Part shown: piece after piece, positions 1-64,000 of the stretch
Numbering within the stretch: position 1 is the stretch's first letter
How the letters are laid out: every line of letters starts with the position of its first letter
Assembly: GCA_016794925.1 (NCBI GenBank)
Contig: JAEUIW010000008.1
Location: forward strand, 1-64,000
DNA length: 64,000 nt
Origin: Phycisphaerae bacterium
GTDB lineage: Bacteria; Planctomycetota; Phycisphaerae; Phycisphaerales; UBA1924
Reading direction: 5' to 3'
Notes under the pieces: model-generated
Told to the model about the DNA's origin: nothing
The model's database searches: none
What the model saw: the letters and a program-made list of their open reading frames with translations, nothing else
Position numbers and translations under genes: made by a program

Positions 1-1
1 T

Positions 2-559
2 GCCGAATGGGTGCTCTGGCGGGCCGGCATCGATCCACGCCGCCTGATCTTCATCGATGAGACCTGGGCCAAGACCAACATGACGCGGCTGCGCGGCCGG
101 GCCCCGCGCGGCCAGCGTCTGGTCGCCAAGGTCCCGCACGGGCACTGGAACACCACCACGCTGATCGGGGCGCTGGGGATCCAGGGCGTGCGGTGCTCGA
201 CGGTGGTGGACGGCCCGGTCAACGGAGACATCTTCCAGGCGTTCGTCGGCCAGGTGCTGTGCCCGCAGCTCAGGCCCGGCGACATCGTGGTGATGGACAA
301 TCTGTCGAGCCACAAGGGCGCGGGCGTGCGTCGGTCGATCGAGGCGGCGGGGGCCGCGCTGGTCTACCTGCCGCCGTACAGCCCGGACTACAGCCCGATC
401 GAGCCGGCGTTCAGCAAGATCAAGCAGTCGCTCCGCGGCCTGGCCGCGCGGACCCGCGGGGCGCTGTGGAACTCCATGCAGTCCATCCTCGACACCGTCA
501 CCCCAACCGACTCCGTGAACTTCTTCGAGCACTGCGGCTACCCGCTACAGAAATGCTGA
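2..559 (+). CDS. IS630-family transposase, 3' part (cut by window edge)
   Basis: This is the C-terminal catalytic part of a DDE transposase of the IS630/Tc1-mariner type. Counting from the first in-frame GTG at position 11, the three acidic residues are visible: D16 in FIDETW, D96 in VMDNLSSHK and E131 in SPIEPAFSKIK, with the D-to-E spacing of about 34 residues that IS630 proteins show. The frame is open to the left edge, so the N-terminal helix-turn-helix part and the left inverted repeat lie outside. IS630 elements often encode the transposase in two frames; whether this copy does cannot be seen. The right end of the element should lie shortly after the stop, before the dehydrogenase gene that ends at 607, but the terminal repeat cannot be verified with one end missing. 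Confidence 0.85.
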   Translation, partial: AEWVLWRAGIDPRRLIFIDETWAKTNMTRLRGRAPRGQRLVAKVPHGHWNTTTLIGALGIQGVRCSTVVDGPVNGDIFQAFVGQVLCPQLRPGDIVVMDNLSSHKGAGVRRSIEAAGAALVYLPPYSPDYSPIEPAFSKIKQSLRGLAARTRGALWNSMQSILDTVTPTDSVNFFEHCGYPLQKC

Positions 560-606
560 AACCGCTCTAGCGACCCCGTCCCGGGCACCGTCGCGCCGAC
601 ACCCGC

Positions 607-1596
607 TCACGACAACAGGTTCGGCGGCCGCTTCCCCTCGAGCATCGCGCGCGCGTTCTCGCACACCATCTCCGTCATCACCTCGCGCCAGTAGCGTTCG
701 GCGCTGCCGATGTGCGGGGCCATGACCGCGTTCGACTGCTCCCGCAACAGCGGATCCACGCGTGGCTCGCGCTCGAACACGTCCAGCCCCGCTCCCCAGA
801 GCCGCCGTTCCTGCAACGCCGAAGCCAGGGCCGCCTCGTCAACGATCGGCCCCCGCGCCGTGTTGATCAGGATCGCCTCGCGCTTCATCAAGCCGAGCCG
901 GCGAGCGTCGATCAGGTGCCGGGTCTCGGGAGTCAAGGGCGTGTGGATGCTCACGACATCGGCCCGTGCCAGGCCCTCGTCCAGCTCCACCCGGCGGGCG
1001 GCCAGCGGCGCCAATTCGAAATCCACGTGCCGCGATCGCGCGGCGTACTCAACCCGCATCCCGAAGGCCAGGCCCCGCAGCCCCACGGCCTTGCCGATCC
1101 GCCCCGCCCCGACGATGAGCAGCGTCCTCCCCGTCAGGTGCACGCCGAGGAAGTCCGTGATCGAGAGGGGGCCCTGCTTCTCCCAGGCCCCCGAGCGCAC
1201 GAACCCGTCCGCCTCGACCAGTCGGCGCGCGCACGCCAGGATCAGCCCCCACGCCAGGTTCGCCGTGCCTTCCGTCACTGCGTCCGGTGTGTTGGCGACG
1301 AGCAGGCCCCGCTCGCGGCACGCCCCGAGGTCGATGTTGTCGAAGCCCACCGCGTAATTCACGATGCCCCTCAAACCCATCCCGGCGGCGTCGAGCAGCG
1401 CGACATCCACCCGCTGATAGAACATCGAGATGATGACGTCGGCCCCACGAACAAGCCCGCGTAGTTCCTCGGGCGTGGGCTTCGGGGAAACGGGCGCCAT
1501 CACGACTTCGACCCCGGGCATCTCCGGCGCGGCGCCGATCGCTCTCCCCCTGACCGGGACCGCGCCCGTGATGACCACCTTCGGTAACTGGCTCAT
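607..1596 (-). CDS. D-isomer specific 2-hydroxyacid dehydrogenase
   Basis: A cytoplasmic NAD(P)H-dependent reductase of the glyoxylate/hydroxypyruvate reductase, phosphoglycerate dehydrogenase superfamily, with the usual length of 329 residues. The Rossmann dinucleotide motif VGAGRIGKAV lies near residue 162. The substrate-side Arg is in NTARGPIVDEAAL, the Glu in FEREP, and the catalytic His in MAPHIGSA near the C-terminus. It is the last gene of a three-gene minus-strand operon; its ATG overlaps the stop of the amidohydrolase gene by 4 nt, so translation is probably coupled. The exact 2-keto acid substrate cannot be told from sequence. No serB, serC or glycerate kinase gene is nearby, so a serine-pathway role is not supported. 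Confidence 0.85.
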   Translation of the reverse strand: MSQLPKVVITGAVPVRGRAIGAAPEMPGVEVVMAPVSPKPTPEELRGLVRGADVIISMFYQRVDVALLDAAGMGLRGIVNYAVGFDNIDLGACRERGLLVANTPDAVTEGTANLAWGLILACARRLVEADGFVRSGAWEKQGPLSITDFLGVHLTGRTLLIVGAGRIGKAVGLRGLAFGMRVEYAARSRHVDFELAPLAARRVELDEGLARADVVSIHTPLTPETRHLIDARRLGLMKREAILINTARGPIVDEAALASALQERRLWGAGLDVFEREPRVDPLLREQSNAVMAPHIGSAERYWREVMTEMVCENARAMLEGKRPPNLLS

Positions 1597-2915
1597 GCTC
1601 GATTGTTGACCTCACGCGCGCACCGGAAGCACGACCACGCCTCTCCTTCGCTGATGGACTGCTCGGGCGCGATGGCGTCCGCGCACGCCGCGCCCTCGCG
1701 ACGGCGGGCCGTGGCGGCGCGGATGCTGTCGCCCGGATCCGCCCGGACCACCGGCGCGTCCGAGCCAAACCACAGGAGCTCTCCCGGGCGGCAGCCCGAG
1801 TCGATCAGCTCACGCAACGGGAGCACCCGGTCCAGCCGGTGCGGGAGCGCCCGCCGGAGCGCCTCGACGTCCGCCAGGAGATGACACGGCTGCGCCGAGC
1901 ACACAACGCCCAGCCCGGCGAACCGCGGCACGTCCGCGCCGTCGATCAGCTCGGCGTGCTCGATCCGCAATGCGCCGGGGCTTTCCTCAAACGCTCCGGC
2001 CCTGACGCGACGGACCCGATGACGCTCCCAGGCATCCAGCGCCGCCCGCACCGCGGCGTCGCCGATGGCGTGGACCGCGAGCCCCAGGCCCGCCGCGCGA
2101 GTCCGCTCGATCGCCTGATCCAGCTCGTGCGATGTCAACAGCCGTCGGCCGTTGGGTTCGCCCGGCAACGGATCCCGGTACGGCTCCAGAACCCACGCGG
2201 AGCGGCTGTTGAGCGTCCCATCGTGAAACACCTTGGCCCCGCTCAGCACGACCCGGGGCCGCTCCCATCCGGCGCTGCCCGCGACCGCGGCCTCGAACTC
2301 CGACAGCGGCGGGTAGAGCCGCACGCGCAGCGGGAGTTCGCCCGCGCAGTCCATCTCCGCGAGCATCGGACCCAGCCACGCCTGGCTGAGCAGGTCGTGA
2401 ACCTCCACGTACCCGAGATCCGCGAGAACACGAAGAGCGGCGGCGACATGCCGCCGGCGAACGACCGGCCCGGGCTCCGGAGCCGCCGACCAGACTTTCC
2501 AGAATGCCCCCTCCAGCAGCAGCCCCGAGGGCGCACCCAGGCGATCGAGGCCGACCGTTCCACCGGCCGGCGCATCGGCTTGCGATCGCACGCCCGCCCC
2601 TGCCATCGCGGCGGAGTTGGCAACGCCAGAATGGAGGTCGAACGACAGCATGACGCAGGGACGGGCCCCCGCCGCGGCGTCAAGCTCGTGGCGCGTCGGC
2701 CAGCGCCGGTCGGACCAAGCCTCGATGCGCGCCCCGTGCAGCCGCAGCCAGCTCGGTTCCCGTTCACCAAGCCGCGCCGACTCGCGCCGCACGAGCTCGA
2801 GGCACTCCCCCACGCTCAGGCACGATGACAGATCGGGCATCGCCAGTGTCTGGCCAAGGGACGCGACATGCGCGTGCGCCTCGCGGATCGGGAACGCGAC
2901 CGGCGGCCGCATCAC
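1593..2915 (-). CDS. Amidohydrolase family 3 (YtcJ-like) metal-dependent hydrolase
   Basis: A 440-residue member of the amidohydrolase superfamily, YtcJ branch. Metal-site signatures are visible in order: EAHAHV near residue 13, the carboxylated-lysine region AKVFHDGTLNSRSA near 230, HAIGDAAV near 280, RIEHAELI near 318 and FGSDAPV near 390. It is about 100 residues shorter than typical YtcJ proteins, mainly at the N-terminus where the usual small beta domain is absent. Substrates of this family are poorly known (amides, cyclic N-acyl compounds), so none is proposed. The gene overlaps both operon neighbours by 4 nt (2912-2915 and 1593-1596), which indicates one transcript with coupled translation. 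Confidence 0.8.
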   Translation of the reverse strand: MMRPPVAFPIREAHAHVASLGQTLAMPDLSSCLSVGECLELVRRESARLGEREPSWLRLHGARIEAWSDRRWPTRHELDAAAGARPCVMLSFDLHSGVANSAAMAGAGVRSQADAPAGGTVGLDRLGAPSGLLLEGAFWKVWSAAPEPGPVVRRRHVAAALRVLADLGYVEVHDLLSQAWLGPMLAEMDCAGELPLRVRLYPPLSEFEAAVAGSAGWERPRVVLSGAKVFHDGTLNSRSAWVLEPYRDPLPGEPNGRRLLTSHELDQAIERTRAAGLGLAVHAIGDAAVRAALDAWERHRVRRVRAGAFEESPGALRIEHAELIDGADVPRFAGLGVVCSAQPCHLLADVEALRRALPHRLDRVLPLRELIDSGCRPGELLWFGSDAPVVRADPGDSIRAATARRREGAACADAIAPEQSISEGEAWSCFRCAREVNNRA

Positions 2916-3562
2916 GGCGCTGCCCCGGAACCGCCCCGGGCGCTTCTCAGAATCTGACCCACGGCCGCACGCAGTTCCGATACGTCGGCTGCGGGCGCAA
3001 CGAAATCAATCCGGACAATGCTGAACCGGGCCCGAACGTCCATCCCCGCGTCGTCGATCCCCACGCACAGCGCTTCATCAACCTCGGTGCGGGCCATCTC
3101 GCGACACACCGAACGCAGGGCCGCGCGATCGCCGTTGGCAAGGCGGCAAAGCTCGGGCTCGACGCCGCGGGCCCAATCGGGCGAGACAAGCGCCGCGGCC
3201 GACCAGCCGTCAACGTACCTTCGCCCGTGTTTCGCCTCGGTCGCGGTCAGCGCCACCCATGTGCCGAACGGGTTCTTGCCGTGGTAGATCATCCAGCGAT
3301 CGCACACCGCCTCGCGGTTCGCGTCCAGTTCGGTGAGGTCCACCATGAGTTGAAGCGATCCGTCCTCATCTCGGGGGACGGAAAGAACAATCTCGGGGGC
3401 CCGGAGGATCGCCGGCGGAGCGGGGAACACCAACCGTCCGCTGGATGGATCGATCACGAAGCGGACCGGAGTCACCATGCCGTTGTGCAGCGCTTCGGCG
3501 CGCAACTGAGCCCGCAACAGACGAACGGCCCGAAGCTCCAATTCGCGGCGGTCGTCGGTCAT
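2912..3562 (-). CDS. Hypothetical protein, DUF2470/HugZ-like
   Basis: A 216-residue soluble protein, first gene of the operon with the amidohydrolase and the dehydrogenase. The ATG at 3562 is chosen because the protein then begins MTDDRRELELRAVRLL, a plausible helix; an in-frame extension up to 3607 would add only low-complexity residues. The C-terminal 60 residues (EVDEALCVGIDDAGMD, then VRIDFVAPAADVSELRAAVG) look like the DUF2470 domain found at the end of HugZ-type split-barrel proteins, and the first 130 residues could be the barrel. This is recognition by eye only. A role in haem or flavin chemistry would follow if it is right, but nothing else in the operon points that way. Confidence 0.55.
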   Translation of the reverse strand: MTDDRRELELRAVRLLRAQLRAEALHNGMVTPVRFVIDPSSGRLVFPAPPAILRAPEIVLSVPRDEDGSLQLMVDLTELDANREAVCDRWMIYHGKNPFGTWVALTATEAKHGRRYVDGWSAAALVSPDWARGVEPELCRLANGDRAALRSVCREMARTEVDEALCVGIDDAGMDVRARFSIVRIDFVAPAADVSELRAAVGQILRSARGGSGAAP

Positions 3563-3799
3563 GCCTGATTGTGAGCGCCACGCGCGGCCCGGACCAGCCA
3601 GCCGCACTCATTCGGTGACCCGTCTTCGGAACGCGGTTCCCACTCACGCAGGCCCAAAACGACCGCGGGGCCCTCCACCGGAGAGCCCCGCATGATCGCA
3701 GTCTTGGACGGGTGTCGGGCCCGCCGGCCCGTCCACCCGAAGTCCTTGTGCATCCGCGCCGAGGACGAGGCGACGTCGGACGCTCCTCACAGGAGGGCC

Positions 3800-3865
3800 T
3801 TACTTCTTCTTGGCCTTCTTCTTGGAGGACTTCTTCGCACCCTTCTTCTTTGCCTTCTTCGCCAT
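3800..3865 (-). CDS. 21-residue lysine-rich peptide
   Basis: A very short gene encoding MAKKAKKKGAKKSSKKKAKKK, with 14 Lys in 21 residues. What makes it credible is its start: the minus strand reads GAGGAGACCGCTA and then ATG, a near-perfect Shine-Dalgarno 7 nt from the start codon (ribosome site at 3871-3878). The peptide resembles the basic tails of bacterial histone H1-like proteins and could bind DNA, RNA or a membrane. It lies alone between two divergently oriented units and is not the tail of a longer protein, because the in-frame residues upstream look random and the ribosome site falls inside them. The alternative is a fortuitous Lys-codon run. Confidence 0.55.
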   Translation of the reverse strand: MAKKAKKKGAKKSSKKKAKKK

Positions 3866-4032
3866 TAGCGGTCTCCTCAAAGACGTCCGCACGCTCCGAA
3901 TCGCACCACGGCGTGAATCGCCAAGCGACCCGCGCGGCGGACGTGGATTGATTGTGTAATGTATCGGACCAAGGAATGCAATGCCTTGAGCAAGATATCC
4001 ACAAGCGCCCCAAATCGAACGCGACCGCACCG

Positions 4033-4773
4033 ATGAGCTCCACGCACCCAATCCGTCTGCTCGTTAACGGCGCGACGGGGCGCGTCGGACATCGCCTCAT
4101 CGCGCTCGCGTGCGCCGATCCTCGCTTCCGCGTCGTCGCGGGAGTGTCTCGAAATCGTCCGACGAGCGGCATCGCTTGGACATGGGCCGCACCCGAAGAC
4201 GCCCGCAGGTTCGCTGCCGATACCGACGTGATCGTTGATTTTTCGTCGCCAATGGGAGCGATGCACGCGGCCGAGCTCACCCGCGAGTGCGGAGCGGCGC
4301 TGCTCGTGGGCACCACCGGACTCGCGATCGACCAACTCGACTCGCTGCGCGTCTCGACCGCAACCCGCAGCGCGGTGCTGGTGGCTCCGAACACCTCGCC
4401 CGGCGTTGCGGCGCTCGCCGCGGTCGCGGCGGATCTCGCCCGCAGGCTGGGCCCTGGATATCAGGCGTCCATCATGGAATCGCATCACGCGGCGAAGAAA
4501 GACGCCCCCTCGGGCACGGCGTTGCGGTTGGCACGGGCCGTTCGGGGCGCGGGCGGCGAGCTGACCGACGCCAACATCGTCTCCGTCCGCTCAGGGGACG
4601 TCGTGGGCGAGCACACCATCCGACTGGCCGGGCCCGGTGAGTACCTTGAACTCACGCACCGCGCGACCACGCGCGATCTCTTCGCCCATGGCGCCCTGCG
4701 GGCCGCCCTCGCGCTCGCGGGCCGTGCCCCGGGCTGGTACACGATCGAGGACGTGCTGACCGCCGCGACCTGA
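4033..4773 (+). CDS. dapB: 4-hydroxy-tetrahydrodipicolinate reductase
   Basis: DapB reduces the DapA product on the way to diaminopimelate and lysine, using NAD(P)H in the cytoplasm. The protein has 246 residues counted from the ATG at 4033, close to the family norm. The dinucleotide site NGATGRVG begins at residue 12, the loop GTTG lies near 95, and the catalytic signature ESHHAAKKDAPSGTA begins at residue 149, giving the His pair 151-152 and the Lys that binds the substrate. A longer frame from 3952 exists but adds residues not seen in DapB proteins. No other lysine-pathway gene is adjacent. The gene converges on the membrane protein gene that ends at 4780. Confidence 0.93.
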   Translation: MSSTHPIRLLVNGATGRVGHRLIALACADPRFRVVAGVSRNRPTSGIAWTWAAPEDARRFAADTDVIVDFSSPMGAMHAAELTRECGAALLVGTTGLAIDQLDSLRVSTATRSAVLVAPNTSPGVAALAAVAADLARRLGPGYQASIMESHHAAKKDAPSGTALRLARAVRGAGGELTDANIVSVRSGDVVGEHTIRLAGPGEYLELTHRATTRDLFAHGALRAALALAGRAPGWYTIEDVLTAAT

Positions 4774-4779
4774 TCCGCG

Positions 4780-5670
4780 TCATTCCATGCGGACCGAGGC
4801 GGTGCGCGCCCGCGACGCGCCCGACTTGGGCGCCTGCCGCTTCGGAGGTTCCGTCGCGGCGTGCGCCGCCGGTGCACGCCCGAAACGGCTCGATCCCGCC
4901 CGCGGGTCCTCCGATGGGAGCGGCACGGTGCTCGCCGACTCGATGTCCGGCTCCGGATCGATGATCGACGCGAGCGCGCACCCGTTGACCTGGTTGTACG
5001 TCGCCAGCGCCCGCTCGTCGCTGATCATCCCGGGGACGCGCGCCCGAACGATCCCGCGGTACGGGTTGTACCAGAACGCGGCCTGGCCGCCCTCCAGAGC
5101 CAAGCGGACGGGCGGGTGCGAGAGCCGGGCCTCGTCCTTGCCCGCGACTTCGAGCCAGGGCCGTTCCGCCGCACCGGGTGCGAGCCCGCCCTTCGCCGCG
5201 TCGCGCTGACGCAGCAGGGCATTCTCCGGCCGGCTCCCGCTGAACCAGGACTCGTCCACGACCTGCGGCCAGCCCTGGACGTTGAGGTTGGCTCGACGCG
5301 TCGCCGCCCGGAACTTGATCTGTTCATCGAGCCGTGAAACCGCGTCCGCCGTGGCTCGCAGAACGACCTCCTCGGCCAGCCGGGTGGACTCGTGCCGGCG
5401 GTACAACTCCGCCCCTCCCGCCGCGATTCCCAGCAGCGTCACGAAGACCGCCAACCGCCAGCCCGTGCGCCGCACCGGAGCCCAATCGGTCGGGTCGAAG
5501 AGGGGCGACGCGTCGGGGCGCATCGACGGCGCGGGTGATCGGCGCCCCTCCGGCCCCCGGGCGCCATCCTCTGAATCGCGACCTGATGCGAACGGAGACA
5601 TGAAAGAGAGCATCGAATACCTGAACGACGAGGCCGAGGTCCGCGCCCGGGTTCTCAGCCCCGGGACCAC
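4780..5670 (-). CDS. Hypothetical single-pass membrane protein
   Basis: A protein of up to 296 residues that I do not recognise. It has a basic, Pro/Ser-rich N-terminal stretch, one transmembrane helix (LAVFVTLLGIAAGGAEL, about residues 74-90), a helical extracytoplasmic part and a charged, Ala/Arg-rich tail. The central part contains AAFWYNPYRGIVRARVPGMI, which reads like a small folded domain, and three Cys-poor segments. The start is uncertain: ATG codons at 5670, 5613 and 5601 are all possible, and none has a clear Shine-Dalgarno; the later ones give a more natural N-terminus. It converges on dapB with 6 nt between the stops. The residues following one helix near a basic N-terminus suggest the bulk is exported. 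Confidence 0.6.
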   Translation of the reverse strand: MVPGLRTRARTSASSFRYSMLSFMSPFASGRDSEDGARGPEGRRSPAPSMRPDASPLFDPTDWAPVRRTGWRLAVFVTLLGIAAGGAELYRRHESTRLAEEVVLRATADAVSRLDEQIKFRAATRRANLNVQGWPQVVDESWFSGSRPENALLRQRDAAKGGLAPGAAERPWLEVAGKDEARLSHPPVRLALEGGQAAFWYNPYRGIVRARVPGMISDERALATYNQVNGCALASIIDPEPDIESASTVPLPSEDPRAGSSRFGRAPAAHAATEPPKRQAPKSGASRARTASVRME

Positions 5671-5824
5671 TGGTCTGTAACGCCTGTCGGGTTATCCAGT
5701 CCGAGCAAGACCCGCACCACGCGTCCGCGCGTGGGGCCTTCGGCTAGACTCCCCCGCGCGCGTTCCGATCTTTCGGTGATACTCCCGGAGGCGTCTTATC
5801 GATACCCCCTCGATCAGGTCCACC

Positions 5825-7063
5825 ATGCTCTCGTGCGGCACGCCGCTCGTGACCGAGCGCATTCCCGGAGTCAGGTCGGTCGGCATCACGTGGCTGATCC
5901 CGGCCGGCACCGCCACCGACCCCGACGCCCTCGAGGGCCTGAGCACCATGTGGAACGAGCTGCTCATGCGGGGCGCGGGGGCGCTCGATTCGCGCGCGCA
6001 GGCCGACGCGTTCGACCGCGTGGGGATGAGCCGCGGCGCCGAAGCGGGCACGTTCTACATGCGACTGAGCGGAATGTTGCTGGCCGAGCACCTGGAACGG
6101 GGGCTCTCGTTGCTGGCGGACATGGCCCTCCGTCCCCGCTTCGACGAGGCCTCGGTCGAGCCCGCTCGAGACCTGTGTCTGCAAGCGATCGACGCCCTGG
6201 CGGATGATCCGCAGGAGCGGGCCTCGCTCCTCCTGCGCGCGCGTCACAACCCGTCGCCCATCAACCGGTCGGGGCTCGGCACGGTGGATGGGCTCCGGGC
6301 GATCACCCGCGCCGACCTGACCGACGGATGGGCGGCCCGGTCGCGTCCGGGCGGGTCGATCCTGGCTCTGGCGGGCGACGTGGATCACGACCGGGTCGGC
6401 GCGATGATGGAACGGCTGCTGAACGGCTGGACGGGCCGCGCCGAGCCCGTGCGCTGGGGCGATGCGCCGCTGCGGGGGACGGCGCACCACGAACCCGACT
6501 CCAGCAATCAGTCGCAGATCGTCCTGTGCCACGACGCGCCTTCGGATCGGCACCCGGACGCGGACCTCGAACGCGTGCTGCTGACGGTGCTCTCCGGCGG
6601 CAGCAGCTCCCGATTGTTCTCCGAGGTGCGCGAGAAACGTGGTTTGTGCTACTCGGTCGCGGCCTCCTATGCCTCGGAGCGCGACTACGGGAGGATGGTC
6701 GCCTACGTCGGCACGACCCCCGAGCGGGCCCAGCAGTCCCTCGACGTGCTGTGGGAGCAGCTCCGGCTCTTCGCCGGCGGCACACCGGGGGGCGGCGGCG
6801 GGCGGGTGGAGCCCGACGAATTCGCGCGCGCGATGGTGGGGCTGCGCTCGCGGCTGGTCTTCTCGGGCGAGTCCAGCGCGACCCGGGCCTCCGCCCTGGC
6901 GACGGACCTGCACCGGCGCGGCGAGGCCCGTTCACTGGCCGAGATCGCCGCGTCTCTGGAGCGTGTCACGCTCGGGGCGCTCAACGCGTACGCGGCGCGC
7001 CGGGCCACGGGCCCGGTCACGCTCGTCACGCTCGGGCCCGGCTCCCTGACCAGCCCGTTCTGA
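5825..7063 (+). CDS. M16-family zinc-protease-like protein lacking the HxxEH motif
   Basis: The 412-residue protein has the two-lobed M16 (insulinase/processing peptidase) fold signature. The C-terminal lobe shows the conserved REKRGLCYSVAA segment with the Arg/Tyr pair near residue 270. In the N-terminal lobe, the place where active M16 enzymes carry HxxEH reads LSTMWNELL (around residue 39), so both zinc-binding His residues are missing. In heterodimeric M16 systems such an inactive partner binds substrate beside an active subunit, but no active M16 gene is in this window. The reading frame has a stop just before the ATG at 5825 and no other start codon, so a lost N-terminus is not the explanation. 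Confidence 0.8.
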   Translation: MLSCGTPLVTERIPGVRSVGITWLIPAGTATDPDALEGLSTMWNELLMRGAGALDSRAQADAFDRVGMSRGAEAGTFYMRLSGMLLAEHLERGLSLLADMALRPRFDEASVEPARDLCLQAIDALADDPQERASLLLRARHNPSPINRSGLGTVDGLRAITRADLTDGWAARSRPGGSILALAGDVDHDRVGAMMERLLNGWTGRAEPVRWGDAPLRGTAHHEPDSSNQSQIVLCHDAPSDRHPDADLERVLLTVLSGGSSSRLFSEVREKRGLCYSVAASYASERDYGRMVAYVGTTPERAQQSLDVLWEQLRLFAGGTPGGGGGRVEPDEFARAMVGLRSRLVFSGESSATRASALATDLHRRGEARSLAEIAASLERVTLGALNAYAARRATGPVTLVTLGPGSLTSPF

Positions 7064-7090
7064 CCGCGCCGCCGATCCGCCCGCGGCCGG

Positions 7091-7096
7091 TACACT
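7091..7096 (+). promoter_or_regulatory. -10 element TACACT, predicted leaderless start
   Basis: TACACT is followed by six C residues and then the ATG of the permease gene at 7103. A sigma70-type -10 hexamer at this distance puts the transcription start at the A of the ATG, so the mRNA would have no leader. No Shine-Dalgarno is present. No good -35 hexamer is seen. Confidence 0.5.
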
Positions 7097-7102
7097 CCCC
7101 CC

Positions 7103-8839
7103 ATGAGGCCCCTGGGCGCCGTGCTTCGACGCGATCTCGGCTCGTACGCGCTGCTGGCGTGCCTGCTGCTGCTGCTTGCCGCGGTCCTCATTTATCCGGT
7201 CGCGCTTACGCTCCGCGGGGCGTTCTTCAGCGACGCCGCGACGCGCACCGGATTCACGCTCATCAACCTGCGGCTGGTGTTCGAGGACCCCAACCTCGTG
7301 GCCGGGCTGGCGAATGCGCTGAAAGTCGCCGCCGCCAGCACCTTGCTGAGCGTGCTGCTGGGCCTGCCGCTGGCGGTGATGTCGGCCAGGTACCGCTACC
7401 CCCTCAAGGGGATGTTCAACGCGTTGATCCTGGTGCCGATGATCCTGCCTCCGTTCGTCGGAGCGGTGGCGATGCGGCTGCTGCTGGGGCGCGAGGGGTC
7501 GTTCAACACCCTGTTCGGCACCGCGTACGACGTGCTGGGGGAGGCGCGATTCTGGGGCGTGGTGGTCGTCAACGCGCTGCACCTGTACCCCATCATCTAC
7601 CTCAACGCCGCCGCGGCCCTCGCGAACCTGGACCCGGCCCTGGACGAGGCCGCGACCAACCTGGGCGCGGGGCCGGCGCGCCGGTTCTTCATGATCACCC
7701 TGCCGCTGATCCGCCCGGGTCTCTTCGCCGGCTCGACGCTGGTGTTCATCTTCGCGCTCACGGAGCTGGGCACGCCCCTGGCGTTCGACTACACACGCAT
7801 GACCCCGGTGCAGATTTACTACGGCTTGAAGGAAGTCGAGACCTCCGCCCAGCCGTACGCGCTCACGGTGGTGCTGCTGGTCCTGGCGGTGGGGCTGTAC
7901 GCGGCGGGGAAGTGGGCGTTCGGCGGGCGCGGGCACGCGATGTACGCCAAGGCCTCCCGGGCCGCAGCGGAGCGGACGCTCACCGGGGCGCGGGCCTGGG
8001 CCGTGACGGGCCTGTTCGGCCTGGTGACGCTCCTGGCGATCCTGCCCCACCTGGGCGTGCTGCTGGCGAGCGTGTGCGTGCCGGGTCAGTGGTACCGCTC
8101 GGTGCTGCCCACGGCGTACACGCTCGATCACTTTCACGCGGCGCTGACCCACACCGACGCCTTCAACTCGATCGTGATCAGCCTGAAGCTGTCGGTGGCG
8201 GCGGTGGCGTTGGACATGGTCGTCGGGCTGGTGGTGGGGTACATGGTGGTGCGGACGCGGGTGCGGGGGCGGGGCCTGCTCGACGCGTTGTGCATGGTGC
8301 CCATCGCGGTGCCGGGGCTGGTGATGGCGTTCGGGTACGTCGCCATGTCGCTGCGGTGGCCGTTCGGACCGGGGGCGCCGCTGGAAGGCGTGGCGTCGGT
8401 GGTGGGCGCGGCCCCGGCCCCGCTGCTGCTGCTGGTGGTGTCGTACTCGGTGCGGCGACTGCCGTACGTGGTGCGTTCGACCACCGCGGGGCTGGAGCAG
8501 ACCAGCGGCGAGCTCGAGGAGGCCGCCATGAACCTGGGCGCCTCGCGCTTCACCGCCGTGCGGCGCGTGATCGTGCCGCTGATCGCGGCGAACCTGATCG
8601 CCAGCGGGCTGCTGGTCTTCAGTTTCTCGATGCTGGCCGTCAGCGAGTCCATGCTGCTGGCCCAGCAGCAGCGGCATTTCCCGATCACGAAGGCGATCTT
8701 CTCGTTCGCCGGGAGGCTGGCGGACGGGCCCTACATCGCCGCGGCGATGGGGGCATGGGGCATGGCGCTGCTGGCGGTGACGCTGGCCGGGGCCTCGGTG
8801 CTCATGGGGCAGCGCCTGGGACAGATCTTCAAGGTCTGA
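7103..8839 (+). CDS. ABC transporter permease with two fused permease domains (FbpB/ThiP type)
   Basis: A 578-residue inner-membrane protein with about 12 predicted helices. It carries two copies of the binding-protein-dependent permease domain, each with its EAA loop that contacts the ATPase: EAATNLGAGPARRFF near residue 180 and EAAMNLGASRFTAVRR near residue 473. This two-in-one layout is typical of ferric iron (FbpB/SfuB), thiamine (ThiP) and some polyamine or phosphonate importers. The substrate cannot be chosen because neither the ATPase nor the periplasmic binding protein is in the window. The gene follows the M16-like gene after 39 nt and has its own -10 element directly before the ATG. 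A long frame on the same strand (6328-8934) is only a high-GC shadow. Confidence 0.85.
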   Translation: MRPLGAVLRRDLGSYALLACLLLLLAAVLIYPVALTLRGAFFSDAATRTGFTLINLRLVFEDPNLVAGLANALKVAAASTLLSVLLGLPLAVMSARYRYPLKGMFNALILVPMILPPFVGAVAMRLLLGREGSFNTLFGTAYDVLGEARFWGVVVVNALHLYPIIYLNAAAALANLDPALDEAATNLGAGPARRFFMITLPLIRPGLFAGSTLVFIFALTELGTPLAFDYTRMTPVQIYYGLKEVETSAQPYALTVVLLVLAVGLYAAGKWAFGGRGHAMYAKASRAAAERTLTGARAWAVTGLFGLVTLLAILPHLGVLLASVCVPGQWYRSVLPTAYTLDHFHAALTHTDAFNSIVISLKLSVAAVALDMVVGLVVGYMVVRTRVRGRGLLDALCMVPIAVPGLVMAFGYVAMSLRWPFGPGAPLEGVASVVGAAPAPLLLLVVSYSVRRLPYVVRSTTAGLEQTSGELEEAAMNLGASRFTAVRRVIVPLIAANLIASGLLVFSFSMLAVSESMLLAQQQRHFPITKAIFSFAGRLADGPYIAAAMGAWGMALLAVTLAGASVLMGQRLGQIFKV

Positions 8840-8849
8840 GGCCGCGGGT

Positions 8850-11800
8850 TTACATCGGCACTTCCCTGAGCATGAGGACGCGGGGGCGGTCGCCGGGGTT
8901 CTTCACGTTGGAGCGGTCCAGCACCATCACGTAGCGCCGCTGCACGCTGGGCAGCAGGGGCTCGGACTGGTCGATGCCCTCCACGTCGGCGCGGGTGTAC
9001 CCGTGCACCACGAACCAGACGCAGTACACGTCCGAACGCACCGTGACGGAGTTGAGCACCGCATCGGCCAGGGCCAGGCGCTCCCCGGGGTTGTCGGCGA
9101 CGGGGTCCGCCTGGTAGGTGCCCGAGTCGTTGCGCACGCCCCGCTCCACGCCCAGCACGGAGAGGTTCTGGGTGTCGATGCCCAGCCGGTCGAAGTTGTG
9201 GGCCTCGCGGTAGGCGGTGTTGCCGTTGCCGGGCCACTTGCCGTCGCGGACCACGGCCAACTCGCCCACGCTGGCGAAGCCGGGCGTCTCGCGCAGGTTC
9301 GGCACCGCCGCGGCGTTGAACCGGCCGCGGAAGGTGTTGGCCGTGGTGTCTCGGAAATCGAGGTACTGGTTGGCCCCGGCCCCGCGCGGCAGTACTGCCG
9401 TCTTGTCGCGGTAGGCCAGGATGGTCGAGGCGATGTCCGAGCCCGCGTTCTGCTGGGCGCTCAGCGGGCCGGTGGCGGTCCAGGCCGAGGGGTCGGAGCT
9501 GGGGCTGAGCAGGGGCAGCAGCCGCAGCACCGAGAGGGGGGCGGTGTTGATGTTGACCACGCCGCTGACCCGGGAGTTGAGCCCGCCGAAGGCGACGGAG
9601 CGGGTGGCGGAGAGGAGCGAGAGGGCCAGCGGGACGCCGTCGCCGCGGGGCCGGTCGCCCTTGGCCGGGTCGTACAGACCGTCGTTGTCGGCATCGAAGA
9701 ACGGGACGTAGTCGTCGGTGACGAGGGCGCCGCGCTCGGTCTTGGGCAGATTGGTCGCGGTGCCGTCACCGGAGAAGAGATAGTACATCGACCGTGGATT
9801 GGTGGGCACCTTCGAGCTGCGCCCTGAAGGGACGCGGTCGTAGTCCAGCGCCAGGGCCAGCGACTCGCCGAGGGTCATCCAGCTGTTCTCTCGTTTGCTT
9901 CGGGACGTCGAGCCGCCCTTCTGCTCGAACGAGGGGCCGACGCAGACGGGAAGGAGCAGGTCGGAGACGCGGTGGAACTGGGTCGAATCGCCATCGGCCC
10001 GGGGCAACTGGGCCATGACCGACGCGTACGACTTGCCCGTGAGATTGACGGGCATGGGACGCCCGTTCTTGCTCTCCATCTTGGTCGTCATGCGGGGCTG
10101 CAGGGGCTGCCCGGACGTCTGCCCCGCGGCCAGGCCGGCGATGGTCTTGTAACCGAAGGAAGCCGCGAAATCCGCCTGCACCCAGCTGGTCTTGTTGACG
10201 ATGTTGGCGGGCGTCTGCACGCCGCCGTTGAGGGCTGCGTACTGGGCATCTGGGTCGCCCGACTTGCGCTCGACACACCAGGGGGGGAGCGTGCCGATGC
10301 TGTAGGTCGCGCCGCCCCCATCGGGCCTGCCGAGCACCGCGCTGAGCGTGATGGCGTAGCCGGTGTCCTCCTCGTTGCCGGTGCCGGTCAGGATGAAGGC
10401 GTCGGAGATTTCCGTTTTCAACTGCGGGGGACTTCCCGGGTCACGCCGGAGACGCAAGAGAGGGTTCGAGCCCTGCGACGTCGGGTCGCGCAGACGGTCC
10501 ACCAGCACGTCGCTGAAAAGAGAGTTGGTGCCCGGGGTGTCCCCGGTCTGCCCGGAGTACATGGCGCGCCACAGGTACACGGCGTGCCGATCCTTTGTCT
10601 CGCCCGGCGGAGGAACGTAGAAATCGCCCACGAGGTCGTAGAGGTTGAAGCCGCCCGCGGTGGTGGGGCCCTGCACCGAGCCGTCCACCGGGCTGACCAT
10701 GGGGATGTGGACGGGATCGACGAAGTTGAAGCCCGCGGGCGTGGCCAACTGCTTGCGGACCCACTTATCCACGAAGTCCGGGGCCACGTCCGTGCCCGCC
10801 GCGTTCCAGCGCGCCTGCACCTGCGGCTTGGTGGCCTGGGTCATGGTGTAGAACACGCGGGTCTCGCGGGGCGGGATCCGCACCGGGACCGAGGTGTCGA
10901 TGTTGCCCGTGGACTCGTTGACCTGGGCCAGGGCGTAGAACCGGCCCGCGTACTCGATGTAGTAGCGCAGCTGGCCGTTGGGCCCGGACAGCTCGAGCGT
11001 GACGCTGAAGGGGTTGTACAGCTGGAACGCCAGCACCTCCATGAGGAAGTCCGGGTTCCCCTCGTTGACGGCGAAATCGATGGTGATGGGCGCGGGGGGG
11101 ACGCCGCCGTGGTCGGTCCACTCGTTGTCGCGCATGGGCGAGTCCCAGAAGACCGCGTACGCCGCGACTTCGGTGAGGAAGGGCTGCGGCTCCACTCCGT
11201 AGACGTTCACCATGCTGTTCTGGAGCGCGACGCCGGAGGGCGCGAGGCGGGCGTCCGGGAGCTTGAGCCTGGGCCAGGGAAACTGCGGGGTCGTGCCCGT
11301 GTCGGCGCCCACGCGGGCCACGAGCGTGAAGGCCCCGGGCTCGAAGGAGGTGTCGCCCTGGCCGTCGTACATGTCCGACAGGTTGATGGCGGTGTGCGCG
11401 GCGAGGCGCAGGGCCAGCTCGGGGTCGTTGCCGTACGCGAGGTAGCCGAGCGGGTACTTGGGGGCGGTGTACTGCCACGCGTTCTGTTCTTCGGAATACG
11501 GGAGCAGCGCATCGGCGCAGGTGTTGAAGAGACGGGAGACGTCAGCGGGGGTGGCCGTCTGCGACTGGGCGATGTTCTCGACGATCGAGACGAGGTCGGT
11601 GCGCTCCTCGGTGAGGCTGAGCGGGGGGGGCGGGTCGTTGGGCGCCGCGGGGGGCGTGACCACGCTGGAGAGACGCGGGGCGGCGCCGTTGACGGTGGTG
11701 ATGAGGCGGCGCACGTCGGTGGCGCTCTGGAGCAGGGCGATCTCTCCGGGGAGCCCCGGCGCGGCGGTGCTGCCGTTGCGGTTGATATTCCGGCCCTCGC

Positions 11801-13424
11801 GCTCCAGTTCCAGGGGCCGGTTGTCGCGCAGCGGGGAGTAGATGGGGTTGGTCGCGTCGCGGCCGCCCAGGACCCGCTCCAGCCGGCTGGTGCGGGCGGG
11901 ATCGTTCACGCCGTTGTAGGTGCGCAGCTCGATCTCGTCGTCCAGGCCAAAGCCGGCGAGGGACGCGACCGGGGCGGCGGGATTGGTCTCGTCGGTGGAG
12001 ACGCCGGCGCCGGGGCTGACGCCGAAGTAATCGTAGATCTGCACGCGCTTGGACGGGCTCCACGCCTGGTCGTTGAAATCCCACAAGGGCTGACCGGCGG
12101 CGTTGGTGGGGCCGAGCACCTTGGGGATTCCGGTGGCGTCGCCGGCGACCGCGCCCGCGGGCATCTTGCCCGAGAGCAGGGTGGTCAGGTAGGCGTTGAA
12201 GGCGGACCGTCCCACGCCGCCGGCGATGGCGCGGGTCAGGTTCTTGTAGTTCGAGGGGCCGTTGCCCGCGGGCTGGAGGTAGCTCTCGTACCAGACGGTG
12301 TAGGCGTCGTAGAAATCGCGCCCGCTGAGCAGGCGGCGGAAGTCCACCTCCGCGGAAGAGAGCCCGACGGGCAGCGCGTCGGTGGGCGTGAGCTGGGCGG
12401 TGGGGATTCCCTCTCCGGAGAACAGCAGGGCGGAGTTCACGTTGACCAGGCCGGAGAGGTCGATGGCGCGGACCGCGATGAACAGGCGCAGGCCCTGGTC
12501 CATGCCCAGCAGCTCGCGGATGGCGGTCTGATCGCTGCCGTCCACCAGCTCGAACCAGCGCGCATCGGCCATGCCATCGCCGTCGGCGTCCGCCCACGAG
12601 TAGGGGAGCCAGAGGGCGCTGGCCGGGCCGTTGCGGGTGTCGTTGATGGGCCGGTAGGCCCAGCGCTGGCGGGAATCGAAATGTGACGGGATGTTCTCGT
12701 CCGCGGGCGTGGAGTTGTCGTCGAGCTGCCCGTAGCCGGGGTTCCCGGTCGGGCCGAAGAGCTTGAGCGAGCCCGCCTCGTGCATCTGGTCGTAGGTCGC
12801 GTCGTAGCCGTGCTTGCGGAGCTGGCTGAGGTTGACGAATCGGCCGTCGGGCGCGAAGTTGGAGATGTGGGCCCAATCGTGGAGATTCGTGAACGAGTCC
12901 TTCGCCTGGCCGCTGGAAGCGTCGGCGCTGGTGCCCAGCCAGGTGGGCTCGGTCGAGGCCAGGAAGGGGTCGCTGGGCACGCGCGGGTCCCCGGGCGAGA
13001 CGGCCCACTTCTCGAACGCGCTGCCCTCGGGGTTGAACCGCTGCTGACGCCACGCCGCCGAACCCGCCGCGGCCACGGGGCGCGAGCGCATCGCCGGGTC
13101 GGTGGACGGGTAATCGGTGGCCTCACGACGAACGACGGGGATCTTGTTGCCGGTGGCGTCGGTCTTCTCGTAGTCGTAGCGCAGGGCGAGCGCGTCGCGG
13201 CCCACAACGCCGGCGAGGTAGTCGGCGACCTCCCGGGCCTTGTCGTCGAGCTTCTTGGCCCGGGCCACCGCGGCCGACCCGCGCCGGTCAGCCTGGCCGA
13301 TCGCCGAGTACACGACCGCGATGATGGCCAGCAGCGCGAGCACGCCGACCACGAGCACGAGCACGCTGCCGCGGCGCCCCTCGCCCTCCGCACGCCGCAC
13401 CGGATTGCCGTTGAGATTCTTCAC
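8850..13424 (-). CDS. Very large GspK-like pseudopilin
   Basis: The 1524-residue protein starts at a GTG preceded by AAGGAG at 6 nt. Its N-terminus is prepilin-like: a basic leader ending in RRG, then a hydrophobic helix SVLVLVVGVLALLAIIAVVYS without Glu at position 5, a feature of GspK, the pseudopilin at the tip of the type II pseudopilus. Near residue 1285 the segment GVVNINTAPLSVLRLLPLL matches the helix-hairpin-helix of GspK proteins. Everything between is far larger than the 300-350 residues of ordinary GspK and may be a surface domain. It is the last gene of the secretion/pilus operon, 92 nt after the GspJ-like gene. It could be called a PilX/GspK hybrid; export of its bulk is inferred from the single N-terminal helix. 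Confidence 0.75.
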   Translation of the reverse strand: MKNLNGNPVRRAEGEGRRGSVLVLVVGVLALLAIIAVVYSAIGQADRRGSAAVARAKKLDDKAREVADYLAGVVGRDALALRYDYEKTDATGNKIPVVRREATDYPSTDPAMRSRPVAAAGSAAWRQQRFNPEGSAFEKWAVSPGDPRVPSDPFLASTEPTWLGTSADASSGQAKDSFTNLHDWAHISNFAPDGRFVNLSQLRKHGYDATYDQMHEAGSLKLFGPTGNPGYGQLDDNSTPADENIPSHFDSRQRWAYRPINDTRNGPASALWLPYSWADADGDGMADARWFELVDGSDQTAIRELLGMDQGLRLFIAVRAIDLSGLVNVNSALLFSGEGIPTAQLTPTDALPVGLSSAEVDFRRLLSGRDFYDAYTVWYESYLQPAGNGPSNYKNLTRAIAGGVGRSAFNAYLTTLLSGKMPAGAVAGDATGIPKVLGPTNAAGQPLWDFNDQAWSPSKRVQIYDYFGVSPGAGVSTDETNPAAPVASLAGFGLDDEIELRTYNGVNDPARTSRLERVLGGRDATNPIYSPLRDNRPLELEREGRNINRNGSTAAPGLPGEIALLQSATDVRRLITTVNGAAPRLSSVVTPPAAPNDPPPPLSLTEERTDLVSIVENIAQSQTATPADVSRLFNTCADALLPYSEEQNAWQYTAPKYPLGYLAYGNDPELALRLAAHTAINLSDMYDGQGDTSFEPGAFTLVARVGADTGTTPQFPWPRLKLPDARLAPSGVALQNSMVNVYGVEPQPFLTEVAAYAVFWDSPMRDNEWTDHGGVPPAPITIDFAVNEGNPDFLMEVLAFQLYNPFSVTLELSGPNGQLRYYIEYAGRFYALAQVNESTGNIDTSVPVRIPPRETRVFYTMTQATKPQVQARWNAAGTDVAPDFVDKWVRKQLATPAGFNFVDPVHIPMVSPVDGSVQGPTTAGGFNLYDLVGDFYVPPPGETKDRHAVYLWRAMYSGQTGDTPGTNSLFSDVLVDRLRDPTSQGSNPLLRLRRDPGSPPQLKTEISDAFILTGTGNEEDTGYAITLSAVLGRPDGGGATYSIGTLPPWCVERKSGDPDAQYAALNGGVQTPANIVNKTSWVQADFAASFGYKTIAGLAAGQTSGQPLQPRMTTKMESKNGRPMPVNLTGKSYASVMAQLPRADGDSTQFHRVSDLLLPVCVGPSFEQKGGSTSRSKRENSWMTLGESLALALDYDRVPSGRSSKVPTNPRSMYYLFSGDGTATNLPKTERGALVTDDYVPFFDADNDGLYDPAKGDRPRGDGVPLALSLLSATRSVAFGGLNSRVSGVVNINTAPLSVLRLLPLLSPSSDPSAWTATGPLSAQQNAGSDIASTILAYRDKTAVLPRGAGANQYLDFRDTTANTFRGRFNAAAVPNLRETPGFASVGELAVVRDGKWPGNGNTAYREAHNFDRLGIDTQNLSVLGVERGVRNDSGTYQADPVADNPGERLALADAVLNSVTVRSDVYCVWFVVHGYTRADVEGIDQSEPLLPSVQRRYVMVLDRSNVKNPGDRPRVLMLREVPM

Positions 13425-13516
13425 GCCGCACTCCTTCCCGGCCGCACCGCGTCCGCGATGCGCACCACCACCCCATCACCGATCCCGCCCTTCCAACTCG
13501 CTTCGCCCACGCCGAC

Positions 13517-15118
13517 TCAGAGCCCGAGGCTGCCCGGATTACCGGGCGTGTTCAGGATGTACTGGTACGTCTGCTCCAGTCCGGGATCGGACGGGTCCAC
13601 GAGGCTGATGGTGATCCGGACCAGCGAGGGCCAGGCCCAGGGCATGGTCTCGGGGTCGCTCGCGTTCACCGCGGAATAGGTCGGATCCAGGTATCCGAAG
13701 TAGCTGAAGAACTGCACCGCGCCGGTGGTCACGTTCTTGGCGCCGTGGATCAGCCCGTTGGGCACCGCCCGGGTCTGCAGCATGTTGTTCGCGTCCACCC
13801 ACTGCTGGTTGAACACCGGTCCGTTGACGTAGGAATCCGCGACCAGGGGATCGAGCTGATCGATCTTGCCGTCGTTGTTGGCGTCCACGCGCCGCGGCAG
13901 CCCGTGCCAGATCGGCTGACCACCGGCCGTGTCTCCGAACGACCATTCGACGATGAACTCGCTGCAGCGCGGCAGCAGGTTGAACGCGCACAGGGCCATC
14001 TGGTCCGACCGCTGATAGTCGAACTGGCCGCCCGAGGACAATCCCACACCCAGGTAGTCCGGCGGGGAGGGCTCGGCCCGCATCCGGGGGGTGCCCTGAC
14101 CGACGGGATCGGTCGGCAGCGCCTGACGCATCCACGCCTGCATCCAGCCGCCCACCGAGTTCACGTTGAACGCGCCGTTGTGGTGCGGCATCGAGAGCGA
14201 GGGCGAATACGCCGCGGTGGCCGCGGCGGGGGCGGACGTCGGGCCCGTCACGAACCGGCGGATCTCGCCGAGGTCCGTGGTTGCGATGTCCACGAGACCG
14301 GATGAGAACAAGGGGCGCACGTTGTCGAGGCGGCAGAGGGCATTCTGGCCGGGGATCGGCTGCGGGAGCAGCGCGGCCATCTGCCGGAAGATGCTCGACG
14401 CCGCGGGCTGGAGCCCGATCTGGATGTCGTTGTCCGGCTGCTTGGTGGCGGGTAGCAGCGTCGCGGGGACGATCCCCGATAGAGGCTCGAAGATCGAGCT
14501 CGAGGGTTGAACCAGCAACGTGACGTGCCGCAGCAGGATCCAGTCCGATGCGTACTGGTTGGGGTTGTGCTTGAGCGGGTCGTTGAACCCCAGCGCCGCC
14601 TGGGCCTGATCGTTGGGGTCGTTGAGCCGGGGAACGAGGTACGGCGAATTGCTGTTCAGATCTTCGACGCGCCGCTTGCCGTGGCCGTAGTAGATGCGGG
14701 CCGCGTTGGACTGGGCGGTGCGGTCCGGGTGCCGCGCCGTGCGACGGGAGGCGAAGTCGCCCTCGGCGAAGAACACCAGTTCGTCGGTACGGCGCTGGCG
14801 CCAGCCCTCGCCGTTGGGGGTCAGGGGCACGCCGCGCTCGCCGGAAGAGGCCAGCCAGCCGTTGTTCGGGTCGTGCCGCATGAGCATGAAGCCCGCGCGG
14901 GTCATGGACGCGAAATCGGAGCGCAGCTGCCGCTCAAGGATGGCCGCGTAGGTGTTGAGGTTGCTGATGCGGCGGCCGGCCCGGACGGTCTCGCCCGCGG
15001 CCCGGAAGACCTGAGCGATGCCGATGCCGATGAGCAGCACCGCCGCGATGGCGACGAGCATCTCCAGCAGCGTAAAGCCGCGCCGCGACGACGGGATGCC
15101 GGTGTGCGGGGCGGTCAT
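13517..15118 (-). CDS. GspJ/PulJ-like minor pseudopilin
   Basis: A 533-residue type II secretion or type IV pilus minor pilin. The prepilin peptidase site RRGFTLLEMLVAIAAVLLIGIG lies at residues 12-32, with Gly at -1, Phe at +1 and Glu at +5. The remaining 500 residues are an extracytoplasmic domain with no motif I recognise; ordinary GspJ is near 200 residues, so this is a long form. Its ATG overlaps the stop of the GspI-like gene by 4 nt (ATGA at 15115-15118), so the two are translated together. The order after the GspI-like gene and before the GspK-like gene matches the I-J-K order of classical gsp operons, which is the main reason for the J assignment. Confidence 0.75.
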   Translation of the reverse strand: MTAPHTGIPSSRRGFTLLEMLVAIAAVLLIGIGIAQVFRAAGETVRAGRRISNLNTYAAILERQLRSDFASMTRAGFMLMRHDPNNGWLASSGERGVPLTPNGEGWRQRRTDELVFFAEGDFASRRTARHPDRTAQSNAARIYYGHGKRRVEDLNSNSPYLVPRLNDPNDQAQAALGFNDPLKHNPNQYASDWILLRHVTLLVQPSSSIFEPLSGIVPATLLPATKQPDNDIQIGLQPAASSIFRQMAALLPQPIPGQNALCRLDNVRPLFSSGLVDIATTDLGEIRRFVTGPTSAPAAATAAYSPSLSMPHHNGAFNVNSVGGWMQAWMRQALPTDPVGQGTPRMRAEPSPPDYLGVGLSSGGQFDYQRSDQMALCAFNLLPRCSEFIVEWSFGDTAGGQPIWHGLPRRVDANNDGKIDQLDPLVADSYVNGPVFNQQWVDANNMLQTRAVPNGLIHGAKNVTTGAVQFFSYFGYLDPTYSAVNASDPETMPWAWPSLVRITISLVDPSDPGLEQTYQYILNTPGNPGSLGL

Positions 15119-16116
15119 GGCTTCACCGTCACGATGCTGACCGCCATCGGGATCTGCGGCGTGAAGACAACCTGACGGATCCGCAGGTTTCCGTTGGTGC
15201 TCGATCCGTCCTTTGTGGAGGGCACCCCGGGGGGGATCGCCGGCGTCACCCGCACGAAGTCACCCTGGCCCTCGTTGCCGACCGACACCACGCTGTAGAT
15301 ATTGCCGAGGTTGTCCACCAGCGTCTGGCCGGGCTGGCTCGCGTAGTCCCACATGAAATTCTTGGACTGATCCAGATAGAGGCGATCGGTCTTGCCGGTC
15401 TCGCGCCGGAACTCCATGCTCATCGTGGCGGGCACGGAGTAGTTCCCCGTGCCGTCGAGCGTGGGCCTCCCGCTGGGCTGGGCCCCGAACGGGACGCGGC
15501 GCTCCGATTGCGGGATGCTCGTGTCGGTGAGCACCTGGAAGAGCGACCGCCCGGCGGCAACCCTGAGTTTCGGGTCGATGCGACGCACGAACACGACCGC
15601 TTCCAGCACGCCGGATCCGGGCTGGCGCTTCAGCGCCAGGTCCCAGCCGAAGAGCGGGTTGGCCGGCAGCGCCGAGCCTCCGGGATGCAGCCGCGCCGCG
15701 CCGCGCACCACCACCGGCGGGATCGTTCCGCCCGCGGGCGCGAAGGTCACGTTGCCCGTGCGCGGGTCCACCGCGGGGAGGAAGAAGGTCCCGTCGAACC
15801 GGAACTCGCGCTGCTGATCCGTCTTCAGGTCGTCGGCGCCGAGCCAGCGCTGCCAGAAATTCGCGTTGCGCTGCAGCGTGGTGTCCAGCGTCAGACGGGA
15901 GAATTCGTCGTTGCCGGCCAGGGACGCCTCGGCCGCGCGGGCCGCGGTGACGCCCGACAGGGCGTCGCTCCCTTGCCGCTGCGAGCGGATGACGACCGGG
16001 AACATCGCGCCCAGGCCCAGCAGGCCCAGGGACAGGATGAACACCGCGATCAGGACCTCGATGAGCGAGAACCCCGCTCCGCCGACCCGGCCCGCGCTCC
16101 GACCGTGAGTCCTCAT
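15115..16116 (-). CDS. GspI/PilV-like minor pseudopilin
   Basis: A 333-residue prepilin-like protein. The start is the ATG at 16116, within a much longer open frame that reaches 17523 only because of the GC bias; from this ATG the protein begins with a basic leader and then GGAGFSLIEVLIAVFILSLGLLG, the cleavage site G|FSLIE with Glu at +5. The ATG overlaps the stop of the preceding pseudopilin gene by 4 nt (16113-16116). The N-terminal sequence FSLIEVLIAVFILS is the form usual for GspI and PilV. The rest is a beta-rich extracytoplasmic domain that I cannot assign further. It sits in the middle of the pseudopilin block. Confidence 0.75.
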   Translation of the reverse strand: MRTHGRSAGRVGGAGFSLIEVLIAVFILSLGLLGLGAMFPVVIRSQRQGSDALSGVTAARAAEASLAGNDEFSRLTLDTTLQRNANFWQRWLGADDLKTDQQREFRFDGTFFLPAVDPRTGNVTFAPAGGTIPPVVVRGAARLHPGGSALPANPLFGWDLALKRQPGSGVLEAVVFVRRIDPKLRVAAGRSLFQVLTDTSIPQSERRVPFGAQPSGRPTLDGTGNYSVPATMSMEFRRETGKTDRLYLDQSKNFMWDYASQPGQTLVDNLGNIYSVVSVGNEGQGDFVRVTPAIPPGVPSTKDGSSTNGNLRIRQVVFTPQIPMAVSIVTVKP

Positions 16117-17201
16117 GGCACGCTCCCCTCCTGCTGTGCGGCGTTCGAACCCTGCCCCACGGCCGGGATGGCCACGGGATTCATGGCCCCGGTGTACGCG
16201 TCGATGACCAGCAGTTTGGCCTCGCTCACGTCGTCGGGGAAGTCGATCCGTCCGTTGAAATTCACATCGCCTTCGAGGGCGCTGCTCAGCCGCGCCGCGG
16301 TCATGTTGGCGCTGGCCACGAAGCGGGGCGCATCCGCCGACTGGTACAGGCACCCGGTCGCCTTGTCCACCCGCACGCCCAGCGTGCGGGCCAGCCACCG
16401 CTCGTCGCACAGGGCCAGCTGCGAGACCGGACGGGCCAGGGCCGTGTCCCCCGAGATGTCGCCGATCAACTGCCGCCGCACCGCGTCGGGGATGCCCGGC
16501 TCGGCGAGCACCCGAAGCGCCCAGCGGCGCAGGTCCGACGCGCGATCCACCCGCTGCCACGCCGCCGTAACCAGACGGTTCGTCGTGCTCGGCCGGGGCG
16601 CCACCACCAGCGCCGCCTGATTCGCCGAGGCCTTCAGCAGGCCCGTCCCGCCCTCGAACCGCACCATGAACGTCTGCCGCCGCCCCGCGTCCTGGGCCGC
16701 GGTCTTGTCGTAGAAACCCGTCTCCGGGAACACCCACGCCGCCTGACCCAGAGGGTACCGAAGCCCGCCGCTGCCGTTGCTGATCTCGTACCAGTTCTTG
16801 TCGACCGATCCCGCCGGCGCGTACCCGCGGACCGTGAAGTTCTTGGGCAGCGTCGCGGCCTCGAAGCCGGCCAGGGGCACGAACACCTCGCGCCGGACGG
16901 TCCCGCCGTTGCCCAGGTCCTGATCGTTCAGCACGCCCACGCGCTCGCAGGCCACCACCGAGATTCTGCCCCCCGGTTCGTAGAGGAAAACCGCCGCGCA
17001 GTCGTTGCCCGCGCCCGAGCGGATGGCCGCGTCCCGAGCCGCGCCCACCGAGCCCTTGAGCGTGGCCTCGGCCATGGCGGACTCGGACGAGTAGAGCATC
17101 GCGTTGAACGCCGGCAGGGCCACCGCGATCAGCAGGACGATGATCGAGATCACCACCAGCAGCTCGGTGAGCGTGAAGGCCCGGTTGGACGTGGTGCGCA
17201 T
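16113..17201 (-). CDS. Prepilin-like protein (GspH/FimT-like)
   Basis: A 362-residue protein starting at the ATG at 17201, whose codon overlaps the stop of the previous gene (TGATG). The prepilin segment is NRAFTLTELLVVISIIVLLIAVALPAF at residues 6-32: Glu at +5 is present, but the residue before the cleavage point is Ala instead of the usual Gly. Prepilin peptidases accept Ala at -1 poorly, so processing may be inefficient. The C-terminal region contains DVNFNGRIDFPDDVSEAKLLVID, a stretch with an EF-hand-like D-x-N-x-x-G-x-I-D core that could bind calcium, as major pseudopilins GspG do. Assignment to GspH rather than GspG rests on position in the operon only. Confidence 0.7.
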   Translation of the reverse strand: MRTTSNRAFTLTELLVVISIIVLLIAVALPAFNAMLYSSESAMAEATLKGSVGAARDAAIRSGAGNDCAAVFLYEPGGRISVVACERVGVLNDQDLGNGGTVRREVFVPLAGFEAATLPKNFTVRGYAPAGSVDKNWYEISNGSGGLRYPLGQAAWVFPETGFYDKTAAQDAGRRQTFMVRFEGGTGLLKASANQAALVVAPRPSTTNRLVTAAWQRVDRASDLRRWALRVLAEPGIPDAVRRQLIGDISGDTALARPVSQLALCDERWLARTLGVRVDKATGCLYQSADAPRFVASANMTAARLSSALEGDVNFNGRIDFPDDVSEAKLLVIDAYTGAMNPVAIPAVGQGSNAAQQEGSVP

Positions 17202-18061
17202 CACTTGCCGGCCTCCCAGATGTTGTCCGACGCGGCCTTGCGACGCACCGCCTCCTCCGAAGCGGAGTCGTCCATCGCCAGCTTGGCGCGCATCGCGGGC
17301 AGGTCTGAAGCGGGCTCGTCCCCGAAGAACCGGTTCGGGCCCGAGCACACGATCGCCCATGTCGCCGCACGCAGCGCCGGGTCCTCCGCCGGGTCACCCA
17401 GCAGATAGATGGGCTTGCCCGCCGCGCCCAGGCCGCAACTGGGCGTGTTGAGCGTCTCGATCTGGCCCTTCTGCGCGCCGGTTCGATAGAATCGCGGCAG
17501 CCACCGGTAGTACCGCAGCTCACCCCCCCACCGATCGTGGATGTCCGCGAACTCGAAGCCCGAGGCCTGATCGCGCTTGATGCGATCCGTCATCCGGGCC
17601 GCGTCCAGGAGCGGTTCGATCCTGGCCCCGCCCTTGGCGAACCCGCCGCCCTCGGTCGGCTTGGTCATGCCCGGGCCGTCGATGCCGTCCACGTCTTTCT
17701 CAAGGATGCCCAGCAGGTAGATGCCAAGGCTGGTCTCGCTCCAGCGCGTCTTGTCGAGGTCTGACTCGAAGCGAAGGAACGCCGCGTCGCGCACCCGCAC
17801 GACATTGTTGGTCTCGTCCACGGGGTTCTCGTCGTCGGCCAGGGGCGGGAGGAACCCGAACTGCTGCCGGAACTGATCGACCGCGCGCGCAACGCTGCTG
17901 ACGAGTTGCCGCTCGCCCGCCTCGCGGGCGCTGCGGAGCGCCGCGGTCACTCCCGCGAAGACCAGCGTGATCAGCACCACGATGATGAGCATCGTCACCG
18001 TGACCTCGACGAGCGTGAAGCCGCGAGCGGCGTGCCGACGTGGGATGGCGTGCGTGCGCAT
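17201..18061 (-). CDS. Prepilin-like protein (possible major pseudopilin, GspG/H type)
   Basis: A 286-residue protein from the ATG at 18061, preceded by GAGGAG at 6 nt (ribosome site near 18068-18073). The prepilin motif ARGFTLVEVTVTMLIIVVLITLVFAGV occupies residues 12-38, with Gly at -1 and Glu at +5. The mature part includes an aromatic-rich tail with YRTGAQKGQIETL and GPNRFFGDE, reminiscent of the C-terminal subdomain of GspG-type proteins. It is the first pseudopilin after GspF, the place of gspG in classical operons. A longer frame reaching 20143 is a shadow of gspF and gspE. The leader between gspF and this gene holds a G-rich tandem repeat described separately. Confidence 0.7.
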   Translation of the reverse strand: MRTHAIPRRHAARGFTLVEVTVTMLIIVVLITLVFAGVTAALRSAREAGERQLVSSVARAVDQFRQQFGFLPPLADDENPVDETNNVVRVRDAAFLRFESDLDKTRWSETSLGIYLLGILEKDVDGIDGPGMTKPTEGGGFAKGGARIEPLLDAARMTDRIKRDQASGFEFADIHDRWGGELRYYRWLPRFYRTGAQKGQIETLNTPSCGLGAAGKPIYLLGDPAEDPALRAATWAIVCSGPNRFFGDEPASDLPAMRAKLAMDDSASEEAVRRKAASDNIWEAGK

Positions 18062-18095
18062 CAACGGCTCCTCGGCCCGTGCGGGCCCGACCCCG

Positions 18096-18138
18096 CCCCC
18101 CCCCACCACACCCCCACCACACCCCCACCACACCCCCC
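18096..18138 (-). repeat. 11-bp tandem repeat forming a G-quadruplex motif
   Basis: The plus strand carries three perfect copies of ACCACA-CCCCC after a run of nine C. On the minus strand, which is the mRNA strand of the operon, this gives four G runs of 6, 5, 5 and 9 separated by three identical TGTGGT loops. It lies between the gspF stop at 18163 and the ribosome site of the next gene. Confidence 0.8.
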
Positions 18139-18162
18139 GCTGACGCGCGGCGGCCCTCCCGC

Positions 18163-19446
18163 TCAGACCGCGCCACCCTTCTGAAGGGACTCGATCATGG
18201 CCACCAGCGGCAGGAACATCGACACCACGATGGTGCCGACGATGCCGCCCAGCACGACCACCAGCAGCGGCTCGATGAGCTTGACCAGCGAGGCCACGGC
18301 CACGTCCACTTCCTCGTCGTAGTTGTCCGCGATCTTCAGCAGCATCGCGTCCATCTCGCCCGTCTCCTCGCCGACGTCGATCATGTTCACCACGATCGCG
18401 TCGCAGGTCTTGCTCTCGCGCAGCGGGCCGGCGAAGGTCTCGCCCTCGCGGATCGAATCGTGGACCTTGGTCAGCGCCTTCTCGAAGACGTAGTTGCCCG
18501 CGGTGTCCCGCGTGATCAGGATCGCCTCCAGGATCGGCACGCCGGCGTTCACCAGCGTCCCGAGCGTGCGCGTGAAGCGGGCGATGACCGTCTTCTTCAC
18601 CAGGGGGCCGAAGATCGGCGTCCAGAGCAGCAGCGTGTCGAACACCGCCCGCCCCAGGGGCGACTTCCGCGCCAGCTTGATCAGGAAGAACACAACCACG
18701 GGCGTCACGAACACCCACACCACCCCCGGCACCTGCTGCCCGATCTCGCGTCCCGCCACCCAGCGGCTGGTGTTGATCAGGAACCGCGTCAGCGCCGGCA
18801 GCGGCACGCCGAAGTCCGCGAAGATCTCCTCGAACTTCGGGATGATGAGCAGCATGATGCCCGTCACGATCGCCAGCGCGACGAAGATGACCACCGCCGG
18901 GTACACCATCGCGCCGATGATCTTCATCTTCAGCTTCTGCGCCTTCTCCATGAACTCGGACAGGCGCTGGAGGATGATGTCCAGCACGCCGCCCACCTCG
19001 CCCGCCGCCACCATCTTCACGTACAGACGATCGAACGCCTTGGGGAACTTCCCCATGGCCTCGGACAGCGACGACCCGCCCTCGACCTCTTCCGCGACCC
19101 CGCCCAGCACGCTCTTGAGCTTGCCGGGCTTCTGCTGCTCCTCCAGGATCTTCAGCGATCGAAGCAGCGGCAGGCCGGCGTCCTGCAGCGTCGACAACTG
19201 CCGCGTGAAGACGGTCAGCAGCTTCGTGGAGACGCCCCCGAAACCGATGGTGATCCCCTTCTTGTCCTTCTTCTTGACCTTCCCGCCGTCCTCCTCCTTC
19301 TTCTTCCCCTTCTGCTCGCGCACCGACGTCGGGAACAGCTGCTGCCCCTTGATCCGCTGGATCGCCTCCTCGCTCGAGGCCGCCTCCACCGAGCCCTTCT
19401 GGGGCTTGCCCGCCGCGTTCAACGCCTCGTACACGAACGTCGCCAT
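18163..19446 (-). CDS. gspF: Type II secretion / type IV pilus platform protein GspF (PilC)
   Basis: GspF is the inner-membrane platform around which the pseudopilus is assembled by the GspE ATPase. The 427-residue protein begins MATFVYEALNAAGKPQKGSV, the standard N-terminus of the family, and contains the two repeated four-helix cytoplasmic domains (about residues 75-175 and 280-375) and three membrane helices near 180, 230 and 390. Between residues 48 and 66 there is an insertion rich in Lys and Glu (KGKKKEEDGGKVKKKDKK). The ATG is preceded by GGAGG at 6 nt. The gene follows gspE by 78 nt in the same operon. It is the only platform protein seen for three ATPases in the cluster. Confidence 0.92.
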   Translation of the reverse strand: MATFVYEALNAAGKPQKGSVEAASSEEAIQRIKGQQLFPTSVREQKGKKKEEDGGKVKKKDKKGITIGFGGVSTKLLTVFTRQLSTLQDAGLPLLRSLKILEEQQKPGKLKSVLGGVAEEVEGGSSLSEAMGKFPKAFDRLYVKMVAAGEVGGVLDIILQRLSEFMEKAQKLKMKIIGAMVYPAVVIFVALAIVTGIMLLIIPKFEEIFADFGVPLPALTRFLINTSRWVAGREIGQQVPGVVWVFVTPVVVFFLIKLARKSPLGRAVFDTLLLWTPIFGPLVKKTVIARFTRTLGTLVNAGVPILEAILITRDTAGNYVFEKALTKVHDSIREGETFAGPLRESKTCDAIVVNMIDVGEETGEMDAMLLKIADNYDEEVDVAVASLVKLIEPLLVVVLGGIVGTIVVSMFLPLVAMIESLQKGGAV

Positions 19447-19524
19447 CCGTCACCTCCGCGCCCGCCCCGCCGCCCATCTCCCCGAACCCGTCCCCCAACC
19501 GTCCCACCCGCGCCGCCGCGAGGA

Positions 19525-21264
19525 TCACTCCTCCGCGAGCGTCTCCCGCACCACCTCGTCGAGCGAGGTCTGCCCCTCGTAGATCGCCAAGAGGCCGCAC
19601 TCGCGCAGCGTCCGCATGCCGAACTTGCGGGCCTGGTTCCGCAGCGAGTTGGTGTTCGCCCGCTTCATGATCAGCTCGCGCATCTGGTCGTTCACGGCCA
19701 TGATCTCGAAGATCGCCATCCGCCCCCGGTACCCCGACCCGAAGCAGTTGTCGCACCCCTTGCCCCGCGCGAACCGCTGCCCCCGCACCTCCTCGGGCGT
19801 GAGCGAGAGTTCCATCAGCTCCTCCTCCTTGGGCTCGTAGAACTCCTTGCACTTGGGGCAGATCGTCCGCGTCAGCCGCTGCGCCACCACGCCCTCCATG
19901 GTCGCCGTGAGCAGGAACGGCTCCAGGCCCAGGTCCACCAGACGCACCACGCTGCTGGGCGCGTCGTTGGTGTGCAGCGTGCTGAGCACGAGGTGCCCCG
20001 TCAGCGACGCCTGCACGGCGATCTGCGCCGTCTCCAGGTCGCGGATCTCGCCCACCAGGATCACGTCCGGGTCCTGACGCAGGAAGCTCCGCAGCAGCTT
20101 CGCGAACGTCGTCTCCGCTTCGGTGTTCACCTGGCACTGGCACAACCCGTCGATGTCGTACTCGACCGGGTCCTCCGCCGTCAGGACCTTGGTCTCGATG
20201 TCGTTGAGCTCCATCAGCGCCGCGTACAGCGTCGTGGTCTTGCCCGAGCCCGTCGGGCCCGTCACGATCACGATCCCGTTGGGCTTGTTGATCAGCTTGC
20301 GGAAGTTGAGCAGGTCGTCGTCGCGCATCCCGATCCGGTCCAGCGACAGCTTCACGTTCGACCGGTCCAGCACCCGCATCACCACGCTCTCGCCGTGCAT
20401 CGTCGGCAGCACGCTCACGCGCAGGTCGATCGGCGCGCCGCCCAGCACCAGCTCGATGCGGCCGTCCTGCGGCAGCCGACGCTCCGCGATGTCCATCTTC
20501 GCCATGACCTTCACGCGGCTGGTGATCGCCGGGCCCAGATGCTTGGGCGGCGGCACCATCTCGTACAGCACCCCGTCGATGCGGTACCGCATCTTGAACT
20601 CGTCCTCGAACGGCTCGAAGTGGATGTCCGACGCCTTGTCCTTGATCGCCTGCAGCAGCACCAGGTTCAGCAGCTTGATGACCTTGTTGTCCTCGGCCGC
20701 CTCCATGACCGCGTCCAGGTCGATCGACTCCCCCCGCTTGACACCCGCGAGGCTCGCCAGTTTCTGGTCGCTCGCCAGCTCGCTCACCACGTCCACCACC
20801 GACTCGGTCTTGCTGTAGTGCTTCCGGATGATCCCGTCGATCTGCTCGGGGTCCGACACCACCGCGTCCACGCTGAAGCCCATCAGCAGCTTGAGGTCGT
20901 CAACCGCCCGGAAATTGTCCGGGCTCTTCATGGCGATCTTCACCCGCTTGCTGACCTTGTTGAACGCGATCGGGACGATCTGGTACGCCTGCACGGTCTC
21001 GGCGTTGAGCGCCCCCTTCACCTCGTCGTTCAACTCCAGCTTCGAGAGGTCCTCGTACGGCAACCCCGCCTGACCCGCCAGACCCTCACGAACATCCCGT
21101 TCCGTACAATATCCTAATTCAACGAGCAGCTGGCCGAGCGGCACCTTTCTGGTCTTCTGGACCGCCAATGCCTCGTGCACCTTCTCCCGGGTGACCTTGC
21201 CAAGCTTGGTCAGCACGCGGCCGAGCTTCCGGCCCTTCATTTCCTGAAAGTCGATCGCGTTCAT
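19525..21264 (-). CDS. gspE: Type II secretion / pilus assembly ATPase GspE (PilB type)
   Basis: A 579-residue hexameric cytoplasmic ATPase that drives pseudopilus assembly. The N-terminal 150 residues hold two MshEN-like half repeats (KLGRVLTKLGKVTREK and PLGQLLVELGYCTERD), a domain that binds cyclic di-GMP in some homologues. The Walker A motif GPTGSGKTTTLY is near residue 334, the Asp box and Walker B (DPDVILVGEIRD) follow near 395, the His box is in GHLVLSTLHTND, and a zinc-binding pair of motifs CPKC and CDNC lies near 445-490. It is the first gene of the transcript that continues with gspF and the pseudopilins. A sigma70-like promoter and a 133-nt leader precede it. Confidence 0.93.
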   Translation of the reverse strand: MNAIDFQEMKGRKLGRVLTKLGKVTREKVHEALAVQKTRKVPLGQLLVELGYCTERDVREGLAGQAGLPYEDLSKLELNDEVKGALNAETVQAYQIVPIAFNKVSKRVKIAMKSPDNFRAVDDLKLLMGFSVDAVVSDPEQIDGIIRKHYSKTESVVDVVSELASDQKLASLAGVKRGESIDLDAVMEAAEDNKVIKLLNLVLLQAIKDKASDIHFEPFEDEFKMRYRIDGVLYEMVPPPKHLGPAITSRVKVMAKMDIAERRLPQDGRIELVLGGAPIDLRVSVLPTMHGESVVMRVLDRSNVKLSLDRIGMRDDDLLNFRKLINKPNGIVIVTGPTGSGKTTTLYAALMELNDIETKVLTAEDPVEYDIDGLCQCQVNTEAETTFAKLLRSFLRQDPDVILVGEIRDLETAQIAVQASLTGHLVLSTLHTNDAPSSVVRLVDLGLEPFLLTATMEGVVAQRLTRTICPKCKEFYEPKEEELMELSLTPEEVRGQRFARGKGCDNCFGSGYRGRMAIFEIMAVNDQMRELIMKRANTNSLRNQARKFGMRTLRECGLLAIYEGQTSLDEVVRETLAEE

Positions 21265-21403
21265 CGCTTCACGGATCCTCTATTCCCCGCCGAAGGCTCA
21301 AACAAACCGCGCACAACGATCGAACCGGCTGACGCGCGCCGCACCCTTACCATTTGACACGATTTCGTCGGTTGGTTCCAACAAATAGCGTCAATGCAGC
21401 GGA

Positions 21404-21431
21404 ATATTAAATTCCGACATTGTCATTTCAA
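21404..21431 (-). promoter_or_regulatory. Sigma70-like promoter of gspE operon with palindrome on the -10
   Basis: On the minus strand TTGAAA (21426-21431) and TAATAT (21404-21409) are separated by 16 nt. This is the most AT-rich stretch of the cluster. The -10 lies inside the inverted repeat GGAAT-ATTAA-ATTCC (21401-21415), a possible operator. The gspE start is about 133 nt downstream. Confidence 0.55.
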
Positions 21432-21483
21432 GCATTAAACCGAACCAGATTGTGACATCGAACGTATTCTGAATCCGAACAAA

Positions 21484-22602
21484 TCACTTCTCGTCAACGT
21501 CTTCGATGTCCATGTCCGCCCGACCGACAGTCCGTCCCAGCTTGTGAACCTTGTCTCGAAGATCGCCGGGGTTCTTCGCCTTGTCGATCATCTCCTCAGC
21601 GGACACCATTCCGCGGCTGTAGAGAGACCAAAGGTGATCGTCCAATAACTGCATTCCGAACTTCTTCCCCGTCTGGATCATCGAGTCAATGCGGAAGGTC
21701 TTGTTGTCGCGGATCAGATTCTGAATGGCGGGTGTCACGACCAGGAACTCGTACGCCGCGACCATTCCACCCGTGTCCACCCGCGGCAGCAACGCCTGGC
21801 TGAGCACGCAGATGAGCGACGTGCTGAGCTGAATTCTGATCTGGTTCTGTTGGGTGACGGGGAACGCGTCCACCACACGGTCGATGGTCTTGGCGGCACC
21901 CGTGGTGTGGAGCGTGGCGAACACCAAGTGGCCCGTCTCGGCGGCGCGGATGGCCGATTCGATCGTCTCCAGGTCGCGCATTTCACCGACCAGAATCACG
22001 TCGGGGTCGGAGCGGAGCACCCGCTTCAGGGCTTCCGCGAATGTGGGGACGTCCGTCCCGACCTCGCGCTGGTTGATGATCGATTTCTTGTGGAAATGGA
22101 AATACTCGATCGGGTCTTCCATCGTGACGATGTGCCGCTCGAAATTCATGTTGACGTAATCGATCATTGTCGCCAGCGACGTGGTCTTGCCCGAACCGGT
22201 GGGGCCGGTCACCAGGAACATGCCGCGCGGGCGGCGGATCAGCTCGCGGCAGATCTGCGGCAGTCCGATCTCCTCGAACGTCAGCAGCCGCTTGGGGATC
22301 TGGCGGCAGACGATCGCCAGATCGTTCCGCTGGCGGAAGATCGAGACGCGGAAGCGGGCCGCGTCGCCGTAGGAGAAGCCGAAGTCGCACCCGCCCCGCT
22401 CCTGCAGCTCCTGCTGCTTGGCCTCGGGCGCGATCGACTTCATGAGCGTGACCATGTCGTCGGAATCGAGGACCTTGGTCTGGAGATTCTTGAGCCGGCC
22501 GTGGTGCCGGATGGTGGGCGGCCGCCCCACCGTCAGGTGCAGGTCGCTGCAATTGAGCTTGACGACCGTGTCAAGCAGGCGGTCCATCTGGATCGTCGAC
22601 AT
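21484..22602 (-). CDS. pilT: Pilus retraction ATPase PilT
   Basis: A 372-residue ATPase that depolymerises type IV pili. The start is the ATG at 22602, preceded by AAGGAGA at about 8 nt; the longer open frame to 22869 is spurious. It begins MSTIQMDRLLDTVVKLNCSDLHLTVG, as PilT proteins do. Walker A GPTGSGKTTSLATMIDY is near residue 132, Walker B is in DPDVILVGEMRDLETI and the His box in GHLVFATLHTTGA. It lacks the N-terminal MshEN region and the zinc motif of the assembly ATPases, which separates it from them. The presence of a retraction motor argues that this cluster makes a dynamic pilus and not only a secretion pseudopilus. Confidence 0.92.
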   Translation of the reverse strand: MSTIQMDRLLDTVVKLNCSDLHLTVGRPPTIRHHGRLKNLQTKVLDSDDMVTLMKSIAPEAKQQELQERGGCDFGFSYGDAARFRVSIFRQRNDLAIVCRQIPKRLLTFEEIGLPQICRELIRRPRGMFLVTGPTGSGKTTSLATMIDYVNMNFERHIVTMEDPIEYFHFHKKSIINQREVGTDVPTFAEALKRVLRSDPDVILVGEMRDLETIESAIRAAETGHLVFATLHTTGAAKTIDRVVDAFPVTQQNQIRIQLSTSLICVLSQALLPRVDTGGMVAAYEFLVVTPAIQNLIRDNKTFRIDSMIQTGKKFGMQLLDDHLWSLYSRGMVSAEEMIDKAKNPGDLRDKVHKLGRTVGRADMDIEDVDEK

Positions 22603-22720
22603 GCCGCTCGTCTCCTTCGCCCTCGGGGCCGGCTCGCTCCGCCGGCCTGACTCTCGATTCCGACTCCCCCGGCAAGGCCCCCCGCTCCATCCCTTCGTGC
22701 CCGCCCGGGAGCCACGACGA

Positions 22721-24433
22721 TCACACCTGCGTGACCCGCGCCACCTCGTCGGGCGTGGTGGCGCCCTTGAGCACCTTGAGCTTGCCGTCCTCCACCAGCG
22801 GCCGCATCCCCGCGCGGAGCGCGGCCTGGCGGATCTCCTGGATCGGCGCCTGGTTGAACGCCATCTCACGGATGTCCGTGGTCATCTGCATCATCTCGAA
22901 GATGCCGAACCGACCCCGGTACCCGGTCTTGTTGCAGGCCCCGCACCCGACGTTCTTGCACACCCGCGTCTCCGCCTCCTTGGGCGTGATGCCGACCAGG
23001 GAGAGGTACTTGGGATCCGGCGACGGGTCGAGCGCCTTGCACTCCTTGCACAGCACCCGGATGAGCCGCTGGGCCATGATGGCCTGGATGGAGCTGGCCA
23101 CCAGGAACGGCTTCACGCCCATGTCGATGAGCCGCGTGATGGCGCTTGGCGCGTCGTTGGTGTGCAGGGTGCTGAACACCAGGTGGCCGGTGAGCGCGGC
23201 CTGAATGGCGATCTCGGCCACCTCACGGTCGCGGATCTCGCCGATCAGGATCACGTTCGGCGCCTGACGCAGCATGGTCCGCAGGATGACGGGGAACGTG
23301 AGGCCGATTTTCTCGCGGACCTGGCACTGGTTGATGCCGTTGAAGTTGTACTCGATCGGGTCCTCGGCGGTGATGATCTTCCGGTCCGGCTTGTTCAGCA
23401 CGTCCAGCGCCGAATAGAGCGTGGTGGTCTTGCCCGAGCCCGTCGGGCCCGTCACCAGGAAGATGCCGTTGGGCCTGCGGATGATCTTGTTGAAGCTCGC
23501 GAGGCTGTCCTCCTCGAACCCCAGATTGACCAGGCCGATCTTCACCGAGTCCGGACGCAGGATTCGACAGACGATGCTCTCGCCGTGGTACGCGGGGCAC
23601 GCCGAGACCCGGAAATCGATCTTGGTCCCGGCCACGTCCAGCTTGATGCGACCGTCCTGCGGGGCCCGCTTCTCGGCGATGTTCACCCCCGAGATCAGCT
23701 TCAACCGGCTGAGCAGCGCGTTCTGCATCCGCTTGGGCAGGTTGTCGCGCTCGATGCACACGCCGTCGATCCGGTACCGCAACCGCACCCGGTCGGCCAT
23801 GGGCTCGACGTGAACGTCGCTGGCCCGCATGTTCACCGCTTCGGTGAGGATGCGGTTCACCAGCCGAACGATCGGCGCATCCTCCGACGCGATGTCGATC
23901 GACTTGTCCACGCTCTTGTCGACCGACTTGTCGATCGATCGGTCGATCGACTCGCTCAGCAGCGAGTCCGTCGGGGCCACGCTCCCGGCACCCTTGGGCG
24001 CCTTCAGCTTGGTGTCGATGTAGTGCTTGATCTGCGATCGGGTCGCCAGGCGCGGCTCCACGTCCTTGTTCAGACGGAACCGCAGCATGTCCATCAGCTC
24101 GAGGTCGTTCGGGTCGTGCATGACCAGCGGCAGCTTGCCGTTGGTGGAGGCCATCGGCAGCACGAGGTGCTTCTTGATGAGCTCCTCGGAGATCGCCTTG
24201 GGGTCGATCAGACGAGTCACCGCGTCGCTGGAAAGATCGACGTACTCCATCCCGAACTGGTTCGCCAGGGCCTTGGCGAGCTGGTCTTCCTTGATCAGGC
24301 CCTTCTCCGCCAGCACATCGCCGATCCGCTTGCCGGCGCTCTTGGCCTCCTTCGCCGCCAACTCGACCTGGTCGGCGGTGACGACCCCCCATCCCACCAG
24401 CACGTCGCCCAGTCTCTTGCGTGATCGTGCCAT
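22721..24433 (-). CDS. pilB: Second assembly ATPase, PilB/GspE family
   Basis: A 570-residue paralogue of gspE, first gene of the cluster. The ATG at 24433 gives the N-terminus MARSRKRLGDVLVGWGVVTADQ, the beginning of an MshEN-type domain whose second half repeat is RIGDVLAEKGLIKEDQ. Walker A GPTGSGKTTTLY is near residue 326, Walker B in APNVILIGEIRD, the His box in GHLVFSTLHTND, and the zinc ligands in LCKECK and CGACNKTGY near 460-510. Between the N-terminal domain and the ATPase, near residues 165-185, is an unusual linker of five S-(I/V)-D-(K/R) tetrads. pilT follows after 118 nt. The gene symbol follows the family; which of the two assembly ATPases serves pili and which serves secretion is not decidable here. 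Confidence 0.88.
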   Translation of the reverse strand: MARSRKRLGDVLVGWGVVTADQVELAAKEAKSAGKRIGDVLAEKGLIKEDQLAKALANQFGMEYVDLSSDAVTRLIDPKAISEELIKKHLVLPMASTNGKLPLVMHDPNDLELMDMLRFRLNKDVEPRLATRSQIKHYIDTKLKAPKGAGSVAPTDSLLSESIDRSIDKSVDKSVDKSIDIASEDAPIVRLVNRILTEAVNMRASDVHVEPMADRVRLRYRIDGVCIERDNLPKRMQNALLSRLKLISGVNIAEKRAPQDGRIKLDVAGTKIDFRVSACPAYHGESIVCRILRPDSVKIGLVNLGFEEDSLASFNKIIRRPNGIFLVTGPTGSGKTTTLYSALDVLNKPDRKIITAEDPIEYNFNGINQCQVREKIGLTFPVILRTMLRQAPNVILIGEIRDREVAEIAIQAALTGHLVFSTLHTNDAPSAITRLIDMGVKPFLVASSIQAIMAQRLIRVLCKECKALDPSPDPKYLSLVGITPKEAETRVCKNVGCGACNKTGYRGRFGIFEMMQMTTDIREMAFNQAPIQEIRQAALRAGMRPLVEDGKLKVLKGATTPDEVARVTQV

Positions 24434-24645
24434 ATGAGCTGCGAATCCGCCTCCAGAACCGTCTCGGACCACCCGGTCCGTCCCGGGGAATACGTCGTCC
24501 CGATCCCGACTTCACCCCGTGCCGCGCCGAGGGGAAAGGCATCCTAGCAACCGCCGCCGCGGCCGATCTGCTCCCCGTCACACGCACCCGCCCGCGCGCG
24601 GCGACCGAGTCGTCCGACGTACCCTCCCCCGAACGAGGACCCGCC

Positions 24646-25341
24646 TTGCCAACCACCCGCACGTCACAAACACGCCCGCCACGACGAGCCGCGGGAAATC
24701 GGCTGCTGGTTACCGCCGGTCCCACCCACGAACCCATCGACGCCGTGCGCTACCTCGCCAACCGCTCATCGGGGCGGCTGGGGATCGCGCTGGCGGAAGC
24801 CGCCGCGCGAACCGGCTGGACCGTCACCCTGCTCCTCGGCCCCACTCCCCGCGTGTGTTCCCATTCGAGCGTGAGAACCGAACGGTTCCAGACCACCGAG
24901 GATCTTCGCAGGCTCCTGGATCGTCACGCGCCGCGCTGCGATGTGCTCATCATGGCCGCGGCGGTCGCCGATTTCCGTCCGAAAACAACCCGTGCGACGC
25001 TCCGCGGCAAGACCCGGCGCGCGCGCACCGGTCTGACCCTGCGGCTGGAGGCCACCCCCGACCTGCTGGCCCGGTGCGGGAAGCGCAAGTCACGCGCGCA
25101 GTTCTTTGTCGGATTCGCGCTCGAACCCGACCGCACGCTCCTCGCTTCTGCGCGCGCGAAGCTGGCCCGCAAGCGGCTGGACCTGATCGTCGCCAACCCT
25201 CTCCGCACCATGGACTCCCAGGAGATCCGGGCGACGCTGCTCGCCCCGCAAGGCCCGCCCGAACCCACACCCGGACGCATGCGCAAGACCGCGTTCGCTC
25301 GGTGGCTGCTGGCGCAGATCCGGGCCCGACGCGCGCGCTGA
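24646..25341 (+). CDS. coaB: Phosphopantothenate--cysteine ligase, stand-alone CoaB
   Basis: CoaB joins 4'-phosphopantothenate to cysteine with a nucleotide triphosphate in coenzyme A synthesis. The 231-residue protein shows NRLLVTAGPTHEPIDAVRYLANRSSGRLG (nucleotide and substrate loop), VLIMAAAVADFRPK and DLIVANPL, all classic for the CoaB domain. The start chosen is the TTG at 24646, six nt after GAGGA (24635-24639); no ATG lies between the conserved region and the upstream gene, and the longer frame to 24421 overlaps pilB. Most bacteria have CoaC (the decarboxylase) fused in front of CoaB; here the flavoprotein half is absent and must be encoded elsewhere. The gene is divergent from pilB. 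Confidence 0.88.
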   Translation: MPTTRTSQTRPPRRAAGNRLLVTAGPTHEPIDAVRYLANRSSGRLGIALAEAAARTGWTVTLLLGPTPRVCSHSSVRTERFQTTEDLRRLLDRHAPRCDVLIMAAAVADFRPKTTRATLRGKTRRARTGLTLRLEATPDLLARCGKRKSRAQFFVGFALEPDRTLLASARAKLARKRLDLIVANPLRTMDSQEIRATLLAPQGPPEPTPGRMRKTAFARWLLAQIRARRAR

Positions 25342-25365
25342 ATCGGGCCGCGCTCCCCGGGCCGC

Positions 25366-25371
25366 TATCAT
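25366..25371 (+). promoter_or_regulatory. -10 element TATCAT, predicted leaderless start
   Basis: TATCAT, then seven nt CCGCCCC, then the ATG at 25379. The distance places the transcription start at the start codon. No Shine-Dalgarno is present. Confidence 0.5.
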
Positions 25372-25378
25372 CCGCCCC

Positions 25379-27313
25379 ATGCCGGCCCGAGAGACGCCCG
25401 ATCCGAACAAGCGACCCGGAGCGACCGGCGGCGGGCGCGGCAAGCCCGCGCCGAAGGGCCCCTTGAAACCCACGCGCGTGCCCCCCGCCGGGTCCCATCC
25501 GCCCCGGCGCGACGGTCCGAACCCGACATCACGCCGCCTCGGCCCGCCCCGTGGCGTCGCCCCGCACCCCCGCCCAACCCAGGGTCGGCTGCTCAACATC
25601 GTTCATGAGGATGACGACCTGCTCGTCGTTGACAAGCCGCCGGGCTTGCTCTCGGCCTCCCCCGAGCCGCAGCGCCAACCCACCCTCTTCGACCTTGTGA
25701 AGCAGCACGTCCGCGACTCGATGCGCCGCAAGACCAAGCGCGGACAGGGCCCGAAAGCGTACATCATCCACCGGCTCGATCGCGAGGCCAGCGGGCTGCT
25801 GGTCTTCGCCAAGTCCGAGCGTGCATTCATCTGGCTGAAAGAGGATTTCAAGGCCAAGCGCGTCCACCGCAATTATCTCGCCCTGGCCGAGGGAGTCGTC
25901 GGCCCGCCCGGGCACGCCGGGACGGTCCAGACGTTCCTGATCGAAGACGACCAGGGGCGTGTCACGAGCATGGACCTCTCCCAATCGCGGGCCAGCGACG
26001 TGCGCGATCAGGCCAAACTCGCGGTGACGCACTACCGGGTCGTCGCCGCGGCGAACGATCGGACCCTCCTCAACATCCGCCTCGAGACCGGCCGGAAGCA
26101 CCAGATCCGCGTCCACTTGGCCCGCTTGGGACACCCACTCGTGGGAGATCCGATCTACCGGGCCCGCACGGATCCACTCCGACGCCTCGGTCTGCACGCA
26201 TGCGACCTCGGTTTCAAGCACCCCGCGACGGGGATGAGCCTGCGGTTCCACAGCGATGCGACCAACCAGTTCTACGGCGCGGTGAGCATGACACCCCCGT
26301 CGAAGGCGGCCCAGAGCCCGACCGAGATGCACCGGACCCTCCCCGAGGACGACGCACCGGTCGGGCCCGCGTTCATCCCGGATCTTCCCTTGCCCAGGGA
26401 GGCGCATCCCACGTTCGCGGTCGCGGGTTCACTCTCCTCGGTGGGCTCCGCCGCGGTGATCGACCAGGAACAACGCTCGCCGGGCTCGATCGAGGGGAGC
26501 CCGACGAACCCATCCGGGCCCGCCCCCCGATCGTCCCGTGACGCCGCGCCACCCGCCTCGACCTCGTGGGATGCGGTCGCGCCGTGGTACGACTCGTATC
26601 TGACCGGCGGGGGCTCGGACCATTACACCAACACGCTGATACCGGGCACATTGCGGCTCGTCCAACCGCGTCCCGGCGCTCGCCTGCTTGACCTCGCGTG
26701 CGGGCAAGGCATTCTGACTCGGGCGCTGGCGGAGTCCGGGGCCCAGGTCCTGGGGGTCGATTCGTCGCCGCGCCTGCTCGACACGGCCCGCAAGCACCCG
26801 TCACGCGGAGCGCCGATCGACTATCGGCTCTGCGATGCACGCGAACTTGACTCGCTGGGCGTGACCGGGTTGGACGCGTGCACCTGCCTCATGGGGCTGG
26901 GGAACATCGACCCGCTGGACGCGGTGCTGCCCGCGATCGCGCGCGCATTAAGGCCCGGGGGCGCATTTGTTTTTGTGGTCTCGCACCCCGCATTCCGCGC
27001 GCCCGTTCAGTCATCGTGGGGTTGGGATCCCAAGGCCAACCGACAATACCGGCGTCTCGACGGGTACCTGTCGAGCGCCCAGCACCCGATCGCGATGCAC
27101 CCGGGCAAGGACCCGGGCGTAACGACCTGGACGTTCCACCGCCCACTCCAGACGTATGTCAGGCTTCTGGCCGAGGCGGGTCTGGTGATCGATGCGCTCG
27201 AGGAATGGCCGGGTCAGCGCGCGAGTCAGCCCGGTCCCCGGGCCGCCGAGGAGAACCGGGCGCGGCGCGAGATCCCGCTTTTTCTGGCCGTCCGCGCGCG
27301 TCGGCTTGCTTGA
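25379..27313 (+). CDS. RluA-family pseudouridine synthase fused to a SAM methyltransferase
   Basis: A 644-residue fusion. Residues 1-70 are a Pro/Arg-rich, probably disordered tail. Residues 75-305 are an RluA-type RNA pseudouridine synthase: VDKPPGLLS, the catalytic Asp in HRLDREASGLLVFAKS near residue 127, and ETGRKHQIRVHLARLGHPLVGDP. A linker of about 90 residues follows. Residues 398-640 are a class I methyltransferase: WYDSYL, the SAM-binding LLDLACGQGILTRAL near 437, and GVDSSPRLLD. The two parts share one uninterrupted frame with no internal stop, so this is a true fusion and not two genes. The product could modify one RNA twice, but the methyltransferase could also act on a small molecule. 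The mRNA is predicted to be leaderless. Confidence 0.85.
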   Translation: MPARETPDPNKRPGATGGGRGKPAPKGPLKPTRVPPAGSHPPRRDGPNPTSRRLGPPRGVAPHPRPTQGRLLNIVHEDDDLLVVDKPPGLLSASPEPQRQPTLFDLVKQHVRDSMRRKTKRGQGPKAYIIHRLDREASGLLVFAKSERAFIWLKEDFKAKRVHRNYLALAEGVVGPPGHAGTVQTFLIEDDQGRVTSMDLSQSRASDVRDQAKLAVTHYRVVAAANDRTLLNIRLETGRKHQIRVHLARLGHPLVGDPIYRARTDPLRRLGLHACDLGFKHPATGMSLRFHSDATNQFYGAVSMTPPSKAAQSPTEMHRTLPEDDAPVGPAFIPDLPLPREAHPTFAVAGSLSSVGSAAVIDQEQRSPGSIEGSPTNPSGPAPRSSRDAAPPASTSWDAVAPWYDSYLTGGGSDHYTNTLIPGTLRLVQPRPGARLLDLACGQGILTRALAESGAQVLGVDSSPRLLDTARKHPSRGAPIDYRLCDARELDSLGVTGLDACTCLMGLGNIDPLDAVLPAIARALRPGGAFVFVVSHPAFRAPVQSSWGWDPKANRQYRRLDGYLSSAQHPIAMHPGKDPGVTTWTFHRPLQTYVRLLAEAGLVIDALEEWPGQRASQPGPRAAEENRARREIPLFLAVRARRLA

Positions 27314-27385
27314 ATTGCATCGCGTCCGATAAGCGATTCGCGGCGTTCTCGCGCTGCGATTGCCAATCTGCGCTCGCGATTGCGT

Positions 27386-27391
27386 TACACT
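27386..27391 (+). promoter_or_regulatory. -10 element TACACT upstream of the HAF/dockerin gene
   Basis: TACACT lies 79 nt before the ATG at 27471; a weak TTGCCA at 27360-27365 is 20 nt upstream, longer than ideal. Unlike the leaderless genes, this gene has a ribosome site (AGAGGAG) 6 nt before its ATG. Confidence 0.35.
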
Positions 27392-27470
27392 TGAGTGTCC
27401 AGAATGAACGCGCAGAGAGACGCGTTGCACGCCCACGGAAGGGATGGTTTTCGGAGCAGAGGAGTTGAAC

Positions 27471-28700
27471 ATGTCGCCGATTCATCGGAGCGCTTGGGCG
27501 CCTGGTTTTGTACTCGCGGTTGTGTCGGGATCGGCGTGGGCCCAACCCTCGTTCGAAGGGATCGGGAGCTTGCCGAACTCGAACCGTGGGTCGAGTTCGC
27601 TGGCGATCTCGCGTGACGGCACAACCATCGTGGGAAAGGCGCTCACGGCGAATGCGCCCGTGGCGATGCGGAAAGTGGGCTCGGGCCCACTTTCGTCGCT
27701 GGGCGTGCTGAACAACTACCTCTCGAGCTACGCCAACGCCTGCAGCGGCGACGGCCTTCGCGTCGTCGGTCAGTGCAACACGCTGACGTCCTCGACGGCC
27801 TTTCTGTGGACGCTCTCGGGCGGCATGGTTGACATGGGTTCGATGCTGCCGGGCCAGTCTTCCGCGGCGTACGGCATCTCGGCCGACGGCACGATCATCG
27901 TGGGCACTTCAGGGACGTCGGCGTTCCGCTGGACGGCGACGAGCGGGATGGTGAACATCGGGACGCTGGGCGGCACCGGCACCTCGACCATCGCGGTGGG
28001 CATCTCGGCCGATGGCTCGACGATCGTCGGCAGTTCCGGGAATCAGGCCGTGCGGAAGGTTGGGACGCAGCCGTTGGCGGGCCTGGGCGATCTGCCGGGC
28101 AGCGCCGAATTTTCCTACGCCACGGCGGCCTCGGCCGATGGCTCGGCGATTGTCGGGGTGGGCACCTCGACCCTGGGAACGGAGGCGTTCCGCTGGACGG
28201 CGGCGAGCGGGATGGTGGGCCTGGGCTCCCTGGTTGATCCGTTCGACGATTTTTACTCGGAGGCGTACGCGGTGTCGCCCGACGGCGCCTTCGTGGGCGG
28301 TCAGAGTGTGTACGCGGGCGACGACGTGGCGTTCCTGTGGTCGGAGAGCCTGGGGATGGTCGACATCCGGGCGTACCTGCTCGCGCTGGGCGTGTTGAAC
28401 GTCGAGGATTGGCAGCTCGAGCGGGCCACGGGGATCACTTCCGACGGCACCGTGCTGACGATCGTCGGCTTTGGCTTGAACCCGGCGGGCACGACCGAGG
28501 GCTGGAAGGCGCGCGTGCTGATCCCCGCCGCGACTTGCCCGGGCGATTTCAACGGCGATACGTCCGTCGATGATTTCGATTATTTCGACTTCCTCAACGC
28601 CTTCTTCGCCAACGACATGAGCGCCGACTTCAACGGCGACACGTCCGTCGACGACTTCGACTATTTCGATTTCCTCAACGCCTTCTTCGCCAGCTGCTGA
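27471..28700 (+). CDS. Exported HAF-repeat protein with two C-terminal dockerin-like modules
   Basis: A 409-residue secreted protein. The ATG at 27471 is set by AGAGGAG 6 nt upstream and gives a signal peptide ending SGSAWA|Q near residue 24. Residues 30-350 contain repeats of the HAF type (for example SGMVDMGSM, FRWTATSGMVNIGTLGG, ADGSTIVG, FRWTAASGMVGLG), which probably form a beta-propeller. The C-terminus is C-P-G followed by two nearly identical calcium loops, each DFNGDTSVDDFDYFDFLNAF, and a final S-C before the stop. The D-x-N/D-x-D-x-S/T-x-D-D pattern is that of dockerin/EF-hand loops. The module recurs on two other exported proteins in this window and on a decayed copy. Its binding partner is unknown. 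Confidence 0.85.
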   Translation: MSPIHRSAWAPGFVLAVVSGSAWAQPSFEGIGSLPNSNRGSSSLAISRDGTTIVGKALTANAPVAMRKVGSGPLSSLGVLNNYLSSYANACSGDGLRVVGQCNTLTSSTAFLWTLSGGMVDMGSMLPGQSSAAYGISADGTIIVGTSGTSAFRWTATSGMVNIGTLGGTGTSTIAVGISADGSTIVGSSGNQAVRKVGTQPLAGLGDLPGSAEFSYATAASADGSAIVGVGTSTLGTEAFRWTAASGMVGLGSLVDPFDDFYSEAYAVSPDGAFVGGQSVYAGDDVAFLWSESLGMVDIRAYLLALGVLNVEDWQLERATGITSDGTVLTIVGFGLNPAGTTEGWKARVLIPAATCPGDFNGDTSVDDFDYFDFLNAFFANDMSADFNGDTSVDDFDYFDFLNAFFASC

Positions 28701-28726
28701 GCCGGCCCGAAACCAACGCCGCTCGT

Positions 28727-29941
28727 TCAGCGTGTCCGCGCGCGGGGGTCGGACGCGGCGCGCAGGGACTCGCCGAGCAAGTTCAGCGAGAGCAGCGTTG
28801 CCGCCAGCAGCAGACACGGGAACACCAGCAGCCACCAGTTCGACCGCACGGGGTTCAGTTCACCGAGCCCATCGGCCACCATGTTCCCCCAGCTCGGCAG
28901 CGGAGGACGAACGCCGATGCCAAGGAAACTCAGGAAACTCTCCTGGAGCATCGCCTGCGGGATCGTGAGGGTTGCGTACACGATGACCGGCCCCGCGAGA
29001 TTCGGGAGGAGGTGCCGCATGAACAGGCGGACCGGCCCGACTCCGACCGCCCGGGCCGCCTCCACGAACGGTCGGTTTTTCAGGCTCAGCACCTGCCCGC
29101 GCACGACACGAGCCAGCGTCAGCCAACTGACGCCGCCGATCGCGACCGCGAGCGTGAGCATGCCCACCGATTGCGCGAACGCACCGGGCAGCGCGCCCGT
29201 TCCGTACAGCTCCAGGGCTTGTGACTCGGCGCTCGCGCGGGTCCGGGCGTCGCCCGGCGCCAATTCGATCGACGCGGCGACGAACGACTCCCGCTGGCGG
29301 CGTGCCTCGCGCGACCGGGACTCCTGGATGCGGTCCAGCACGCCGTCGGCCGCGACGCCCACCAGCACCACCAGCAGCACGTAGGGGAGGCCGTAGAGCA
29401 CATCGACCGTGCGCATGAGCAGCGCGTCCGTTCGCCCGCCTCGCCACGCCGCCAGCGCGCCCCACAGCGTGCCCACCACGACCGAGATGCCGGCGGCGAG
29501 CAGGCCCACGGCGAGGCTGACGCTCCCGCCGGCCAGGCACCGCACCAGCACATCGCGCCCGAACAGGTCCGTGCCCAGCAGGTAGCTGGGCATGGCCTGA
29601 CCGACCTGCTGCTCACTCGGCGTCCAGGCCTCGCGGGTCAGCGCTTCGGCGGGGATGCCACGAAGGGTCGATTCGGCGGCGGCGGCTCGCTCCCGCGCCG
29701 CCGATCGGAGCCGATCCAGTTGCTCGTCGTCGTGGGGCCACCACACGGGGGGCAGGTGACGCGCGGCGCGATCCTGGCGGTCGTAGGCCCCGTCGCTCCA
29801 CACCCAAGGGGCCGCCAGCAGGCACGCGCAGAGCAGCGCCAGCAACACTCCGCCGCCGAACGCTCCGCCCCAGCCCAGCGCGGCTCGGAAGTGACGGGCC
29901 TTCATCGCGACACGGGCCATGAATGGGGCGGCCGGATCCAT
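28727..29941 (-). CDS. DppC/OppC-like ABC transporter permease
   Basis: A 404-residue inner-membrane permease of the peptide/nickel type. It shows the N-terminal helix, the DppC hallmark LLGTDLFGRDVLVRCLAGGSVSL near residue 122, the EAA loop EAARAVGVGPVRLFMRHLLPNLAGP near 293, and the motif ESFLSFLGIGVRPPLPSWGNM. It is about 100 residues longer than usual: there is a hydrophilic stretch after the first helix (residues 50-115) and another insertion between helices (about 215-250, rich in Arg and Glu). No DppB partner, ATPase or binding protein is adjacent, so the substrate is open. The gene has its own -10 element directly before the ATG and ends 27 nt from the HAF-repeat gene, which converges on it. 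Confidence 0.85.
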   Translation of the reverse strand: MDPAAPFMARVAMKARHFRAALGWGGAFGGGVLLALLCACLLAAPWVWSDGAYDRQDRAARHLPPVWWPHDDEQLDRLRSAARERAAAAESTLRGIPAEALTREAWTPSEQQVGQAMPSYLLGTDLFGRDVLVRCLAGGSVSLAVGLLAAGISVVVGTLWGALAAWRGGRTDALLMRTVDVLYGLPYVLLVVLVGVAADGVLDRIQESRSREARRQRESFVAASIELAPGDARTRASAESQALELYGTGALPGAFAQSVGMLTLAVAIGGVSWLTLARVVRGQVLSLKNRPFVEAARAVGVGPVRLFMRHLLPNLAGPVIVYATLTIPQAMLQESFLSFLGIGVRPPLPSWGNMVADGLGELNPVRSNWWLLVFPCLLLAATLLSLNLLGESLRAASDPRARTR

Positions 29942-29947
29942 GCCCAG

Positions 29948-29953
29948 ACGCTA
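29948..29953 (-). promoter_or_regulatory. -10 element TAGCGT, predicted leaderless start
   Basis: On the minus strand TAGCGT is followed by CTGGGC (6 nt) and the ATG of the DppC-like gene at 29941. No Shine-Dalgarno is present. Confidence 0.45.
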
Positions 29954-29985
29954 CGCCGCGGCGGGTCCTCGGGATGGTGCGCCGT

Positions 29986-31620
29986 TCATCCGAACAACCC
30001 CGGGCCGTCCGGCGCAATGCCGGGACCGCGGCGGCGCGGGCGAGCGGCGCGGCGGGGCGGCTCCGGGAGCGGATCGCGCGTCGGCTCACCCGACTGGCCC
30101 TTTACGATCGAGGCGAACGTGCCGTCGGCGACCCGTGTTCGGAGTTCCTGCCCGGACGCGATCTGCTCGACGGAACGAACCAGCCGGCCGGACGGGTCAA
30201 AGGTGCATGAGAACCCGCGCCGGAGCACCCCTTGCGGGCCGACCAGCTCCAGTTGGCGGAGCGTGGCCTGCTCGCTGACCCGGAGGCGATCGACGCCCCG
30301 TCGCGCGGCCCGGGCCAACGACGGCGCATCCAGCCGCGCCGAGGCGCGATCCAGCGCGGCACGGACGGAGGCGCGCAGTCGATCCCGCGCCACGCGGAGC
30401 GCGGCGGCGCGTCGTTCCAGCACCGCCACCGGCCGCTGCGCCTCCAGTGCCGCCGCCGCCATTGCCGCGCGCCGGGCCGCACGCGTTGCGCGGCCGGACA
30501 TCGCCGCGTGCAGCCGCCGGAGCACGCCCACCCAGGCCGCGCCCGCGGCCCTCGCCACACGGGACGGATCGACCATCACCCCGTGCCGCGCCGCGGACGT
30601 CGCCCGCTGCGAAGCCAGCGCAAGCCGGCGGCGCATGACGGACCGCAGGTGATCGCCGAGCGTGTCGAGCCCCTCCCGGAGAGCCACGCGATCCGGCGTC
30701 AGCCGCATGGCCGCCTGGGTGGGGGTGGCGGCGCGCTCGTCCGCCACCAGCTCGGCGAGCGTGGTGTCGGTCTCGTGGCCGATCGCGGCCACCACGGGAA
30801 CGGAGCATTCGACCACCGCGCGGGCCACGGCGCGGTCGTTGAACGACCACAGGTCCGCCATCGACCCGCCGCCGCGGGTGAGGATCACCGCGTCAATGCC
30901 CAGCTCGTCGTGCCGGAGCGAGAGCCATCGCAACGCACGCGCCACCGACGCCGCGGCCTCCGGGCCCTGCACCAGCACGTCGACGAGGGCGACCTCGACA
31001 GCCGGGCAGCGCCTGCGCATCGTGTCGAGAACGTCCTGGAGCGCCGCGCCGGTGCGGCTGGTCACGACGGCGACTCGCCGGGGAAAACGCGGCAGCGGAC
31101 GCTTCCGGGCCGGATCGAGCCAGCCCAAGCGCCGGATTTCTTCGAGCAGGGCGCGCAATGCCAGTTCCATCGCGCCCGCGCCGACCGGCTCCATCGAATC
31201 GGCGTACATCTGCGTCCGGCCCTGCCGTGGGAAGTGCCCAATACGGCCCGAGATCACGACAAGCTGGCCCGGTCCGGGCCGGAATCCGATCCTCGCCGCG
31301 GCCTGCGCGAACATGACGCACGAGAGGACCGCGCCGGCGTCCTTGAGTTCGAAGTACCAGTGCGTCCGGTCGGAAAAATTGCCGATCTCCCCCGCGACGC
31401 GCACCCGCTCGGGCAACCCCGCGCGCAGCGCCGAGCCGATCAGTTCCGACACCATCGTGACGCTCAGCACGCCGCCGTGGCCGGCCGGCCCGGCGGGCGC
31501 AGGGGATCCGCCGGTCCCGTCAGGCGGGACGGATGGAACGGAAGCGTCCACCGGTCCGCCGAGCCCGGGCGGGGCCGGCCGCTTTCGCATGCGCGATGGA
31601 TCGAACGGTCGGCGCGCCAT
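29986..31620 (-). CDS. xseA: Exodeoxyribonuclease VII large subunit
   Basis: XseA is the catalytic subunit of exonuclease VII, which degrades single-stranded DNA from both ends. The 544-residue protein has an extra Pro/Gly-rich N-terminus of about 50 residues. After it come the OB-fold (VRVAGEIGNFSDRTHWYFELKDAGAVLSCVMF), the catalytic domain (VVTSRTGAALQDVLDTMRRR, ILTRGGGSMADLWSFNDRAVARA, AIGHETDTTLAELVADERAATPTQAA) and a long Arg/Ala-rich helical region, the coiled coil that binds the small subunit. xseB is not next to it. The start overlaps the stop of the glycosyltransferase gene by 1 nt (TGATG), so it is probably the last gene of the purE-purK transcript. Confidence 0.92.
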   Translation of the reverse strand: MARRPFDPSRMRKRPAPPGLGGPVDASVPSVPPDGTGGSPAPAGPAGHGGVLSVTMVSELIGSALRAGLPERVRVAGEIGNFSDRTHWYFELKDAGAVLSCVMFAQAAARIGFRPGPGQLVVISGRIGHFPRQGRTQMYADSMEPVGAGAMELALRALLEEIRRLGWLDPARKRPLPRFPRRVAVVTSRTGAALQDVLDTMRRRCPAVEVALVDVLVQGPEAAASVARALRWLSLRHDELGIDAVILTRGGGSMADLWSFNDRAVARAVVECSVPVVAAIGHETDTTLAELVADERAATPTQAAMRLTPDRVALREGLDTLGDHLRSVMRRRLALASQRATSAARHGVMVDPSRVARAAGAAWVGVLRRLHAAMSGRATRAARRAAMAAAALEAQRPVAVLERRAAALRVARDRLRASVRAALDRASARLDAPSLARAARRGVDRLRVSEQATLRQLELVGPQGVLRRGFSCTFDPSGRLVRSVEQIASGQELRTRVADGTFASIVKGQSGEPTRDPLPEPPRRAARPRRRGPGIAPDGPGLFG

Positions 31621-32933
31621 CAGCGGCTCCCCCGTCCAGGCCCGCCGCCACCGCCGGCCCCGCGCGGATCCGAGGGAAGACCGATCCGTCCGATGGTGCC
31701 GCGATGCCGGCGGGCCGCGTCGGCGTACGCGTCGAGTACGGCGCGAACGTGCGCGTGCGCCTGACGACGCGACGAGACGTAGCGGAACGCACGCTCGATC
31801 CGCTCCCCGGCCCCCCTGTCCGGCCGCATGGCCGCGTCGAGCGCCCGGGCCCAGTCGTTCTCTCCGCCGGGCTCGGCCACGTGCAGGACCAAGCCCGGAT
31901 CATCGAGCCACTCGATCATCGGGTCCCGACGCGCAACCACGGGCATCCCGGACGCCATCGCGTCGAGCGTCACGCTCCGATGGCGGCCCCGCGCCACGGG
32001 GTGCGCCAGGACACCCGCGCGGAGCAGCAGATCGCGCCGACACTCCAATCCTCCGACGAGCGTGACCCGCTCGACCAATCCGAGCCGGCGGCACATCGCC
32101 CAGGCGCCGCTCGCCGACGTTTCGTCCGAATCCATGAAGAGCAGGAGCTCGCGCCCGCCCGCCGTCAGCCTCGCCGCGCCGGCCAGCACGCTCCGCAGCT
32201 CCTCCTCGTTCCCCTCCAGCCCGACCAGAGCCAGCGTATCGGGGCCGCCAGCCTCCTGCCCCGATCGTTCCCTGAACACGCCCGACGTCGCGTGGACACC
32301 CCACGGCACCAGGCGCGCCAGGGGTGATTCCGATCCCTCCCATCGACGCGAGCGCCCGACCCGTTCGATCGCGGCCCGCATGGGCTCGTCCGCGGCCAGG
32401 AGCACCACGCCGCCCGCCTCCGGCTCGCCGTGCCGAGCGCGATACGCAAGTCGCGCCCCTGTTTCGATCAGATCCGGTTCGCCAATTTCGAGCAGCGCCG
32501 GCGACCCCGCGCGCCGCGCCACTTCCGCCGCGAACACGAGCGTCGCGGGATCCCGCGCGAACACGTGGACGACGTCGACCAGGGGCTGCGACGGTCCGGG
32601 GCCGCCCAGCTCGACGGCGCGTGCGATCGATTCCAGCAAGGTTTCAGCGGCCGCGCCCCGCAGCAGCGGCCACCCCGTCGAGTCGTGCTCGATTTCGATG
32701 GCATAGAGCACGCTCGTGCCCGCGCCGGCGGGGCCGGAGGACCCATCCTCCTCCCCTGCGAACGCCTTGCCCCCCCCACCGTCGGACAACGATCCGTCGC
32801 CCGCGGATGCGCATCCGCGCGGCACCGCGTGGACGACGCGCACGCCTTCATCCGCGAGACCGACCTCGAGCCGGAAGAGCATCGACCGCTCCCGTGTCGC
32901 GTACGACCGATCCGAGAGCATCAGCACACGCAC
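31620..32933 (-). CDS. Glycosyltransferase (GT4-like)
   Basis: A 437-residue protein with the two Rossmann-like halves of GT-B glycosyltransferases. The N-terminal half begins VRVLMLSDRSYATRERSMLFRLEVGLADEGVRVVHAV. In the C-terminal half, LVPWGVHA, an acceptor-side GLVERVTLVGG, and LDAMASGMPVVAR with the following nucleotide-sugar loop are visible. The start is the GTG at 32933, preceded by GGAGG at 5 nt. It lies 10 nt after purK and overlaps xseA, an arrangement without an obvious functional logic. A Gly/Glu-rich segment near residues 45-75 looks disordered. Donor and acceptor cannot be named. Confidence 0.75.
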   Translation of the reverse strand: MRVLMLSDRSYATRERSMLFRLEVGLADEGVRVVHAVPRGCASAGDGSLSDGGGGKAFAGEEDGSSGPAGAGTSVLYAIEIEHDSTGWPLLRGAAAETLLESIARAVELGGPGPSQPLVDVVHVFARDPATLVFAAEVARRAGSPALLEIGEPDLIETGARLAYRARHGEPEAGGVVLLAADEPMRAAIERVGRSRRWEGSESPLARLVPWGVHATSGVFRERSGQEAGGPDTLALVGLEGNEEELRSVLAGAARLTAGGRELLLFMDSDETSASGAWAMCRRLGLVERVTLVGGLECRRDLLLRAGVLAHPVARGRHRSVTLDAMASGMPVVARRDPMIEWLDDPGLVLHVAEPGGENDWARALDAAMRPDRGAGERIERAFRYVSSRRQAHAHVRAVLDAYADAARRHRGTIGRIGLPSDPRGAGGGGGPGRGSR

Positions 32934-32943
32934 CGCGACCTCC

Positions 32944-34110
32944 TCATGTCGCCGACGCGACGATCAGGGCCCGCGCGGCCGCGAGCCGGGATTCCAGCGC
33001 GCCGTGGTCGGACGCGACGATCGTGACGTGGCCGAGCTTCCGCCCCGGCCGGGGGGTCTTGCCGTAGAGGTGCACATGGGTGTCGGGCAGCGCGAGCAGC
33101 GCGCGCGTGTCGGGCGCGGAGCCGATCAGGTTGAGCATCGCGCCGGCGCCGCGCGCGGGGCGCATCGACGCGGCGCCAAGCGGCCAACCCACCACGGTGC
33201 GCACGTGATTCTCGAACTGGCTGGTCGCGGCGCCCTCGATGGTCCAATGGCCGGAATTGTGCACGCGCGGGGCCATCTCGTTGGCCAGCAGCCCCGATGG
33301 CATCTCGAACAGTTCCAACGCCATCACGCCGACGTACGCGAGCTCCTGCAGCACGCGCCTTGCGTATTCCTGCGCCAGACCCTGCACCGCCGCGTTCAGC
33401 CCCCGAGCCGGCGCCACGGAGAGCCGGAGGATGCCGGCGCCATGCTCGTTCTCCACGAGCGGATAGAACGCGCAGGCGCCATCGGCCCCCCGCGCGGCCA
33501 GGATCGACAACTCGCGTTGGAACGGCACCATCTGCTCGACGATGAGGTCCGCCGCCTCGCCGGAGCGTCGTTGCGGCGCGACCGCGCCCAGCGCCCACGC
33601 CGCCTGTTGGGGTTCCCGCAGCACGACCTGGCCCTTTCCGTCGTACCCCCCGCGCCGAGTCTTGAGCACGGCCGGCAGCCCCGTCCGCGCCAGGCCTTCC
33701 TCCAGGTCCGCGAGGTTGTCCACGGCCGCGAACACGGGCGTGGGGATCCCGAGCCGATTGAACAGCGTCTTCTCGGCGATCCGGTCCTGCGATACTTCTA
33801 ACGCCGCGGGCGGCGGCCACACGGGCGCGACCGTCGCCACCACGCGCGCCGCGCCCACCGGAACGTTCTCGAATTCGTACGTCACCGCGTCCAGCCCTTG
33901 CGCCCAGCGACACAACGCGTCCTCGTCCTCGAACGATCCAAGCGTGCACGGCCCCGCCGCGGCGGCCGGGGCCGGCAGCGCCTCGGCCTGACCCGACCCG
34001 TTCATCTGCCCTCCCGCACGATCGAAGAAACGCGACTGAACGCCCAGCGGAAGGCCGGCCAGGCCGAGCATCCGTCCGAGTTGTCCCGACCCGAGCACGC
34101 CGACGTTCAT
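32944..34110 (-). CDS. purK: 5-(carboxyamino)imidazole ribonucleotide synthase
   Basis: PurK is the ATP-grasp enzyme that carboxylates aminoimidazole ribonucleotide in purine synthesis; PurE then shifts the carboxyl group. The 388-residue protein starts [19 protein letters not shown] at the ATG at 34110; the longer frame to 34656 is the shadow of purE. ATP-grasp signatures include [11 protein letters not shown] near residue 150, [12 protein letters not shown] near 187 and [18 protein letters not shown] near 270. The ATG overlaps the purE stop by 4 nt. An Ala/Pro-rich insertion of about 15 residues follows residue 34. The pair purE-purK is complete, so the organism uses the N5-CAIR route typical of bacteria. 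Confidence 0.94.
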
Positions 34111-34634
34111 GTGCCGCCCGGCCCGCGACCGTCGCGCGGGTCCGCCTCGTCCAGCACGCGCGCGGTCTGAAGCTGCCGGTACCGGCCCAACGCGTCGCGC
34201 ACCGACGGGTCCTCCAATGCCAGGATGGACGCGGCCAGCAACGCGGCGTTCACCGCCCCGGCGCGACCGATCGCCAGCGTCCCGACCGGCACCCCCGCGG
34301 GCATCTGCACGATCGAAAGCAGCGAGTCCATCCCGTGCAGCGATTTGCTTTCGACGGGCACTCCCAGCACCGGCAACGTGGTCTTGCTCGCGCACATCCC
34401 CGGCAGGTGGGCCGCCCCGCCCGCGCCCGCGATGATGATCTTCAACCCGCGCCCCTCCGCGCTGGACGCGTACTCGAACAGCGCGTCGGGCGTGCGGTGC
34501 GCGGACACTACCCGCGCCTCGTGCGGGACCTCCAGCTCGCGCAACGTTTCCGCCGCGTGCATGAGCGTGTCCCAGTCGGTCCGCGACCCCATGACGACGC
34601 CGACCAACGGATTCCGCGCCGCGCTGCTGTGCAT
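34107..34634 (-). CDS. purE: N5-carboxyaminoimidazole ribonucleotide mutase
   Basis: PurE converts N5-CAIR to CAIR in purine synthesis and forms octamers. The 175-residue protein has [19 protein letters not shown] at residue 11, the substrate loop [13 protein letters not shown] near 44, and [25 protein letters not shown] near 69, all diagnostic for class I PurE. It is the first gene of the transcript purE-purK-glycosyltransferase-xseA. A TACACT hexamer ends 7 nt before the ATG and no Shine-Dalgarno is present, so the transcript is predicted to start at the purE start codon. cinA is divergent, with 63 bp between the start codons. Confidence 0.95.
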
Positions 34635-34641
34635 GTCCGAC

Positions 34642-34647
34642 AGTGTA
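34642..34647 (-). promoter_or_regulatory. -10 element TACACT of purE, predicted leaderless start
   Basis: On the minus strand TACACT is followed by GTCGGAC (7 nt) and the purE ATG at 34634. Confidence 0.5.
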
Positions 34648-34677
34648 AGGATCCACCGGCCGCCCCGCTCAGCCCGC

Positions 34678-34683
34678 TACGCT
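34678..34683 (+). promoter_or_regulatory. -10 element TACGCT of cinA
   Basis: TACGCT ends 14 nt before the cinA ATG at 34698. The predicted transcript would have a leader of about 7-8 nt containing GGAG (34685-34688), so cinA may be initiated with a Shine-Dalgarno even on a very short leader. Confidence 0.4.
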
Positions 34684-34697
34684 CCGGAGAAATCACC

Positions 34698-36107
34698 ATG
34701 TCCATCAGCCAGCCGCCGACGCCGTGCCCGCCTCACCGCCGCGCCGCCATCGTTTCCATCGGCGATGAACTGATCACGGGGCAGGTGCTCGACACCAACT
34801 CCGCCTACCTCGCCTCGCGCCTCGTCGAGGCGTCGATTCTGCCCGTCGAGCACATCACGGTTCCGGACGATGACGCCGCTCTTGCCGCAACGCTCGTGCG
34901 CCTCGCTCGCGCGACCGACCTTATCCTCTGTTCAGGAGGCATCGGCCCCACGCCTGACGACCCGACGCGCGAGGCTCTCGCCATCGCCCTGGGTGAGGAC
35001 CTTGTCACCGACGAGCCGACCCGAGCCGCGCTCGCCGAACGCTGCGCCTCCCGGGGGCGACCGCTCACCCCGCTCACGCTCCTGCAGGCACTCCGGCCGC
35101 GCTCCGCGGCGATGCTCCCCAATACCGCCGGAACCGCCCCCGGCCTCTTCGCGCGTCTGCGACCCGATGCCCCCGCACCGGGCGCGGACGTCTTCTGTCT
35201 CCCTGGCCCGCCGATGGAAGTGCACGCCATGTTCAATCTCTCCGTGGCGCCTGCCCTCCGGCCCGTCCTCCGCGGCGGCTTCGCCACACGCCTCGTGCGG
35301 ATTGTCGGACTGGGCGAGTCCGACGCCGCGGCAAAGCTCGGGCCGATTCTCGCACGCGATCGCAATCCTCTTGTTGGAATCACCGCCTCGGGCGGCGTCC
35401 TCACGTGCCGAATCCGGGCCCAGACCCCTCCCGACGCTACGTCCGATTCCGTGCACTCCGAGCTCGACCGCACCGAGGCCTCCATCCGCGCCGCCCTGCC
35501 GGACCACGTGCTTGACGGCCCACCTCCCGGCGCGGACCGCTCCATCGCCCCAACTCTCGAGGAGAGCATCATCCACGCCCTCGCGCGCCGTGCCGAGACC
35601 CTCGCCTGTGCCGAGTCCTGCACAGGGGGACTCCTCTCTGAGATTCTCACCCGCGTGCCCGGTTGCAGCGCGGCGATGGTCGGTTCGTGGGTCACGTACA
35701 GCAACACCATGAAGGAATCGCAGCTCGGCGTCTCCCGCACGCTGCTGGAGTCCCACGGCGCCGTGAGCGATCCCGCGGCCCGCGCCATGGCGGTGGGCGC
35801 GCTCGATCGCTCCGGCGCCCGCCATGCGCTCGCGATCACGGGCATCGCGGGCCCCGACGGCGGCACGCCCGACAAGCCCGTGGGCACCGTGCACATCGCT
35901 CTCGCCTCGCGCGCCGCCGACCCCGCGACTCCCCCGATCGTTGACGCCCGACGTCTGGCGCTGTCGGGCCCACGGCAGGAGATCCGATTGCGCGCCGCGG
36001 CCAACGCGCTGGCGCTGCTGCACTTCCGCATGCGTGGGCTCGACCCCGGCCGGGGCCGGCTCTCCATGGAAGCCGCGTGCCAACCCACGGCCGTCGCGCG
36101 GGCTTGA
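34698..36107 (+). CDS. cinA: CinA: competence/damage-inducible protein, NMN deamidase
   Basis: A 469-residue two-domain protein. The N-terminal MoCF-like domain begins AAIVSIGDELITGQVLDTNSAYLAS and contains LILCSGGIGPTPDDPTREA; in characterised CinA it hydrolyses ADP-ribose. The C-terminal domain has LACAESCTGGLLSEILTRVPG near residue 303 and AITGIAGPDGGTPDKPVGTVH, the nicotinamide mononucleotide deamidase signature, so the protein recycles NAD. The ATG at 34698 follows GGAG; the longer frame from 34335 is the shadow of purE. Length is slightly above the usual 415-430. The gene starts a plus-strand run that continues with two glycosyltransferase genes. Confidence 0.93.
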   Translation: MSISQPPTPCPPHRRAAIVSIGDELITGQVLDTNSAYLASRLVEASILPVEHITVPDDDAALAATLVRLARATDLILCSGGIGPTPDDPTREALAIALGEDLVTDEPTRAALAERCASRGRPLTPLTLLQALRPRSAAMLPNTAGTAPGLFARLRPDAPAPGADVFCLPGPPMEVHAMFNLSVAPALRPVLRGGFATRLVRIVGLGESDAAAKLGPILARDRNPLVGITASGGVLTCRIRAQTPPDATSDSVHSELDRTEASIRAALPDHVLDGPPPGADRSIAPTLEESIIHALARRAETLACAESCTGGLLSEILTRVPGCSAAMVGSWVTYSNTMKESQLGVSRTLLESHGAVSDPAARAMAVGALDRSGARHALAITGIAGPDGGTPDKPVGTVHIALASRAADPATPPIVDARRLALSGPRQEIRLRAAANALALLHFRMRGLDPGRGRLSMEAACQPTAVARA

Positions 36108-36116
36108 CGGATCCGC

Positions 36117-36122
36117 TAGGCT
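36117..36122 (+). promoter_or_regulatory. -10 element TAGGCT, predicted leaderless start
   Basis: TAGGCT is followed by CGCGTG (6 nt) and the ATG at 36129. The hexamer lies only 10 nt after the cinA stop. No Shine-Dalgarno is present. Confidence 0.45.
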
Positions 36123-36128
36123 CGCGTG

Positions 36129-37301
36129 ATGCCGCCCGAGGTCTCATTCCTGCTTCCCTGCCTCAATGAGGCCCGCTCCCTCCCCGGTGTCATCGCCAAC
36201 ATCCGCGCGTGCATCGACTCCCGGCGCTGGGACGCCGAGATCGTCCTCGCCGACAACGGCTCCACCGACGGCTCCGCTGATCTCGCCGCCTCCCTCGGCT
36301 GCCGCGTCGTGCGCGCCGAACGTCTCGGCTACGGCAGCGCCGTGCTCGCCGCCGCCGACTCCGCCCGGGGCGTCTACCTCGTCATGGGGGACGCCGACGG
36401 CTCCTATGACTTTCGCGATGCGGCCCGCCTCGTCGACCTGCTCCGCGGCCCCGACGGTGCCGACCTCGCGATGGGCGCTCGCTTCGGTCCCGGGGCCCGT
36501 ATCGAACCCGGCGCCATGCCCGCCAAGAACCGCTACCTCGGCAACCCGTTCCTGTCCTGGCTCGGCCGACGGCTCTTTCCCTGCGATGTCCGTGATTTTC
36601 ATTGCGGCCTTCGCGCCTTCACCCGTGACGCCTACCTCCGGATGGACCTCCGCACCACCGGCATGGAGTTCGCCTCCGAAATGGTCATCAAGGCCGCGGC
36701 GCGCCGGCTCCGCATCGCCCAGGCGCCCATCACGCTCCGTCCCGCCACCCGCGCCCACGGTGGACACCTTCGTCCCTGGCGCGACGGCTGGCGTCACGTG
36801 CGTTTTCTCCTGCTCCTCTCTCCCCGGTGGGCCCTCTTCATCCCCGGGCTGATCCCCTTCGCCGCGGGCATCCTGCTCATGGCACTCGTCGGCTTCGGAC
36901 CATTCCACGTGGCGCTCCCGCGCTTCAGCGTCAACCTCGACATCCACACGATGATCGTCGGCAGCCTCCTCACGCTCGTCGGATACCAGGCCCTCACCGT
37001 CGCCGTCGCGGCCCGCATCTTCGCGGTCGAGCAGGAAATCGGGCCCCCCTCACCGACGCTCGCGCGCGCCTTCCGCCTCTTCACTCTGGAACGCGGACTG
37101 ATCTTCGGAACGCTCGTGCTCCTCGCGGGTGCGTGGCCCATCGTGCGCGTCTCGTGGCGCTGGGCGGCCGCCGGCTACGGCCCCCTCGACACCGCCGCCA
37201 CGCTCCGACCGCTCATCGCCGGGGCCACCCTGGTGGCGCTCGGCGCCCAGACCGTGCTCATGTCCACGTTCTACAGCATGCTCGGGGTCAAGCGCCGGTG
37301 A
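36129..37301 (+). CDS. Membrane-anchored family 2 glycosyltransferase (dolichyl-phosphate mannosyltransferase-like)
   Basis: A 390-residue GT-A glycosyltransferase. The catalytic domain (residues 1-225) shows SFLLPCLNEARSLPGVI, the nucleotide-binding DNGSTDGSADLA, the metal-binding D-x-D in VMGDADGSYDF, and NPFLSWLGRRLFPCDVRDFHCGLRAF, which is typical of polyprenyl-phosphate sugar transferases. The C-terminal part has about four membrane helices (near 235, 275, 315 and 355). The ATG at 36129 is preferred over the GTG 3 nt earlier. The next gene starts inside its stop codon (GTGA, 37298-37301), so two sugar transferases are made together, probably for a cell-envelope glycolipid or glycan. Confidence 0.85.
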   Translation: MPPEVSFLLPCLNEARSLPGVIANIRACIDSRRWDAEIVLADNGSTDGSADLAASLGCRVVRAERLGYGSAVLAAADSARGVYLVMGDADGSYDFRDAARLVDLLRGPDGADLAMGARFGPGARIEPGAMPAKNRYLGNPFLSWLGRRLFPCDVRDFHCGLRAFTRDAYLRMDLRTTGMEFASEMVIKAAARRLRIAQAPITLRPATRAHGGHLRPWRDGWRHVRFLLLLSPRWALFIPGLIPFAAGILLMALVGFGPFHVALPRFSVNLDIHTMIVGSLLTLVGYQALTVAVAARIFAVEQEIGPPSPTLARAFRLFTLERGLIFGTLVLLAGAWPIVRVSWRWAAAGYGPLDTAATLRPLIAGATLVALGAQTVLMSTFYSMLGVKRR

Positions 37302-38209
37302 CCGCCACGCCCCCGCGACTATCGCTCGGAGTTGTCATCGTCACCCGCGACCGCGCCCAGTCCCTCGAACGCACGCTTCACGAGCTCGCCGCCATCCCCG
37401 AAACGGGTCTTGCTCCGATCGTCGTCGTCGACAACGGCTCCTCTTCACCGCACGCCTCACGCAACCGCGCCGCCTGCGCCGTTCACCCGCACGCGCGTCT
37501 CGTCGATGCCGGCGGCAACCTCGGCGTCGCCTCCTTCAACCTCGGCGCCCGATCCCTCAACACCGACACCATCCTCATTCTTGATGACGACGCCTGGCCG
37601 GAGTCCGGCGCTGTCGCCGCCGCCCTGGCACTTCTCGCTTCCCGCCCGAACATCGCGGCCGTGGCCCTCCATCCCCATCATCCGCGCACGCGCCGCAGTG
37701 AATGGCCCTTCGTCGCCTCTTCCAGGTCCGCCGCGGTCGCCCCTCGCGGCGGGTGGCCCTTCCTTCAATGCGGCAACCTCATCCGCCACGCCGACTACCT
37801 CGCCGCCGGCGGGTACGAACCGGCTTACTTCCTCTACAGCAACGACACCGATCTCGCGCTGAAGCTCCTCGCGCGGGGCCGCGACGTCTGGTTCGATCCC
37901 GCTTGGATCGTCTGGCATGACTGCCCGACCGCCTCGCACCGGCCCCTCCTCTGGTGCCGTCTCGCCACGCGCAACCGCATCTGGACCGCGCGCCGACACC
38001 TCGGCCCTCTCCGCGGACGCTGGATCGGGATTCTCGCGGCGGGCGCGGCGCTGCGCGTCGCCGGGCTCAGCCCCCGGCGCGCCCTCGCCGTGACCCGCGG
38101 CATGATCGAAGGCATGACCGGCCCCGCCCCGCCCCTGCCGGCCACCGTTCCTCGCGATCGACGCGGCTTCACCGAATTGCTCCGCCTCGCACGTCGCCGC
38201 GGGGTCTGA
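37298..38209 (+). CDS. Family 2 glycosyltransferase (rhamnosyltransferase-like)
   Basis: A 303-residue soluble GT-A enzyme. The start is the GTG at 37298, which overlaps the stop of the previous gene by 4 nt; the longer frame from 36827 is a shadow. It begins VTATPPRLSLGVVIVTRDRAQSLERTLHELA, then VVDNGSS near 47, the D-x-D equivalent LILDDDAWPESGA near 93, GNLIRHADYLAAGGYEPAYFLYSNDTDLALKLLARG near 155 with the acceptor-site Asp, and VWHDCPT. This order is that of bacterial rhamnosyl- and related transferases. No rhamnose synthesis gene is nearby. The secreted alpha-L-rhamnosidase downstream, on the other strand, degrades rhamnosides and need not be connected. Confidence 0.8.
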   Translation: MTATPPRLSLGVVIVTRDRAQSLERTLHELAAIPETGLAPIVVVDNGSSSPHASRNRAACAVHPHARLVDAGGNLGVASFNLGARSLNTDTILILDDDAWPESGAVAAALALLASRPNIAAVALHPHHPRTRRSEWPFVASSRSAAVAPRGGWPFLQCGNLIRHADYLAAGGYEPAYFLYSNDTDLALKLLARGRDVWFDPAWIVWHDCPTASHRPLLWCRLATRNRIWTARRHLGPLRGRWIGILAAGAALRVAGLSPRRALAVTRGMIEGMTGPAPPLPATVPRDRRGFTELLRLARRRGV

Positions 38210-38393
38210 CCGCTGAGGCTTCTTCTCTCGGCTGGTTGTGGTCGGCGCTCGCCAACGCAACGGACTGGCACGCCTGACGCACCGGGGGCACCCGCTCCAC
38301 TCGTGGCAAGTGTCGAATCGCGTTCCGTGCGCAGCGCCAACGCGCCGTTGCTCACGCCGTGCCATCCGCCCTCGAGCACGCATCAACCGCTTG

Positions 38394-41300
38394 CTAACCG
38401 GGCGATCCGACGCCGAGCACCGGGAACGACCGCCCCGGGCGGAGCGAGACGGGACCGAGCAATCCCGACTCTTCCGGGATCGAGTCCTTGGTGAAGTGCT
38501 TCCAGGTGGTGAACGCGACGCGATCTCGAGACGGGCGGGGCTGGTGATTGACGAACCAATCGGGCCATTTCTTGATCGGCTTTCCGTTCCATTCGCAGTC
38601 ATCGGGTTGCTGTTCATCGCCGATCAATCGGTTGACCCAGAGATTCGTCACGCGAACGGAGAGTGTGTTCTTGCCCGGTCTGGCGATCGAAGACACATCG
38701 GCGGCGAAGGGCGGCTTCCACCAGATCCCCAGGTCCTTGCCGTTGAGCGTCACTTCCGCGATCTCTCGGACGGTGCCGAGGTCGAGCGTGACCAGCTTGC
38801 CGGGCCCGAGCAACTCCGGCGCGATGTCGAACTCCTTGTCGTAGACCGCGGTGCCAGAGAAGTACTTGACGCCCGCGTCGGCGTGTGCGGTCCAGGAAGC
38901 GAGTCGGTCGAGCGAAATGCTTGGCGGAGCGCCGAGGCCGGCGGGGAACCGCACGCTCCACGCGCCGCCGATCTCGACCGCCGCGGGAATCGCCGGCACC
39001 TCAACGGCACGCTGCTTTCCCTGTGCGGTGGTGAACCGGAACACGCCCGGATGGAACGCCCGCAGTACGGGGCCGGCGTCTGACTGGGCGAGCGTGAACG
39101 CCACCGGGCGATCCGGGCCGCCCGCCGCAACCAGCTCGACGGACCGGTTCTCGTCGCAGGCGGCGGTCATCGCCTTGCCGTCGACGGTGAATTCGATGCG
39201 GAGCCGCTTGACGTGGTTGTACGCGGGATCGCCGAAATTCCCGTTGGTCGCGGCGATGCTCGTGTCGCCCGACTCCACCAGCGCAGCGACCTTTGCCGTA
39301 ACGTCCGTGCCGCCCGAGCCGTCCTTGGCCTCGTACGACGCGGCGCGGATCTCGATCTGGGGTCGCCGGGCTGGAGCCGCCGCCTCCGGCGGCACGACGG
39401 ACACCAGATGGTCCGACGCCGCCGTGGCGTTGCGGAACACGACGAAGACCGATCCCGACGCATCGAAGCGAACGGGCAAGGTGGTGCGGCCGTCGCGCGC
39501 GGACCAGACCGCCGCGGCCGCGATCTCACCCGTGTCCGCTCGCCACAGCTCGGGCGTTTTGCCCATGACGCGGAACGAGCACTCCACGTCCTGCGATCGC
39601 TGGCTCTGGTTCGAAAGGAAGTAGATCTCGGTTTCGCCGGCGCGGCGATGGATCCACGTCATCTTGCCGGACACGCTCCCGAAGCGGCAGTCGGGGCCGA
39701 CGCCCGCCGCGCCCAGCACGTCCTCGGGCTTTTCACCAACGATCACCTTGCCCTTGCCGTACGTGTGCGATCGGACGGCCTTGCCGTCCGCGTCGCCCCA
39801 CACCTTGGCGGCGAGCGCGGCGACTCTGGCGTCGCTCTCCGGCTGGCCGCTGAGGCTGGGGGAACGCGCGGGCCGAGGCCCGATTACGGTCGCTCCCTGA
39901 TCCACCAGCTCGGCCACCCGGGTCAGCGTCTGGGGCGTCATGAACTCCGTGTCGGGCAAGACGAGCACGCGGTAACTCAACCCGCTCGGCAGGGCCAGAC
40001 GCCCGTCCTTCACCGTGATGCGCCGGCTCAGCACGTCCGCGTTGATGGCGTCATAGTCGTATCCCTTCGCCTTGAGCTCGGGCCGGTGCGCGGCGTCGCT
40101 GGGCGCGGCGTCGCCGGCGAAGAAGCACACATCCGCGACAAACTCGCCCTGCTGGAGCAGGTACTGACAGCGGGACAGGTAGCGCACCCACGCGGAACCC
40201 TGCGTCCACCAGGTCGTGGTGCGCTCGAAATGCGTCCCCCACTGCCCCATGGTCATGCCCGGAACAACGTTCATCCACGGCTGGTGCGCGTAGCGGTGGA
40301 TGATGTACCGGTTGATGCCGACCGTGTACATGAGGTCGCCCACGGACTTGAGCGCGGACGGGTGATTCAGCCAACGGCCGACGTTGGGCTCGGCGGTGAA
40401 GGACTCCGCGCCGACGATCGGTCGTCCGTACGTGTGCGCGACGGACGCGGCGAGCTTGCAGGACGGGCTCTCGCCCCCGCCCACCCAGAATTCACCCATG
40501 GGAATATCGGCGTCGCGACCGGAAAGCAGGCACTCGAACGGTCCGTCGTACGGCTCGATCGATGCCTGGAGGCCCTGCTTGTGACAGAGCTCGGCGAAGT
40601 ACGAGTAGTAGTTGTCGGCAAAGAGGTCCGCGATGGTGCGCCGGAAGTCCCAGAGGAACCGCTCGGAAACCTCACCGCTGTCCACCACTCGGCCGGTCAG
40701 GACAGGGAGCAGCAGGAACGGGTCGTAGCCGCGGCGTCGCTTGAACTCAGCGCGGAAATCGGGGGTCCAGTTCTGCCCGCCCATTTCGTAACTGTCGATG
40801 AGGCAGTTGTTGAGCACCTTTCCGGCCAGGGGGCCGAGGTCCTTCATCAGCGGGGCCAGGCCGCCGGCCCAGTGGGCGTCGAGTCCAGCGCGGCTGAGCT
40901 TGTCGCACTCCAGGCCGCGTCCGGAATCGGGGGACGGGGCGTTCATCGCTCCCGTTGGTGTGTGCCCGATGCGGAGAACGGTCCACGAACCGGCCGGAAC
41001 GTCCCATTCCAGTCTCCCGTCCTTGCCGAGCGCGGCGGTGAGATCGACGATGCTGTTTCGGGCGATGATCGACTCCACGGGGATCGACCCCGGCGTCGGC
41101 TGCTGGTTGTAGCGGGATTCGTAGCCGGCCTTGAACGCGAGATCCTTGATCCGTGTCGCGTCGTTGGCCGGCGTCGGGAATGCGAAGACCGCGATGTCGC
41201 GATAATGGCCGGCCACGGCGGCGGGCTGGGGCACCGCCTCAGACACGCGCGTTGGACCCTGAACTTTGATCTCGCTGGTCACCACCTTCTGCATCGCCAG

Positions 41301-41684
41301 CTCGGGCGTGATCCACGGCCCGCCGCTGCTCGACCAGCCCGCGCAGTTGTGCATGCACAGCTCGATCCCGAGTCGTTCGGCCTCGCGCGCGGCGTGCGTG
41401 AAGAGCGCGCGCCACTCCGGGCTGTTGTAGAGGATGGGCCCCGGGGGGATGGACTCGGACACGTTGAAAATCTGAGCCCCGCCGAGCCCGATCTGCTTCA
41501 TCGCCTCCAGGTCGGCGGTGATGCCCTCGCGGGTGATGTTGCCGTTCATCCAGTGCCACCAGGTGTGGGGGCGTGCCCGGGCGGGCGGATCAGCAAAGCC
41601 CTTGGCGAGGTCCGATTGCGCGAACGCCGCCGCGGGAACCGCGAAAAGGGCAAACAACGTGGCAACGCGAGCGAGGGGTCCCAT
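38394..41684 (-). CDS. Secreted alpha-L-rhamnosidase, GH106-like
   Basis: A 1096-residue exported glycoside hydrolase. The ATG at 41684 is preceded by TTGGAG at 7 nt and opens a clear signal peptide (MGPLARVATLFALFAVPAAAFA|Q). The mature part starts with ARPHTWWHWMNGNITREGITADLEAMKQIGLGGAQIF, the hallmark opening of family GH106 catalytic barrels, and continues with MHNCAGWSSSGGPW and further barrel segments such as LQASIEPYDGPF. The C-terminal 350 residues are beta-rich, with DLGTVREIAEVTLNGKDLGIWWKPPF, a galactose-binding-type jelly roll. The enzyme would release L-rhamnose from plant or algal polysaccharides outside the cytoplasm. It stands alone, with a TAGACT -10 element 38 nt upstream. 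Confidence 0.85.
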   Translation of the reverse strand: MGPLARVATLFALFAVPAAAFAQSDLAKGFADPPARARPHTWWHWMNGNITREGITADLEAMKQIGLGGAQIFNVSESIPPGPILYNSPEWRALFTHAAREAERLGIELCMHNCAGWSSSGGPWITPELAMQKVVTSEIKVQGPTRVSEAVPQPAAVAGHYRDIAVFAFPTPANDATRIKDLAFKAGYESRYNQQPTPGSIPVESIIARNSIVDLTAALGKDGRLEWDVPAGSWTVLRIGHTPTGAMNAPSPDSGRGLECDKLSRAGLDAHWAGGLAPLMKDLGPLAGKVLNNCLIDSYEMGGQNWTPDFRAEFKRRRGYDPFLLLPVLTGRVVDSGEVSERFLWDFRRTIADLFADNYYSYFAELCHKQGLQASIEPYDGPFECLLSGRDADIPMGEFWVGGGESPSCKLAASVAHTYGRPIVGAESFTAEPNVGRWLNHPSALKSVGDLMYTVGINRYIIHRYAHQPWMNVVPGMTMGQWGTHFERTTTWWTQGSAWVRYLSRCQYLLQQGEFVADVCFFAGDAAPSDAAHRPELKAKGYDYDAINADVLSRRITVKDGRLALPSGLSYRVLVLPDTEFMTPQTLTRVAELVDQGATVIGPRPARSPSLSGQPESDARVAALAAKVWGDADGKAVRSHTYGKGKVIVGEKPEDVLGAAGVGPDCRFGSVSGKMTWIHRRAGETEIYFLSNQSQRSQDVECSFRVMGKTPELWRADTGEIAAAAVWSARDGRTTLPVRFDASGSVFVVFRNATAASDHLVSVVPPEAAAPARRPQIEIRAASYEAKDGSGGTDVTAKVAALVESGDTSIAATNGNFGDPAYNHVKRLRIEFTVDGKAMTAACDENRSVELVAAGGPDRPVAFTLAQSDAGPVLRAFHPGVFRFTTAQGKQRAVEVPAIPAAVEIGGAWSVRFPAGLGAPPSISLDRLASWTAHADAGVKYFSGTAVYDKEFDIAPELLGPGKLVTLDLGTVREIAEVTLNGKDLGIWWKPPFAADVSSIARPGKNTLSVRVTNLWVNRLIGDEQQPDDCEWNGKPIKKWPDWFVNHQPRPSRDRVAFTTWKHFTKDSIPEESGLLGPVSLRPGRSFPVLGVGSPG

Positions 41685-41721
41685 GCTGCGACTCCAAGAG
41701 TTGGGTACGGGAGACCGTGGC

Positions 41722-41727
41722 AGTCTA
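41722..41727 (-). promoter_or_regulatory. Extended -10 element TG-TAGACT of the rhamnosidase gene
   Basis: On the minus strand TGTAGACT ends 37 nt before the ATG at 41684. The gene has a Shine-Dalgarno, in keeping with a real leader. Confidence 0.4.
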
Positions 41728-41751
41728 CAGACACGCGCGGGGGTGGTGTGA

Positions 41752-42077
41752 GCCGCAATCTCGACCGAGCCGCGCGGCCCACGATTCCGTCGAACCCATC
41801 CCGGCGGCAAGGAGGTCGTCATCAACGCCGACGACCGCGGCCGCACCATCGACGTTCATGCCCTGCGGCACACGTTTGGCACGCACCTCTCGAAGGCATG
41901 CGCCCCGCTGCGGACGGCGCAGGCCGCGATGCGGCACAGCGACCCAAGCCTGACGGCCAACGTCTACGCGGACCCGAAACTGCTCGATGTGGCTTGGGGG
42001 GCGGGGCGGTGGCGAGCCTGCCGGACCTGCCGCTGGCGGCGGTTGACGGAGAAAGTGTGACAGTGACTGCTTCCTGA
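41752..42077 (+). pseudogene. Decayed tyrosine recombinase (phage integrase), C-terminal fragment
   Basis: Reading the frame that starts after a stop at 41749-41751, the sequence encodes GGKEVVINADDRGRTIDVHALRHTFGTHLSK and then AAMRHSDPSLTANVYADPKLLDVA. This is the end of a tyrosine recombinase catalytic domain with the H-x-x-R box, the second His and the Tyr nucleophile. After LLDVA the frame breaks in a G-rich tract near 41996-42008, and the natural tail (GAVASLPDLPL) continues in another frame to a stop at 42075-42077. No N-terminal two thirds is present. The fragment is thus truncated and frameshifted. It is unrelated in sequence detail to the intact integrase at 47609-48841 and marks an older insertion next to the tRNA locus. 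Confidence 0.75.
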
Positions 42078-42143
42078 ATCAGCACTGTTGTTCAGCGCGT
42101 GGCCGCATTCGTACACTGTTCCCAGTTCATGGGAGCGAGGCGG

Positions 42144-42731
42144 ATGAAGGTCTACGAAGTCCGACATGAATCGAACAAGTTCAGGTCGCTGCTCTTTGAG
42201 GAGGGCGTCGTCGAGTACAAGCACCCGCTCCTGAAGTTCGATGGCACCTCCGTGGCGGAAAACTGGAAGCCTCCCGGTGTGTGGTGCCACTCCCCCAAGA
42301 AGAAGCAAGGCGATTTCTGGGGGGTCGGTTCGAGCGGTGTGCCCGCCGTGACGCGCGCTGCCTTTCCGCACGTTCAAACACACATCGAGATGGCGGGCGA
42401 AGCGCTTCCGCTGGTGTTTGAGGGCGTTGAGCTGTTCATCCTCGGCATCACCGAGGTCATCAACTGCCTGGACCATGAGAAATGCCGGTGGCACGACGAT
42501 GGCGGTAGGAAGCGGCTCAACGTCGATGCCGGGTACCACTTCCGTCCCGAGCGATTCTCCGAGAGTTCGCTTTTCATGTTGCCGGAGACGTGTCGGTCGT
42601 CGCGCGTGTACTGCCTCGAACGCAGCGGCGATCCAGAAGAAGACTTCAAAGCAGCGGTAGACGGCGCGAAGCTGACCGGCCTGAAGTTCATGCAGATCTG
42701 GGATCGTTTGGCCCCATTCCGATCCGCCTAG
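42144..42731 (+). CDS. Imm11 (DUF1629)-like immunity protein, orphan
   Basis: A 195-residue soluble protein beginning MKVYEVRHESNKFRSLLFEEG at the ATG at 42144 (GGAG 8 nt upstream). The middle and end read LFILGITEVINCLDHEKCRW, RPERFSESSLFMLPE, and a final DFKAAVDGAKLTGLKFMQIW, which follow the layout of DUF1629/Imm11 proteins: a 'cldy/cld.ek' segment, an 'iF.lpe' strand and a C-terminal 'lkFk.iw' strand. Such proteins neutralise polymorphic toxins of contact-dependent or type VI systems. No toxin gene is adjacent. It lies between a dead integrase and the integrated element, so it is likely accessory. Recognition is by eye. Confidence 0.55.
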   Translation: MKVYEVRHESNKFRSLLFEEGVVEYKHPLLKFDGTSVAENWKPPGVWCHSPKKKQGDFWGVGSSGVPAVTRAAFPHVQTHIEMAGEALPLVFEGVELFILGITEVINCLDHEKCRWHDDGGRKRLNVDAGYHFRPERFSESSLFMLPETCRSSRVYCLERSGDPEEDFKAAVDGAKLTGLKFMQIWDRLAPFRSA

Positions 42732-42816
42732 GGACCGTGGAAGCGCTCGCGAAGAAGTCGGCCAAGACCAAGCGGCGAGGGTACCCCGCCGATAGACAGC
42801 CTCATTCCCGCCACAC

Positions 42817-42852
42817 CTTGCACAACCACTTGCACACGCGCTTGCACAAGCG
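42817..42852 (+). repeat. Three tandem 12-bp repeats (CTTGCACAMSCR type)
   Basis: CTTGCACAACCA, CTTGCACACGCG and CTTGCACAAGCG follow each other without gaps in the 265-bp noncoding stretch between the Imm11-like gene and the displaced tRNA end. Otherwise this stretch holds only the terminator described next. Confidence 0.7.
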
Positions 42853-42953
42853 AGCGTCCGCCCAGGTCATTCCCTGTCATCGTCCGGCCGTCGGCCGCAA
42901 TCTGGCCGTCCCCGCCCGCGTCGCCAGAACTCGCGGATTCTGCGGGGTTTGTC

Positions 42954-42992
42954 AAAGAAAAGCCGCCGGTGTCATCCTGTGACATCGGCGGC
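42954..42992 (-). terminator. Rho-independent terminator, probably the original terminator of tRNA-Gly(CCC)
   Basis: On the minus strand a 13-bp stem (GCCGCCGATGTCA pairing with TGACACCGGCGGC, one mismatch) with the loop CAGGA is followed by TTTTCTTT. It lies 4 bp from the displaced 3' half of the tRNA gene (42997-43040) in the orientation of that gene. This is where the terminator would have been before the element inserted. Confidence 0.75.
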
Positions 42993-42996
42993 AGAC

Positions 42997-43040
42997 AAAG
43001 CGGGCGAGGAGGATCGAACTCCCGACATTCAGCTTGGGAA
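42997..43040 (-). repeat. Left 44-bp attachment repeat: displaced 3' half of tRNA-Gly(CCC)
   Basis: These 44 bp are identical to 48946-48989. They consist of 41 nt of tRNA sequence from the first base of the anticodon loop to the discriminator end, plus 3 flanking nt. The match stops abruptly at 43041. The 5' half of a tRNA is absent here, so this copy is not a gene. Confidence 0.92.
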
Positions 43041-43205
43041 CCGCTCCCGGAACACCCCGCCAGTTGGCGGATATGCCCTGATTTCCAGCATCATATCGAC
43101 ATTCCGGCCATGTTGCAAGCACTCGCAAGCGAACGCCGTGATTCTCGGCGGGTGGCGGTGGTAGGATCGCGCGCCGCCGGTACATACCGGACCAGCGCAC
43201 GGGCA

Positions 43206-43889
43206 TCACGGGGATTTGCGGCGCAGCATGAGTCCGAACCCTCCGTTGGCGTAAGGCTCCCGCTTCAACTCCCACTGGTCGTTTGACCACGCCCCTTTGC
43301 TGGCGACGGCTTCCGCGAACTCGGCGGGCGGGTCGGTCGGGTGCATCAGGATTTGGGCCGACTGCGAGAACTGCAAGAGCATCGCGGCCTCGTGAAGTCC
43401 CGGCTTGTAGAACTCGGCTTCCAGTTCGGCCCGCTGGACGGTGGAGGCGATGTCGGACTCCAGCAGGCACGACACTTCGTTGTCCCCGAAGCGGCGACGG
43501 AGAACGGCGTTCCAAACGCCATCGGTCTTTGACTTGTGCCAACCTCCGCCCTCAGCCGTGAGCCAGCACCGCGCGCCCCCAAACTCGGCAGGCTCGGAGA
43601 GGATCGACACGAGTTTGAAGGGGTACGCCTTGTCGTCCGACGGAGAGTACCCCGATGATCCACCCGGCGATGCCGGGCGCTGAGCGCTCGGGGAAGTCGG
43701 CGCAGGTTGGGGGGACGGGTGCTGCGCCGTCGGTGGCGACGGCTGGTTTCGAGAACCGGACGGCGAACTGCACGAGGGATTGCCGAACACGGCCAGCCCC
43801 AGCACGGATCCGGCAATCAGAACGACAAGGCACCCTGCGCCAGAACGGTTGGGGCGCGACAGCCGAAACGATGAATGCGAAGTGCTCAT
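43206..43889 (-). CDS. Unknown membrane-anchored protein, cargo end of the element
   Basis: A 227-residue protein I do not recognise, at the end of the element farthest from the integrase, a usual cargo position. The ATG at 43889 has AAGGA about 9 nt upstream. Residues 17-42 hold one hydrophobic helix (GAGCLVVLIAGSVLGLAVFG) followed by a Cys in NPSCSSPS, and then a 40-residue Pro/Ser/Gln linker. The rest (from about residue 85) is a small globular domain with YPFKLVSILSEPAEFGGARCWLTAEGGGWHKSKTDGVWNAVLRRRFG near its start. The layout suggests an anchored exported domain; whether the N-terminus is a signal anchor or is cleaved is not clear. The island gene upstream (at higher coordinates) on the same strand is 382 nt away. 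Confidence 0.65.
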   Translation of the reverse strand: MSTSHSSFRLSRPNRSGAGCLVVLIAGSVLGLAVFGNPSCSSPSGSRNQPSPPTAQHPSPQPAPTSPSAQRPASPGGSSGYSPSDDKAYPFKLVSILSEPAEFGGARCWLTAEGGGWHKSKTDGVWNAVLRRRFGDNEVSCLLESDIASTVQRAELEAEFYKPGLHEAAMLLQFSQSAQILMHPTDPPAEFAEAVASKGAWSNDQWELKREPYANGGFGLMLRRKSP

Positions 43890-44271
43890 GGCAGGTCGTC
43901 CTTCGGAATCGACGCTGCCGTGCCGGGGGTTCGGGTTCGATGCTCCCTCTGGAATGAAAAAGGGGAGCGCCAACCACGGTTGCCCCCAGGACGCCTACCA
44001 CGGCGCGTGAAGGACGCATGGCCAGCGCCCCCTTGCGGGGGCGCAGAGCCAAACGCTGCCTTCACTGCGGATACAAGAGCCGTGGGACGGCTCAGGGTGG
44101 TAGTTTCCTGGGCACAGCAGTTTGACGCTTGCGCGTCGTCGGGATGTCGGGTGAACTCGGGTGGTATCTCCGTCAGGGAACCGATCCGGTGGGGCTACGC
44201 CGCTCCGCCGATGGGCAAGTGTAATCGCATCGGTGCGATTCGGGGGAGAAGGCACTTCAGCGGGCGGGCGG
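43890..44271. other. Hairpin-rich noncoding region of the element
   Basis: This 382-bp stretch has no convincing gene. It contains four perfect short-loop inverted repeats: GCGCCCCC-TTGC-GGGGGCGC (44025-44044), GAGCCGT-GGG-ACGGCTC (44077-44093), GACGC-TTGC-GCGTC (44124-44137) and AATCGCA-TCGG-TGCGATT (44223-44240). None is followed by a T run, so simple terminators are unlikely. It could encode a structured RNA or hold a replication or packaging site. Confidence 0.6.
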
Positions 44272-44685
44272 TCAGGATGGGGCCGAACGGGAGCGCTGCC
44301 CGGTCAGCACGCGGTCCACCGCTTCGAGCATTTCAGGGTGCCGATCCTCCGGCACGAAGTTCAGGAACATGCGGATGGCCCGGTCGAACATCCCTTGCAC
44401 TTCCGACTGTTCCACCAGCCCGTCGGTCGGGCTGGGACGCCCTTCGACGCGCTCCAACAGCATGTTCATCGCTCGGAGGCTTACCGATGGGTCCGGGTCG
44501 GTGGTGAGTTCCACGAGCCGCGCGGCGATTTGCTCGGCACGGCTCACCGGCTCACCCGCATCGTCAACCGTCACCGGCTCGGCCAGCATCGCTTCGAGCG
44601 CCTTGGAGACGGGGCGCGTTCCACGGGCTGCCGCTCGGCGACGCGGGGCGGGCTGCTCGGAGTTGTGCTGAAGCGATGCTGCCAT
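44272..44685 (-). CDS. Small DUF5681-like protein
   Basis: A 137-residue acidic soluble protein. The N-terminus is Arg/Ala-rich and disordered. The middle reads SKALEAMLAEPVTVDD and then SRAEQIAARLVELTTDPDPSVSLRAMNMLLERVEGRPS, which resembles the DUF5681 family, often encoded next to phage terminase genes and thought of as terminase-small-subunit-like. The C-terminal 45 residues are helical. The gene follows prim-pol after a 178-bp region with an iteron-like repeat. No Shine-Dalgarno is seen before the ATG. The family call is by eye; if wrong, the protein is simply unknown. Confidence 0.5.
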   Translation of the reverse strand: MAASLQHNSEQPAPRRRAAARGTRPVSKALEAMLAEPVTVDDAGEPVSRAEQIAARLVELTTDPDPSVSLRAMNMLLERVEGRPSPTDGLVEQSEVQGMFDRAIRMFLNFVPEDRHPEMLEAVDRVLTGQRSRSAPS

Positions 44686-44693
44686 GCTCGATT

Positions 44694-44821
44694 GTCCCCG
44701 TTCGTCCCCAATCCGTCGCCACCATCGACCCCCTGAATGGCCCGACGAATCACGCTTGTCCCCGAGTCCCCACTGTCCCCGCCATTCTCACGATTTCAGC
44801 GCCATTCAGTGGGGACTCGGG
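44694..44821. repeat. Iteron-like GTCCCC array with a 15-bp inverted repeat, candidate origin
   Basis: In the 178-bp gap between prim-pol and the next gene, GTCCCC occurs at 44694, 44704, 44758, 44766 and 44775, and once in the opposite direction (GGGGAC at 44811-44816). CCCGAGTCCCCACTG (44761-44775) and CAGTGGGGACTCGGG (44807-44821) form a perfect 15-bp inverted repeat around a 31-bp, comparatively AT-rich spacer. Such arrays beside a replication gene are typical of origins. Confidence 0.65.
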
Positions 44822-44863
44822 AGGACGCTCAGAGCGGGCCGGGCGTGCCGCCGCGAAAAGGGG

Positions 44864-46402
44864 TCATAGGGGGGCTTCCTCCGCGTCGAACCCGACGGGA
44901 GAGCGCAGGAACCGACCCTTCAACACCCGACCCTTGAAGCGGGGTTCATCGGAGCGGGCGGAGAGTTGGTGCGCCTCGAACCCGAGTCGGGTCAGCCGTC
45001 GGCGGAGTTCACGCTCGCCGATGAGGAGGGCCATGTCGCGCCGGAGGGCGTCGGCGACGCCGTAGACGTGGGCGTAGAGCCGCTGGTCGCTCGCACGCAC
45101 GATGGGTGGGCATCGGTCATGGAGATAGCGGGCGAGTGCGGTGGAATCGGTGAGGTCCACACGCCGAGCATCCGCGCCACCGCCGAGCACGGCCAACCAT
45201 CCCCGCGTCTGGTTCGCCTCCGTGTCGCCTTCGTCGCTCGGCTCGGCCAGGTCGAAGAGAGCCTGTGCGATCGGCCTCCAATCCTTCCGCACGCGCGGGC
45301 GAATCACGATGCCCAGCACGTCTGCGATCGCGGCTTGCACGCGGGTCGGATCAAGCACCGCCTTCGCGTCGCCAAGTTGCACGGCGCGCCCGTCGGTCGT
45401 GAGGAGGTCGAAGTCGGCGCGGTCCCCGCCACGCTTCACGATGCGTACCACGGGGACGCCGGGCAGAGCGCGGTGGAGGAGGTCCAGCGCCTTCGCCCGG
45501 TCGGGCGCTCGCGGCGCATCGCCGTTGTGCGCTCCGTTGCACCGATCCGACGGCGGGCGCGGGTGCTTCTCTCCAGCGTCGAGCCCGGAGCGGATGGTCG
45601 CTTGGGCTTCATCATCGGGGAGTCCGCACACGCGGGCCGCGCCCGCGAGCGCATGCTCGGCATCATCGCGTGCCAGTTCGCCCGCGCCGATGAGAGTGCC
45701 GAGATTGAACGCAGCACGGTTGAGCGTGTGGTTCCTCTCGCCTTCCGCTGCGCGTACCACGGTCTCCGCTTCACCGGTGAGCGCCGCAAGGGCGCGCGGC
45801 GTTGCAGTTCGGGCCGGACGATCCGCGTCGGGTTCCGGTGGTCGCACAGAGTCAGCGCGTGGTGAGGGCTGCGAGGCGAGCATCCTTGCCCGCCAGCCTT
45901 CGGGGAGCGCGTCAAACGGAGCAAACGCAATGTCGGTCGGACTCCGGCCAGGCGGCCATTCGTACCGTCGCCCCGTCTCAGGGTGAATCCCTCCGGCAAG
46001 CACAACTTGCCCGCCGTCCCCCCGAATGTCAATCGTGGGATGAATCGCCTTCACGGAGTTCCGCACCGGCTGGGGTGGGGCTGCAAAGTAGAGGTGCAAC
46101 CCGCCTTTTCCTGTGCGGACGGTCGGTGTCACGATAGATGCGAGTTCGGGAGGCAGCGTCGGCGCGTCCACATCCAGCACGATCACGCCGGATGGTTGGC
46201 CCGTGCGAACGCCCACGTTGCCCGATCGCGCCCATGATTCAATGAGCGGTCGGATCGGGCGGTGAAGCGACTGCCAGCCCTTCAGCCGTGGGCGTTTTCC
46301 ATCAAGCGGTGTCAGGCACCATCCACGATCGAACGCGGCGCGTGCTTCGTCCACGCGAACGTCCGGGGATTGCGCTTCCTGCCCATCGTTCTCCGCTACC
46401 AT
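44864..46402 (-). CDS. Bifunctional DNA primase/polymerase (prim-pol) of the element
   Basis: A 512-residue replication protein. The ATG at 46402 has GGAGG 6 nt upstream. Residues 17-180 are a prim-pol (AEP superfamily) domain: LTPLDGKRPRLKGW, the metal-binding D-V-D at residues 77-79 in VIVLDVD, the catalytic His at 103 in TGKGGLHLYF, and DIRGDGGQVVLAGGIHPETG. A linker follows, then a region with helices typical of primase C-terminal domains (residues 215-275). The last 230 residues are an unfamiliar domain without Walker motifs, so no helicase is fused. It would start replication of the excised element, perhaps at the iteron region just downstream. Helicase must come from host or helper phage. 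Confidence 0.82.
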   Translation of the reverse strand: MVAENDGQEAQSPDVRVDEARAAFDRGWCLTPLDGKRPRLKGWQSLHRPIRPLIESWARSGNVGVRTGQPSGVIVLDVDAPTLPPELASIVTPTVRTGKGGLHLYFAAPPQPVRNSVKAIHPTIDIRGDGGQVVLAGGIHPETGRRYEWPPGRSPTDIAFAPFDALPEGWRARMLASQPSPRADSVRPPEPDADRPARTATPRALAALTGEAETVVRAAEGERNHTLNRAAFNLGTLIGAGELARDDAEHALAGAARVCGLPDDEAQATIRSGLDAGEKHPRPPSDRCNGAHNGDAPRAPDRAKALDLLHRALPGVPVVRIVKRGGDRADFDLLTTDGRAVQLGDAKAVLDPTRVQAAIADVLGIVIRPRVRKDWRPIAQALFDLAEPSDEGDTEANQTRGWLAVLGGGADARRVDLTDSTALARYLHDRCPPIVRASDQRLYAHVYGVADALRRDMALLIGERELRRRLTRLGFEAHQLSARSDEPRFKGRVLKGRFLRSPVGFDAEEAPL

Positions 46403-46466
46403 GCAGCACCTCCATCGCCCGGCGTCGGCTACCGCGTCAACAGAGCCGACGGGCGGGCTTTCTGAT

Positions 46467-46787
46467 TCAGAGTCCTTCGCTCACGAGTTCCCGCTCCACC
46501 GTGCGAGCACGCGATGTCACCACGCGGCGGGACTCGGGCGCGGGAACTCCCGCGCCGCCCCGCGCCCGTGTGACGCCTTCGAGGAAGCGGACGATTGCCT
46601 CGACGGACGTGCATCGGGTCGCGCCGACGCTCACGGTTTCGAGCCGGACGCCTGAGCATCCAGCCGACGCCCATCGGTGGATCGTGGCGACGTGCGGGCG
46701 CTTGCCGCGCCGACGGCTCGGCCAGAGCCGACACTTCGTCGCTTGGGAGAGTGTGAGAAGTTCCTCGCGGGTCGGGTCGATGGGCAT
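46467..46787 (-). CDS. DUF1580 helix-turn-helix protein (possible excisionase/regulator)
   Basis: A 106-residue protein from the ATG at 46787 (GAGGA just upstream). Residues 7-67 read ELLTLSQATKCRLWPSRRRGKRPHVATIHRWASAGCSGVRLETVSVGATRCTSVEAIVRFLEGV, a MerR/AlpA-like winged helix of the DUF1580 family, which is known mainly from planctomycetes and their integrated elements. The tail is basic. Proteins of this size and fold next to an integrase commonly act as recombination directionality factors or as transcriptional activators of the element. It lies 64 nt before prim-pol and could control it. DNA-binding is inferred from the fold. Confidence 0.72.
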   Translation of the reverse strand: MPIDPTREELLTLSQATKCRLWPSRRRGKRPHVATIHRWASAGCSGVRLETVSVGATRCTSVEAIVRFLEGVTRARGGAGVPAPESRRVVTSRARTVERELVSEGL

Positions 46788-46933
46788 GGCATCCTCGCGT
46801 CTCTCGGCGCGCGTCTGCGCCGTCATGCGAGGAGTTTCGACCCGAGTTCAGAATCGACAAGAGCGCCCGCGCCGGTTGGCGAGCATGGCGAGCATTCTCC
46901 CAAACTGGCGATAATGCTGGCGATGATTGCCAA

Positions 46934-47605
46934 TCAGCGAAGCCGGTTCAGCAAGCGCGTCCACGCATAAACGCACCTTTCGGCTTCATCCGGTGCGGCA
47001 AGGGGAGCGACTTCGATCAGTCGCTGAACCTCAGCCTTTCCGTAGCGTCGGCCTTTCTTCCGCCGGGGGAGCCGAGACTTGTAGAGAATCCGACCCATTG
47101 AGCGGGCGCTGGTCGCAGGAACGCCAGGTGCGGCTGTAGCCCTTTGGAGTTCAGCCTTTGTCCATGACGGCGGAGGCTCGGGCGCTGATTCAAGTTCGCT
47201 TAGCGAGCCATAGAGACCTTCGACAGCATCGACGATTGTGGTGGTCAACTTCCGAAGGTCGCTCCGATTCCCGACGTTGAGAAGGCTGTCCGCGATTCGC
47301 TCGGCCAACCCGATTGCTTCGCGCACATGCTTGGGCTGATCGTCCGGCAGTACGCACCCGCCACGCTCGCACGCTGCCATGATGTTCTGGTGCGCCCGCT
47401 CGATTTCCGCTCTAATCCACGCTTGGAGTGCATCACCATCCAACGCTTGAAGTTGGAGCCAGCGCGCGCGGCTGAGCGCGTTGGTCGCGGTGCTCTGGAC
47501 CCAGTGCTCAGCTTCGATTAGACTTGAAACGTCATCGGCAAAGCCCGCTAACGCTTCCGACAGTTCGTCCGTGTACGTCTCTCGGTTGTTCATTGCATCC
47601 TGCAT
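46934..47605 (-). CDS. Unknown element protein downstream of integrase
   Basis: A 223-residue soluble protein that I do not recognise. Its ATG lies 3 nt after the integrase stop, so the two are co-transcribed. The N-terminal 140 residues are predicted helical and acidic (for example YTDELSEALAGFADDVSSLIEAEHW, AIGLAERIADSLLNV). The middle is Pro-rich (SAPEPPPSWTKAEL). The C-terminal 60 residues are basic and look DNA-binding: RSMGRILYKSRLPRRKKGRRYGKAEVQRLIEVA. An ATG at 47593 is an equally possible start. Its position suggests a role in integration, excision or element maintenance. Confidence 0.65.
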   Translation of the reverse strand: MQDAMNNRETYTDELSEALAGFADDVSSLIEAEHWVQSTATNALSRARWLQLQALDGDALQAWIRAEIERAHQNIMAACERGGCVLPDDQPKHVREAIGLAERIADSLLNVGNRSDLRKLTTTIVDAVEGLYGSLSELESAPEPPPSWTKAELQRATAAPGVPATSARSMGRILYKSRLPRRKKGRRYGKAEVQRLIEVAPLAAPDEAERCVYAWTRLLNRLR

Positions 47606-47608
47606 GGT

Positions 47609-48841
47609 TCACCCCGTTGCGAGCGCCACCTGCGCGCCCAGTTCCGTTGCCCGCTCAGCGTAGATTTGGGTCGTCTCCAACTTCGAGTGCCCGAGCACAG
47701 CGCCCGCAGCATCCAACCCGAAGCGCTTGCGGAGTTCAGTCGCCTTCGAGTGCCGGAGTTGATTCGGTGTCCACCGTGGCGTTCCGGCATCATCGCACGC
47801 CCGGCGGATCGCCTGAGCGTAGTTCGTCGTCGTGTACCGATCATTGAGTCGTCGGCGGGGCTTGCGTGCGCGCTCGGCGTCGCGGCGCAGCCGGGACGGG
47901 GTGAACCGAGTCCGGTTCGCCGCACGCTCACGGCGACGCCGCTCCTCGTCTGAGGCGCGGGGAGAGAAGATCGGCTCCCCAAGTTCCGCTCGCAGATACC
48001 GCCGAACGATGTCCTGCGCCTTCGGGCCGATGGGCACGCTCCGGGAGTGCCCGAAGTGCGCCGTCTTGTGCTCGCGGGGCTGGTAGAGCCACACGTCGCC
48101 CGTGGTGTCAATCTCGCCGGTCGTCATGCGGCACACTTCGCCGGGCCTCATGCCCGTGAGGCGCTGGAGGCGAACCATGTCGGCAACCACGGTGGACAGG
48201 TGGGGGAGCGTCGTCTCCACCACAGCATCGGCGACGGCCCGCACGGGCGGAGGTTCCGGGGCGTCGGTTCGCCCGACTTTCAGCCCGTCCACGGCTTGCA
48301 GGGCTTGCAGCACGCTCGGCGGGAGCAGTTGCTCGCCCACGGCCCAACGGAACAGCCGACGCACCCACTGGAGCGCCCGGTTGATGTAGGGCCGCGAGAG
48401 GCGACGCGGCGGAGCCGTCGGATCGGCCAGCGCGATCCGTTCATCCAGAAGGGCACGCTGGAACGCCTTGAGCGCCAGCGGGCCGAACTCCGTCGCCTGC
48501 GTCGGGCCGTACAACTTCCGCAACCGGCGGAGCGTCGGCGCGATCGTGCCCTCCCGCGTCTCCGGGCGGTAGTACACCTTGACGTGCTTCCAGTACCGGA
48601 GGATGAGATCGTTCACGGTGAGCGCCGACGGCTCCGGCGCGGTGTACGTCGGGCTTCCAGCGGCGAGCCATTCAGCGAGCCGACGCCGGTACTCCGCCTT
48701 GCTCGCCTTCGAGCCGAACGCACCGAGGTAGAAGTCGCGCCCGCCGAACGTGGCGACGGCTTGACCACTCGGTCGGTGTCGGCGGTACGACGGGATTCGA
48801 CGGGGCGCGGCGGGCGTGTCCGGAAGGGCGTTCGGGTTCAT
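47609..48841 (-). CDS. int: Tyrosine recombinase (integrase) of the element
   Basis: A 410-residue site-specific recombinase. The ATG at 48841 has GAGG 7 nt upstream. The N-terminal 100 residues hold a basic arm-binding region and the SAM-like core-binding domain (TVNDLILRYWKHVKVYYRP). Catalytic residues are visible in order: Arg in LTGMRPGEVCRM near residue 231, the H-x-x-R-like box NQLRHSKATELRKRFG near 361, the second His in AVLGHSKLETTQ near 385, and the Tyr nucleophile in IYAER near 394. The usual order H-x-L-R-H-T reads P-N-Q-L-R-H-S, so the first His is replaced by Asn, a known but less common variant. It lies beside the tRNA-Gly gene, its attachment site. Confidence 0.9.
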   Translation of the reverse strand: MNPNALPDTPAAPRRIPSYRRHRPSGQAVATFGGRDFYLGAFGSKASKAEYRRRLAEWLAAGSPTYTAPEPSALTVNDLILRYWKHVKVYYRPETREGTIAPTLRRLRKLYGPTQATEFGPLALKAFQRALLDERIALADPTAPPRRLSRPYINRALQWVRRLFRWAVGEQLLPPSVLQALQAVDGLKVGRTDAPEPPPVRAVADAVVETTLPHLSTVVADMVRLQRLTGMRPGEVCRMTTGEIDTTGDVWLYQPREHKTAHFGHSRSVPIGPKAQDIVRRYLRAELGEPIFSPRASDEERRRRERAANRTRFTPSRLRRDAERARKPRRRLNDRYTTTNYAQAIRRACDDAGTPRWTPNQLRHSKATELRKRFGLDAAGAVLGHSKLETTQIYAERATELGAQVALATG

Positions 48842-48855
48842 GGGCGGGCCTCAAT

Positions 48856-48869
48856 CCGGTAGTTACCGG
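48856..48869. promoter_or_regulatory. Perfect 14-bp palindrome upstream of the integrase start
   Basis: CCGGTA-GT-TACCGG lies 15 bp before the integrase ATG and about 80 bp from the attachment repeat. Its place and symmetry suit an operator for an element regulator such as the DUF1580 protein. Confidence 0.45.
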
Positions 48870-48945
48870 GTTGCAGGGCTTATTCCGCCGCACGATCCAA
48901 CGCGGATCGGTACGCCAAAAACCAGCGTTCAGCGAGGTTTCCGAG

Positions 48946-48989
48946 AAAGCGGGCGAGGAGGATCGAACTCCCGACATTCAGCTTGGGAA
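48946..48989 (-). repeat. Right 44-bp attachment repeat, inside the intact tRNA-Gly gene
   Basis: Identical over 44 bp to 42997-43040. It supplies the 3' part of the functional tRNA gene, from the anticodon loop onward. By the usual logic of tRNA-targeting elements, this copy came with the element and restored the gene. Confidence 0.92.
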
Positions 48990-49019
48990 GCTGACGTTCT
49001 ACCGCTGAACTACGCCCGC
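48949..49019 (-). tRNA. tRNA-Gly, anticodon CCC
   Basis: The minus strand folds as a 71-nt tRNA. The acceptor stem pairs GCGGGCG with CGCCCGC. The D arm is GTTC-AGCGGTA-GAAC. The anticodon arm TCAGC/GCTGA encloses the loop TTCCCAA, so the anticodon is CCC. The T arm is GGGAG-TTCGATC-CTCCT. CCA is not encoded; the 3' flank is TTT. It decodes GGG. Its 3' 41 nt coincide with the attachment repeat of the integrative element, so its present downstream sequence belongs to the element and its former terminator lies about 6 kb away at 42954-42992. Confidence 0.95.
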
Positions 49020-49150
49020 GGCACGGTCCATCCTACGCCCCCGCGCCGCACCCCTCAACACGTCCCGCCGCGGCCACCCTCGCCGCGCCCCGACGCTTGC
49101 GCCACCCGCGTGATCAACCCCGGCCCTCGCGCCGCGGCCCGTCCTCTCTC

Positions 49151-49156
49151 TACCAT
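49151..49156 (+). promoter_or_regulatory. -10 element TACCAT, predicted leaderless start
   Basis: TACCAT is followed by CCGCCCG (7 nt) and the ATG of the HIT-domain gene at 49164. No Shine-Dalgarno is present. Confidence 0.5.
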
Positions 49157-49163
49157 CCGCCCG

Positions 49164-49832
49164 ATGACACACGGCGACCACAACCCGCGCCCGGCCCCGC
49201 CGCCCGGCCCACCGATACCCATTCAACCGGCGCCGCCCGCTCCACCGGGCGAATCCCTCCGCCGCGCCAACCCCATCGATCCCGCGCTCGGACCGGCACT
49301 CTTGCAGGCCCCCTGGCGGCACGACTATCTGACCTCGATGGGCGCGCGCGAGCGCGTCAGTGGGCCGCCGGCCCTGTCGAGCGGCTCGTTCCTGCGCGAC
49401 TACTGGCTCGACCCCGCATCGGACCAGGCCAATCACGTCATCGCGCGCGACGCCCACGGCATGATCCTGCTCAACGCCTTTCCTTACGCCAACGGTCACC
49501 TGCTCGCGGCGCTGGGCGAAGGCCGGCCGCGCCTGCTGGATTACTCACCCGACCAGCGCGCGGCCCTGTGGCGGCTCACCGACCTCGCGTGCGACCTCAT
49601 GGAGAGAGCCTTGCAGCCGCAGGGCGTCAACATCGGCGTCAATCAGGGCCGCGCGGCGGGCGCGGGCGTGCCGCAGCACGTTCACGTTCACCTCGTGCCG
49701 CGCTGGGGCGGAGACGTCAACTTCATGACCGTGGTGGGCCGGGTGCGGGTCATCCCGTCCAGCCTGGAGGTGATGGCGGAGACCTATCGTGCCGCGTGGA
49801 ACGCGATGCGGACCGGGCCCGCGACCGCCTGA
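49164..49832 (+). CDS. HIT-domain nucleotide hydrolase/phosphorylase
   Basis: A 222-residue protein starting at the ATG at 49164. The first 40 residues are Pro-rich and probably disordered. The HIT fold follows: FLRDYWLDPASDQANHVIARDAHGMILLNAFPYANGHLL, and the catalytic triad of His in QHVHVHLVP at residues 172-176. This is the family of Ap4A phosphorylases and dinucleoside polyphosphate hydrolases, which act on phosphoanhydride bonds through a nucleotidyl-His intermediate. The length after the tail is that of the bacterial Ap4A-phosphorylase-like branch. It is a monocistronic gene between the tRNA and the convergent PilZ gene. Confidence 0.87.
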   Translation: MTHGDHNPRPAPPPGPPIPIQPAPPAPPGESLRRANPIDPALGPALLQAPWRHDYLTSMGARERVSGPPALSSGSFLRDYWLDPASDQANHVIARDAHGMILLNAFPYANGHLLAALGEGRPRLLDYSPDQRAALWRLTDLACDLMERALQPQGVNIGVNQGRAAGAGVPQHVHVHLVPRWGGDVNFMTVVGRVRVIPSSLEVMAETYRAAWNAMRTGPATA

Positions 49833-49844
49833 TCCACCGGCGCT

Positions 49845-50249
49845 TCACGCCGCCCGAGACCGCGTGAACACGCGCAGGCCGGCGCGAACCTCGCCGTCGC
49901 GCTCATTCGTGGTCCGCACGACCACGCCGCTCCGCCACGGCAGGGCCGTCCCCGGCGACCAGAGCGTCACGGTCATCCCCGGCTCGAGGCGCGAAGCGCT
50001 GCGCAGCCCCAGCCCCCCGGACGAGAAGTCCACCAACTCAACGCTCGTCAGACCGATGCGGCCCTGATCGTCGTTGAACATGGCCGTGAACGCCCCTGAC
50101 TCGGCGTGCCGCGGAGCGCGGCGGCGCTCAAACCGCAGCGCCTCAGAGTTCCCCCCGCCGTGCCCCGCGGCGACAACCCCCGGACGTCCCTCTCCGGACG
50201 GCTTGAGCGTGACCTTGATCGCGGATCGACGGGCTCGGATTCGTGCCAT
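49845..50249 (-). CDS. PilZ-domain protein
   Basis: A 134-residue protein from the ATG at 50249, with CGGAG 8 nt upstream. The PilZ signature for cyclic di-GMP binding is present: an Arg-rich ERRRAPRH near residue 41 and VDFSSGGLGLRSASRL near 74, followed by the six-stranded barrel with AGLRVFTR at the end. The N-terminal 40 residues are basic. Single-domain PilZ proteins transmit cyclic di-GMP levels to motility, pilus or export machines. The assembly ATPases of the pilus cluster in this window have MshEN domains that may bind the same ligand; a functional link is possible but distance gives no support. Confidence 0.75.
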   Translation of the reverse strand: MARIRARRSAIKVTLKPSGEGRPGVVAAGHGGGNSEALRFERRRAPRHAESGAFTAMFNDDQGRIGLTSVELVDFSSGGLGLRSASRLEPGMTVTLWSPGTALPWRSGVVVRTTNERDGEVRAGLRVFTRSRAA

Positions 50250-50463
50250 GTGACTGGCTCCGTGGCCGCGGAGCCTCCCGTCCGCGGTTCGATGGTTATC
50301 GGCGCGTGAAACGACCGAGTTGACCCGCACGACGCCCCGTGAGCGGTTTCCAGCAGACTGGCGGCTCGCCAAGCCATTTTCACGGGGGTGCTCGGCAACC
50401 GGAGCCGAAGTGCGCTCGAATTGGCCGATACTCAGCCGAATTCACCTCCGTAAGGGATCCAAG

Positions 50464-52929
50464 ATGGGAAATAGTACGGATTTAGTTTGGGCAAAATCTG
50501 ACAAAAGGTCTTATAACTATTACGGAAGTTCACTCACAATCCTCCTTCTTTGCGTGGCTGGGTGTGCTTCGAACCCGGACCAGATCGTGCGAGATGGCGA
50601 CCGAGGCAACCGGGTCGTCACGCTCGAAGATCTCCGCATTGACGGTCGTTTGCCCGCGATCAAACCCGAAGGACTGGTGCTGCGACGCGAGCACGGTGAT
50701 GAGGAAGACACGCAACGCGAATCCGGACCACCGCCGTACGGCTACATCAAGATCATCGGCGAGCCGGACCCGAACTGGTCGCCCACTCCGATCACGAAAC
50801 GCGGACCGAATTTGAGTTGGTCGTTCATCGGCCCACGCCCCATGGCCAGCGAGTATTGGTCCGGCGAGGGGAACGCCGGCGGGCACATCGCGGATATCGC
50901 GCCGCACCCGACAGATCCGAACATCTGCTACATCGCCGCGGACACCGGCGGAATCTGGAGGACCGTGGATGGGGGCGCGAATTGGGCGCCCCTTACCGAC
51001 ACGCTTTCGATCATGAACCACGGGGCCGTTGCGCTCGACCCGCAGAACCCGAGCATCGTGTACGCCGGCACCGGTTCATACAACGCGGGCACCAGCGGCG
51101 ACGGGCTGTTCCGCTCGACGGACGCGGGGGCGACGTGGAACCGCATCGGTACCACCTCGCAGGTGGGCTCGCAGATTACCGACATCGTGGTCCACCCGAC
51201 CATTTCGAGCACGATCCACCTCACGGGCTCGTCGGGGTACCGGCGCTCGACCGACAACGGCGCGACGTGGTCGCTCCGTCTGGGCTCGGCCTGCACGTCG
51301 CTGGCCGTCCACCCGACGACGCCCAACACGCTGTACGTGGGCCGCAACGGGCAGGGGGTGTACCGCTCCACGGACGGCGGCACCACCCTGACAAAGCTCG
51401 CCGGCGGGCTGCCCGCCTCGGGATTCTCGGCGGTGTACGTCGGGCTGGCCAAGTCCAACCCGAACGTGCTGTACACCGTGTTCGTGAACGGGGGAGGCAT
51501 CCTGGGGCTGTACCGTTCCGCCGACGGCGGCACCACCTGGACCCAGAAGGCCGCGACGCCGAATTTCCCGAACCCTCAGGGCAACTGGAATTGCTACCTC
51601 GCCGTCAGCCCGACGAACGAGAACACGGTTTTCGCCGGGGGAGTCGACCCCCGCTACGCCACCAGCGGCATCATCCGCACCACCGACGGCGGGGACACAT
51701 GGACGGAGATCTCCGACGGGCCCTCACAGGTGCACCCGGATCATCACTGCATGGCCTTCGGGCCCGTCGGTGTGATCTGGGAAGGGAACGACGGGGGCAT
51801 CTACAAGTCCACCAACAACGGTGATAACTGGACCAACCTGAACGCGACGCTGGGAGCCGCGCAGATCTACAACCTCGTTCAGCACCCCACGCTGACCAAC
51901 CGCGCCCTGGGTGGGACGCAGGACAACGGCACACCCGAGCGCACCTCGTCGTCATTCTCGTGGTCGCAACTCCAGGTCGGCGACGGCGGGTTCTCGGTCA
52001 TCGATCCCTCCACCTCGACCAACCGGCGGTACACCACCTACGTCTATCTCGCGATCACGCGCTGGACAGGATCGTCCGCGAAGGGAATAAGCGGTCCCTG
52101 GGGTTCGGATCCGGTGAACTTCATCGCGCCGCTCGTGGGCGACCCCAACACCGCGAACAACCTGCTCGGCGGAACCAACCGCGTGTGGCGGACCACCAAC
52201 GCGACCGCGACCACGCCCGCCTGGGCCGCGATCTCGACCACCTCCAACGCCGCCGGCGGCACCATCAACGCCATCGCCGTCGCCAAGGGCGCTTCGAACA
52301 CCATCTATTCGGGCTCGTCCACAGGAAAGGTGTACGTCACGACCGACGCGGCGAACTGGGCCGATCGCTCGGCCGGGCTTCCTTCCGGCCAGATCTCCGA
52401 TCTTGTCATCTCGCCGACCAATCCCGCCGTTGCGTACGTGACCTTCTACAACACCACCGGAGCCCGCGTCCTGCGCACGGACAATGCGGGGGTGAGCTGG
52501 ACCAACGTGACCGGCACGCTCCCCTCGGGCGTGCGCGCCAACGCCCTGGCCGTGGACTGGGACTACGACCTCACGAAACCCAGCCTGTACATCGGCGCCG
52601 GCGCCGGGATGTACTTCTCGCTCGACGGCGGCGCGGCCTGGACCAAGAGCAACGCCACCCTCCCCAACGTGAACGTCGCCGACCTCTTCATCGATCCCGT
52701 GGCGCGCGTGCTCGTCGCCGGGACCTACGGGCGCGGCGCCTGGCGCGCCGGCCTCATCGATCCCTGCCCCGCCGATTTCAACGCCGACGGCTCCGTGGAC
52801 GACTTTGACTACTTTGATTTCCTCAACGCGCTGAACTCCGTCAGCCCCGCGGCGGACTTCAACGGCGATACCAGCGTGGACGATTTCGATTACTTTGATT
52901 TCCTGAACGCGTTCAACACGCCGTGCTGA
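50464..52929 (+). CDS. BNR/sortilin-like repeat lipoprotein with two C-terminal dockerin-like modules
   Basis: An 821-residue exported protein. The ATG at 50464 follows AAGGGA; the N-terminus has a lipobox, LTILLLCVAGC, with the lipidated Cys near residue 34. Residues 110-770 carry at least ten Asp-box (BNR) repeats of the form S-T-D-G-G-x-T-W (for example RTVDGGANWAPL, RSTDAGATWNRI, RSADGGTTWTQK, KSTNNGDNWTNL), so one or two beta-propellers of the sortilin/Vps10 or sialidase type are expected. No sialidase catalytic residues were recognised. The C-terminus is C-P-A followed by DFNADGSVDDFDYFDFLNAL and DFNGDTSVDDFDYFDFLNAF, ending N-T-P-C. The first 100 nt of the gene are markedly AT-rich compared with the rest. 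Confidence 0.85.
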   Translation: MGNSTDLVWAKSDKRSYNYYGSSLTILLLCVAGCASNPDQIVRDGDRGNRVVTLEDLRIDGRLPAIKPEGLVLRREHGDEEDTQRESGPPPYGYIKIIGEPDPNWSPTPITKRGPNLSWSFIGPRPMASEYWSGEGNAGGHIADIAPHPTDPNICYIAADTGGIWRTVDGGANWAPLTDTLSIMNHGAVALDPQNPSIVYAGTGSYNAGTSGDGLFRSTDAGATWNRIGTTSQVGSQITDIVVHPTISSTIHLTGSSGYRRSTDNGATWSLRLGSACTSLAVHPTTPNTLYVGRNGQGVYRSTDGGTTLTKLAGGLPASGFSAVYVGLAKSNPNVLYTVFVNGGGILGLYRSADGGTTWTQKAATPNFPNPQGNWNCYLAVSPTNENTVFAGGVDPRYATSGIIRTTDGGDTWTEISDGPSQVHPDHHCMAFGPVGVIWEGNDGGIYKSTNNGDNWTNLNATLGAAQIYNLVQHPTLTNRALGGTQDNGTPERTSSSFSWSQLQVGDGGFSVIDPSTSTNRRYTTYVYLAITRWTGSSAKGISGPWGSDPVNFIAPLVGDPNTANNLLGGTNRVWRTTNATATTPAWAAISTTSNAAGGTINAIAVAKGASNTIYSGSSTGKVYVTTDAANWADRSAGLPSGQISDLVISPTNPAVAYVTFYNTTGARVLRTDNAGVSWTNVTGTLPSGVRANALAVDWDYDLTKPSLYIGAGAGMYFSLDGGAAWTKSNATLPNVNVADLFIDPVARVLVAGTYGRGAWRAGLIDPCPADFNADGSVDDFDYFDFLNALNSVSPAADFNGDTSVDDFDYFDFLNAFNTPC

Positions 52930-53063
52930 CCGAGCGCGGGCCCGCCCCGATCAGGAAGGACCGCGAAGATGCGCCGTGCGCCGCTCGCTCAAGCCCCGGA
53001 CGACTCGCGGGCCGCGCGGCCCCCATCACCGCGATCACCGTCGTCGCCTGTCCAGAAATCAAC

Positions 53064-53300
53064 ATGTACCAGCTCCGTTGTCGCATCACGAACGCCCGCG
53101 AGAACGTCACGAGCCAACCGACCGCGCCGATCGTCCGCGTCGCGGACTTCAACTGCGATGGGCACATCGACGATTCGAGCTACTTCGATTACCTGAACGC
53201 GCTGAACATGGGGTCGCCGAGCGCGGACCTTGACCGCTACGGACCGCTCGACGACTTCGACCGCTTTGCGTTCACGAACGCCCTCAACGCCGGGTGCTGA
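53064..53300 (+). pseudogene. Orphan, decayed dockerin-like module
   Basis: This frame ends with ADFNCDGHIDDSSYFDYLNALN, a spacer, and ADLDRYGPLDDFDRFAFTNALNAGC, which is recognisably the same tandem module found on the neighbouring exported proteins, including the terminal Cys. The second loop has lost two of its acidic ligands. There is no carrier domain and no signal peptide in frame. An ATG at 52969 with a good ribosome site lies upstream in another frame, which suggests that an ancestral gene has been shortened and frameshifted. It follows the BNR lipoprotein gene after 135 bp and may be a remnant of a duplicated gene end. Confidence 0.5.
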
Positions 53301-53352
53301 GCGATCGCGACCCCGCGCCCCGTTCCGGGCACCCATCACTTCCAAACCTTCG

Positions 53353-53375
53353 TCGGCCAACGCGGGGTTGGCCGA
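53353..53375. terminator. Perfect 9-bp stem-loop downstream of the module remnant
   Basis: TCGGCCAAC-GCGGG-GTTGGCCGA forms a stable hairpin 50 bp after the remnant's stop. A run of seven T occurs only about 35 nt later (53411-53417), so termination is plausible but not typical. Confidence 0.35.
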
Positions 53376-53530
53376 TTCGCGCGATCTCGTGGCTCAGCCC
53401 CGCTCGGATTCTTTTTTTGCGAGTCGTTGCAATAACCACCGCTGCGGCCGTTAGACACGCAGGCCCGGGATGGGGGATACCGGCGCGGCATAGGGAAGTT
53501 CGGACCCACACGAGAAAATGGAGAACACCG

Positions 53531-55747
53531 ATGGTGCCCGGCTGCCGTTCTCAATTGAACCGTTCCTATTACCCCGCAACGGGATGTGGTCCAACTGCGG
53601 CTCGTCGCGCGGGAAGAGTCTTGGCAATCCTGCCTGCAATTTGCATTATCGGACTTGTTGGGCTCGTCAGTGCGGCGATGGCTGTGCTGCCCCCGGTTCC
53701 CGTCCCGCCGGAGAACCCCATTACGGAATCCAAGCGCGTGCTTGGCAAGATCCTGTTTTTCGATGAACAACTCTCGACTGCGAACAACGTGTCCTGCGCC
53801 ACGTGCCACGCAATCGGAGTCGGCGGAACCGAAGGACGCCCCCGGGTACGCAATCCTGGTCCGGACGGCGTGCTCAACTCCCCGGACGACATTTTCGGCT
53901 CCGCGGGCGTGATTCGATCCGACGCCGCCAACAGCGTCAAGCGGGACGCGGTGTTCGGCACCGGCGTGCAGGTAACCGGACGGGCGGCCCCGACCATGAT
54001 CAACGCGGCGTTCTATCCCACCCTGTTCTGGGAAGGTCGCGCCTTGTCCCAGTTCATCGATCCGCAAACCGGACAGGTCGCGATCCAGCAGGGCGGCGCG
54101 CTGGAGAGTCAGGCCGTCGGACCTCCGCTCAATTCGATCGAAATGGCGCACGAATCAACCGACTGGAACGCGGTCGCGTCCAAGCTCCAGGGCGCGCGGC
54201 CGCTCGACCTTGCCACAACGCATCCCGCGGATGTCGCCGCGGCGCTGGCTGACCGACCGTCGTACCCCGAGTTGTTCCGGCGCGCGTTCGGCGACACGGC
54301 CATCACCGCGCGACGCATCGCCTTCGCGATCGCGACGTACCAGCGGACGCTGATCGCCAACCAGACGCCGTTCGACCTGAACACGCTGACGCCCCAGCAG
54401 GCGCAGGGGCTGCAGGAGTTCCAGAATCACAGCTGCGCGGTCTGCCACAGCCTGAACAACGGGCTGTTCACGGACTTTTCCTTCCGCAACATCGGCATCC
54501 GCCCGCCGCAGGAGGACACCGGCCGGCAGATCATCACCGGCAATCCCAACGACCGGGGCCGGTTCAAGGTGCCGGCCCTCCGGAACGTGGGGCTGATGCG
54601 CGAGTTCATGCACAACGGGCAGTTCACCCAGATCCAGCAGGTGATCGATTTCTACGCGCGGGCGCCGGGCGCGGCCCCGCAGTTCCAGGACAACATCGAC
54701 CCGATCATTCCCGGCATCCGCATCAACCCGCAGGACCGGGCCCTGATCGACGAGTTCATCCGCAACGGCCTGACGGACCCGCGCGTGGCGAGCGGCGCGT
54801 TCCCCTTCGATCGCCCCGTGCTCTTCACCGAGCGCCCCGGTGACCGGACCACTTCGGTGGACGTGAACGGCGGGGTCGCCGGCAGCGGCGGGTTCCGGCC
54901 GCGCGCGCTGATCCTCGCTCCATCGATGATCGGGAACATGAGTTACCGGGTCGGGCTGGACGGGGCCCTGGGCGGCGCGACCGCGTCGCTGGGCATCTCG
55001 CTGCAGCCGCCGCAGAACAACCGCATCACGCCGAGTCAGTTTGTCGGCAGCGTGACGGCGCAGGGCGTGGGCGCGGGCAACGGCCTCGCGACGCTCCACT
55101 GGCCTCTCCCGGCCGGGCTGTTCCAACCCGGGGACGTGGTGTTCGCGCAGTGGTTCGTGACCGACGCGGGCGCGCCGGGCGGACAGGCGCTCTCGGACGT
55201 GCTGCGCATCCCGATCTTCTGCGGCTCGGCGGGGTGCTGCCAGCCGATCTCGGCGCAGGTCGCGTCGCGACGGACCTGTCCGTCCCAGGGCGTGGTGTTC
55301 AACGTTGCCGCGGCGGGGGGCAACGGTGCGTTCACCTACCAGTGGCAGCGCGAGACGGCCGCGGGATCGAACGTGTTCGTGAACCTCAACGACGGGTCCA
55401 CGGCGTCGTGGGACGGGGGCAACCCGCTGGTCCGCGGCGTGGTGTCCGGCTCGGCCTCGATCGCGTTGACGCTGGCGCCGGCTCCGGGAGCGAAGCTCGG
55501 TGCGCCGCACGCCATCCGTTACCGGTGCGTCACGACGAACGCATGCGGGAGCGCGAGCAGCGGCGCCGCATCGCTGGCGGTCTGCCCCGCGGACGTGAAC
55601 TGCGACGGCCAGGTTGATGATTTCGACCTCTTCGATCTGCTGAACAGCCTGTTCACGCAGAGCGCGGGGGCCGACTACAACGGCGACGGGTCGATTGACG
55701 ACTTCGACTACTTCGATTTCCTCAACGCGTTCAACGGCGCGTGCTGA
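53531..55747 (+). CDS. Diheme cytochrome c peroxidase-like protein with dockerin-like C-terminus
   Basis: A 738-residue exported protein. The ATG at 53531 follows GGAGA at about 6 nt; a long signal sequence ends near residue 53 (VGLVSAAMA|V). Residues 60-420 form a MauG/CcpA-type diheme domain: heme-binding SCATCH (Cys 89, Cys 92, His 93) and SCAVCH (Cys 302, Cys 305, His 306), and the late motif EFMHNGQFTQIQQVIDFYARAP with a likely Met ligand. The middle is unassigned. A PKD/Ig-like segment with a Cys pair follows (FTYQWQR). The end is C-P-A plus two dockerin-like loops and N-G-A-C. It would reduce peroxide or oxidise a cofactor outside the cytoplasmic membrane. Confidence 0.87.
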   Translation: MVPGCRSQLNRSYYPATGCGPTAARRAGRVLAILPAICIIGLVGLVSAAMAVLPPVPVPPENPITESKRVLGKILFFDEQLSTANNVSCATCHAIGVGGTEGRPRVRNPGPDGVLNSPDDIFGSAGVIRSDAANSVKRDAVFGTGVQVTGRAAPTMINAAFYPTLFWEGRALSQFIDPQTGQVAIQQGGALESQAVGPPLNSIEMAHESTDWNAVASKLQGARPLDLATTHPADVAAALADRPSYPELFRRAFGDTAITARRIAFAIATYQRTLIANQTPFDLNTLTPQQAQGLQEFQNHSCAVCHSLNNGLFTDFSFRNIGIRPPQEDTGRQIITGNPNDRGRFKVPALRNVGLMREFMHNGQFTQIQQVIDFYARAPGAAPQFQDNIDPIIPGIRINPQDRALIDEFIRNGLTDPRVASGAFPFDRPVLFTERPGDRTTSVDVNGGVAGSGGFRPRALILAPSMIGNMSYRVGLDGALGGATASLGISLQPPQNNRITPSQFVGSVTAQGVGAGNGLATLHWPLPAGLFQPGDVVFAQWFVTDAGAPGGQALSDVLRIPIFCGSAGCCQPISAQVASRRTCPSQGVVFNVAAAGGNGAFTYQWQRETAAGSNVFVNLNDGSTASWDGGNPLVRGVVSGSASIALTLAPAPGAKLGAPHAIRYRCVTTNACGSASSGAASLAVCPADVNCDGQVDDFDLFDLLNSLFTQSAGADYNGDGSIDDFDYFDFLNAFNGAC

Positions 55748-55800
55748 CGCGCCGGGCGAACGCGGCGTGATGCGCCCGGGCCCGCCGCGGCCCGGCCGGA

Positions 55801-57375
55801 TCAGGCCTGTTCGCGTGCGGAGAGGATCTGGTTGGCGGGCCCGAGGTCGCCATGAAGCCGCGCGTACACCGCACGCGCGCGCAGCAGGAGCTCGTGCCGT
55901 TCGCGATCGGGCTCGATGCGGTCGGTCTCATGCACGACGGCGCGACAGGCCGCGGCCGCATCCGGCCACATCCCCGAAGCCACGCCGCCGAGCATCGCCG
56001 CGCCCAGTGCCGAGCCCTCCTCGGTGCGCAGCAGGGCCACCGGGCATCCGTACACGTCCGCCTGGAGTTGCCTCCAGAGGGGGCTTCTCGCGCCGCCGGA
56101 ACCGATCCTCACGGCGTGAACCGGGACCCCGACATCTCGAACCAGGTCGAGCATCTGGCTCATGCCAAACGTCACGCCCTCGAGCACCGCACGAACGAGG
56201 TGGCCCCGTGTGTGACGCGACGTCAGGCCGATCCATCCGCCCCGGGCGTGCGGGTCGGGGTGCGGGCATCGCTCACCGGTCAGGTACGGAAGGAACACAA
56301 GACCGTCGGATCCGGCGGGGACCTCGGCGGCCTCGGCGAGAAGGCGGTCGTACGACTCGTTGGGGAAGAGCGCCTCGCGGCACCAGTGCAGGGAGCCGCC
56401 GGCGCTGAGCATGCACCCCGTGAGGCACCAATGCCCCGGGGCGCGCACGCCGCCGTCGGCGGCACACATGGACTGGAGCCGCCCGACGGGGACGCCGGGG
56501 TCCGCGGGAAGATCGCGCCGGGGTGAGTCGGAGTGGGCGTAGATCACGCCGCTGGTGCCGAGCGCGGCGAGAACGACTCCCTCCTGAACGATGCCCGCGC
56601 CGAGCGCGCCGGTCATGTTGTCGCCCGACCCCGCCGCGACGGGCAGGTCGGGTTCCAGATGCAATCGCGACGCGGCCCACGGCGTCAGGCGTCCGGCGGG
56701 CGCACCGGATTCGACGATCGTCGGCAACAGGGCGGGGTCCAGATCGACCGCTCGGAGCACGCGGCCGCTCCAGGCACGGCTCTCGGGCTCGAGCAGCAGG
56801 TAGCCGGAGGCGTCGCCGACATCAGTAATCGACTCTCCGGTCATGCGGAGGCGGATGTAGTCCTTGGGCAGCAGCACCTTCGCGGTGCGACGGAACACGT
56901 GCGGCTCGTGCCGCCGCAGCCAGAGGATCTTGGGAAGCGTCAGGCCGGTGAGGGCGCGATTGCCGACCAACTCGACCAACGCGCGCGGGCCGCCCACGAG
57001 CCGCTCGATCTCGGCACACTCCTCACCGGTGCGCTGGTCATTCCAGAGAATCGCGGGCCTGAGCGCGGCGGCGGCGCGGCCGCCTTCTCGCACCCTCGAT
57101 ACCCCCGCCGCGTCGAGAAAAACCGATCCGTGCATCTGCCCGCTCAGACCGATTCCCCGCACGTCACCGGGCGCCACCCGGGCGGCGCCGAGCAGCTCTC
57201 GGACGACGCGCTCGCAGGCGGTCCACCACTCCTCGGGGTCCTGCTCCGACCAGCCCGGTTGCGGTCGAAGCAACGGGTAGGCGGCTGACGCGGTCGCGCG
57301 GATCTCACCGTCGGTGCCGAGCAGCAGGCCCTTGGTGGAGGAGGTGCCGATGTCGAGCCCGAGCACGATCGCCAT
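55801..57375 (-). CDS. xylB: Xylulokinase
   Basis: XylB phosphorylates D-xylulose for the pentose phosphate pathway. The 524-residue FGGY-family kinase begins MAIVLGLDIGTSSTKGLLL (phosphate-binding loop 1), with LSGQMHGSVFL near 78, the catalytic Asp in GSGDNMTGALGAG near 250, the ATP-binding ALGTSGVIYAHSD, and GSGGARSPLWRQLQADVYGCPV near 430. Those are XylB-type and fit better than glycerol or gluconate kinase. Xylose isomerase and a transporter are not in the window. The gene is monocistronic, with a predicted leaderless mRNA. Its stop lies 54 bp from that of the cytochrome gene, which converges on it. Confidence 0.9.
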   Translation of the reverse strand: MAIVLGLDIGTSSTKGLLLGTDGEIRATASAAYPLLRPQPGWSEQDPEEWWTACERVVRELLGAARVAPGDVRGIGLSGQMHGSVFLDAAGVSRVREGGRAAAALRPAILWNDQRTGEECAEIERLVGGPRALVELVGNRALTGLTLPKILWLRRHEPHVFRRTAKVLLPKDYIRLRMTGESITDVGDASGYLLLEPESRAWSGRVLRAVDLDPALLPTIVESGAPAGRLTPWAASRLHLEPDLPVAAGSGDNMTGALGAGIVQEGVVLAALGTSGVIYAHSDSPRRDLPADPGVPVGRLQSMCAADGGVRAPGHWCLTGCMLSAGGSLHWCREALFPNESYDRLLAEAAEVPAGSDGLVFLPYLTGERCPHPDPHARGGWIGLTSRHTRGHLVRAVLEGVTFGMSQMLDLVRDVGVPVHAVRIGSGGARSPLWRQLQADVYGCPVALLRTEEGSALGAAMLGGVASGMWPDAAAACRAVVHETDRIEPDRERHELLLRARAVYARLHGDLGPANQILSAREQA

Positions 57376-57381
57376 GCGGGC

Positions 57382-57387
57382 AGTGTA
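57382..57387 (-). promoter_or_regulatory. -10 element TACACT of xylB, predicted leaderless start
   Basis: On the minus strand TACACT is followed by GCCCGC (6 nt) and the xylB ATG at 57375. No Shine-Dalgarno is present. Confidence 0.5.
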
Positions 57388-57467
57388 CCCGGGCGGCCGT
57401 CGCGGTCAGAGGGTCGTCCGGATCCGCACGCGCGTCGGCGCGCCGCGAGCGGGCCCCGTAACTTCGC

Positions 57468-58691
57468 TCAGCGCCGACCGAGCACGTCGCGAAAATAGGC
57501 CGCGTATCGGTCCGCGAGCGTTTCAGGCTCGTAGCGGGCGGCGGCGACGCGGGCTCGGCGTCCGGCTTCCGCTTCGTACGCCGGGTCGTCGCAGAGACGC
57601 TCGATCTCACCGGCCCAAGCTCGCACGTGCGGATCATCGGGCGGCGGAACGCTTTCGAGCAGCGTCGCGGGATCGGCCGCGATGGGGAGCACGCGCCCGC
57701 CCTGGCCAACGGTCTCGGGCAGCCCCCCCTGCGGCGAGACGATCGGCGGGATGCCGTTGACGAGCGCCTCCGCGGCGACGCGGCCCGCGGCCTCGTACCA
57801 GACCGACGGCACGAGCAGCACACGCGTAACGGCCAGGAACTCGCGCGGCCGGGGCACGCCGCCGCACGAGAAGAGACTCGCGTGCCGGCGAAGGTCGAAC
57901 CCGGCGCGGAGGCCGGCATTGACGAGCGTTCCAGCGTTGCCCCGCGAATCCACGACGAGGACCGGGAGGTCGGGCCGGCGCGTGGCGAGGTCCTCGGCGA
58001 GGCGAGCGAAGAAGTTCACTCCCTTGTGCCGGCATGGATTCACGAAGGTGACGAAGAGCGGCTGGCGGCCGGGTGCGACGACGTCTTGTGTGACGATCGG
58101 CACCGGTATGGGCGTGCTGCCGAGGCCGATGAGCTTCGCGTACGCGGCGGTGACGAAGCCGCTGGGCGTGAGCACGGCGTCGACGTCGGTGAAATTCCGG
58201 CGGTCCATGTACGACATGTTCCGCAGCCCGAACACGACGCGTGCGCCCGCGCGACGGGCGAGGTGGCGGCGCAGCCGCTCCGACGGGTTGCCGCCGAACG
58301 TGAGGAGCACGTCGGGTTTCCATTCCTCGATGGTCGACAGGAGCTGGCGGTCGAACGCCTCGCCCCAGACCGGCTCCCACTCGTGACGCGCGAGCGGACC
58401 GACGTCGAGGAGCGTGCAGTCCACACCCGCGTCATTGAGGCGGAGCAGCGTGCGGGCCGGCCCTGTCTCGAGTCGCTCCACTTCCGGACGGTGACCGAGT
58501 TGCTCGAGCAGCCTCGCGGCCGGTTCGCCGCGAACGCTCTCCCGCACGGTCGTTCCGAGGGCCCGCACGCGAAACCCGCGCGCCGCGAGCATGACGGCGA
58601 TGCCCATCATGGAGCGAGCCGCGCCGCTGGCGGGATCCTGCGGCATCTGGCTGAGGAGCACGAGCACGCGGGGGTTCGTAGGGACGGTCAC
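57468..58691 (-). CDS. GT4-family glycosyltransferase
   Basis: A 407-residue GT-B enzyme. The N-terminal half opens PRVLVLLSQMPQDPASGAARSMMGIAVMLAARGFRVRAL, and the C-terminal half contains FVNPCRHKGVNFFARLAEDL, then PSVWYEAAGRVAAEALVNGIPPIVSPQGGLPETVG, the usual E-x7-E-like nucleotide-sugar site. The start chosen is the GTG at 58691, which overlaps the stop of a small upstream frame (GTGA); an ATG at 58856 in the same frame would add 55 Arg-rich residues. Acceptor and donor are not known. The gene is 92 bp downstream-facing to xylB, on the same strand but with its own unit. Confidence 0.75.
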   Translation of the reverse strand: MTVPTNPRVLVLLSQMPQDPASGAARSMMGIAVMLAARGFRVRALGTTVRESVRGEPAARLLEQLGHRPEVERLETGPARTLLRLNDAGVDCTLLDVGPLARHEWEPVWGEAFDRQLLSTIEEWKPDVLLTFGGNPSERLRRHLARRAGARVVFGLRNMSYMDRRNFTDVDAVLTPSGFVTAAYAKLIGLGSTPIPVPIVTQDVVAPGRQPLFVTFVNPCRHKGVNFFARLAEDLATRRPDLPVLVVDSRGNAGTLVNAGLRAGFDLRRHASLFSCGGVPRPREFLAVTRVLLVPSVWYEAAGRVAAEALVNGIPPIVSPQGGLPETVGQGGRVLPIAADPATLLESVPPPDDPHVRAWAGEIERLCDDPAYEAEAGRRARVAAARYEPETLADRYAAYFRDVLGRR

Positions 58692-58930
58692 GCCCACGTC
58701 CCGCCGAGCCTGGACAAAAGGAACGCGCTTGGGGGATGCACGGGCGGCCGCGACGTCTTTGCAGCGCCGCCGGCGTCGGGCGCCGCGCCACTCAGATCGG
58801 CGGCCGAAGGAGCCCGCGCGAGCGGAATGAACATCGGCGAAGGGTCGAGCGCGCACGCGTCGACCAGGCGGTGAACACGATCAAGCACGGTCGAGCTGGG
58901 ATCCGCGTCCGGCGGTTCCGGCCTGCTCAT
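58688..58930 (-). CDS. Possible 80-residue protein coupled to the glycosyltransferase
   Basis: A short frame beginning MSRPEPPDADPSSTVLDRVHRLVDACALD and ending LLSRLGGTWA. Its stop overlaps the GTG start of the glycosyltransferase gene as GTGA, the coupling pattern seen elsewhere in this genome, which is the main argument for reality. No Shine-Dalgarno precedes the ATG and no family is recognised; one amphipathic helix is visible. It may instead be a chance frame in GC-rich DNA. Confidence 0.35.
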   Translation of the reverse strand: MSRPEPPDADPSSTVLDRVHRLVDACALDPSPMFIPLARAPSAADLSGAAPDAGGAAKTSRPPVHPPSAFLLSRLGGTWA

Positions 58931-59033
58931 GCGGGATGGTATGGCTGCGGTTGTTCGCGCCGGCGCTCCGGTGAATCTCCGGCGCGCGCGCCGCGTCCTA
59001 TCCTTCAACGGTTGCGGTCAAGGAGTTGGTCGC

Positions 59034-59759
59034 GTGCGTGTGGCGCCCGAGGGCATCCCGATCATCGCGTCTTTCGTGCTGGTGAGCGCCGCGCTCTCGA
59101 CGGGCGCGGTGTGGTGGCTCGGGGGATGGGGTTGGCTGATCGTGGCGCCGCTCGCGCTCGTGACGCTGTGGAGCGTGTGGTTCTTCCGCGATCCCGACCG
59201 GCAGACACCCGACGAGCCGGGCGCGGTCATCTGCCCGGCGGACGGCGTGATCTGCTTCATCGGGCCGGCCGAGCCGCCGCCCGGGCTGGGGCTGCCGCGC
59301 GAGCACACGACGGGTCTGACGCGCCTGAGCGTGTTCATGAACGTGTTCAATGTTCATGTCAATCGTTCTCCCGCTGGGGGCCGCGTTGAAAATCTGGTGT
59401 ATGCACCGGGAACATTCCTTAACGCCTCGCTCGACAAGGCCAGCGAACACAACGAGCGGATGACCATGGTGCTGCGACCGGACGATGGTCCGCCGCTGAT
59501 CGTGGTGCAGATCGCGGGCCTGGTGGCGCGCCGGATCGTGTGCCGCGTGTCCGAAGGGACGCGCCTGCGGCCGGGGGAGCGCTACGGGCTCATCCGCTTC
59601 GGCTCGCGCGTGGACGTGTACCTTCCGCCGGGCCGGGCCGCATCGGTGCGCGTCGGCGATCGGGTTGTCGCGGGGGAGACGATCGTGGCCCGCGCGGCCG
59701 GGGTTGGATCGGCCGGCCCCACGGGTTCGGCGCGGGAGGCGGCCCATGCGGGTGCGTAA
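59034..59759 (+). CDS. psd: Phosphatidylserine decarboxylase proenzyme
   Basis: Psd makes phosphatidylethanolamine at the inner membrane. The 241-residue protein starts at the GTG at 59034, which is 8 nt after AAGGAG (59020-59025); a longer frame from 58929 has no ribosome site. Order of features: two N-terminal membrane helices (residues 5-45), FFRDPDRQTP, CPADGVI, VFMNVFNVHVNRSPAGG, FLNASLDKASEHNERM, IAGLVARRIVC and IRFGSRVDVYLP. Self-cleavage between Gly 190 and Ser 191 would create the pyruvoyl cofactor. This is the short, archaeal-type PSD-A form. The gene overlaps pssA by 14 nt, so the pathway's last two steps are co-expressed. Confidence 0.92.
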   Translation: MRVAPEGIPIIASFVLVSAALSTGAVWWLGGWGWLIVAPLALVTLWSVWFFRDPDRQTPDEPGAVICPADGVICFIGPAEPPPGLGLPREHTTGLTRLSVFMNVFNVHVNRSPAGGRVENLVYAPGTFLNASLDKASEHNERMTMVLRPDDGPPLIVVQIAGLVARRIVCRVSEGTRLRPGERYGLIRFGSRVDVYLPPGRAASVRVGDRVVAGETIVARAAGVGSAGPTGSAREAAHAGA

Positions 59760-60615
59760 TCGTCGGCCCGCGCGACCGCGGGAGATCCCGCTGCGGCGGC
59801 TGATTCCCAACGCGCTGACCACGCTCGCGTTGTGCGCGGGCCTGGCGGGGATGCACTACGCACTCAAGGGCGACGCCGAGCGGGCGGTGGCGGCGATCGG
59901 CGTGGCGGCGCTGCTGGATTCGCTCGACGGGCGCGCCGCACGGTTGCTGCGGGCGACCAGCCCGTTCGGGGTTGCGTTCGATTCGCTGTGCGACCTCGTG
60001 AGCTTCGGCGTCGCGCCGGCGCTTGTCCTCTACCACTGGCAGCTCAAGGGCGTCGGGGTGTGGGGACTGGCCGCGTGCGTCGCGTTCGTGATCTGCTCCG
60101 CGGTGCGACTGGCTCGTTTCACCGCGGCGCACATGGGGGCGCTGCAGCGTTCGTCGCCGGGTGGGGTGCGGTATTTCTCCGGGCTGCCGACCCCGGCCGC
60201 GGCCGGCGCGGTGCTGGTGCCCGAGATGCTGACCTTCGCGGAGTTGACGCGGTTCACACCCCCGGTCTGGGCAACGATCGTGTACACGATCCTGATATCC
60301 GGGATGATGGTCAGTCGCATCCCGATGTTCTCGGGCAAGGGGTTCAGGATCGATCGTCGTCTGGCCGCGCCGCTGCTGGCGACGCTTGCCCTGGGCGCCG
60401 TGCTCGCGACGGCGGACGCGTGGCTCACGGCGTGCATCCTGGCGGTGGCGTATCCGCTCACGGCGCCGCTAAGCTGGCGCTCGTACGCGCGGGCGCGGCG
60501 CGCGGCGGAAGCGTGCGGCGACACCCCGGTCGTCGGCGCTGATGATCCGGACAGCCCGGTGATCTCGACGCGCCCGTTCGCGGGCGGCGCGGGACGTTCC
60601 GGCGTCGGGCGGTAG
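59746..60615 (+). CDS. pssA: CDP-diacylglycerol--serine O-phosphatidyltransferase
   Basis: PssA makes phosphatidylserine, the substrate of Psd. The 289-residue membrane protein starts at the ATG at 59746, inside the end of psd. The CDP-alcohol phosphatidyltransferase signature D-G-x2-A-R-x8-G-x3-D-x3-D is present near residue 60 (LDGRAARLLRATSPFGVAFDSLCD). About six to eight membrane helices follow, ending near residue 240; the last 40 residues are polar and vary in the family. It is the membrane-type PssA of Gram-positives and many Gram-negatives. It converges on the PD40-repeat gene with 22 bp between the stops. Confidence 0.92.
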   Translation: MRVRNRRPARPREIPLRRLIPNALTTLALCAGLAGMHYALKGDAERAVAAIGVAALLDSLDGRAARLLRATSPFGVAFDSLCDLVSFGVAPALVLYHWQLKGVGVWGLAACVAFVICSAVRLARFTAAHMGALQRSSPGGVRYFSGLPTPAAAGAVLVPEMLTFAELTRFTPPVWATIVYTILISGMMVSRIPMFSGKGFRIDRRLAAPLLATLALGAVLATADAWLTACILAVAYPLTAPLSWRSYARARRAAEACGDTPVVGADDPDSPVISTRPFAGGAGRSGVGR

Positions 60616-60637
60616 CGTCATCAACGACCATGCCCTG

Positions 60638-63600
60638 TCAACGCTCCGACCCGACCGTGCCGGCCGGGCGGTAGCGGTAGTAGACCTCCAGGCTGAGCGT
60701 GCAGATCGCGGTCTGGTAGATGCGTCCGCCGAGGCGTGACCACTGGTCTTTCGGGTCCCAGCTTCCTTCGGCGTGCGCGTCGCGACGCTGATGCGCGAGG
60801 AGCTCCGGCACGAGCGCCTCGTTCCACTCGCGCCATGCCTCCCCCTGATGCTCGAAGAGCGCCAAGGTCGCGTAGTACCAGTGATGCGTGGGCGCGCCGT
60901 CGCGCCAGCGCGGGGGCTGGGACAGCACGAAGGCCGCGGATTCCTCCATCCGCGATTCCGTTCGCGGGTGCCCCAGGAGCTGTCGCACGAACATCGCCTC
61001 GGCGGTCATCGCGGGGCTGGGAGCCTGCTTGGCCGCGTACGAGTACAAGCCCGGCCGCCCTGGTGAAGCGGCCCGATCGAGGTAGGACGACACCGCCGCG
61101 AACGCTCGGGGGGGGATGGCGAGCCCCGCTCGCCGCGCACTCTCGATGGCCATGACCTGCCACCCAAGGGACGACACATCCTCCGCCCGCTGCGCGCCGC
61201 GCGGCGCGGGAACGGAAGCCCGCGACAGGACGAGATCGAGGGCACGTCGCGCGGCGTCGGTCAGACGGGCATCGGGTGACATCGCCAACGCCTCGCACAG
61301 CGCCACGGTCGCGATGGAATGGCTGTACATGGTCTCGCCGCGCCGAAGATCGCCGTCGCGGCCCTGCCCCGCCACGAGCCAATCGATCGACTTCGCCACG
61401 GTCTCGCGATACGGACCGTCGCGAACGTGCGTGTGACCCGCCCCAAGATAGCAGAGGAGCGACAGGCCCGTCATGGCCACGTCGGCGTCCGCCTCGGCCT
61501 GGCCGCCGCAGTCACATCGCTCGTCGAACGAGCGCGCGCTCCAGCGCCCGTCCGCGGACTGATGTCGGGCCAACCATCCCAGAGCAAGGCGGACAGCCCC
61601 CTCGGTGCGCGCGCTGCCGCCCATCTGTTCAAGCACTTCATCCCGAAGTTCCGGCGCCCGCTGCTCGAACCGCTCGATGGGCTCGGCTGGCTCCGGAGGG
61701 AGCTCGGGCAGTCGGTCTTCGATGCCAGCGTCACCCGCCGGGATGCCCTCGGGCGTCCCCGCCGCGGCCAGGCCACGGGCCGGCGTGTCCTTGATCATGC
61801 TCGATGCCGGGGACAATCTCGAACCATCGCCCGTTCCACGTTCGACGTTCGCACGCGGCGCTTCCGGATTCGCCTTCAATTTCGGCGGCGGGATGAACTC
61901 GCCGTCCGAGAGCGAGCGAGGCAACTCTGACTCGCGCGGCGTCGTCCTGGCTCGCCATGCGCCGAGCGGAACGGCCGCGATCGTCGCGTCAGACGGCTCG
62001 ATTGTTGACGCGGGTTCCGCCACTTCCGTGCCCGCGGCGGGCAAGGGCGGGAGGCCCCCGTTGTTCTCCGTCATCGGAAGGGCCTCGGGTGGGAGCGAAA
62101 CCTGAATCTGATCCCGAGTGGGGCCTGCACGCGGTTGAACGGTTGGTCGCGAGCTCGGTTGCTCGATTGTCGCCGGGCGCGGCGGCGCGGCCGGCCCCTC
62201 ACTCGGTTGTGCCGCGCGGGATGAGGCATCCGGCCCGCGGTCGGGCAACAGACGAGGCGGTGAATGGACGGTCATGCCCGCTTCATCGCTCGGGGGGGCG
62301 GATGCGGTCTCCGCGGGAAGACCCGCCGGCTCCTCGGTCGAGTCGCGATCGAGCGAGGTCGCGAGCATCACGGGCGAACGCGTCTCGATTGCGGCCAACG
62401 GCGCGGACACGCTTCGTTGCTGGAGGACTTCGGGTTGATGCGTCGATGCCGGAGCCGGGAGGTCCAGTGCCGGAACCTCCCAGCGCACGGGTTCGGGACT
62501 CGCGCGCAGCGCCGCAAGCCGAGCCGTCTGCGTCTCGGCAAGCTCCGTCGAGCCGGCGCGGATCAACTCCGTCAGAGGATCGCTCGCTCCGGCGGACGAC
62601 AGCATGACCCGCGTCCCGCCGCCCGTTCCGGCGCGCAGGTACTCGCCCACCGCTGACCCGACTTTCCAGGCCGCCAGCAGCGTGGCCAGCACCGCATGGA
62701 TGAGCAGGGACACAAGCAGGCATCGCGCCAGCAGGCTGAGCTGACGCATCCGTCGGTTCCACAGCTCGTTGCCGCGGAGCCGCCACGAAAGCAATCCCAG
62801 AACCAACAGGAGCGCGAGCAGCGCCAGCCAAGGCCAGGTCGCGCGCCAGAGGTCCGCGAGCGCGGGGCCCGCTCGCTCGCGCTCCGTGTACACCTCCCGT
62901 GACGAACTGGACCAGAGCTCGTACCGGGCGGGTTCGATCGCTTGATCCGTGCGATGGTTCGTTCGATCGGTGCTGAAGTACAACCGGAAGCCATCCGCGC
63001 CGAGCGCGGGATCGAGATCGTTTGCCGTCGAGTTCACCGAGGCGTCGAGGTGCTCAACACCCGAAACACCGCTTTCGTCAACGCGGCCTGGCGGTGGCAG
63101 CCGCACCCGGTAGAGGTCGAACCCTCCCAGTCCCCCGGGACGATCCGAACCAAAGTACAGGAAATCGCCGATCGGACTCAGCGCGGGAGAACCTTCATCA
63201 AACGCCGTGTTCAGAAGATCGAGCGGCTCGGAGTGAACGGGCATTCCATCTGTCAGCGTGGCGACGTAGAGGTCGAAGTCGTGGCGCGTCCGTGACTCGC
63301 GCAAGGTGGCGGACCACGCGGGTGATCCGGACGGCGTTTCGCCCGAGCGGAGCCGATTTGAGGAAAAATACAGCGACTTGCCGTCGGGCGCAAGAGCCGG
63401 CCCGTACTCGTTGGCCGGCGAGTTCGCGCCCGGACCGAGGTTCACGGCCCCGCCCCAACCGTCGCCGCGCCGCGAGGCGACCCAGAGGTCGTAGCCGCCC
63501 AGCCCGCCCGACCGGTCGGAATAGAAATAGATCGACCCACCGTCTGGCGCGAACTCCGGACCGAGTTCATCCGCATCCGAGTTCACGCCGTCAAGCGCCT

Positions 63601-63925
63601 CGGGCTCGGTCCATCCGGATGGCGACCAGCGCGAAGCGAAGAGGTCGGCGTTCGAGCCCGGCCGCCGTCGCACGAAGACCATCGTCACCCCATCGGGGCT
63701 GAGCCGTGGCTCGTAGCTGTCAGAGCCTTGCGCGCCAAGCTCGCGAACCGGCGCGGCCGGTGTCCACAGGATTCGCCTCGGATCTCGCTCCGGCTGGGGA
63801 ATGCGAATTGTTCGCCCGTCCGACCACAACGCCAGCGGCCGGTCCGCGCCCAGCCCGAGCAGAACGAGCAGCGCCACCCCGAGTGCCGCACCCGCGACCA
63901 TGAGTGCCTTCGTGCGCCAGGACAT
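60638..63925 (-). CDS. PD40 beta-propeller, membrane and squalene-cyclase-repeat fusion protein
   Basis: A 1095-residue protein from the ATG at 63925 (GGAG 7 nt upstream). An N-terminal helix (residues 5-27) is followed by at least five PD40/TolB-type repeats (residues 45-330) with phrases such as LYFSSNRL, FGSDRPGGLGGFDLYRVRL and FYSDRSGGLGGYDLW. Two membrane segments lie near 355-380 and 395-425, then a long Pro/Ser/Thr-rich linker (430-760). Residues 775-1085 are alpha-alpha toroid repeats of the prenyltransferase/squalene oxidase type, for example GWLARHQSADGRW and DWLVAGQGRDGD. No catalytic DxDD of true cyclases is visible. I know no function for this arrangement; it looks like a planctomycete envelope protein. 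Confidence 0.8.
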   Translation of the reverse strand: MSWRTKALMVAGAALGVALLVLLGLGADRPLALWSDGRTIRIPQPERDPRRILWTPAAPVRELGAQGSDSYEPRLSPDGVTMVFVRRRPGSNADLFASRWSPSGWTEPEALDGVNSDADELGPEFAPDGGSIYFYSDRSGGLGGYDLWVASRRGDGWGGAVNLGPGANSPANEYGPALAPDGKSLYFSSNRLRSGETPSGSPAWSATLRESRTRHDFDLYVATLTDGMPVHSEPLDLLNTAFDEGSPALSPIGDFLYFGSDRPGGLGGFDLYRVRLPPPGRVDESGVSGVEHLDASVNSTANDLDPALGADGFRLYFSTDRTNHRTDQAIEPARYELWSSSSREVYTERERAGPALADLWRATWPWLALLALLLVLGLLSWRLRGNELWNRRMRQLSLLARCLLVSLLIHAVLATLLAAWKVGSAVGEYLRAGTGGGTRVMLSSAGASDPLTELIRAGSTELAETQTARLAALRASPEPVRWEVPALDLPAPASTHQPEVLQQRSVSAPLAAIETRSPVMLATSLDRDSTEEPAGLPAETASAPPSDEAGMTVHSPPRLLPDRGPDASSRAAQPSEGPAAPPRPATIEQPSSRPTVQPRAGPTRDQIQVSLPPEALPMTENNGGLPPLPAAGTEVAEPASTIEPSDATIAAVPLGAWRARTTPRESELPRSLSDGEFIPPPKLKANPEAPRANVERGTGDGSRLSPASSMIKDTPARGLAAAGTPEGIPAGDAGIEDRLPELPPEPAEPIERFEQRAPELRDEVLEQMGGSARTEGAVRLALGWLARHQSADGRWSARSFDERCDCGGQAEADADVAMTGLSLLCYLGAGHTHVRDGPYRETVAKSIDWLVAGQGRDGDLRRGETMYSHSIATVALCEALAMSPDARLTDAARRALDLVLSRASVPAPRGAQRAEDVSSLGWQVMAIESARRAGLAIPPRAFAAVSSYLDRAASPGRPGLYSYAAKQAPSPAMTAEAMFVRQLLGHPRTESRMEESAAFVLSQPPRWRDGAPTHHWYYATLALFEHQGEAWREWNEALVPELLAHQRRDAHAEGSWDPKDQWSRLGGRIYQTAICTLSLEVYYRYRPAGTVGSER

Positions 63926-63944
63926 GCGTCAGCTCCGTATCCGC

Positions 63945-64000
63945 TCAGCGGAGGGGTACCGTTTCGAGATAAGGTTCCACGACGCCCGCTCCCTTGCACG
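63945..64000 (-). CDS. Possible C-terminal end of a further gene (cut by window edge)
   Basis: One minus-strand frame is open from the right edge to a TGA at 63945-63947 and reads CKGAGVVEPYLETVPLR. It would place a gene 19 bp upstream of the PD40 fusion gene. The composition looks protein-like, but two other frames are also open and the piece is too short to decide. Confidence 0.3.
   Translation of the reverse strand, partial: CKGAGVVEPYLETVPLR

Follow-up and report, generated by a model that had tools for sequence, protein, structure and literature searches.

What might a protein do that joins, in a single chain, a pseudouridine synthase (PUS) domain of the RluA type and a class I methyltransferase (MT)? 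The question is raised by a gene in the window, a stretch of 64,000 nucleotides from a Phycisphaerae bacterium (contig JAEUIW010000008.1), whose family belongs to the Phycisphaerales of the Planctomycetota. A first-pass annotation of this DNA had placed the signatures of both enzymes, HRLDREASG and LLDLACGQG, in one frame of 644 residues, knew of no described enzyme with this pairing, and supposed that it could make a methylated pseudouridine in one pass. The frame is as claimed: it runs uninterrupted from ATG to stop with both catalytic signatures inside (Table 1), and the reverse strand across 25379-27313 contains stops. Internal starts may give rise to a separate MT protein. The view that the pairing is undescribed agrees with a literature search of titles and abstract openings, most subscription journals lying outside it, in which no RluA-methyltransferase fusion is mentioned; protein databases may well carry fusion proteins under automatic names.

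Table 1. Features of the fused gene and its upstream neighbor, by position in the window.
Feature	Position	Strand	Evidence
Fused gene, 644 aa: RluA-type PUS domain, linker, class I MT	25379..27313	+	open frame, Pfam, comparative data
N-terminal tail, aa 1-69, Pro/Arg/Lys-rich, predicted disordered	25379..25585	+	AlphaFold pLDDT <50
PUS domain, ~aa 72-300	25592..26278	+	PF00849 match; nearest structure 2i82
HRLDREASG, aa 131-139, catalytic Asp134	25769..25795	+	sequence; alignment with fused rows and paralogs
Tyr166 of PUS	25874..25876	+	present in all of 18 intact fused PUS; missing from some eroded rows
GRKHQIR motif of PUS	26090..26110	+	alignment
Linker, aa 310-391, predicted disordered	26306..26551	+	pLDDT <50
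Class I MT domain, aa 392-644	26552..27310	+	Pfam; model pLDDT 92.7; nearest structures 3e8s, 3g5l, 3bkw
SAM motif I, LLDLACGQG, aa 436-444	26684..26710	+	sequence; D, C, G, G in 124/124 fused rows
CoaB-type phosphopantothenate-cysteine ligase, upstream neighbor outside the fusion	24421..25341	+	PF04127, E 2.2e-53

The N-terminal half is matched by the Pfam model PseudoU_synth_2 (PF00849) over aa 80-248, with an E-value of 9.9e-30 and 104.2 bits against a curated cut-off of 26.8. By sequence its nearest structures are those of RluD and RluA, and a Foldseek search places the RluA-RNA complex 2i82 closest (E 5.3e-21). It shares with RluA, RluC, RluD, and TruC the PF00849 domain and, in the window's copy, intact HRLD, Tyr, and GRxxQIR elements, which we take to be the PUS catalytic signature, Tyr166 presumably being the second active-site residue and GRKHQIR the version of the GRxxQIR active-site motif. 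It differs from these enzymes in carrying an MT and in branching apart from 45 non-fused domains, and its scores lie below the NCBIfam cut-offs for rluA_subfam (TIGR00005, 176.8 bits vs 192.7), RluD (NF008385, 122.6 vs 351), RluA (NF007543, 86.6 vs 286), RluC (NF008249, 79.0 vs 378), and TruC (NF008321, 84.2 vs 328). Pfam reports no S4 domain in the fused protein.

The C-terminal half is matched by several class I models of Pfam, among them Methyltransf_25 (the best, E 3.9e-16; aa 437-528) and Methyltransf_11 (E 6e-16). Both of these lie inside aa 437-532 and, like the others, exceed their curated cut-offs; these matches, the fold, and a motif I of the form DxxCGxG place it among the class I SAM-dependent methyltransferases. 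Its nearest structure by sequence is 3bkw (E 1.1e-16), titled SAM-dependent methyltransferase, and the titles of 3bkw, 3e8s, and 3g5l say nothing narrower than putative or SAM-dependent methyltransferase. The best named NCBIfam models are those of small-molecule enzymes (CpaM, UbiE, UbiG), every one of which it matches far below the cut-off (CpaM, the best, 57.2 bits vs 180; UbiG 49.6 vs 102.95), and it likewise stays under the equivalog or subfamily cut-offs of UbiE, UbiG, BioC, and CpaM. Its structural neighbors include ToxA, CypM, and UbiG as well as the RNA enzymes Bud23 and METTL6, and among the VIA-align matches listed small-molecule and RNA methyltransferases are mixed at Z-scores of about 20 to 25. 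Fold and SAM motif are common to this MT and the UbiE/UbiG/Methyltransf_11-type class I enzymes, whereas invariant signature residues in its own C-terminal half set it apart from them.

The AlphaFold model of the whole protein consists of two confident domains, with blocks mostly at pLDDT >90, on either side of the disordered stretch at aa 310-391; its pTM is only 0.46, and therefore no fixed packing of the PUS and MT domains is predicted. The region of up to 60 aa preceding the PUS domain has a mean net charge of +10 in 37 fused rows, and control frames one of +4 (sd 6); the signal is a weak one of about one standard deviation, and a lower basicity is seen in several of the eroded PUS domains. 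Set against the control frames it is too weak to prove that the tail binds RNA, and we rejected it as such proof; as a sequence feature, the basic tail is a suggestive hint of such binding.

On the same strand, a CoaB-like frame lies upstream of the fusion in 61 of the 73 family loci with enough sequence; this conserved neighbor says nothing of RNA and offers no functional lead. Elsewhere in the window, the gene at 27444-28700 (+) codes for a 418-aa protein without a Pfam match, whose C-terminal Asp-rich segment appears by eye to be duplicated and is presumably dockerin-like. A run of three adjacent type II/IV secretion (pilus) ATPase-like genes occupies 19525-24472 (-); that at 22721-24472 is a T2SSE match and the other two were named by eye.

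The distribution of the fusion bears on whether the joined frame is real. Long frames arise easily in GC-rich DNA and shadow frames abound in this stretch, which could speak for two genes merged by an assembly or frame error. In a larger sample of the window's family (163 genomes, 112 of good quality), the MT is present in 127 genomes (92 of the 112 good ones); leaving out G385, and a second partial match in G368, both domains lie in one frame in 124 of the 126 genomes examined, the other two loci being cut at contig ends. The same joined frame recurs in four genomes of two other families, and these comparative data refute an artefact, which can hardly be entertained any longer. They also dispose of the proviso in the first-pass annotation that homologs might always be encoded as two unlinked genes. 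Its second proviso, an MT clearly of a small-molecule family, is neither borne out nor dismissed by the best NCBIfam models, which describe small-molecule enzymes but are all matched far below cut-off. In a sample of the order comprising 61 genomes (the window's own and 60 relatives; 37 in the window's family and 24 others), the MT is found in 26 of the 37 family genomes, every time in frame with a PUS domain, and as a separate gene in 3 of the 24 genomes outside the family. The PUS gene directly adjoins the separate MT gene in G041, while in G045 the MT gene is again separate and a related PUS is found on another contig.

When 82 PUS domains are placed in one tree, a branch with an SH-aLRT of 95 separates 37 fused domains from 45 non-fused RluA-type ones; among the latter, those of G041 and G045, in the tree as drawn, branch first and are closest to the fused ones. 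A 42-row MT tree likewise has the fused rows on one side (100/98). The simplest reading of these trees is a single fusion event. In all five tested family genomes without the MT (G001, G008, G015, G021, G026), the fused-type PUS subfamily is absent too, and they carry only other RluA paralogs.

Across the phylum, the MT is matched in 44 of 294 genomes with an E-value no higher than 1e-30, and the weakest of these matches are distant relatives. Thirty of the phylum-sample loci comprise 9 fused, 1 with an adjacent PUS, and 20 with the MT alone; the fused ones are from the window's family (5) and from the four genomes of the two other families (f15, f75). The phylum also contains a more remote group of MTs (E ~1e-31 to 1e-45), represented in G088, G290, G324, G177, G083, G194, G250, G106, G316, G062, and G323. 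The MT occurs alone in other Planctomycetota and, outside the phylum, in Chlamydiota, Patescibacteria, and a few others. Chlamydiota and Patescibacteria are lineages with small genomes, and retention of the MT there would thus suit a housekeeping role. At the 49 standalone MT loci with flanks, no RNA-modification operon was found, bar the PUS beside the MT in G041, which is also the only one of them with a fused-type PUS nearby; the neighbors are unrelated genes and give no operon clue to the function of the standalone MT. The chlamydial copies lie between a permease-like and a glmS-like gene (recognized from sequence, without a family search). In two Parachlamydiaceae (L074, L078), the standalone MT is near what by eye is an RlmI-like rRNA methyltransferase gene. 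Four loci titled Acidobacteria or Verrucomicrobia (L054, L051, L055, L062) share with the chlamydial loci the order of genes flanking the MT and are placed within Chlamydiota by the MT tree; these bin names are probably wrong.

The two halves of the fusion differ in the state of their active sites. With same-genome duplicates removed before counting, the PUS motif is readable in 123 of the 124 fusions (L281 from G404 ends before it). The window's copy retains every tested PUS residue together with an intact SAM motif, and 75 of the 123 fusions keep the Asp, Arg, Tyr, and the basic residue of GRxxQIR, 73 of them with the complete signature; L027, which has two substitutions and retains Asp, Arg, and Tyr, is counted among the 75 and was omitted from the intact set used for comparing columns. 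The remaining 48 are eroded: 11, those of G032 and G005 among them, have no catalytic Asp, and 37 have it with other losses. In all 45 non-fused RluA-type domains compared, those of G041 and G045 included, the catalytic Asp is present. Of the positions that never vary across the intact set, Arg132 is still present in 6% of the eroded rows and Gly238 in 2%, but Lys86, Gly139, Gly172, Gln242, and His273 in 98 to 100%, which indicates that the catalytic loop is lost first and a core remains. The MT behaves in the opposite way: none of the 124 rows, eroded ones included, departs from D, C, G, and G in motif I or from the family's H, P, R, W, and Y.

The PUS domains without the catalytic Asp are under purifying selection and are currently not decaying: their median dN/dS is 0.076 and that of their MTs 0.098 (4 close pairs, three from one genome trio). 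The corresponding values are 0.053 and 0.063 for eroded rows that keep the Asp (13 close pairs), and 0.105 and 0.113 for intact rows (36 close pairs), all from few and related pairs with high dS. The catalytic loss occurred at least once and, judging from the trees, probably several times. Mapped by parsimony onto an MT tree of 130 rows, the eroded and intact states require 7 changes; the starred branches of this tree taken alone force fewer, with a minimum of 2 for the Asp-less label and of 5 for the intact one. A single erosion event is disfavored by the MT trees, which place intact rows among eroded ones; yet, the AU test fails to reject a single eroded clade (p 0.148, 42-row tree), and 11 eroded rows group together in the PUS tree (96), but long branches meet there. 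Since the PUS tree, the MT trees, and the AU test point different ways, the number of losses is uncertain.

These observations bear directly on the one-pass idea, by which the PUS makes a pseudouridine and the MT methylates the same base or its ribose (m3-psi, m1-psi, or 2'-O-methyl-psi). The intact pairs of active sites in the window's copy and in the 75 fusions agree with it, as does the apparent gain or loss of fused PUS and MT as a unit, seen in the five MT-less genomes. A working PUS is needed for such a product, and with that site eroded in 48 fusions beside an unchanged MT the idea fails as a general function; the occurrence of the MT without a fused-type PUS in most lineages, including 48 of the 49 standalone loci, weighs against it too. 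Where both sites appear intact, as in the window's copy, it is possible. RlmH (PF02590), the usual m3-psi methyltransferase, might seem to lend it support, being found in 0/61 order genomes (the window's whole genome included) as against 8/14 control genomes, so that an m3-psi mark would need another enzyme. However, RlmH is missing from order genomes with and without the fusion alike, and its absence therefore gives no support either way. Position 1915 of the 23S rRNA may lack m3-psi in this order, or another enzyme may be used. A comparable pair is formed by RluD and RlmH, a pseudouridine synthase and then a methyltransferase acting on RNA (N3-methylation of 23S 1915), but PMC7694415 describes RlmH as a protein separate from the synthase, and it has by its Pfam name a SPOUT fold, whereas the fused MT matches class I models; moreover, the fused PUS is not the RluD-like paralog in the PUS tree. 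A paralog that we read as RluD-like (L004) is present in the window's genome. Replacement of RluD/RlmH by the fusion was rejected as a clear account, as RlmH is absent regardless of the fusion and an RluD-like paralog is still present. As an account of the fusion at large, one-pass synthesis is improbable.

Alternatively, the halves might have two separate jobs, the MT having a small-molecule or protein substrate that has nothing to do with RNA and the fusion serving just to couple expression. The small-molecule enzymes among the closest named models (CpaM, UbiE, UbiG) and structural neighbors (ToxA, CypM, UbiG), the free-standing MT proteins elsewhere, and the long, disordered linker of the window's copy are in keeping with this; the distance of all these named models from their cut-offs is not, and repeated catalytic loss under constraint in the PUS, with no split form in 124 readable family loci, is hard to explain by it, leaving it unlikely, if to be kept in mind. 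More improbable than either is a ribosome-assembly or RNA-folding factor in which binding matters more than either chemistry: modification enzymes with catalysis-free roles are known (PMC11301382, PMC11197891), and the fused PUS domains are constrained though probably dead, but the SAM motif I is intact and the other family residues equally fixed in every fusion, and hence MT catalysis appears to be needed.

We therefore favor, at a probability of roughly 0.45, an RNA-targeted methyltransferase with a built-in RluA-type PUS domain for RNA binding or remodeling, in which pseudouridylation is optional. The PUS domain, aided by the basic disordered N-terminal tail, would bind and open a structured RNA (rRNA or tRNA); in the window's species, it would probably still turn one uridine into pseudouridine, and the MT on its flexible linker would then methylate a site on that RNA or close to it. 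Both halves would thus act on one molecule, with methylation as the conserved output and pseudouridylation as an optional one. From its residues, the window's copy probably carries out both reactions, and in the many relatives whose PUS domain has no catalytic residues this domain would be retained as a binding or remodeling module, the eroded half probably serving to grip RNA.

RluA domains hold or remodel RNA; because of this, and given the precedents for catalysis-free roles, the PUS module likeliest does the same here. According to the respective papers, TruB and TrmA are tRNA chaperones with roles beyond catalysis (PMC11301382), and the activity of METTL15 is dispensable for mitoribosome assembly (PMC11197891). 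In these proteins, too, a role can outlast catalysis, but their inactive forms are mostly engineered, whereas here the loss is natural, repeated, and found in a domain fused to an active-looking MT. The folds of both halves are known; what is new is that they are combined, and that catalytic residues of the PUS have repeatedly been lost in nature beside a fixed MT.

In a more tentative formulation, these proteins may be RNA methyltransferases guided by an RluA-type domain that has, probably several times, turned into a dead yet strongly constrained RNA-binding module. If true, it would be shown directly that an RluA-type domain can be retained for its grip on RNA alone. The fusion itself ties an MT family found across Planctomycetota, Chlamydiota, and Patescibacteria to a domain from an RNA-binding enzyme, giving the family a testable substrate class. 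With a PUS domain that remains under selection after its catalytic residues are gone, it can also serve as a natural experiment on an old question, namely what preserves pseudouridine synthases: the pseudouridine they make, or their binding and folding of RNA.

Follow-up and report, generated by a model that had tools for sequence, protein, structure and literature searches.

Dockerins are known as one half of a pair, and in the clostridia their specificity is carried by particular contact residues. The type I clostridial dockerins (PF00404; e.g. 1ohz, 2vn5 and 6kge) consist of a duplicated 12-residue calcium loop with a helix, have symmetric contact residues, and follow a code that is uniform within a species and different between species. 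For Clostridium thermocellum it was reported that the Ser-Thr pair of the contact region is highly conserved and hydrogen-bonds to the cohesin (PMC4728124). Head and tail of the domain are bound together by a clasp, formed by Tyr-5 stacking on Pro-66 (PMC4728124) or, in ScaA of R. flavefaciens, by an N-terminal Trp on a C-terminal Pro (PMC5864761). A cohesin-dockerin system has also been proposed for the freshwater Phycisphaerae, the 'planctosome', which rests on cohesin-bearing anchoring and adaptor proteins (PMC6461901). Exported proteins that are otherwise unrelated also share a C-terminal element in the PEP-CTERM/exosortase and 'choice-of-anchor' systems.

We have analyzed a C-terminal module that recurs in the window (the whole stretch of 64,000 nucleotides under study) and in the host genome to which it belongs. 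The module is already known, as NCBIfam names it 'GC-type dockerin' (dockerin_GC, NF041540); a search of the literature yielded no paper that names a GC-type dockerin. The NCBIfam entry is a family HMM only, to which we add the covariation of a Cys pair, the absence of a cohesin and a genus-specific code. The new observation is that the contact residues of the module are uniform within a genome and differ between genera.

The module and its carriers in the window

A first-pass annotation had described the module as the shared ending of three exported proteins. The three are indeed open reading frames that all end in it, but the count was too low, considering that the genome holds 90 matches and that the window contains a fourth, decayed copy. 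The features are, by position and strand:

27444..28700, +: exported HAF-repeat protein carrying the module (HAF_rpt 62 bits; dockerin_GC 29.5 bits)
28536..28697, +: dockerin_GC module of the HAF protein (sequence, profile match and ungapped alignment)
28536-28538, +: first Cys of the HAF module
28545-28580, +: calcium loop 1 of the HAF module
28626-28661, +: calcium loop 2 of the HAF module
28695-28697, +: terminal Cys of the HAF module
50464..52929, +: BNR/Sortilin-type propeller lipoprotein carrying the module (lipobox VAG-C; profile matches)
52765..52926, +: dockerin_GC module of the BNR lipoprotein (profile; sequence modelled by AlphaFold2, pLDDT 93.9)
53142..53297, +: fourth, decayed dockerin_GC module (first Cys and some calcium ligands lost)
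53531..55747, +: MauG-like di-haem peroxidase carrying the module (profile matches)
55583..55744, +: dockerin_GC module of the di-haem peroxidase (profile; alignment)

The open frame of the HAF protein allows a start at the ATG at 27444 or at the one at 27471. Each of the three intact modules has 54 residues; no gaps are needed to align them, and the identity to the HAF module is 63-76%. They begin with a Cys, two further residues and a 12-residue calcium-type loop (D-F-N-x-D-x-S-V-D-D-F-D) that runs into the helix YFDFLNAF, after which a spacer of about 8 residues leads to another loop and helix, almost identical in sequence to the first pair, and to the final Cys. Both 12-residue loops are EF-hand-like (D1, N/D3, D5, D12) and each is followed by a helix, which is the pattern of a type I dockerin. 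The 'C-P' opening that had been described held for the Cys and not for the Pro, which is found in only 40 of the 89 copies of the genome; a Cys as very last residue is present in all three window copies and in 75 of the 89.

All three proteins are matched by NF041540 (E-values of 7e-7, 2e-7 and 3e-5 for the HAF, BNR and peroxidase proteins, respectively), and they share with that family the 67-position model, the C-terminal place and the terminal Gly/Pro-Cys. When scored as whole proteins, the HAF (29.5 bits) and BNR (31.3 bits) proteins pass the curated cut-off of 29; the peroxidase lies below it (24.4 bits), but reaches 30.7 bits in the genome scan. The Pfam profile PF00404 (gathering score 22.9 bits) is passed by none of the window copies, with only the peroxidase giving a sub-threshold match (17.6 bits), and is passed at four other places in the host genome. 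Judged from the sequences, the likeness among the modules is far beyond chance, since the duplicated 12-residue loops recur in about 85 unrelated carriers, the loop residues are invariant and NF041540 detects all three window copies.

The predicted fold points in the same direction. AlphaFold2 modelled the BNR module with a pLDDT of 93.9 and a pTM of 0.77, with helices at residues 13-24 and 40-50. Five sequences went into this run, among them the fourth copy of the window and a single distant module from a planctomycete. High confidence was reached by only two of its five models (93.9 and 89.6), with the others scoring near 52; the three near-identical modules alone gave a pLDDT of 49. Dockerins filled nearly all of the top Foldseek rows for the model, most of them in complex with cohesins (6kge, 2vn5, 2ozn, 5lxv, 1ohz; TM about 0.6), with weak E-values (best 0.29), and alignment to dockerins by VIA-align gave Z-scores of 5.0-5.4 over 50-54 of the 54 residues. 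These scores are modest because the module is short. A sequence search of the PDB also put dockerin-bearing chains first, weakly. As modelled, the module is a dockerin in which two repeats of an EF-hand-like calcium loop and a helix pack together, in line with the dockerin-like nature that was ascribed to it earlier. It differs from the type I clostridial dockerins in that its carriers are not a cellulase set, in the lack of a cohesin in the genome and in that the window copies miss the PF00404 cut-off.

Between the BNR and peroxidase genes, the region 52930-53300 encodes the last strand of an Ig-like domain followed by a module that lacks the first Cys, flanked by the two intact carriers. The decayed copy (53142-53297) looks, from its sequence, like the C-terminal remnant of another carrier gene, so that the fragment appears as a sign of carrier birth and death.

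Distribution, export and cysteine pair

The host genome (3.66 Mb in 344 contigs, 94.8% complete) was scanned for the module, as had been proposed, and contains 90 matches to NF041540 at E<=1, about 70 of them above the curated cut-off, in about 85 carriers. Within the order the module is dense in two families (f1, 16 of 16 genomes; f4, 13 of 15) and was absent at 1e-5 from the sampled genomes of f2, f3 and f5. In some family genomes the first-look candidates for dockerin_GC number more than 200, with scores obtained for only 23 of them. A search of genome contigs with the module itself gave a single distant relative, on a contig from a 'Planctomycetota bacterium'.

The carriers are unrelated to each other and comprise Ig-domain proteins, subtilases, reprolysin-like peptidases, BNR and HAF propellers, FG-GAP proteins, MauG-type peroxidases, lysyl-oxidase-like proteins and choice-of-anchor Q proteins (choice_anch_Q is present in three carriers). 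By a crude rule, the N-terminus is signal-peptide-like in 71 of 83 carriers versus 14% of internal blocks of the same proteins, and by a stricter threshold in 62 of 83 versus 5%. The failures are mostly frames cut at contig ends, or signal peptides that are visible by eye. The carriers thus look exported, as had been claimed, and no clearly cytoplasmic carrier was seen. Two of the cut frames, at the ends of contigs C222 and C33, both begin with TSSRFLSSELVQESQAGH, which is probably a shared contig-end assembly artefact. Several carriers possess an N-terminal lipobox (the BNR protein at 50464-52929 in the window, G000:C99:19882 and C233:2135), and these would be lipid-anchored and dockerin-tagged at once. 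A purely cell-anchoring role of the module would be redundant for carriers that are already lipoproteins; this speaks for the linking of proteins together rather than for a pure cell anchor.

The first and last Cys of the module are strongly coupled. Among 89 host copies 79 have both, 5 have neither, 4 have the last only and one has the first only (Fisher p=1.7e-5, with copies treated as independent). For the host and 15 other genomes together the counts are 129 with both, 19 with neither and 7 with one only (p 8e-18, which is not to be taken literally since the module sequences are related). Coupled loss of both residues is as expected of a disulfide. Most likely, therefore, the two Cys form a disulfide clasp that closes the module in the oxidizing compartment to which the carriers are exported, a reading of the sequences that agrees with the disulfide-closed module of the first-pass annotation. 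An isolated EF-hand without conserved Cys pairs, which that annotation had set against its own proposal, is not what we found. The loss of both Cys together also disfavours a role of the terminal Cys as a covalent anchoring site. The position of the pair resembles that of the known head-tail clasp of dockerins, where the GC-type module has the Cys pair and type I dockerins have the Tyr/Trp-Pro clasp (PMC4728124, PMC5864761).

The search for a partner

The Pfam cohesin profile PF00963 has no match in the host genome, even at E<=1, and a profile built from 20 cohesins of the class found nothing there at E<=10, in agreement with the earlier statement that no cohesin is seen. Could the system nevertheless be an ordinary cohesin-dockerin pair, the cohesin of which has diverged past detection or lies in the missing 5% or so of the genome? 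Cohesins do occur in the class (39 of 248 genomes by Pfam), a planctosome has been proposed for its freshwater members (PMC6461901), and the assembly is 94.8% complete in 344 contigs. On the other hand, Pfam cohesin is missing from 15 of the 16 sampled family genomes, some of which consist of one or two contigs, and the remaining one has a weak match, though all 16 carry dockerin_GC. In addition, the 20-cohesin profile was empty in 37 of 41 family genomes, yet gave matches in the other four. We thus regard an ordinary cohesin system as unlikely. The present system has in common with the planctosome that it is planctomycete, is not tied to cellulose and has dockerins on exported proteins such as reprolysin-like peptidases, but the cohesin-bearing anchoring and adaptor proteins were not found in the host.

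A sorting or secretion signal, read by the export machinery in the manner of PEP-CTERM or the C-terminal domains of the T9SS, would fit the strictly C-terminal place of the module on unrelated carriers, its absence from the ends of BNR homologues in a sister family, and the label 'domain-anchored' that NCBI gives to carriers. However, Pro-Glu-Pro, a transmembrane helix and a basic tail are missing from the C-termini that were read directly, which end in the module, and the PEP-CTERM matches of the genome lie elsewhere. The module shares with PEP-CTERM the position on the protein and differs in lacking a membrane helix and in being a folded calcium-type module. Exosortase occurs almost throughout the class, so that it is uninformative as a tracking partner and does not follow the module. 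A search for SprA, the T9SS translocon, gave no match in the host, a result to be read with the fact that the control genomes gave none either. As a wholesale change of contact residues between genera would moreover be unusual for such a signal, we consider a sorting role decidedly unlikely.

A third possibility is homotypic association, in which the modules bind each other and the tags knit the exported proteins together with no separate receptor. It would explain the missing cohesin, the uniform code across copies and both repeats, and the aromatic-rich helix. Against it, the PDB matches of the module are mostly dockerins in complex with cohesins, and we know of no dockerin that works mainly by self-association. 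This explanation therefore appears quite unlikely. As to other candidates, the carriers in the host genome have no telling recurrent neighbour gene family; the few repeated families that were looked at are kinases, ABC proteins and TPR glycosyltransferases and were rejected.

Contact residues within and between genera

We took as contact residues the loop positions 10-11 and the helix that follows. In the host, 152 of 174 repeats have D-F at positions 10-11, and modules of other genomes keep the same frame with different residues there and in the helix:

host: D-F, helix YFDFLN
genus g2: I-F, helix FLAFQN
g7 and g8: F-F, helix VQAFLN
g12: T-L, helix F(I,L)AFLN
g4, g10, g11 and family f4: A/G-x, helix LAxLLG

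The identity of the contact residues is 0.69 within genera versus 0.27 between them, and at position 10 alone 0.68 versus 0.09. When the twenty positions are compared one by one, position 10 shows the largest contrast (0.72 versus 0.10). None of 2000 label shuffles reached the observed contrast. The modules from outside the host, 2-7 per genome, come from the top of HMM lists ordered by score, which may inflate the likeness within those genomes; this does not apply to the host, for which almost every match was included. Within a single module, the two repeats have 0.68 of their contact residues in common.

The BNR propellers allow a comparison at matched distance in the remainder of the protein. 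Host paralogues are about as distant from each other as from homologues of other genera (34-39% passenger identity), whereas their contact residues agree at 75-80% inside the genome versus 0-30% outside. In family f5 the BNR homologues lack a terminal dockerin, so that the end of the protein is exchangeable.

Uniformity within a genome could also stem from recent spread, i.e. late gene-to-gene copying or gene conversion. In a few cases, such as C233:4773 and C233:5600, copies do match almost codon for codon, and the decayed window copy shows that there is turnover. In the 62 full-length host modules, however, the same codon is used for the same residue at a frequency of 0.646, which is the level expected by chance (0.623 from module usage, 0.654 from passenger usage). 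The synonymous sites are saturated while the protein motif is kept, and such randomized codons indicate selection on the protein instead of recent copying. The codon test largely refutes this explanation, which we find scarcely credible. A passive end cap, stabilized by calcium and a disulfide and serving protection or folding, the uniformity of which would reflect shared origin only, is in line with the both-or-neither pattern of the Cys, the calcium loops and the strictly C-terminal place. Yet it does not predict that contact positions, rather than calcium ligands or packing residues, differ most between genera, nor selection for identical residues after synonymous saturation, and we hold it to be highly unlikely.

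A contact surface that is uniform, genome-specific and under selection in about 85 carriers is best explained by one shared partner. We therefore think it probable, with room for doubt, that the module docks secreted proteins, as a disulfide-clasped C-terminal tag, onto a shared and genome-specific partner. In this docking scheme calcium would drive the folding of the module after export, whereupon the first and last Cys would close it. The tag, at the C-terminus of about 85 unrelated exported proteins, would then dock to the common partner through either repeat; as both repeats have the same contact residues (D-F and the helix), binding would be possible in either orientation. Having one partner or partner family in common would keep the contact sequence alike in all copies of a genome, and the code would shift between genera through co-evolution of the partner with its tags. 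A strongly diverged cohesin, a non-cohesin receptor or the modules themselves may serve as this partner. More tentatively, we entertain the possibility of a dockerin system that is free of cohesin altogether, in which another receptor, or the tags themselves, would collect exported proteins via a genus-private code on a clasped tag; in each genome it might then serve from some tens up to about two hundred such proteins. The shared receptor of the first-pass annotation thus gains indirect backing, from the selection for a uniform and genome-specific contact surface; the receptor itself was not found, and the sorting role that had been offered beside it appears unlikely.

One bacterial family thus has dockerins on a few percent of its genes, with one code per genome and no recognizable other half. 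The partner, once found, would explain how surface and secreted proteins are held together, and would also provide new orthogonal docking pairs, one per genus. In a true partner, the variation across genera has to follow that of the code (D-F, I-F, F-F or T-L).

Several further observations were made along the way. One host protein (G000:C155:11334-11651) ends in tandem dockerins, a classical one (C155:11517-11651) and a GC-type one, and might connect two codes as an adaptor. In the family genome G237 and on the Planctomycetota contig (4001-4195) there is a variant dockerin whose linker contains another Cys pair (NILDC...CPAD). In the window, a single frame at 25379-27310 (+) joins an RluA-type pseudouridine synthase to a downstream SAM methyltransferase domain, an apparent fusion. 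Near the BNR and peroxidase carriers, the region 44864-48841 (-) encodes a PrimPol-type primase/polymerase (44864-46402) and a tyrosine recombinase (47609-48841), and is probably an integrated element.
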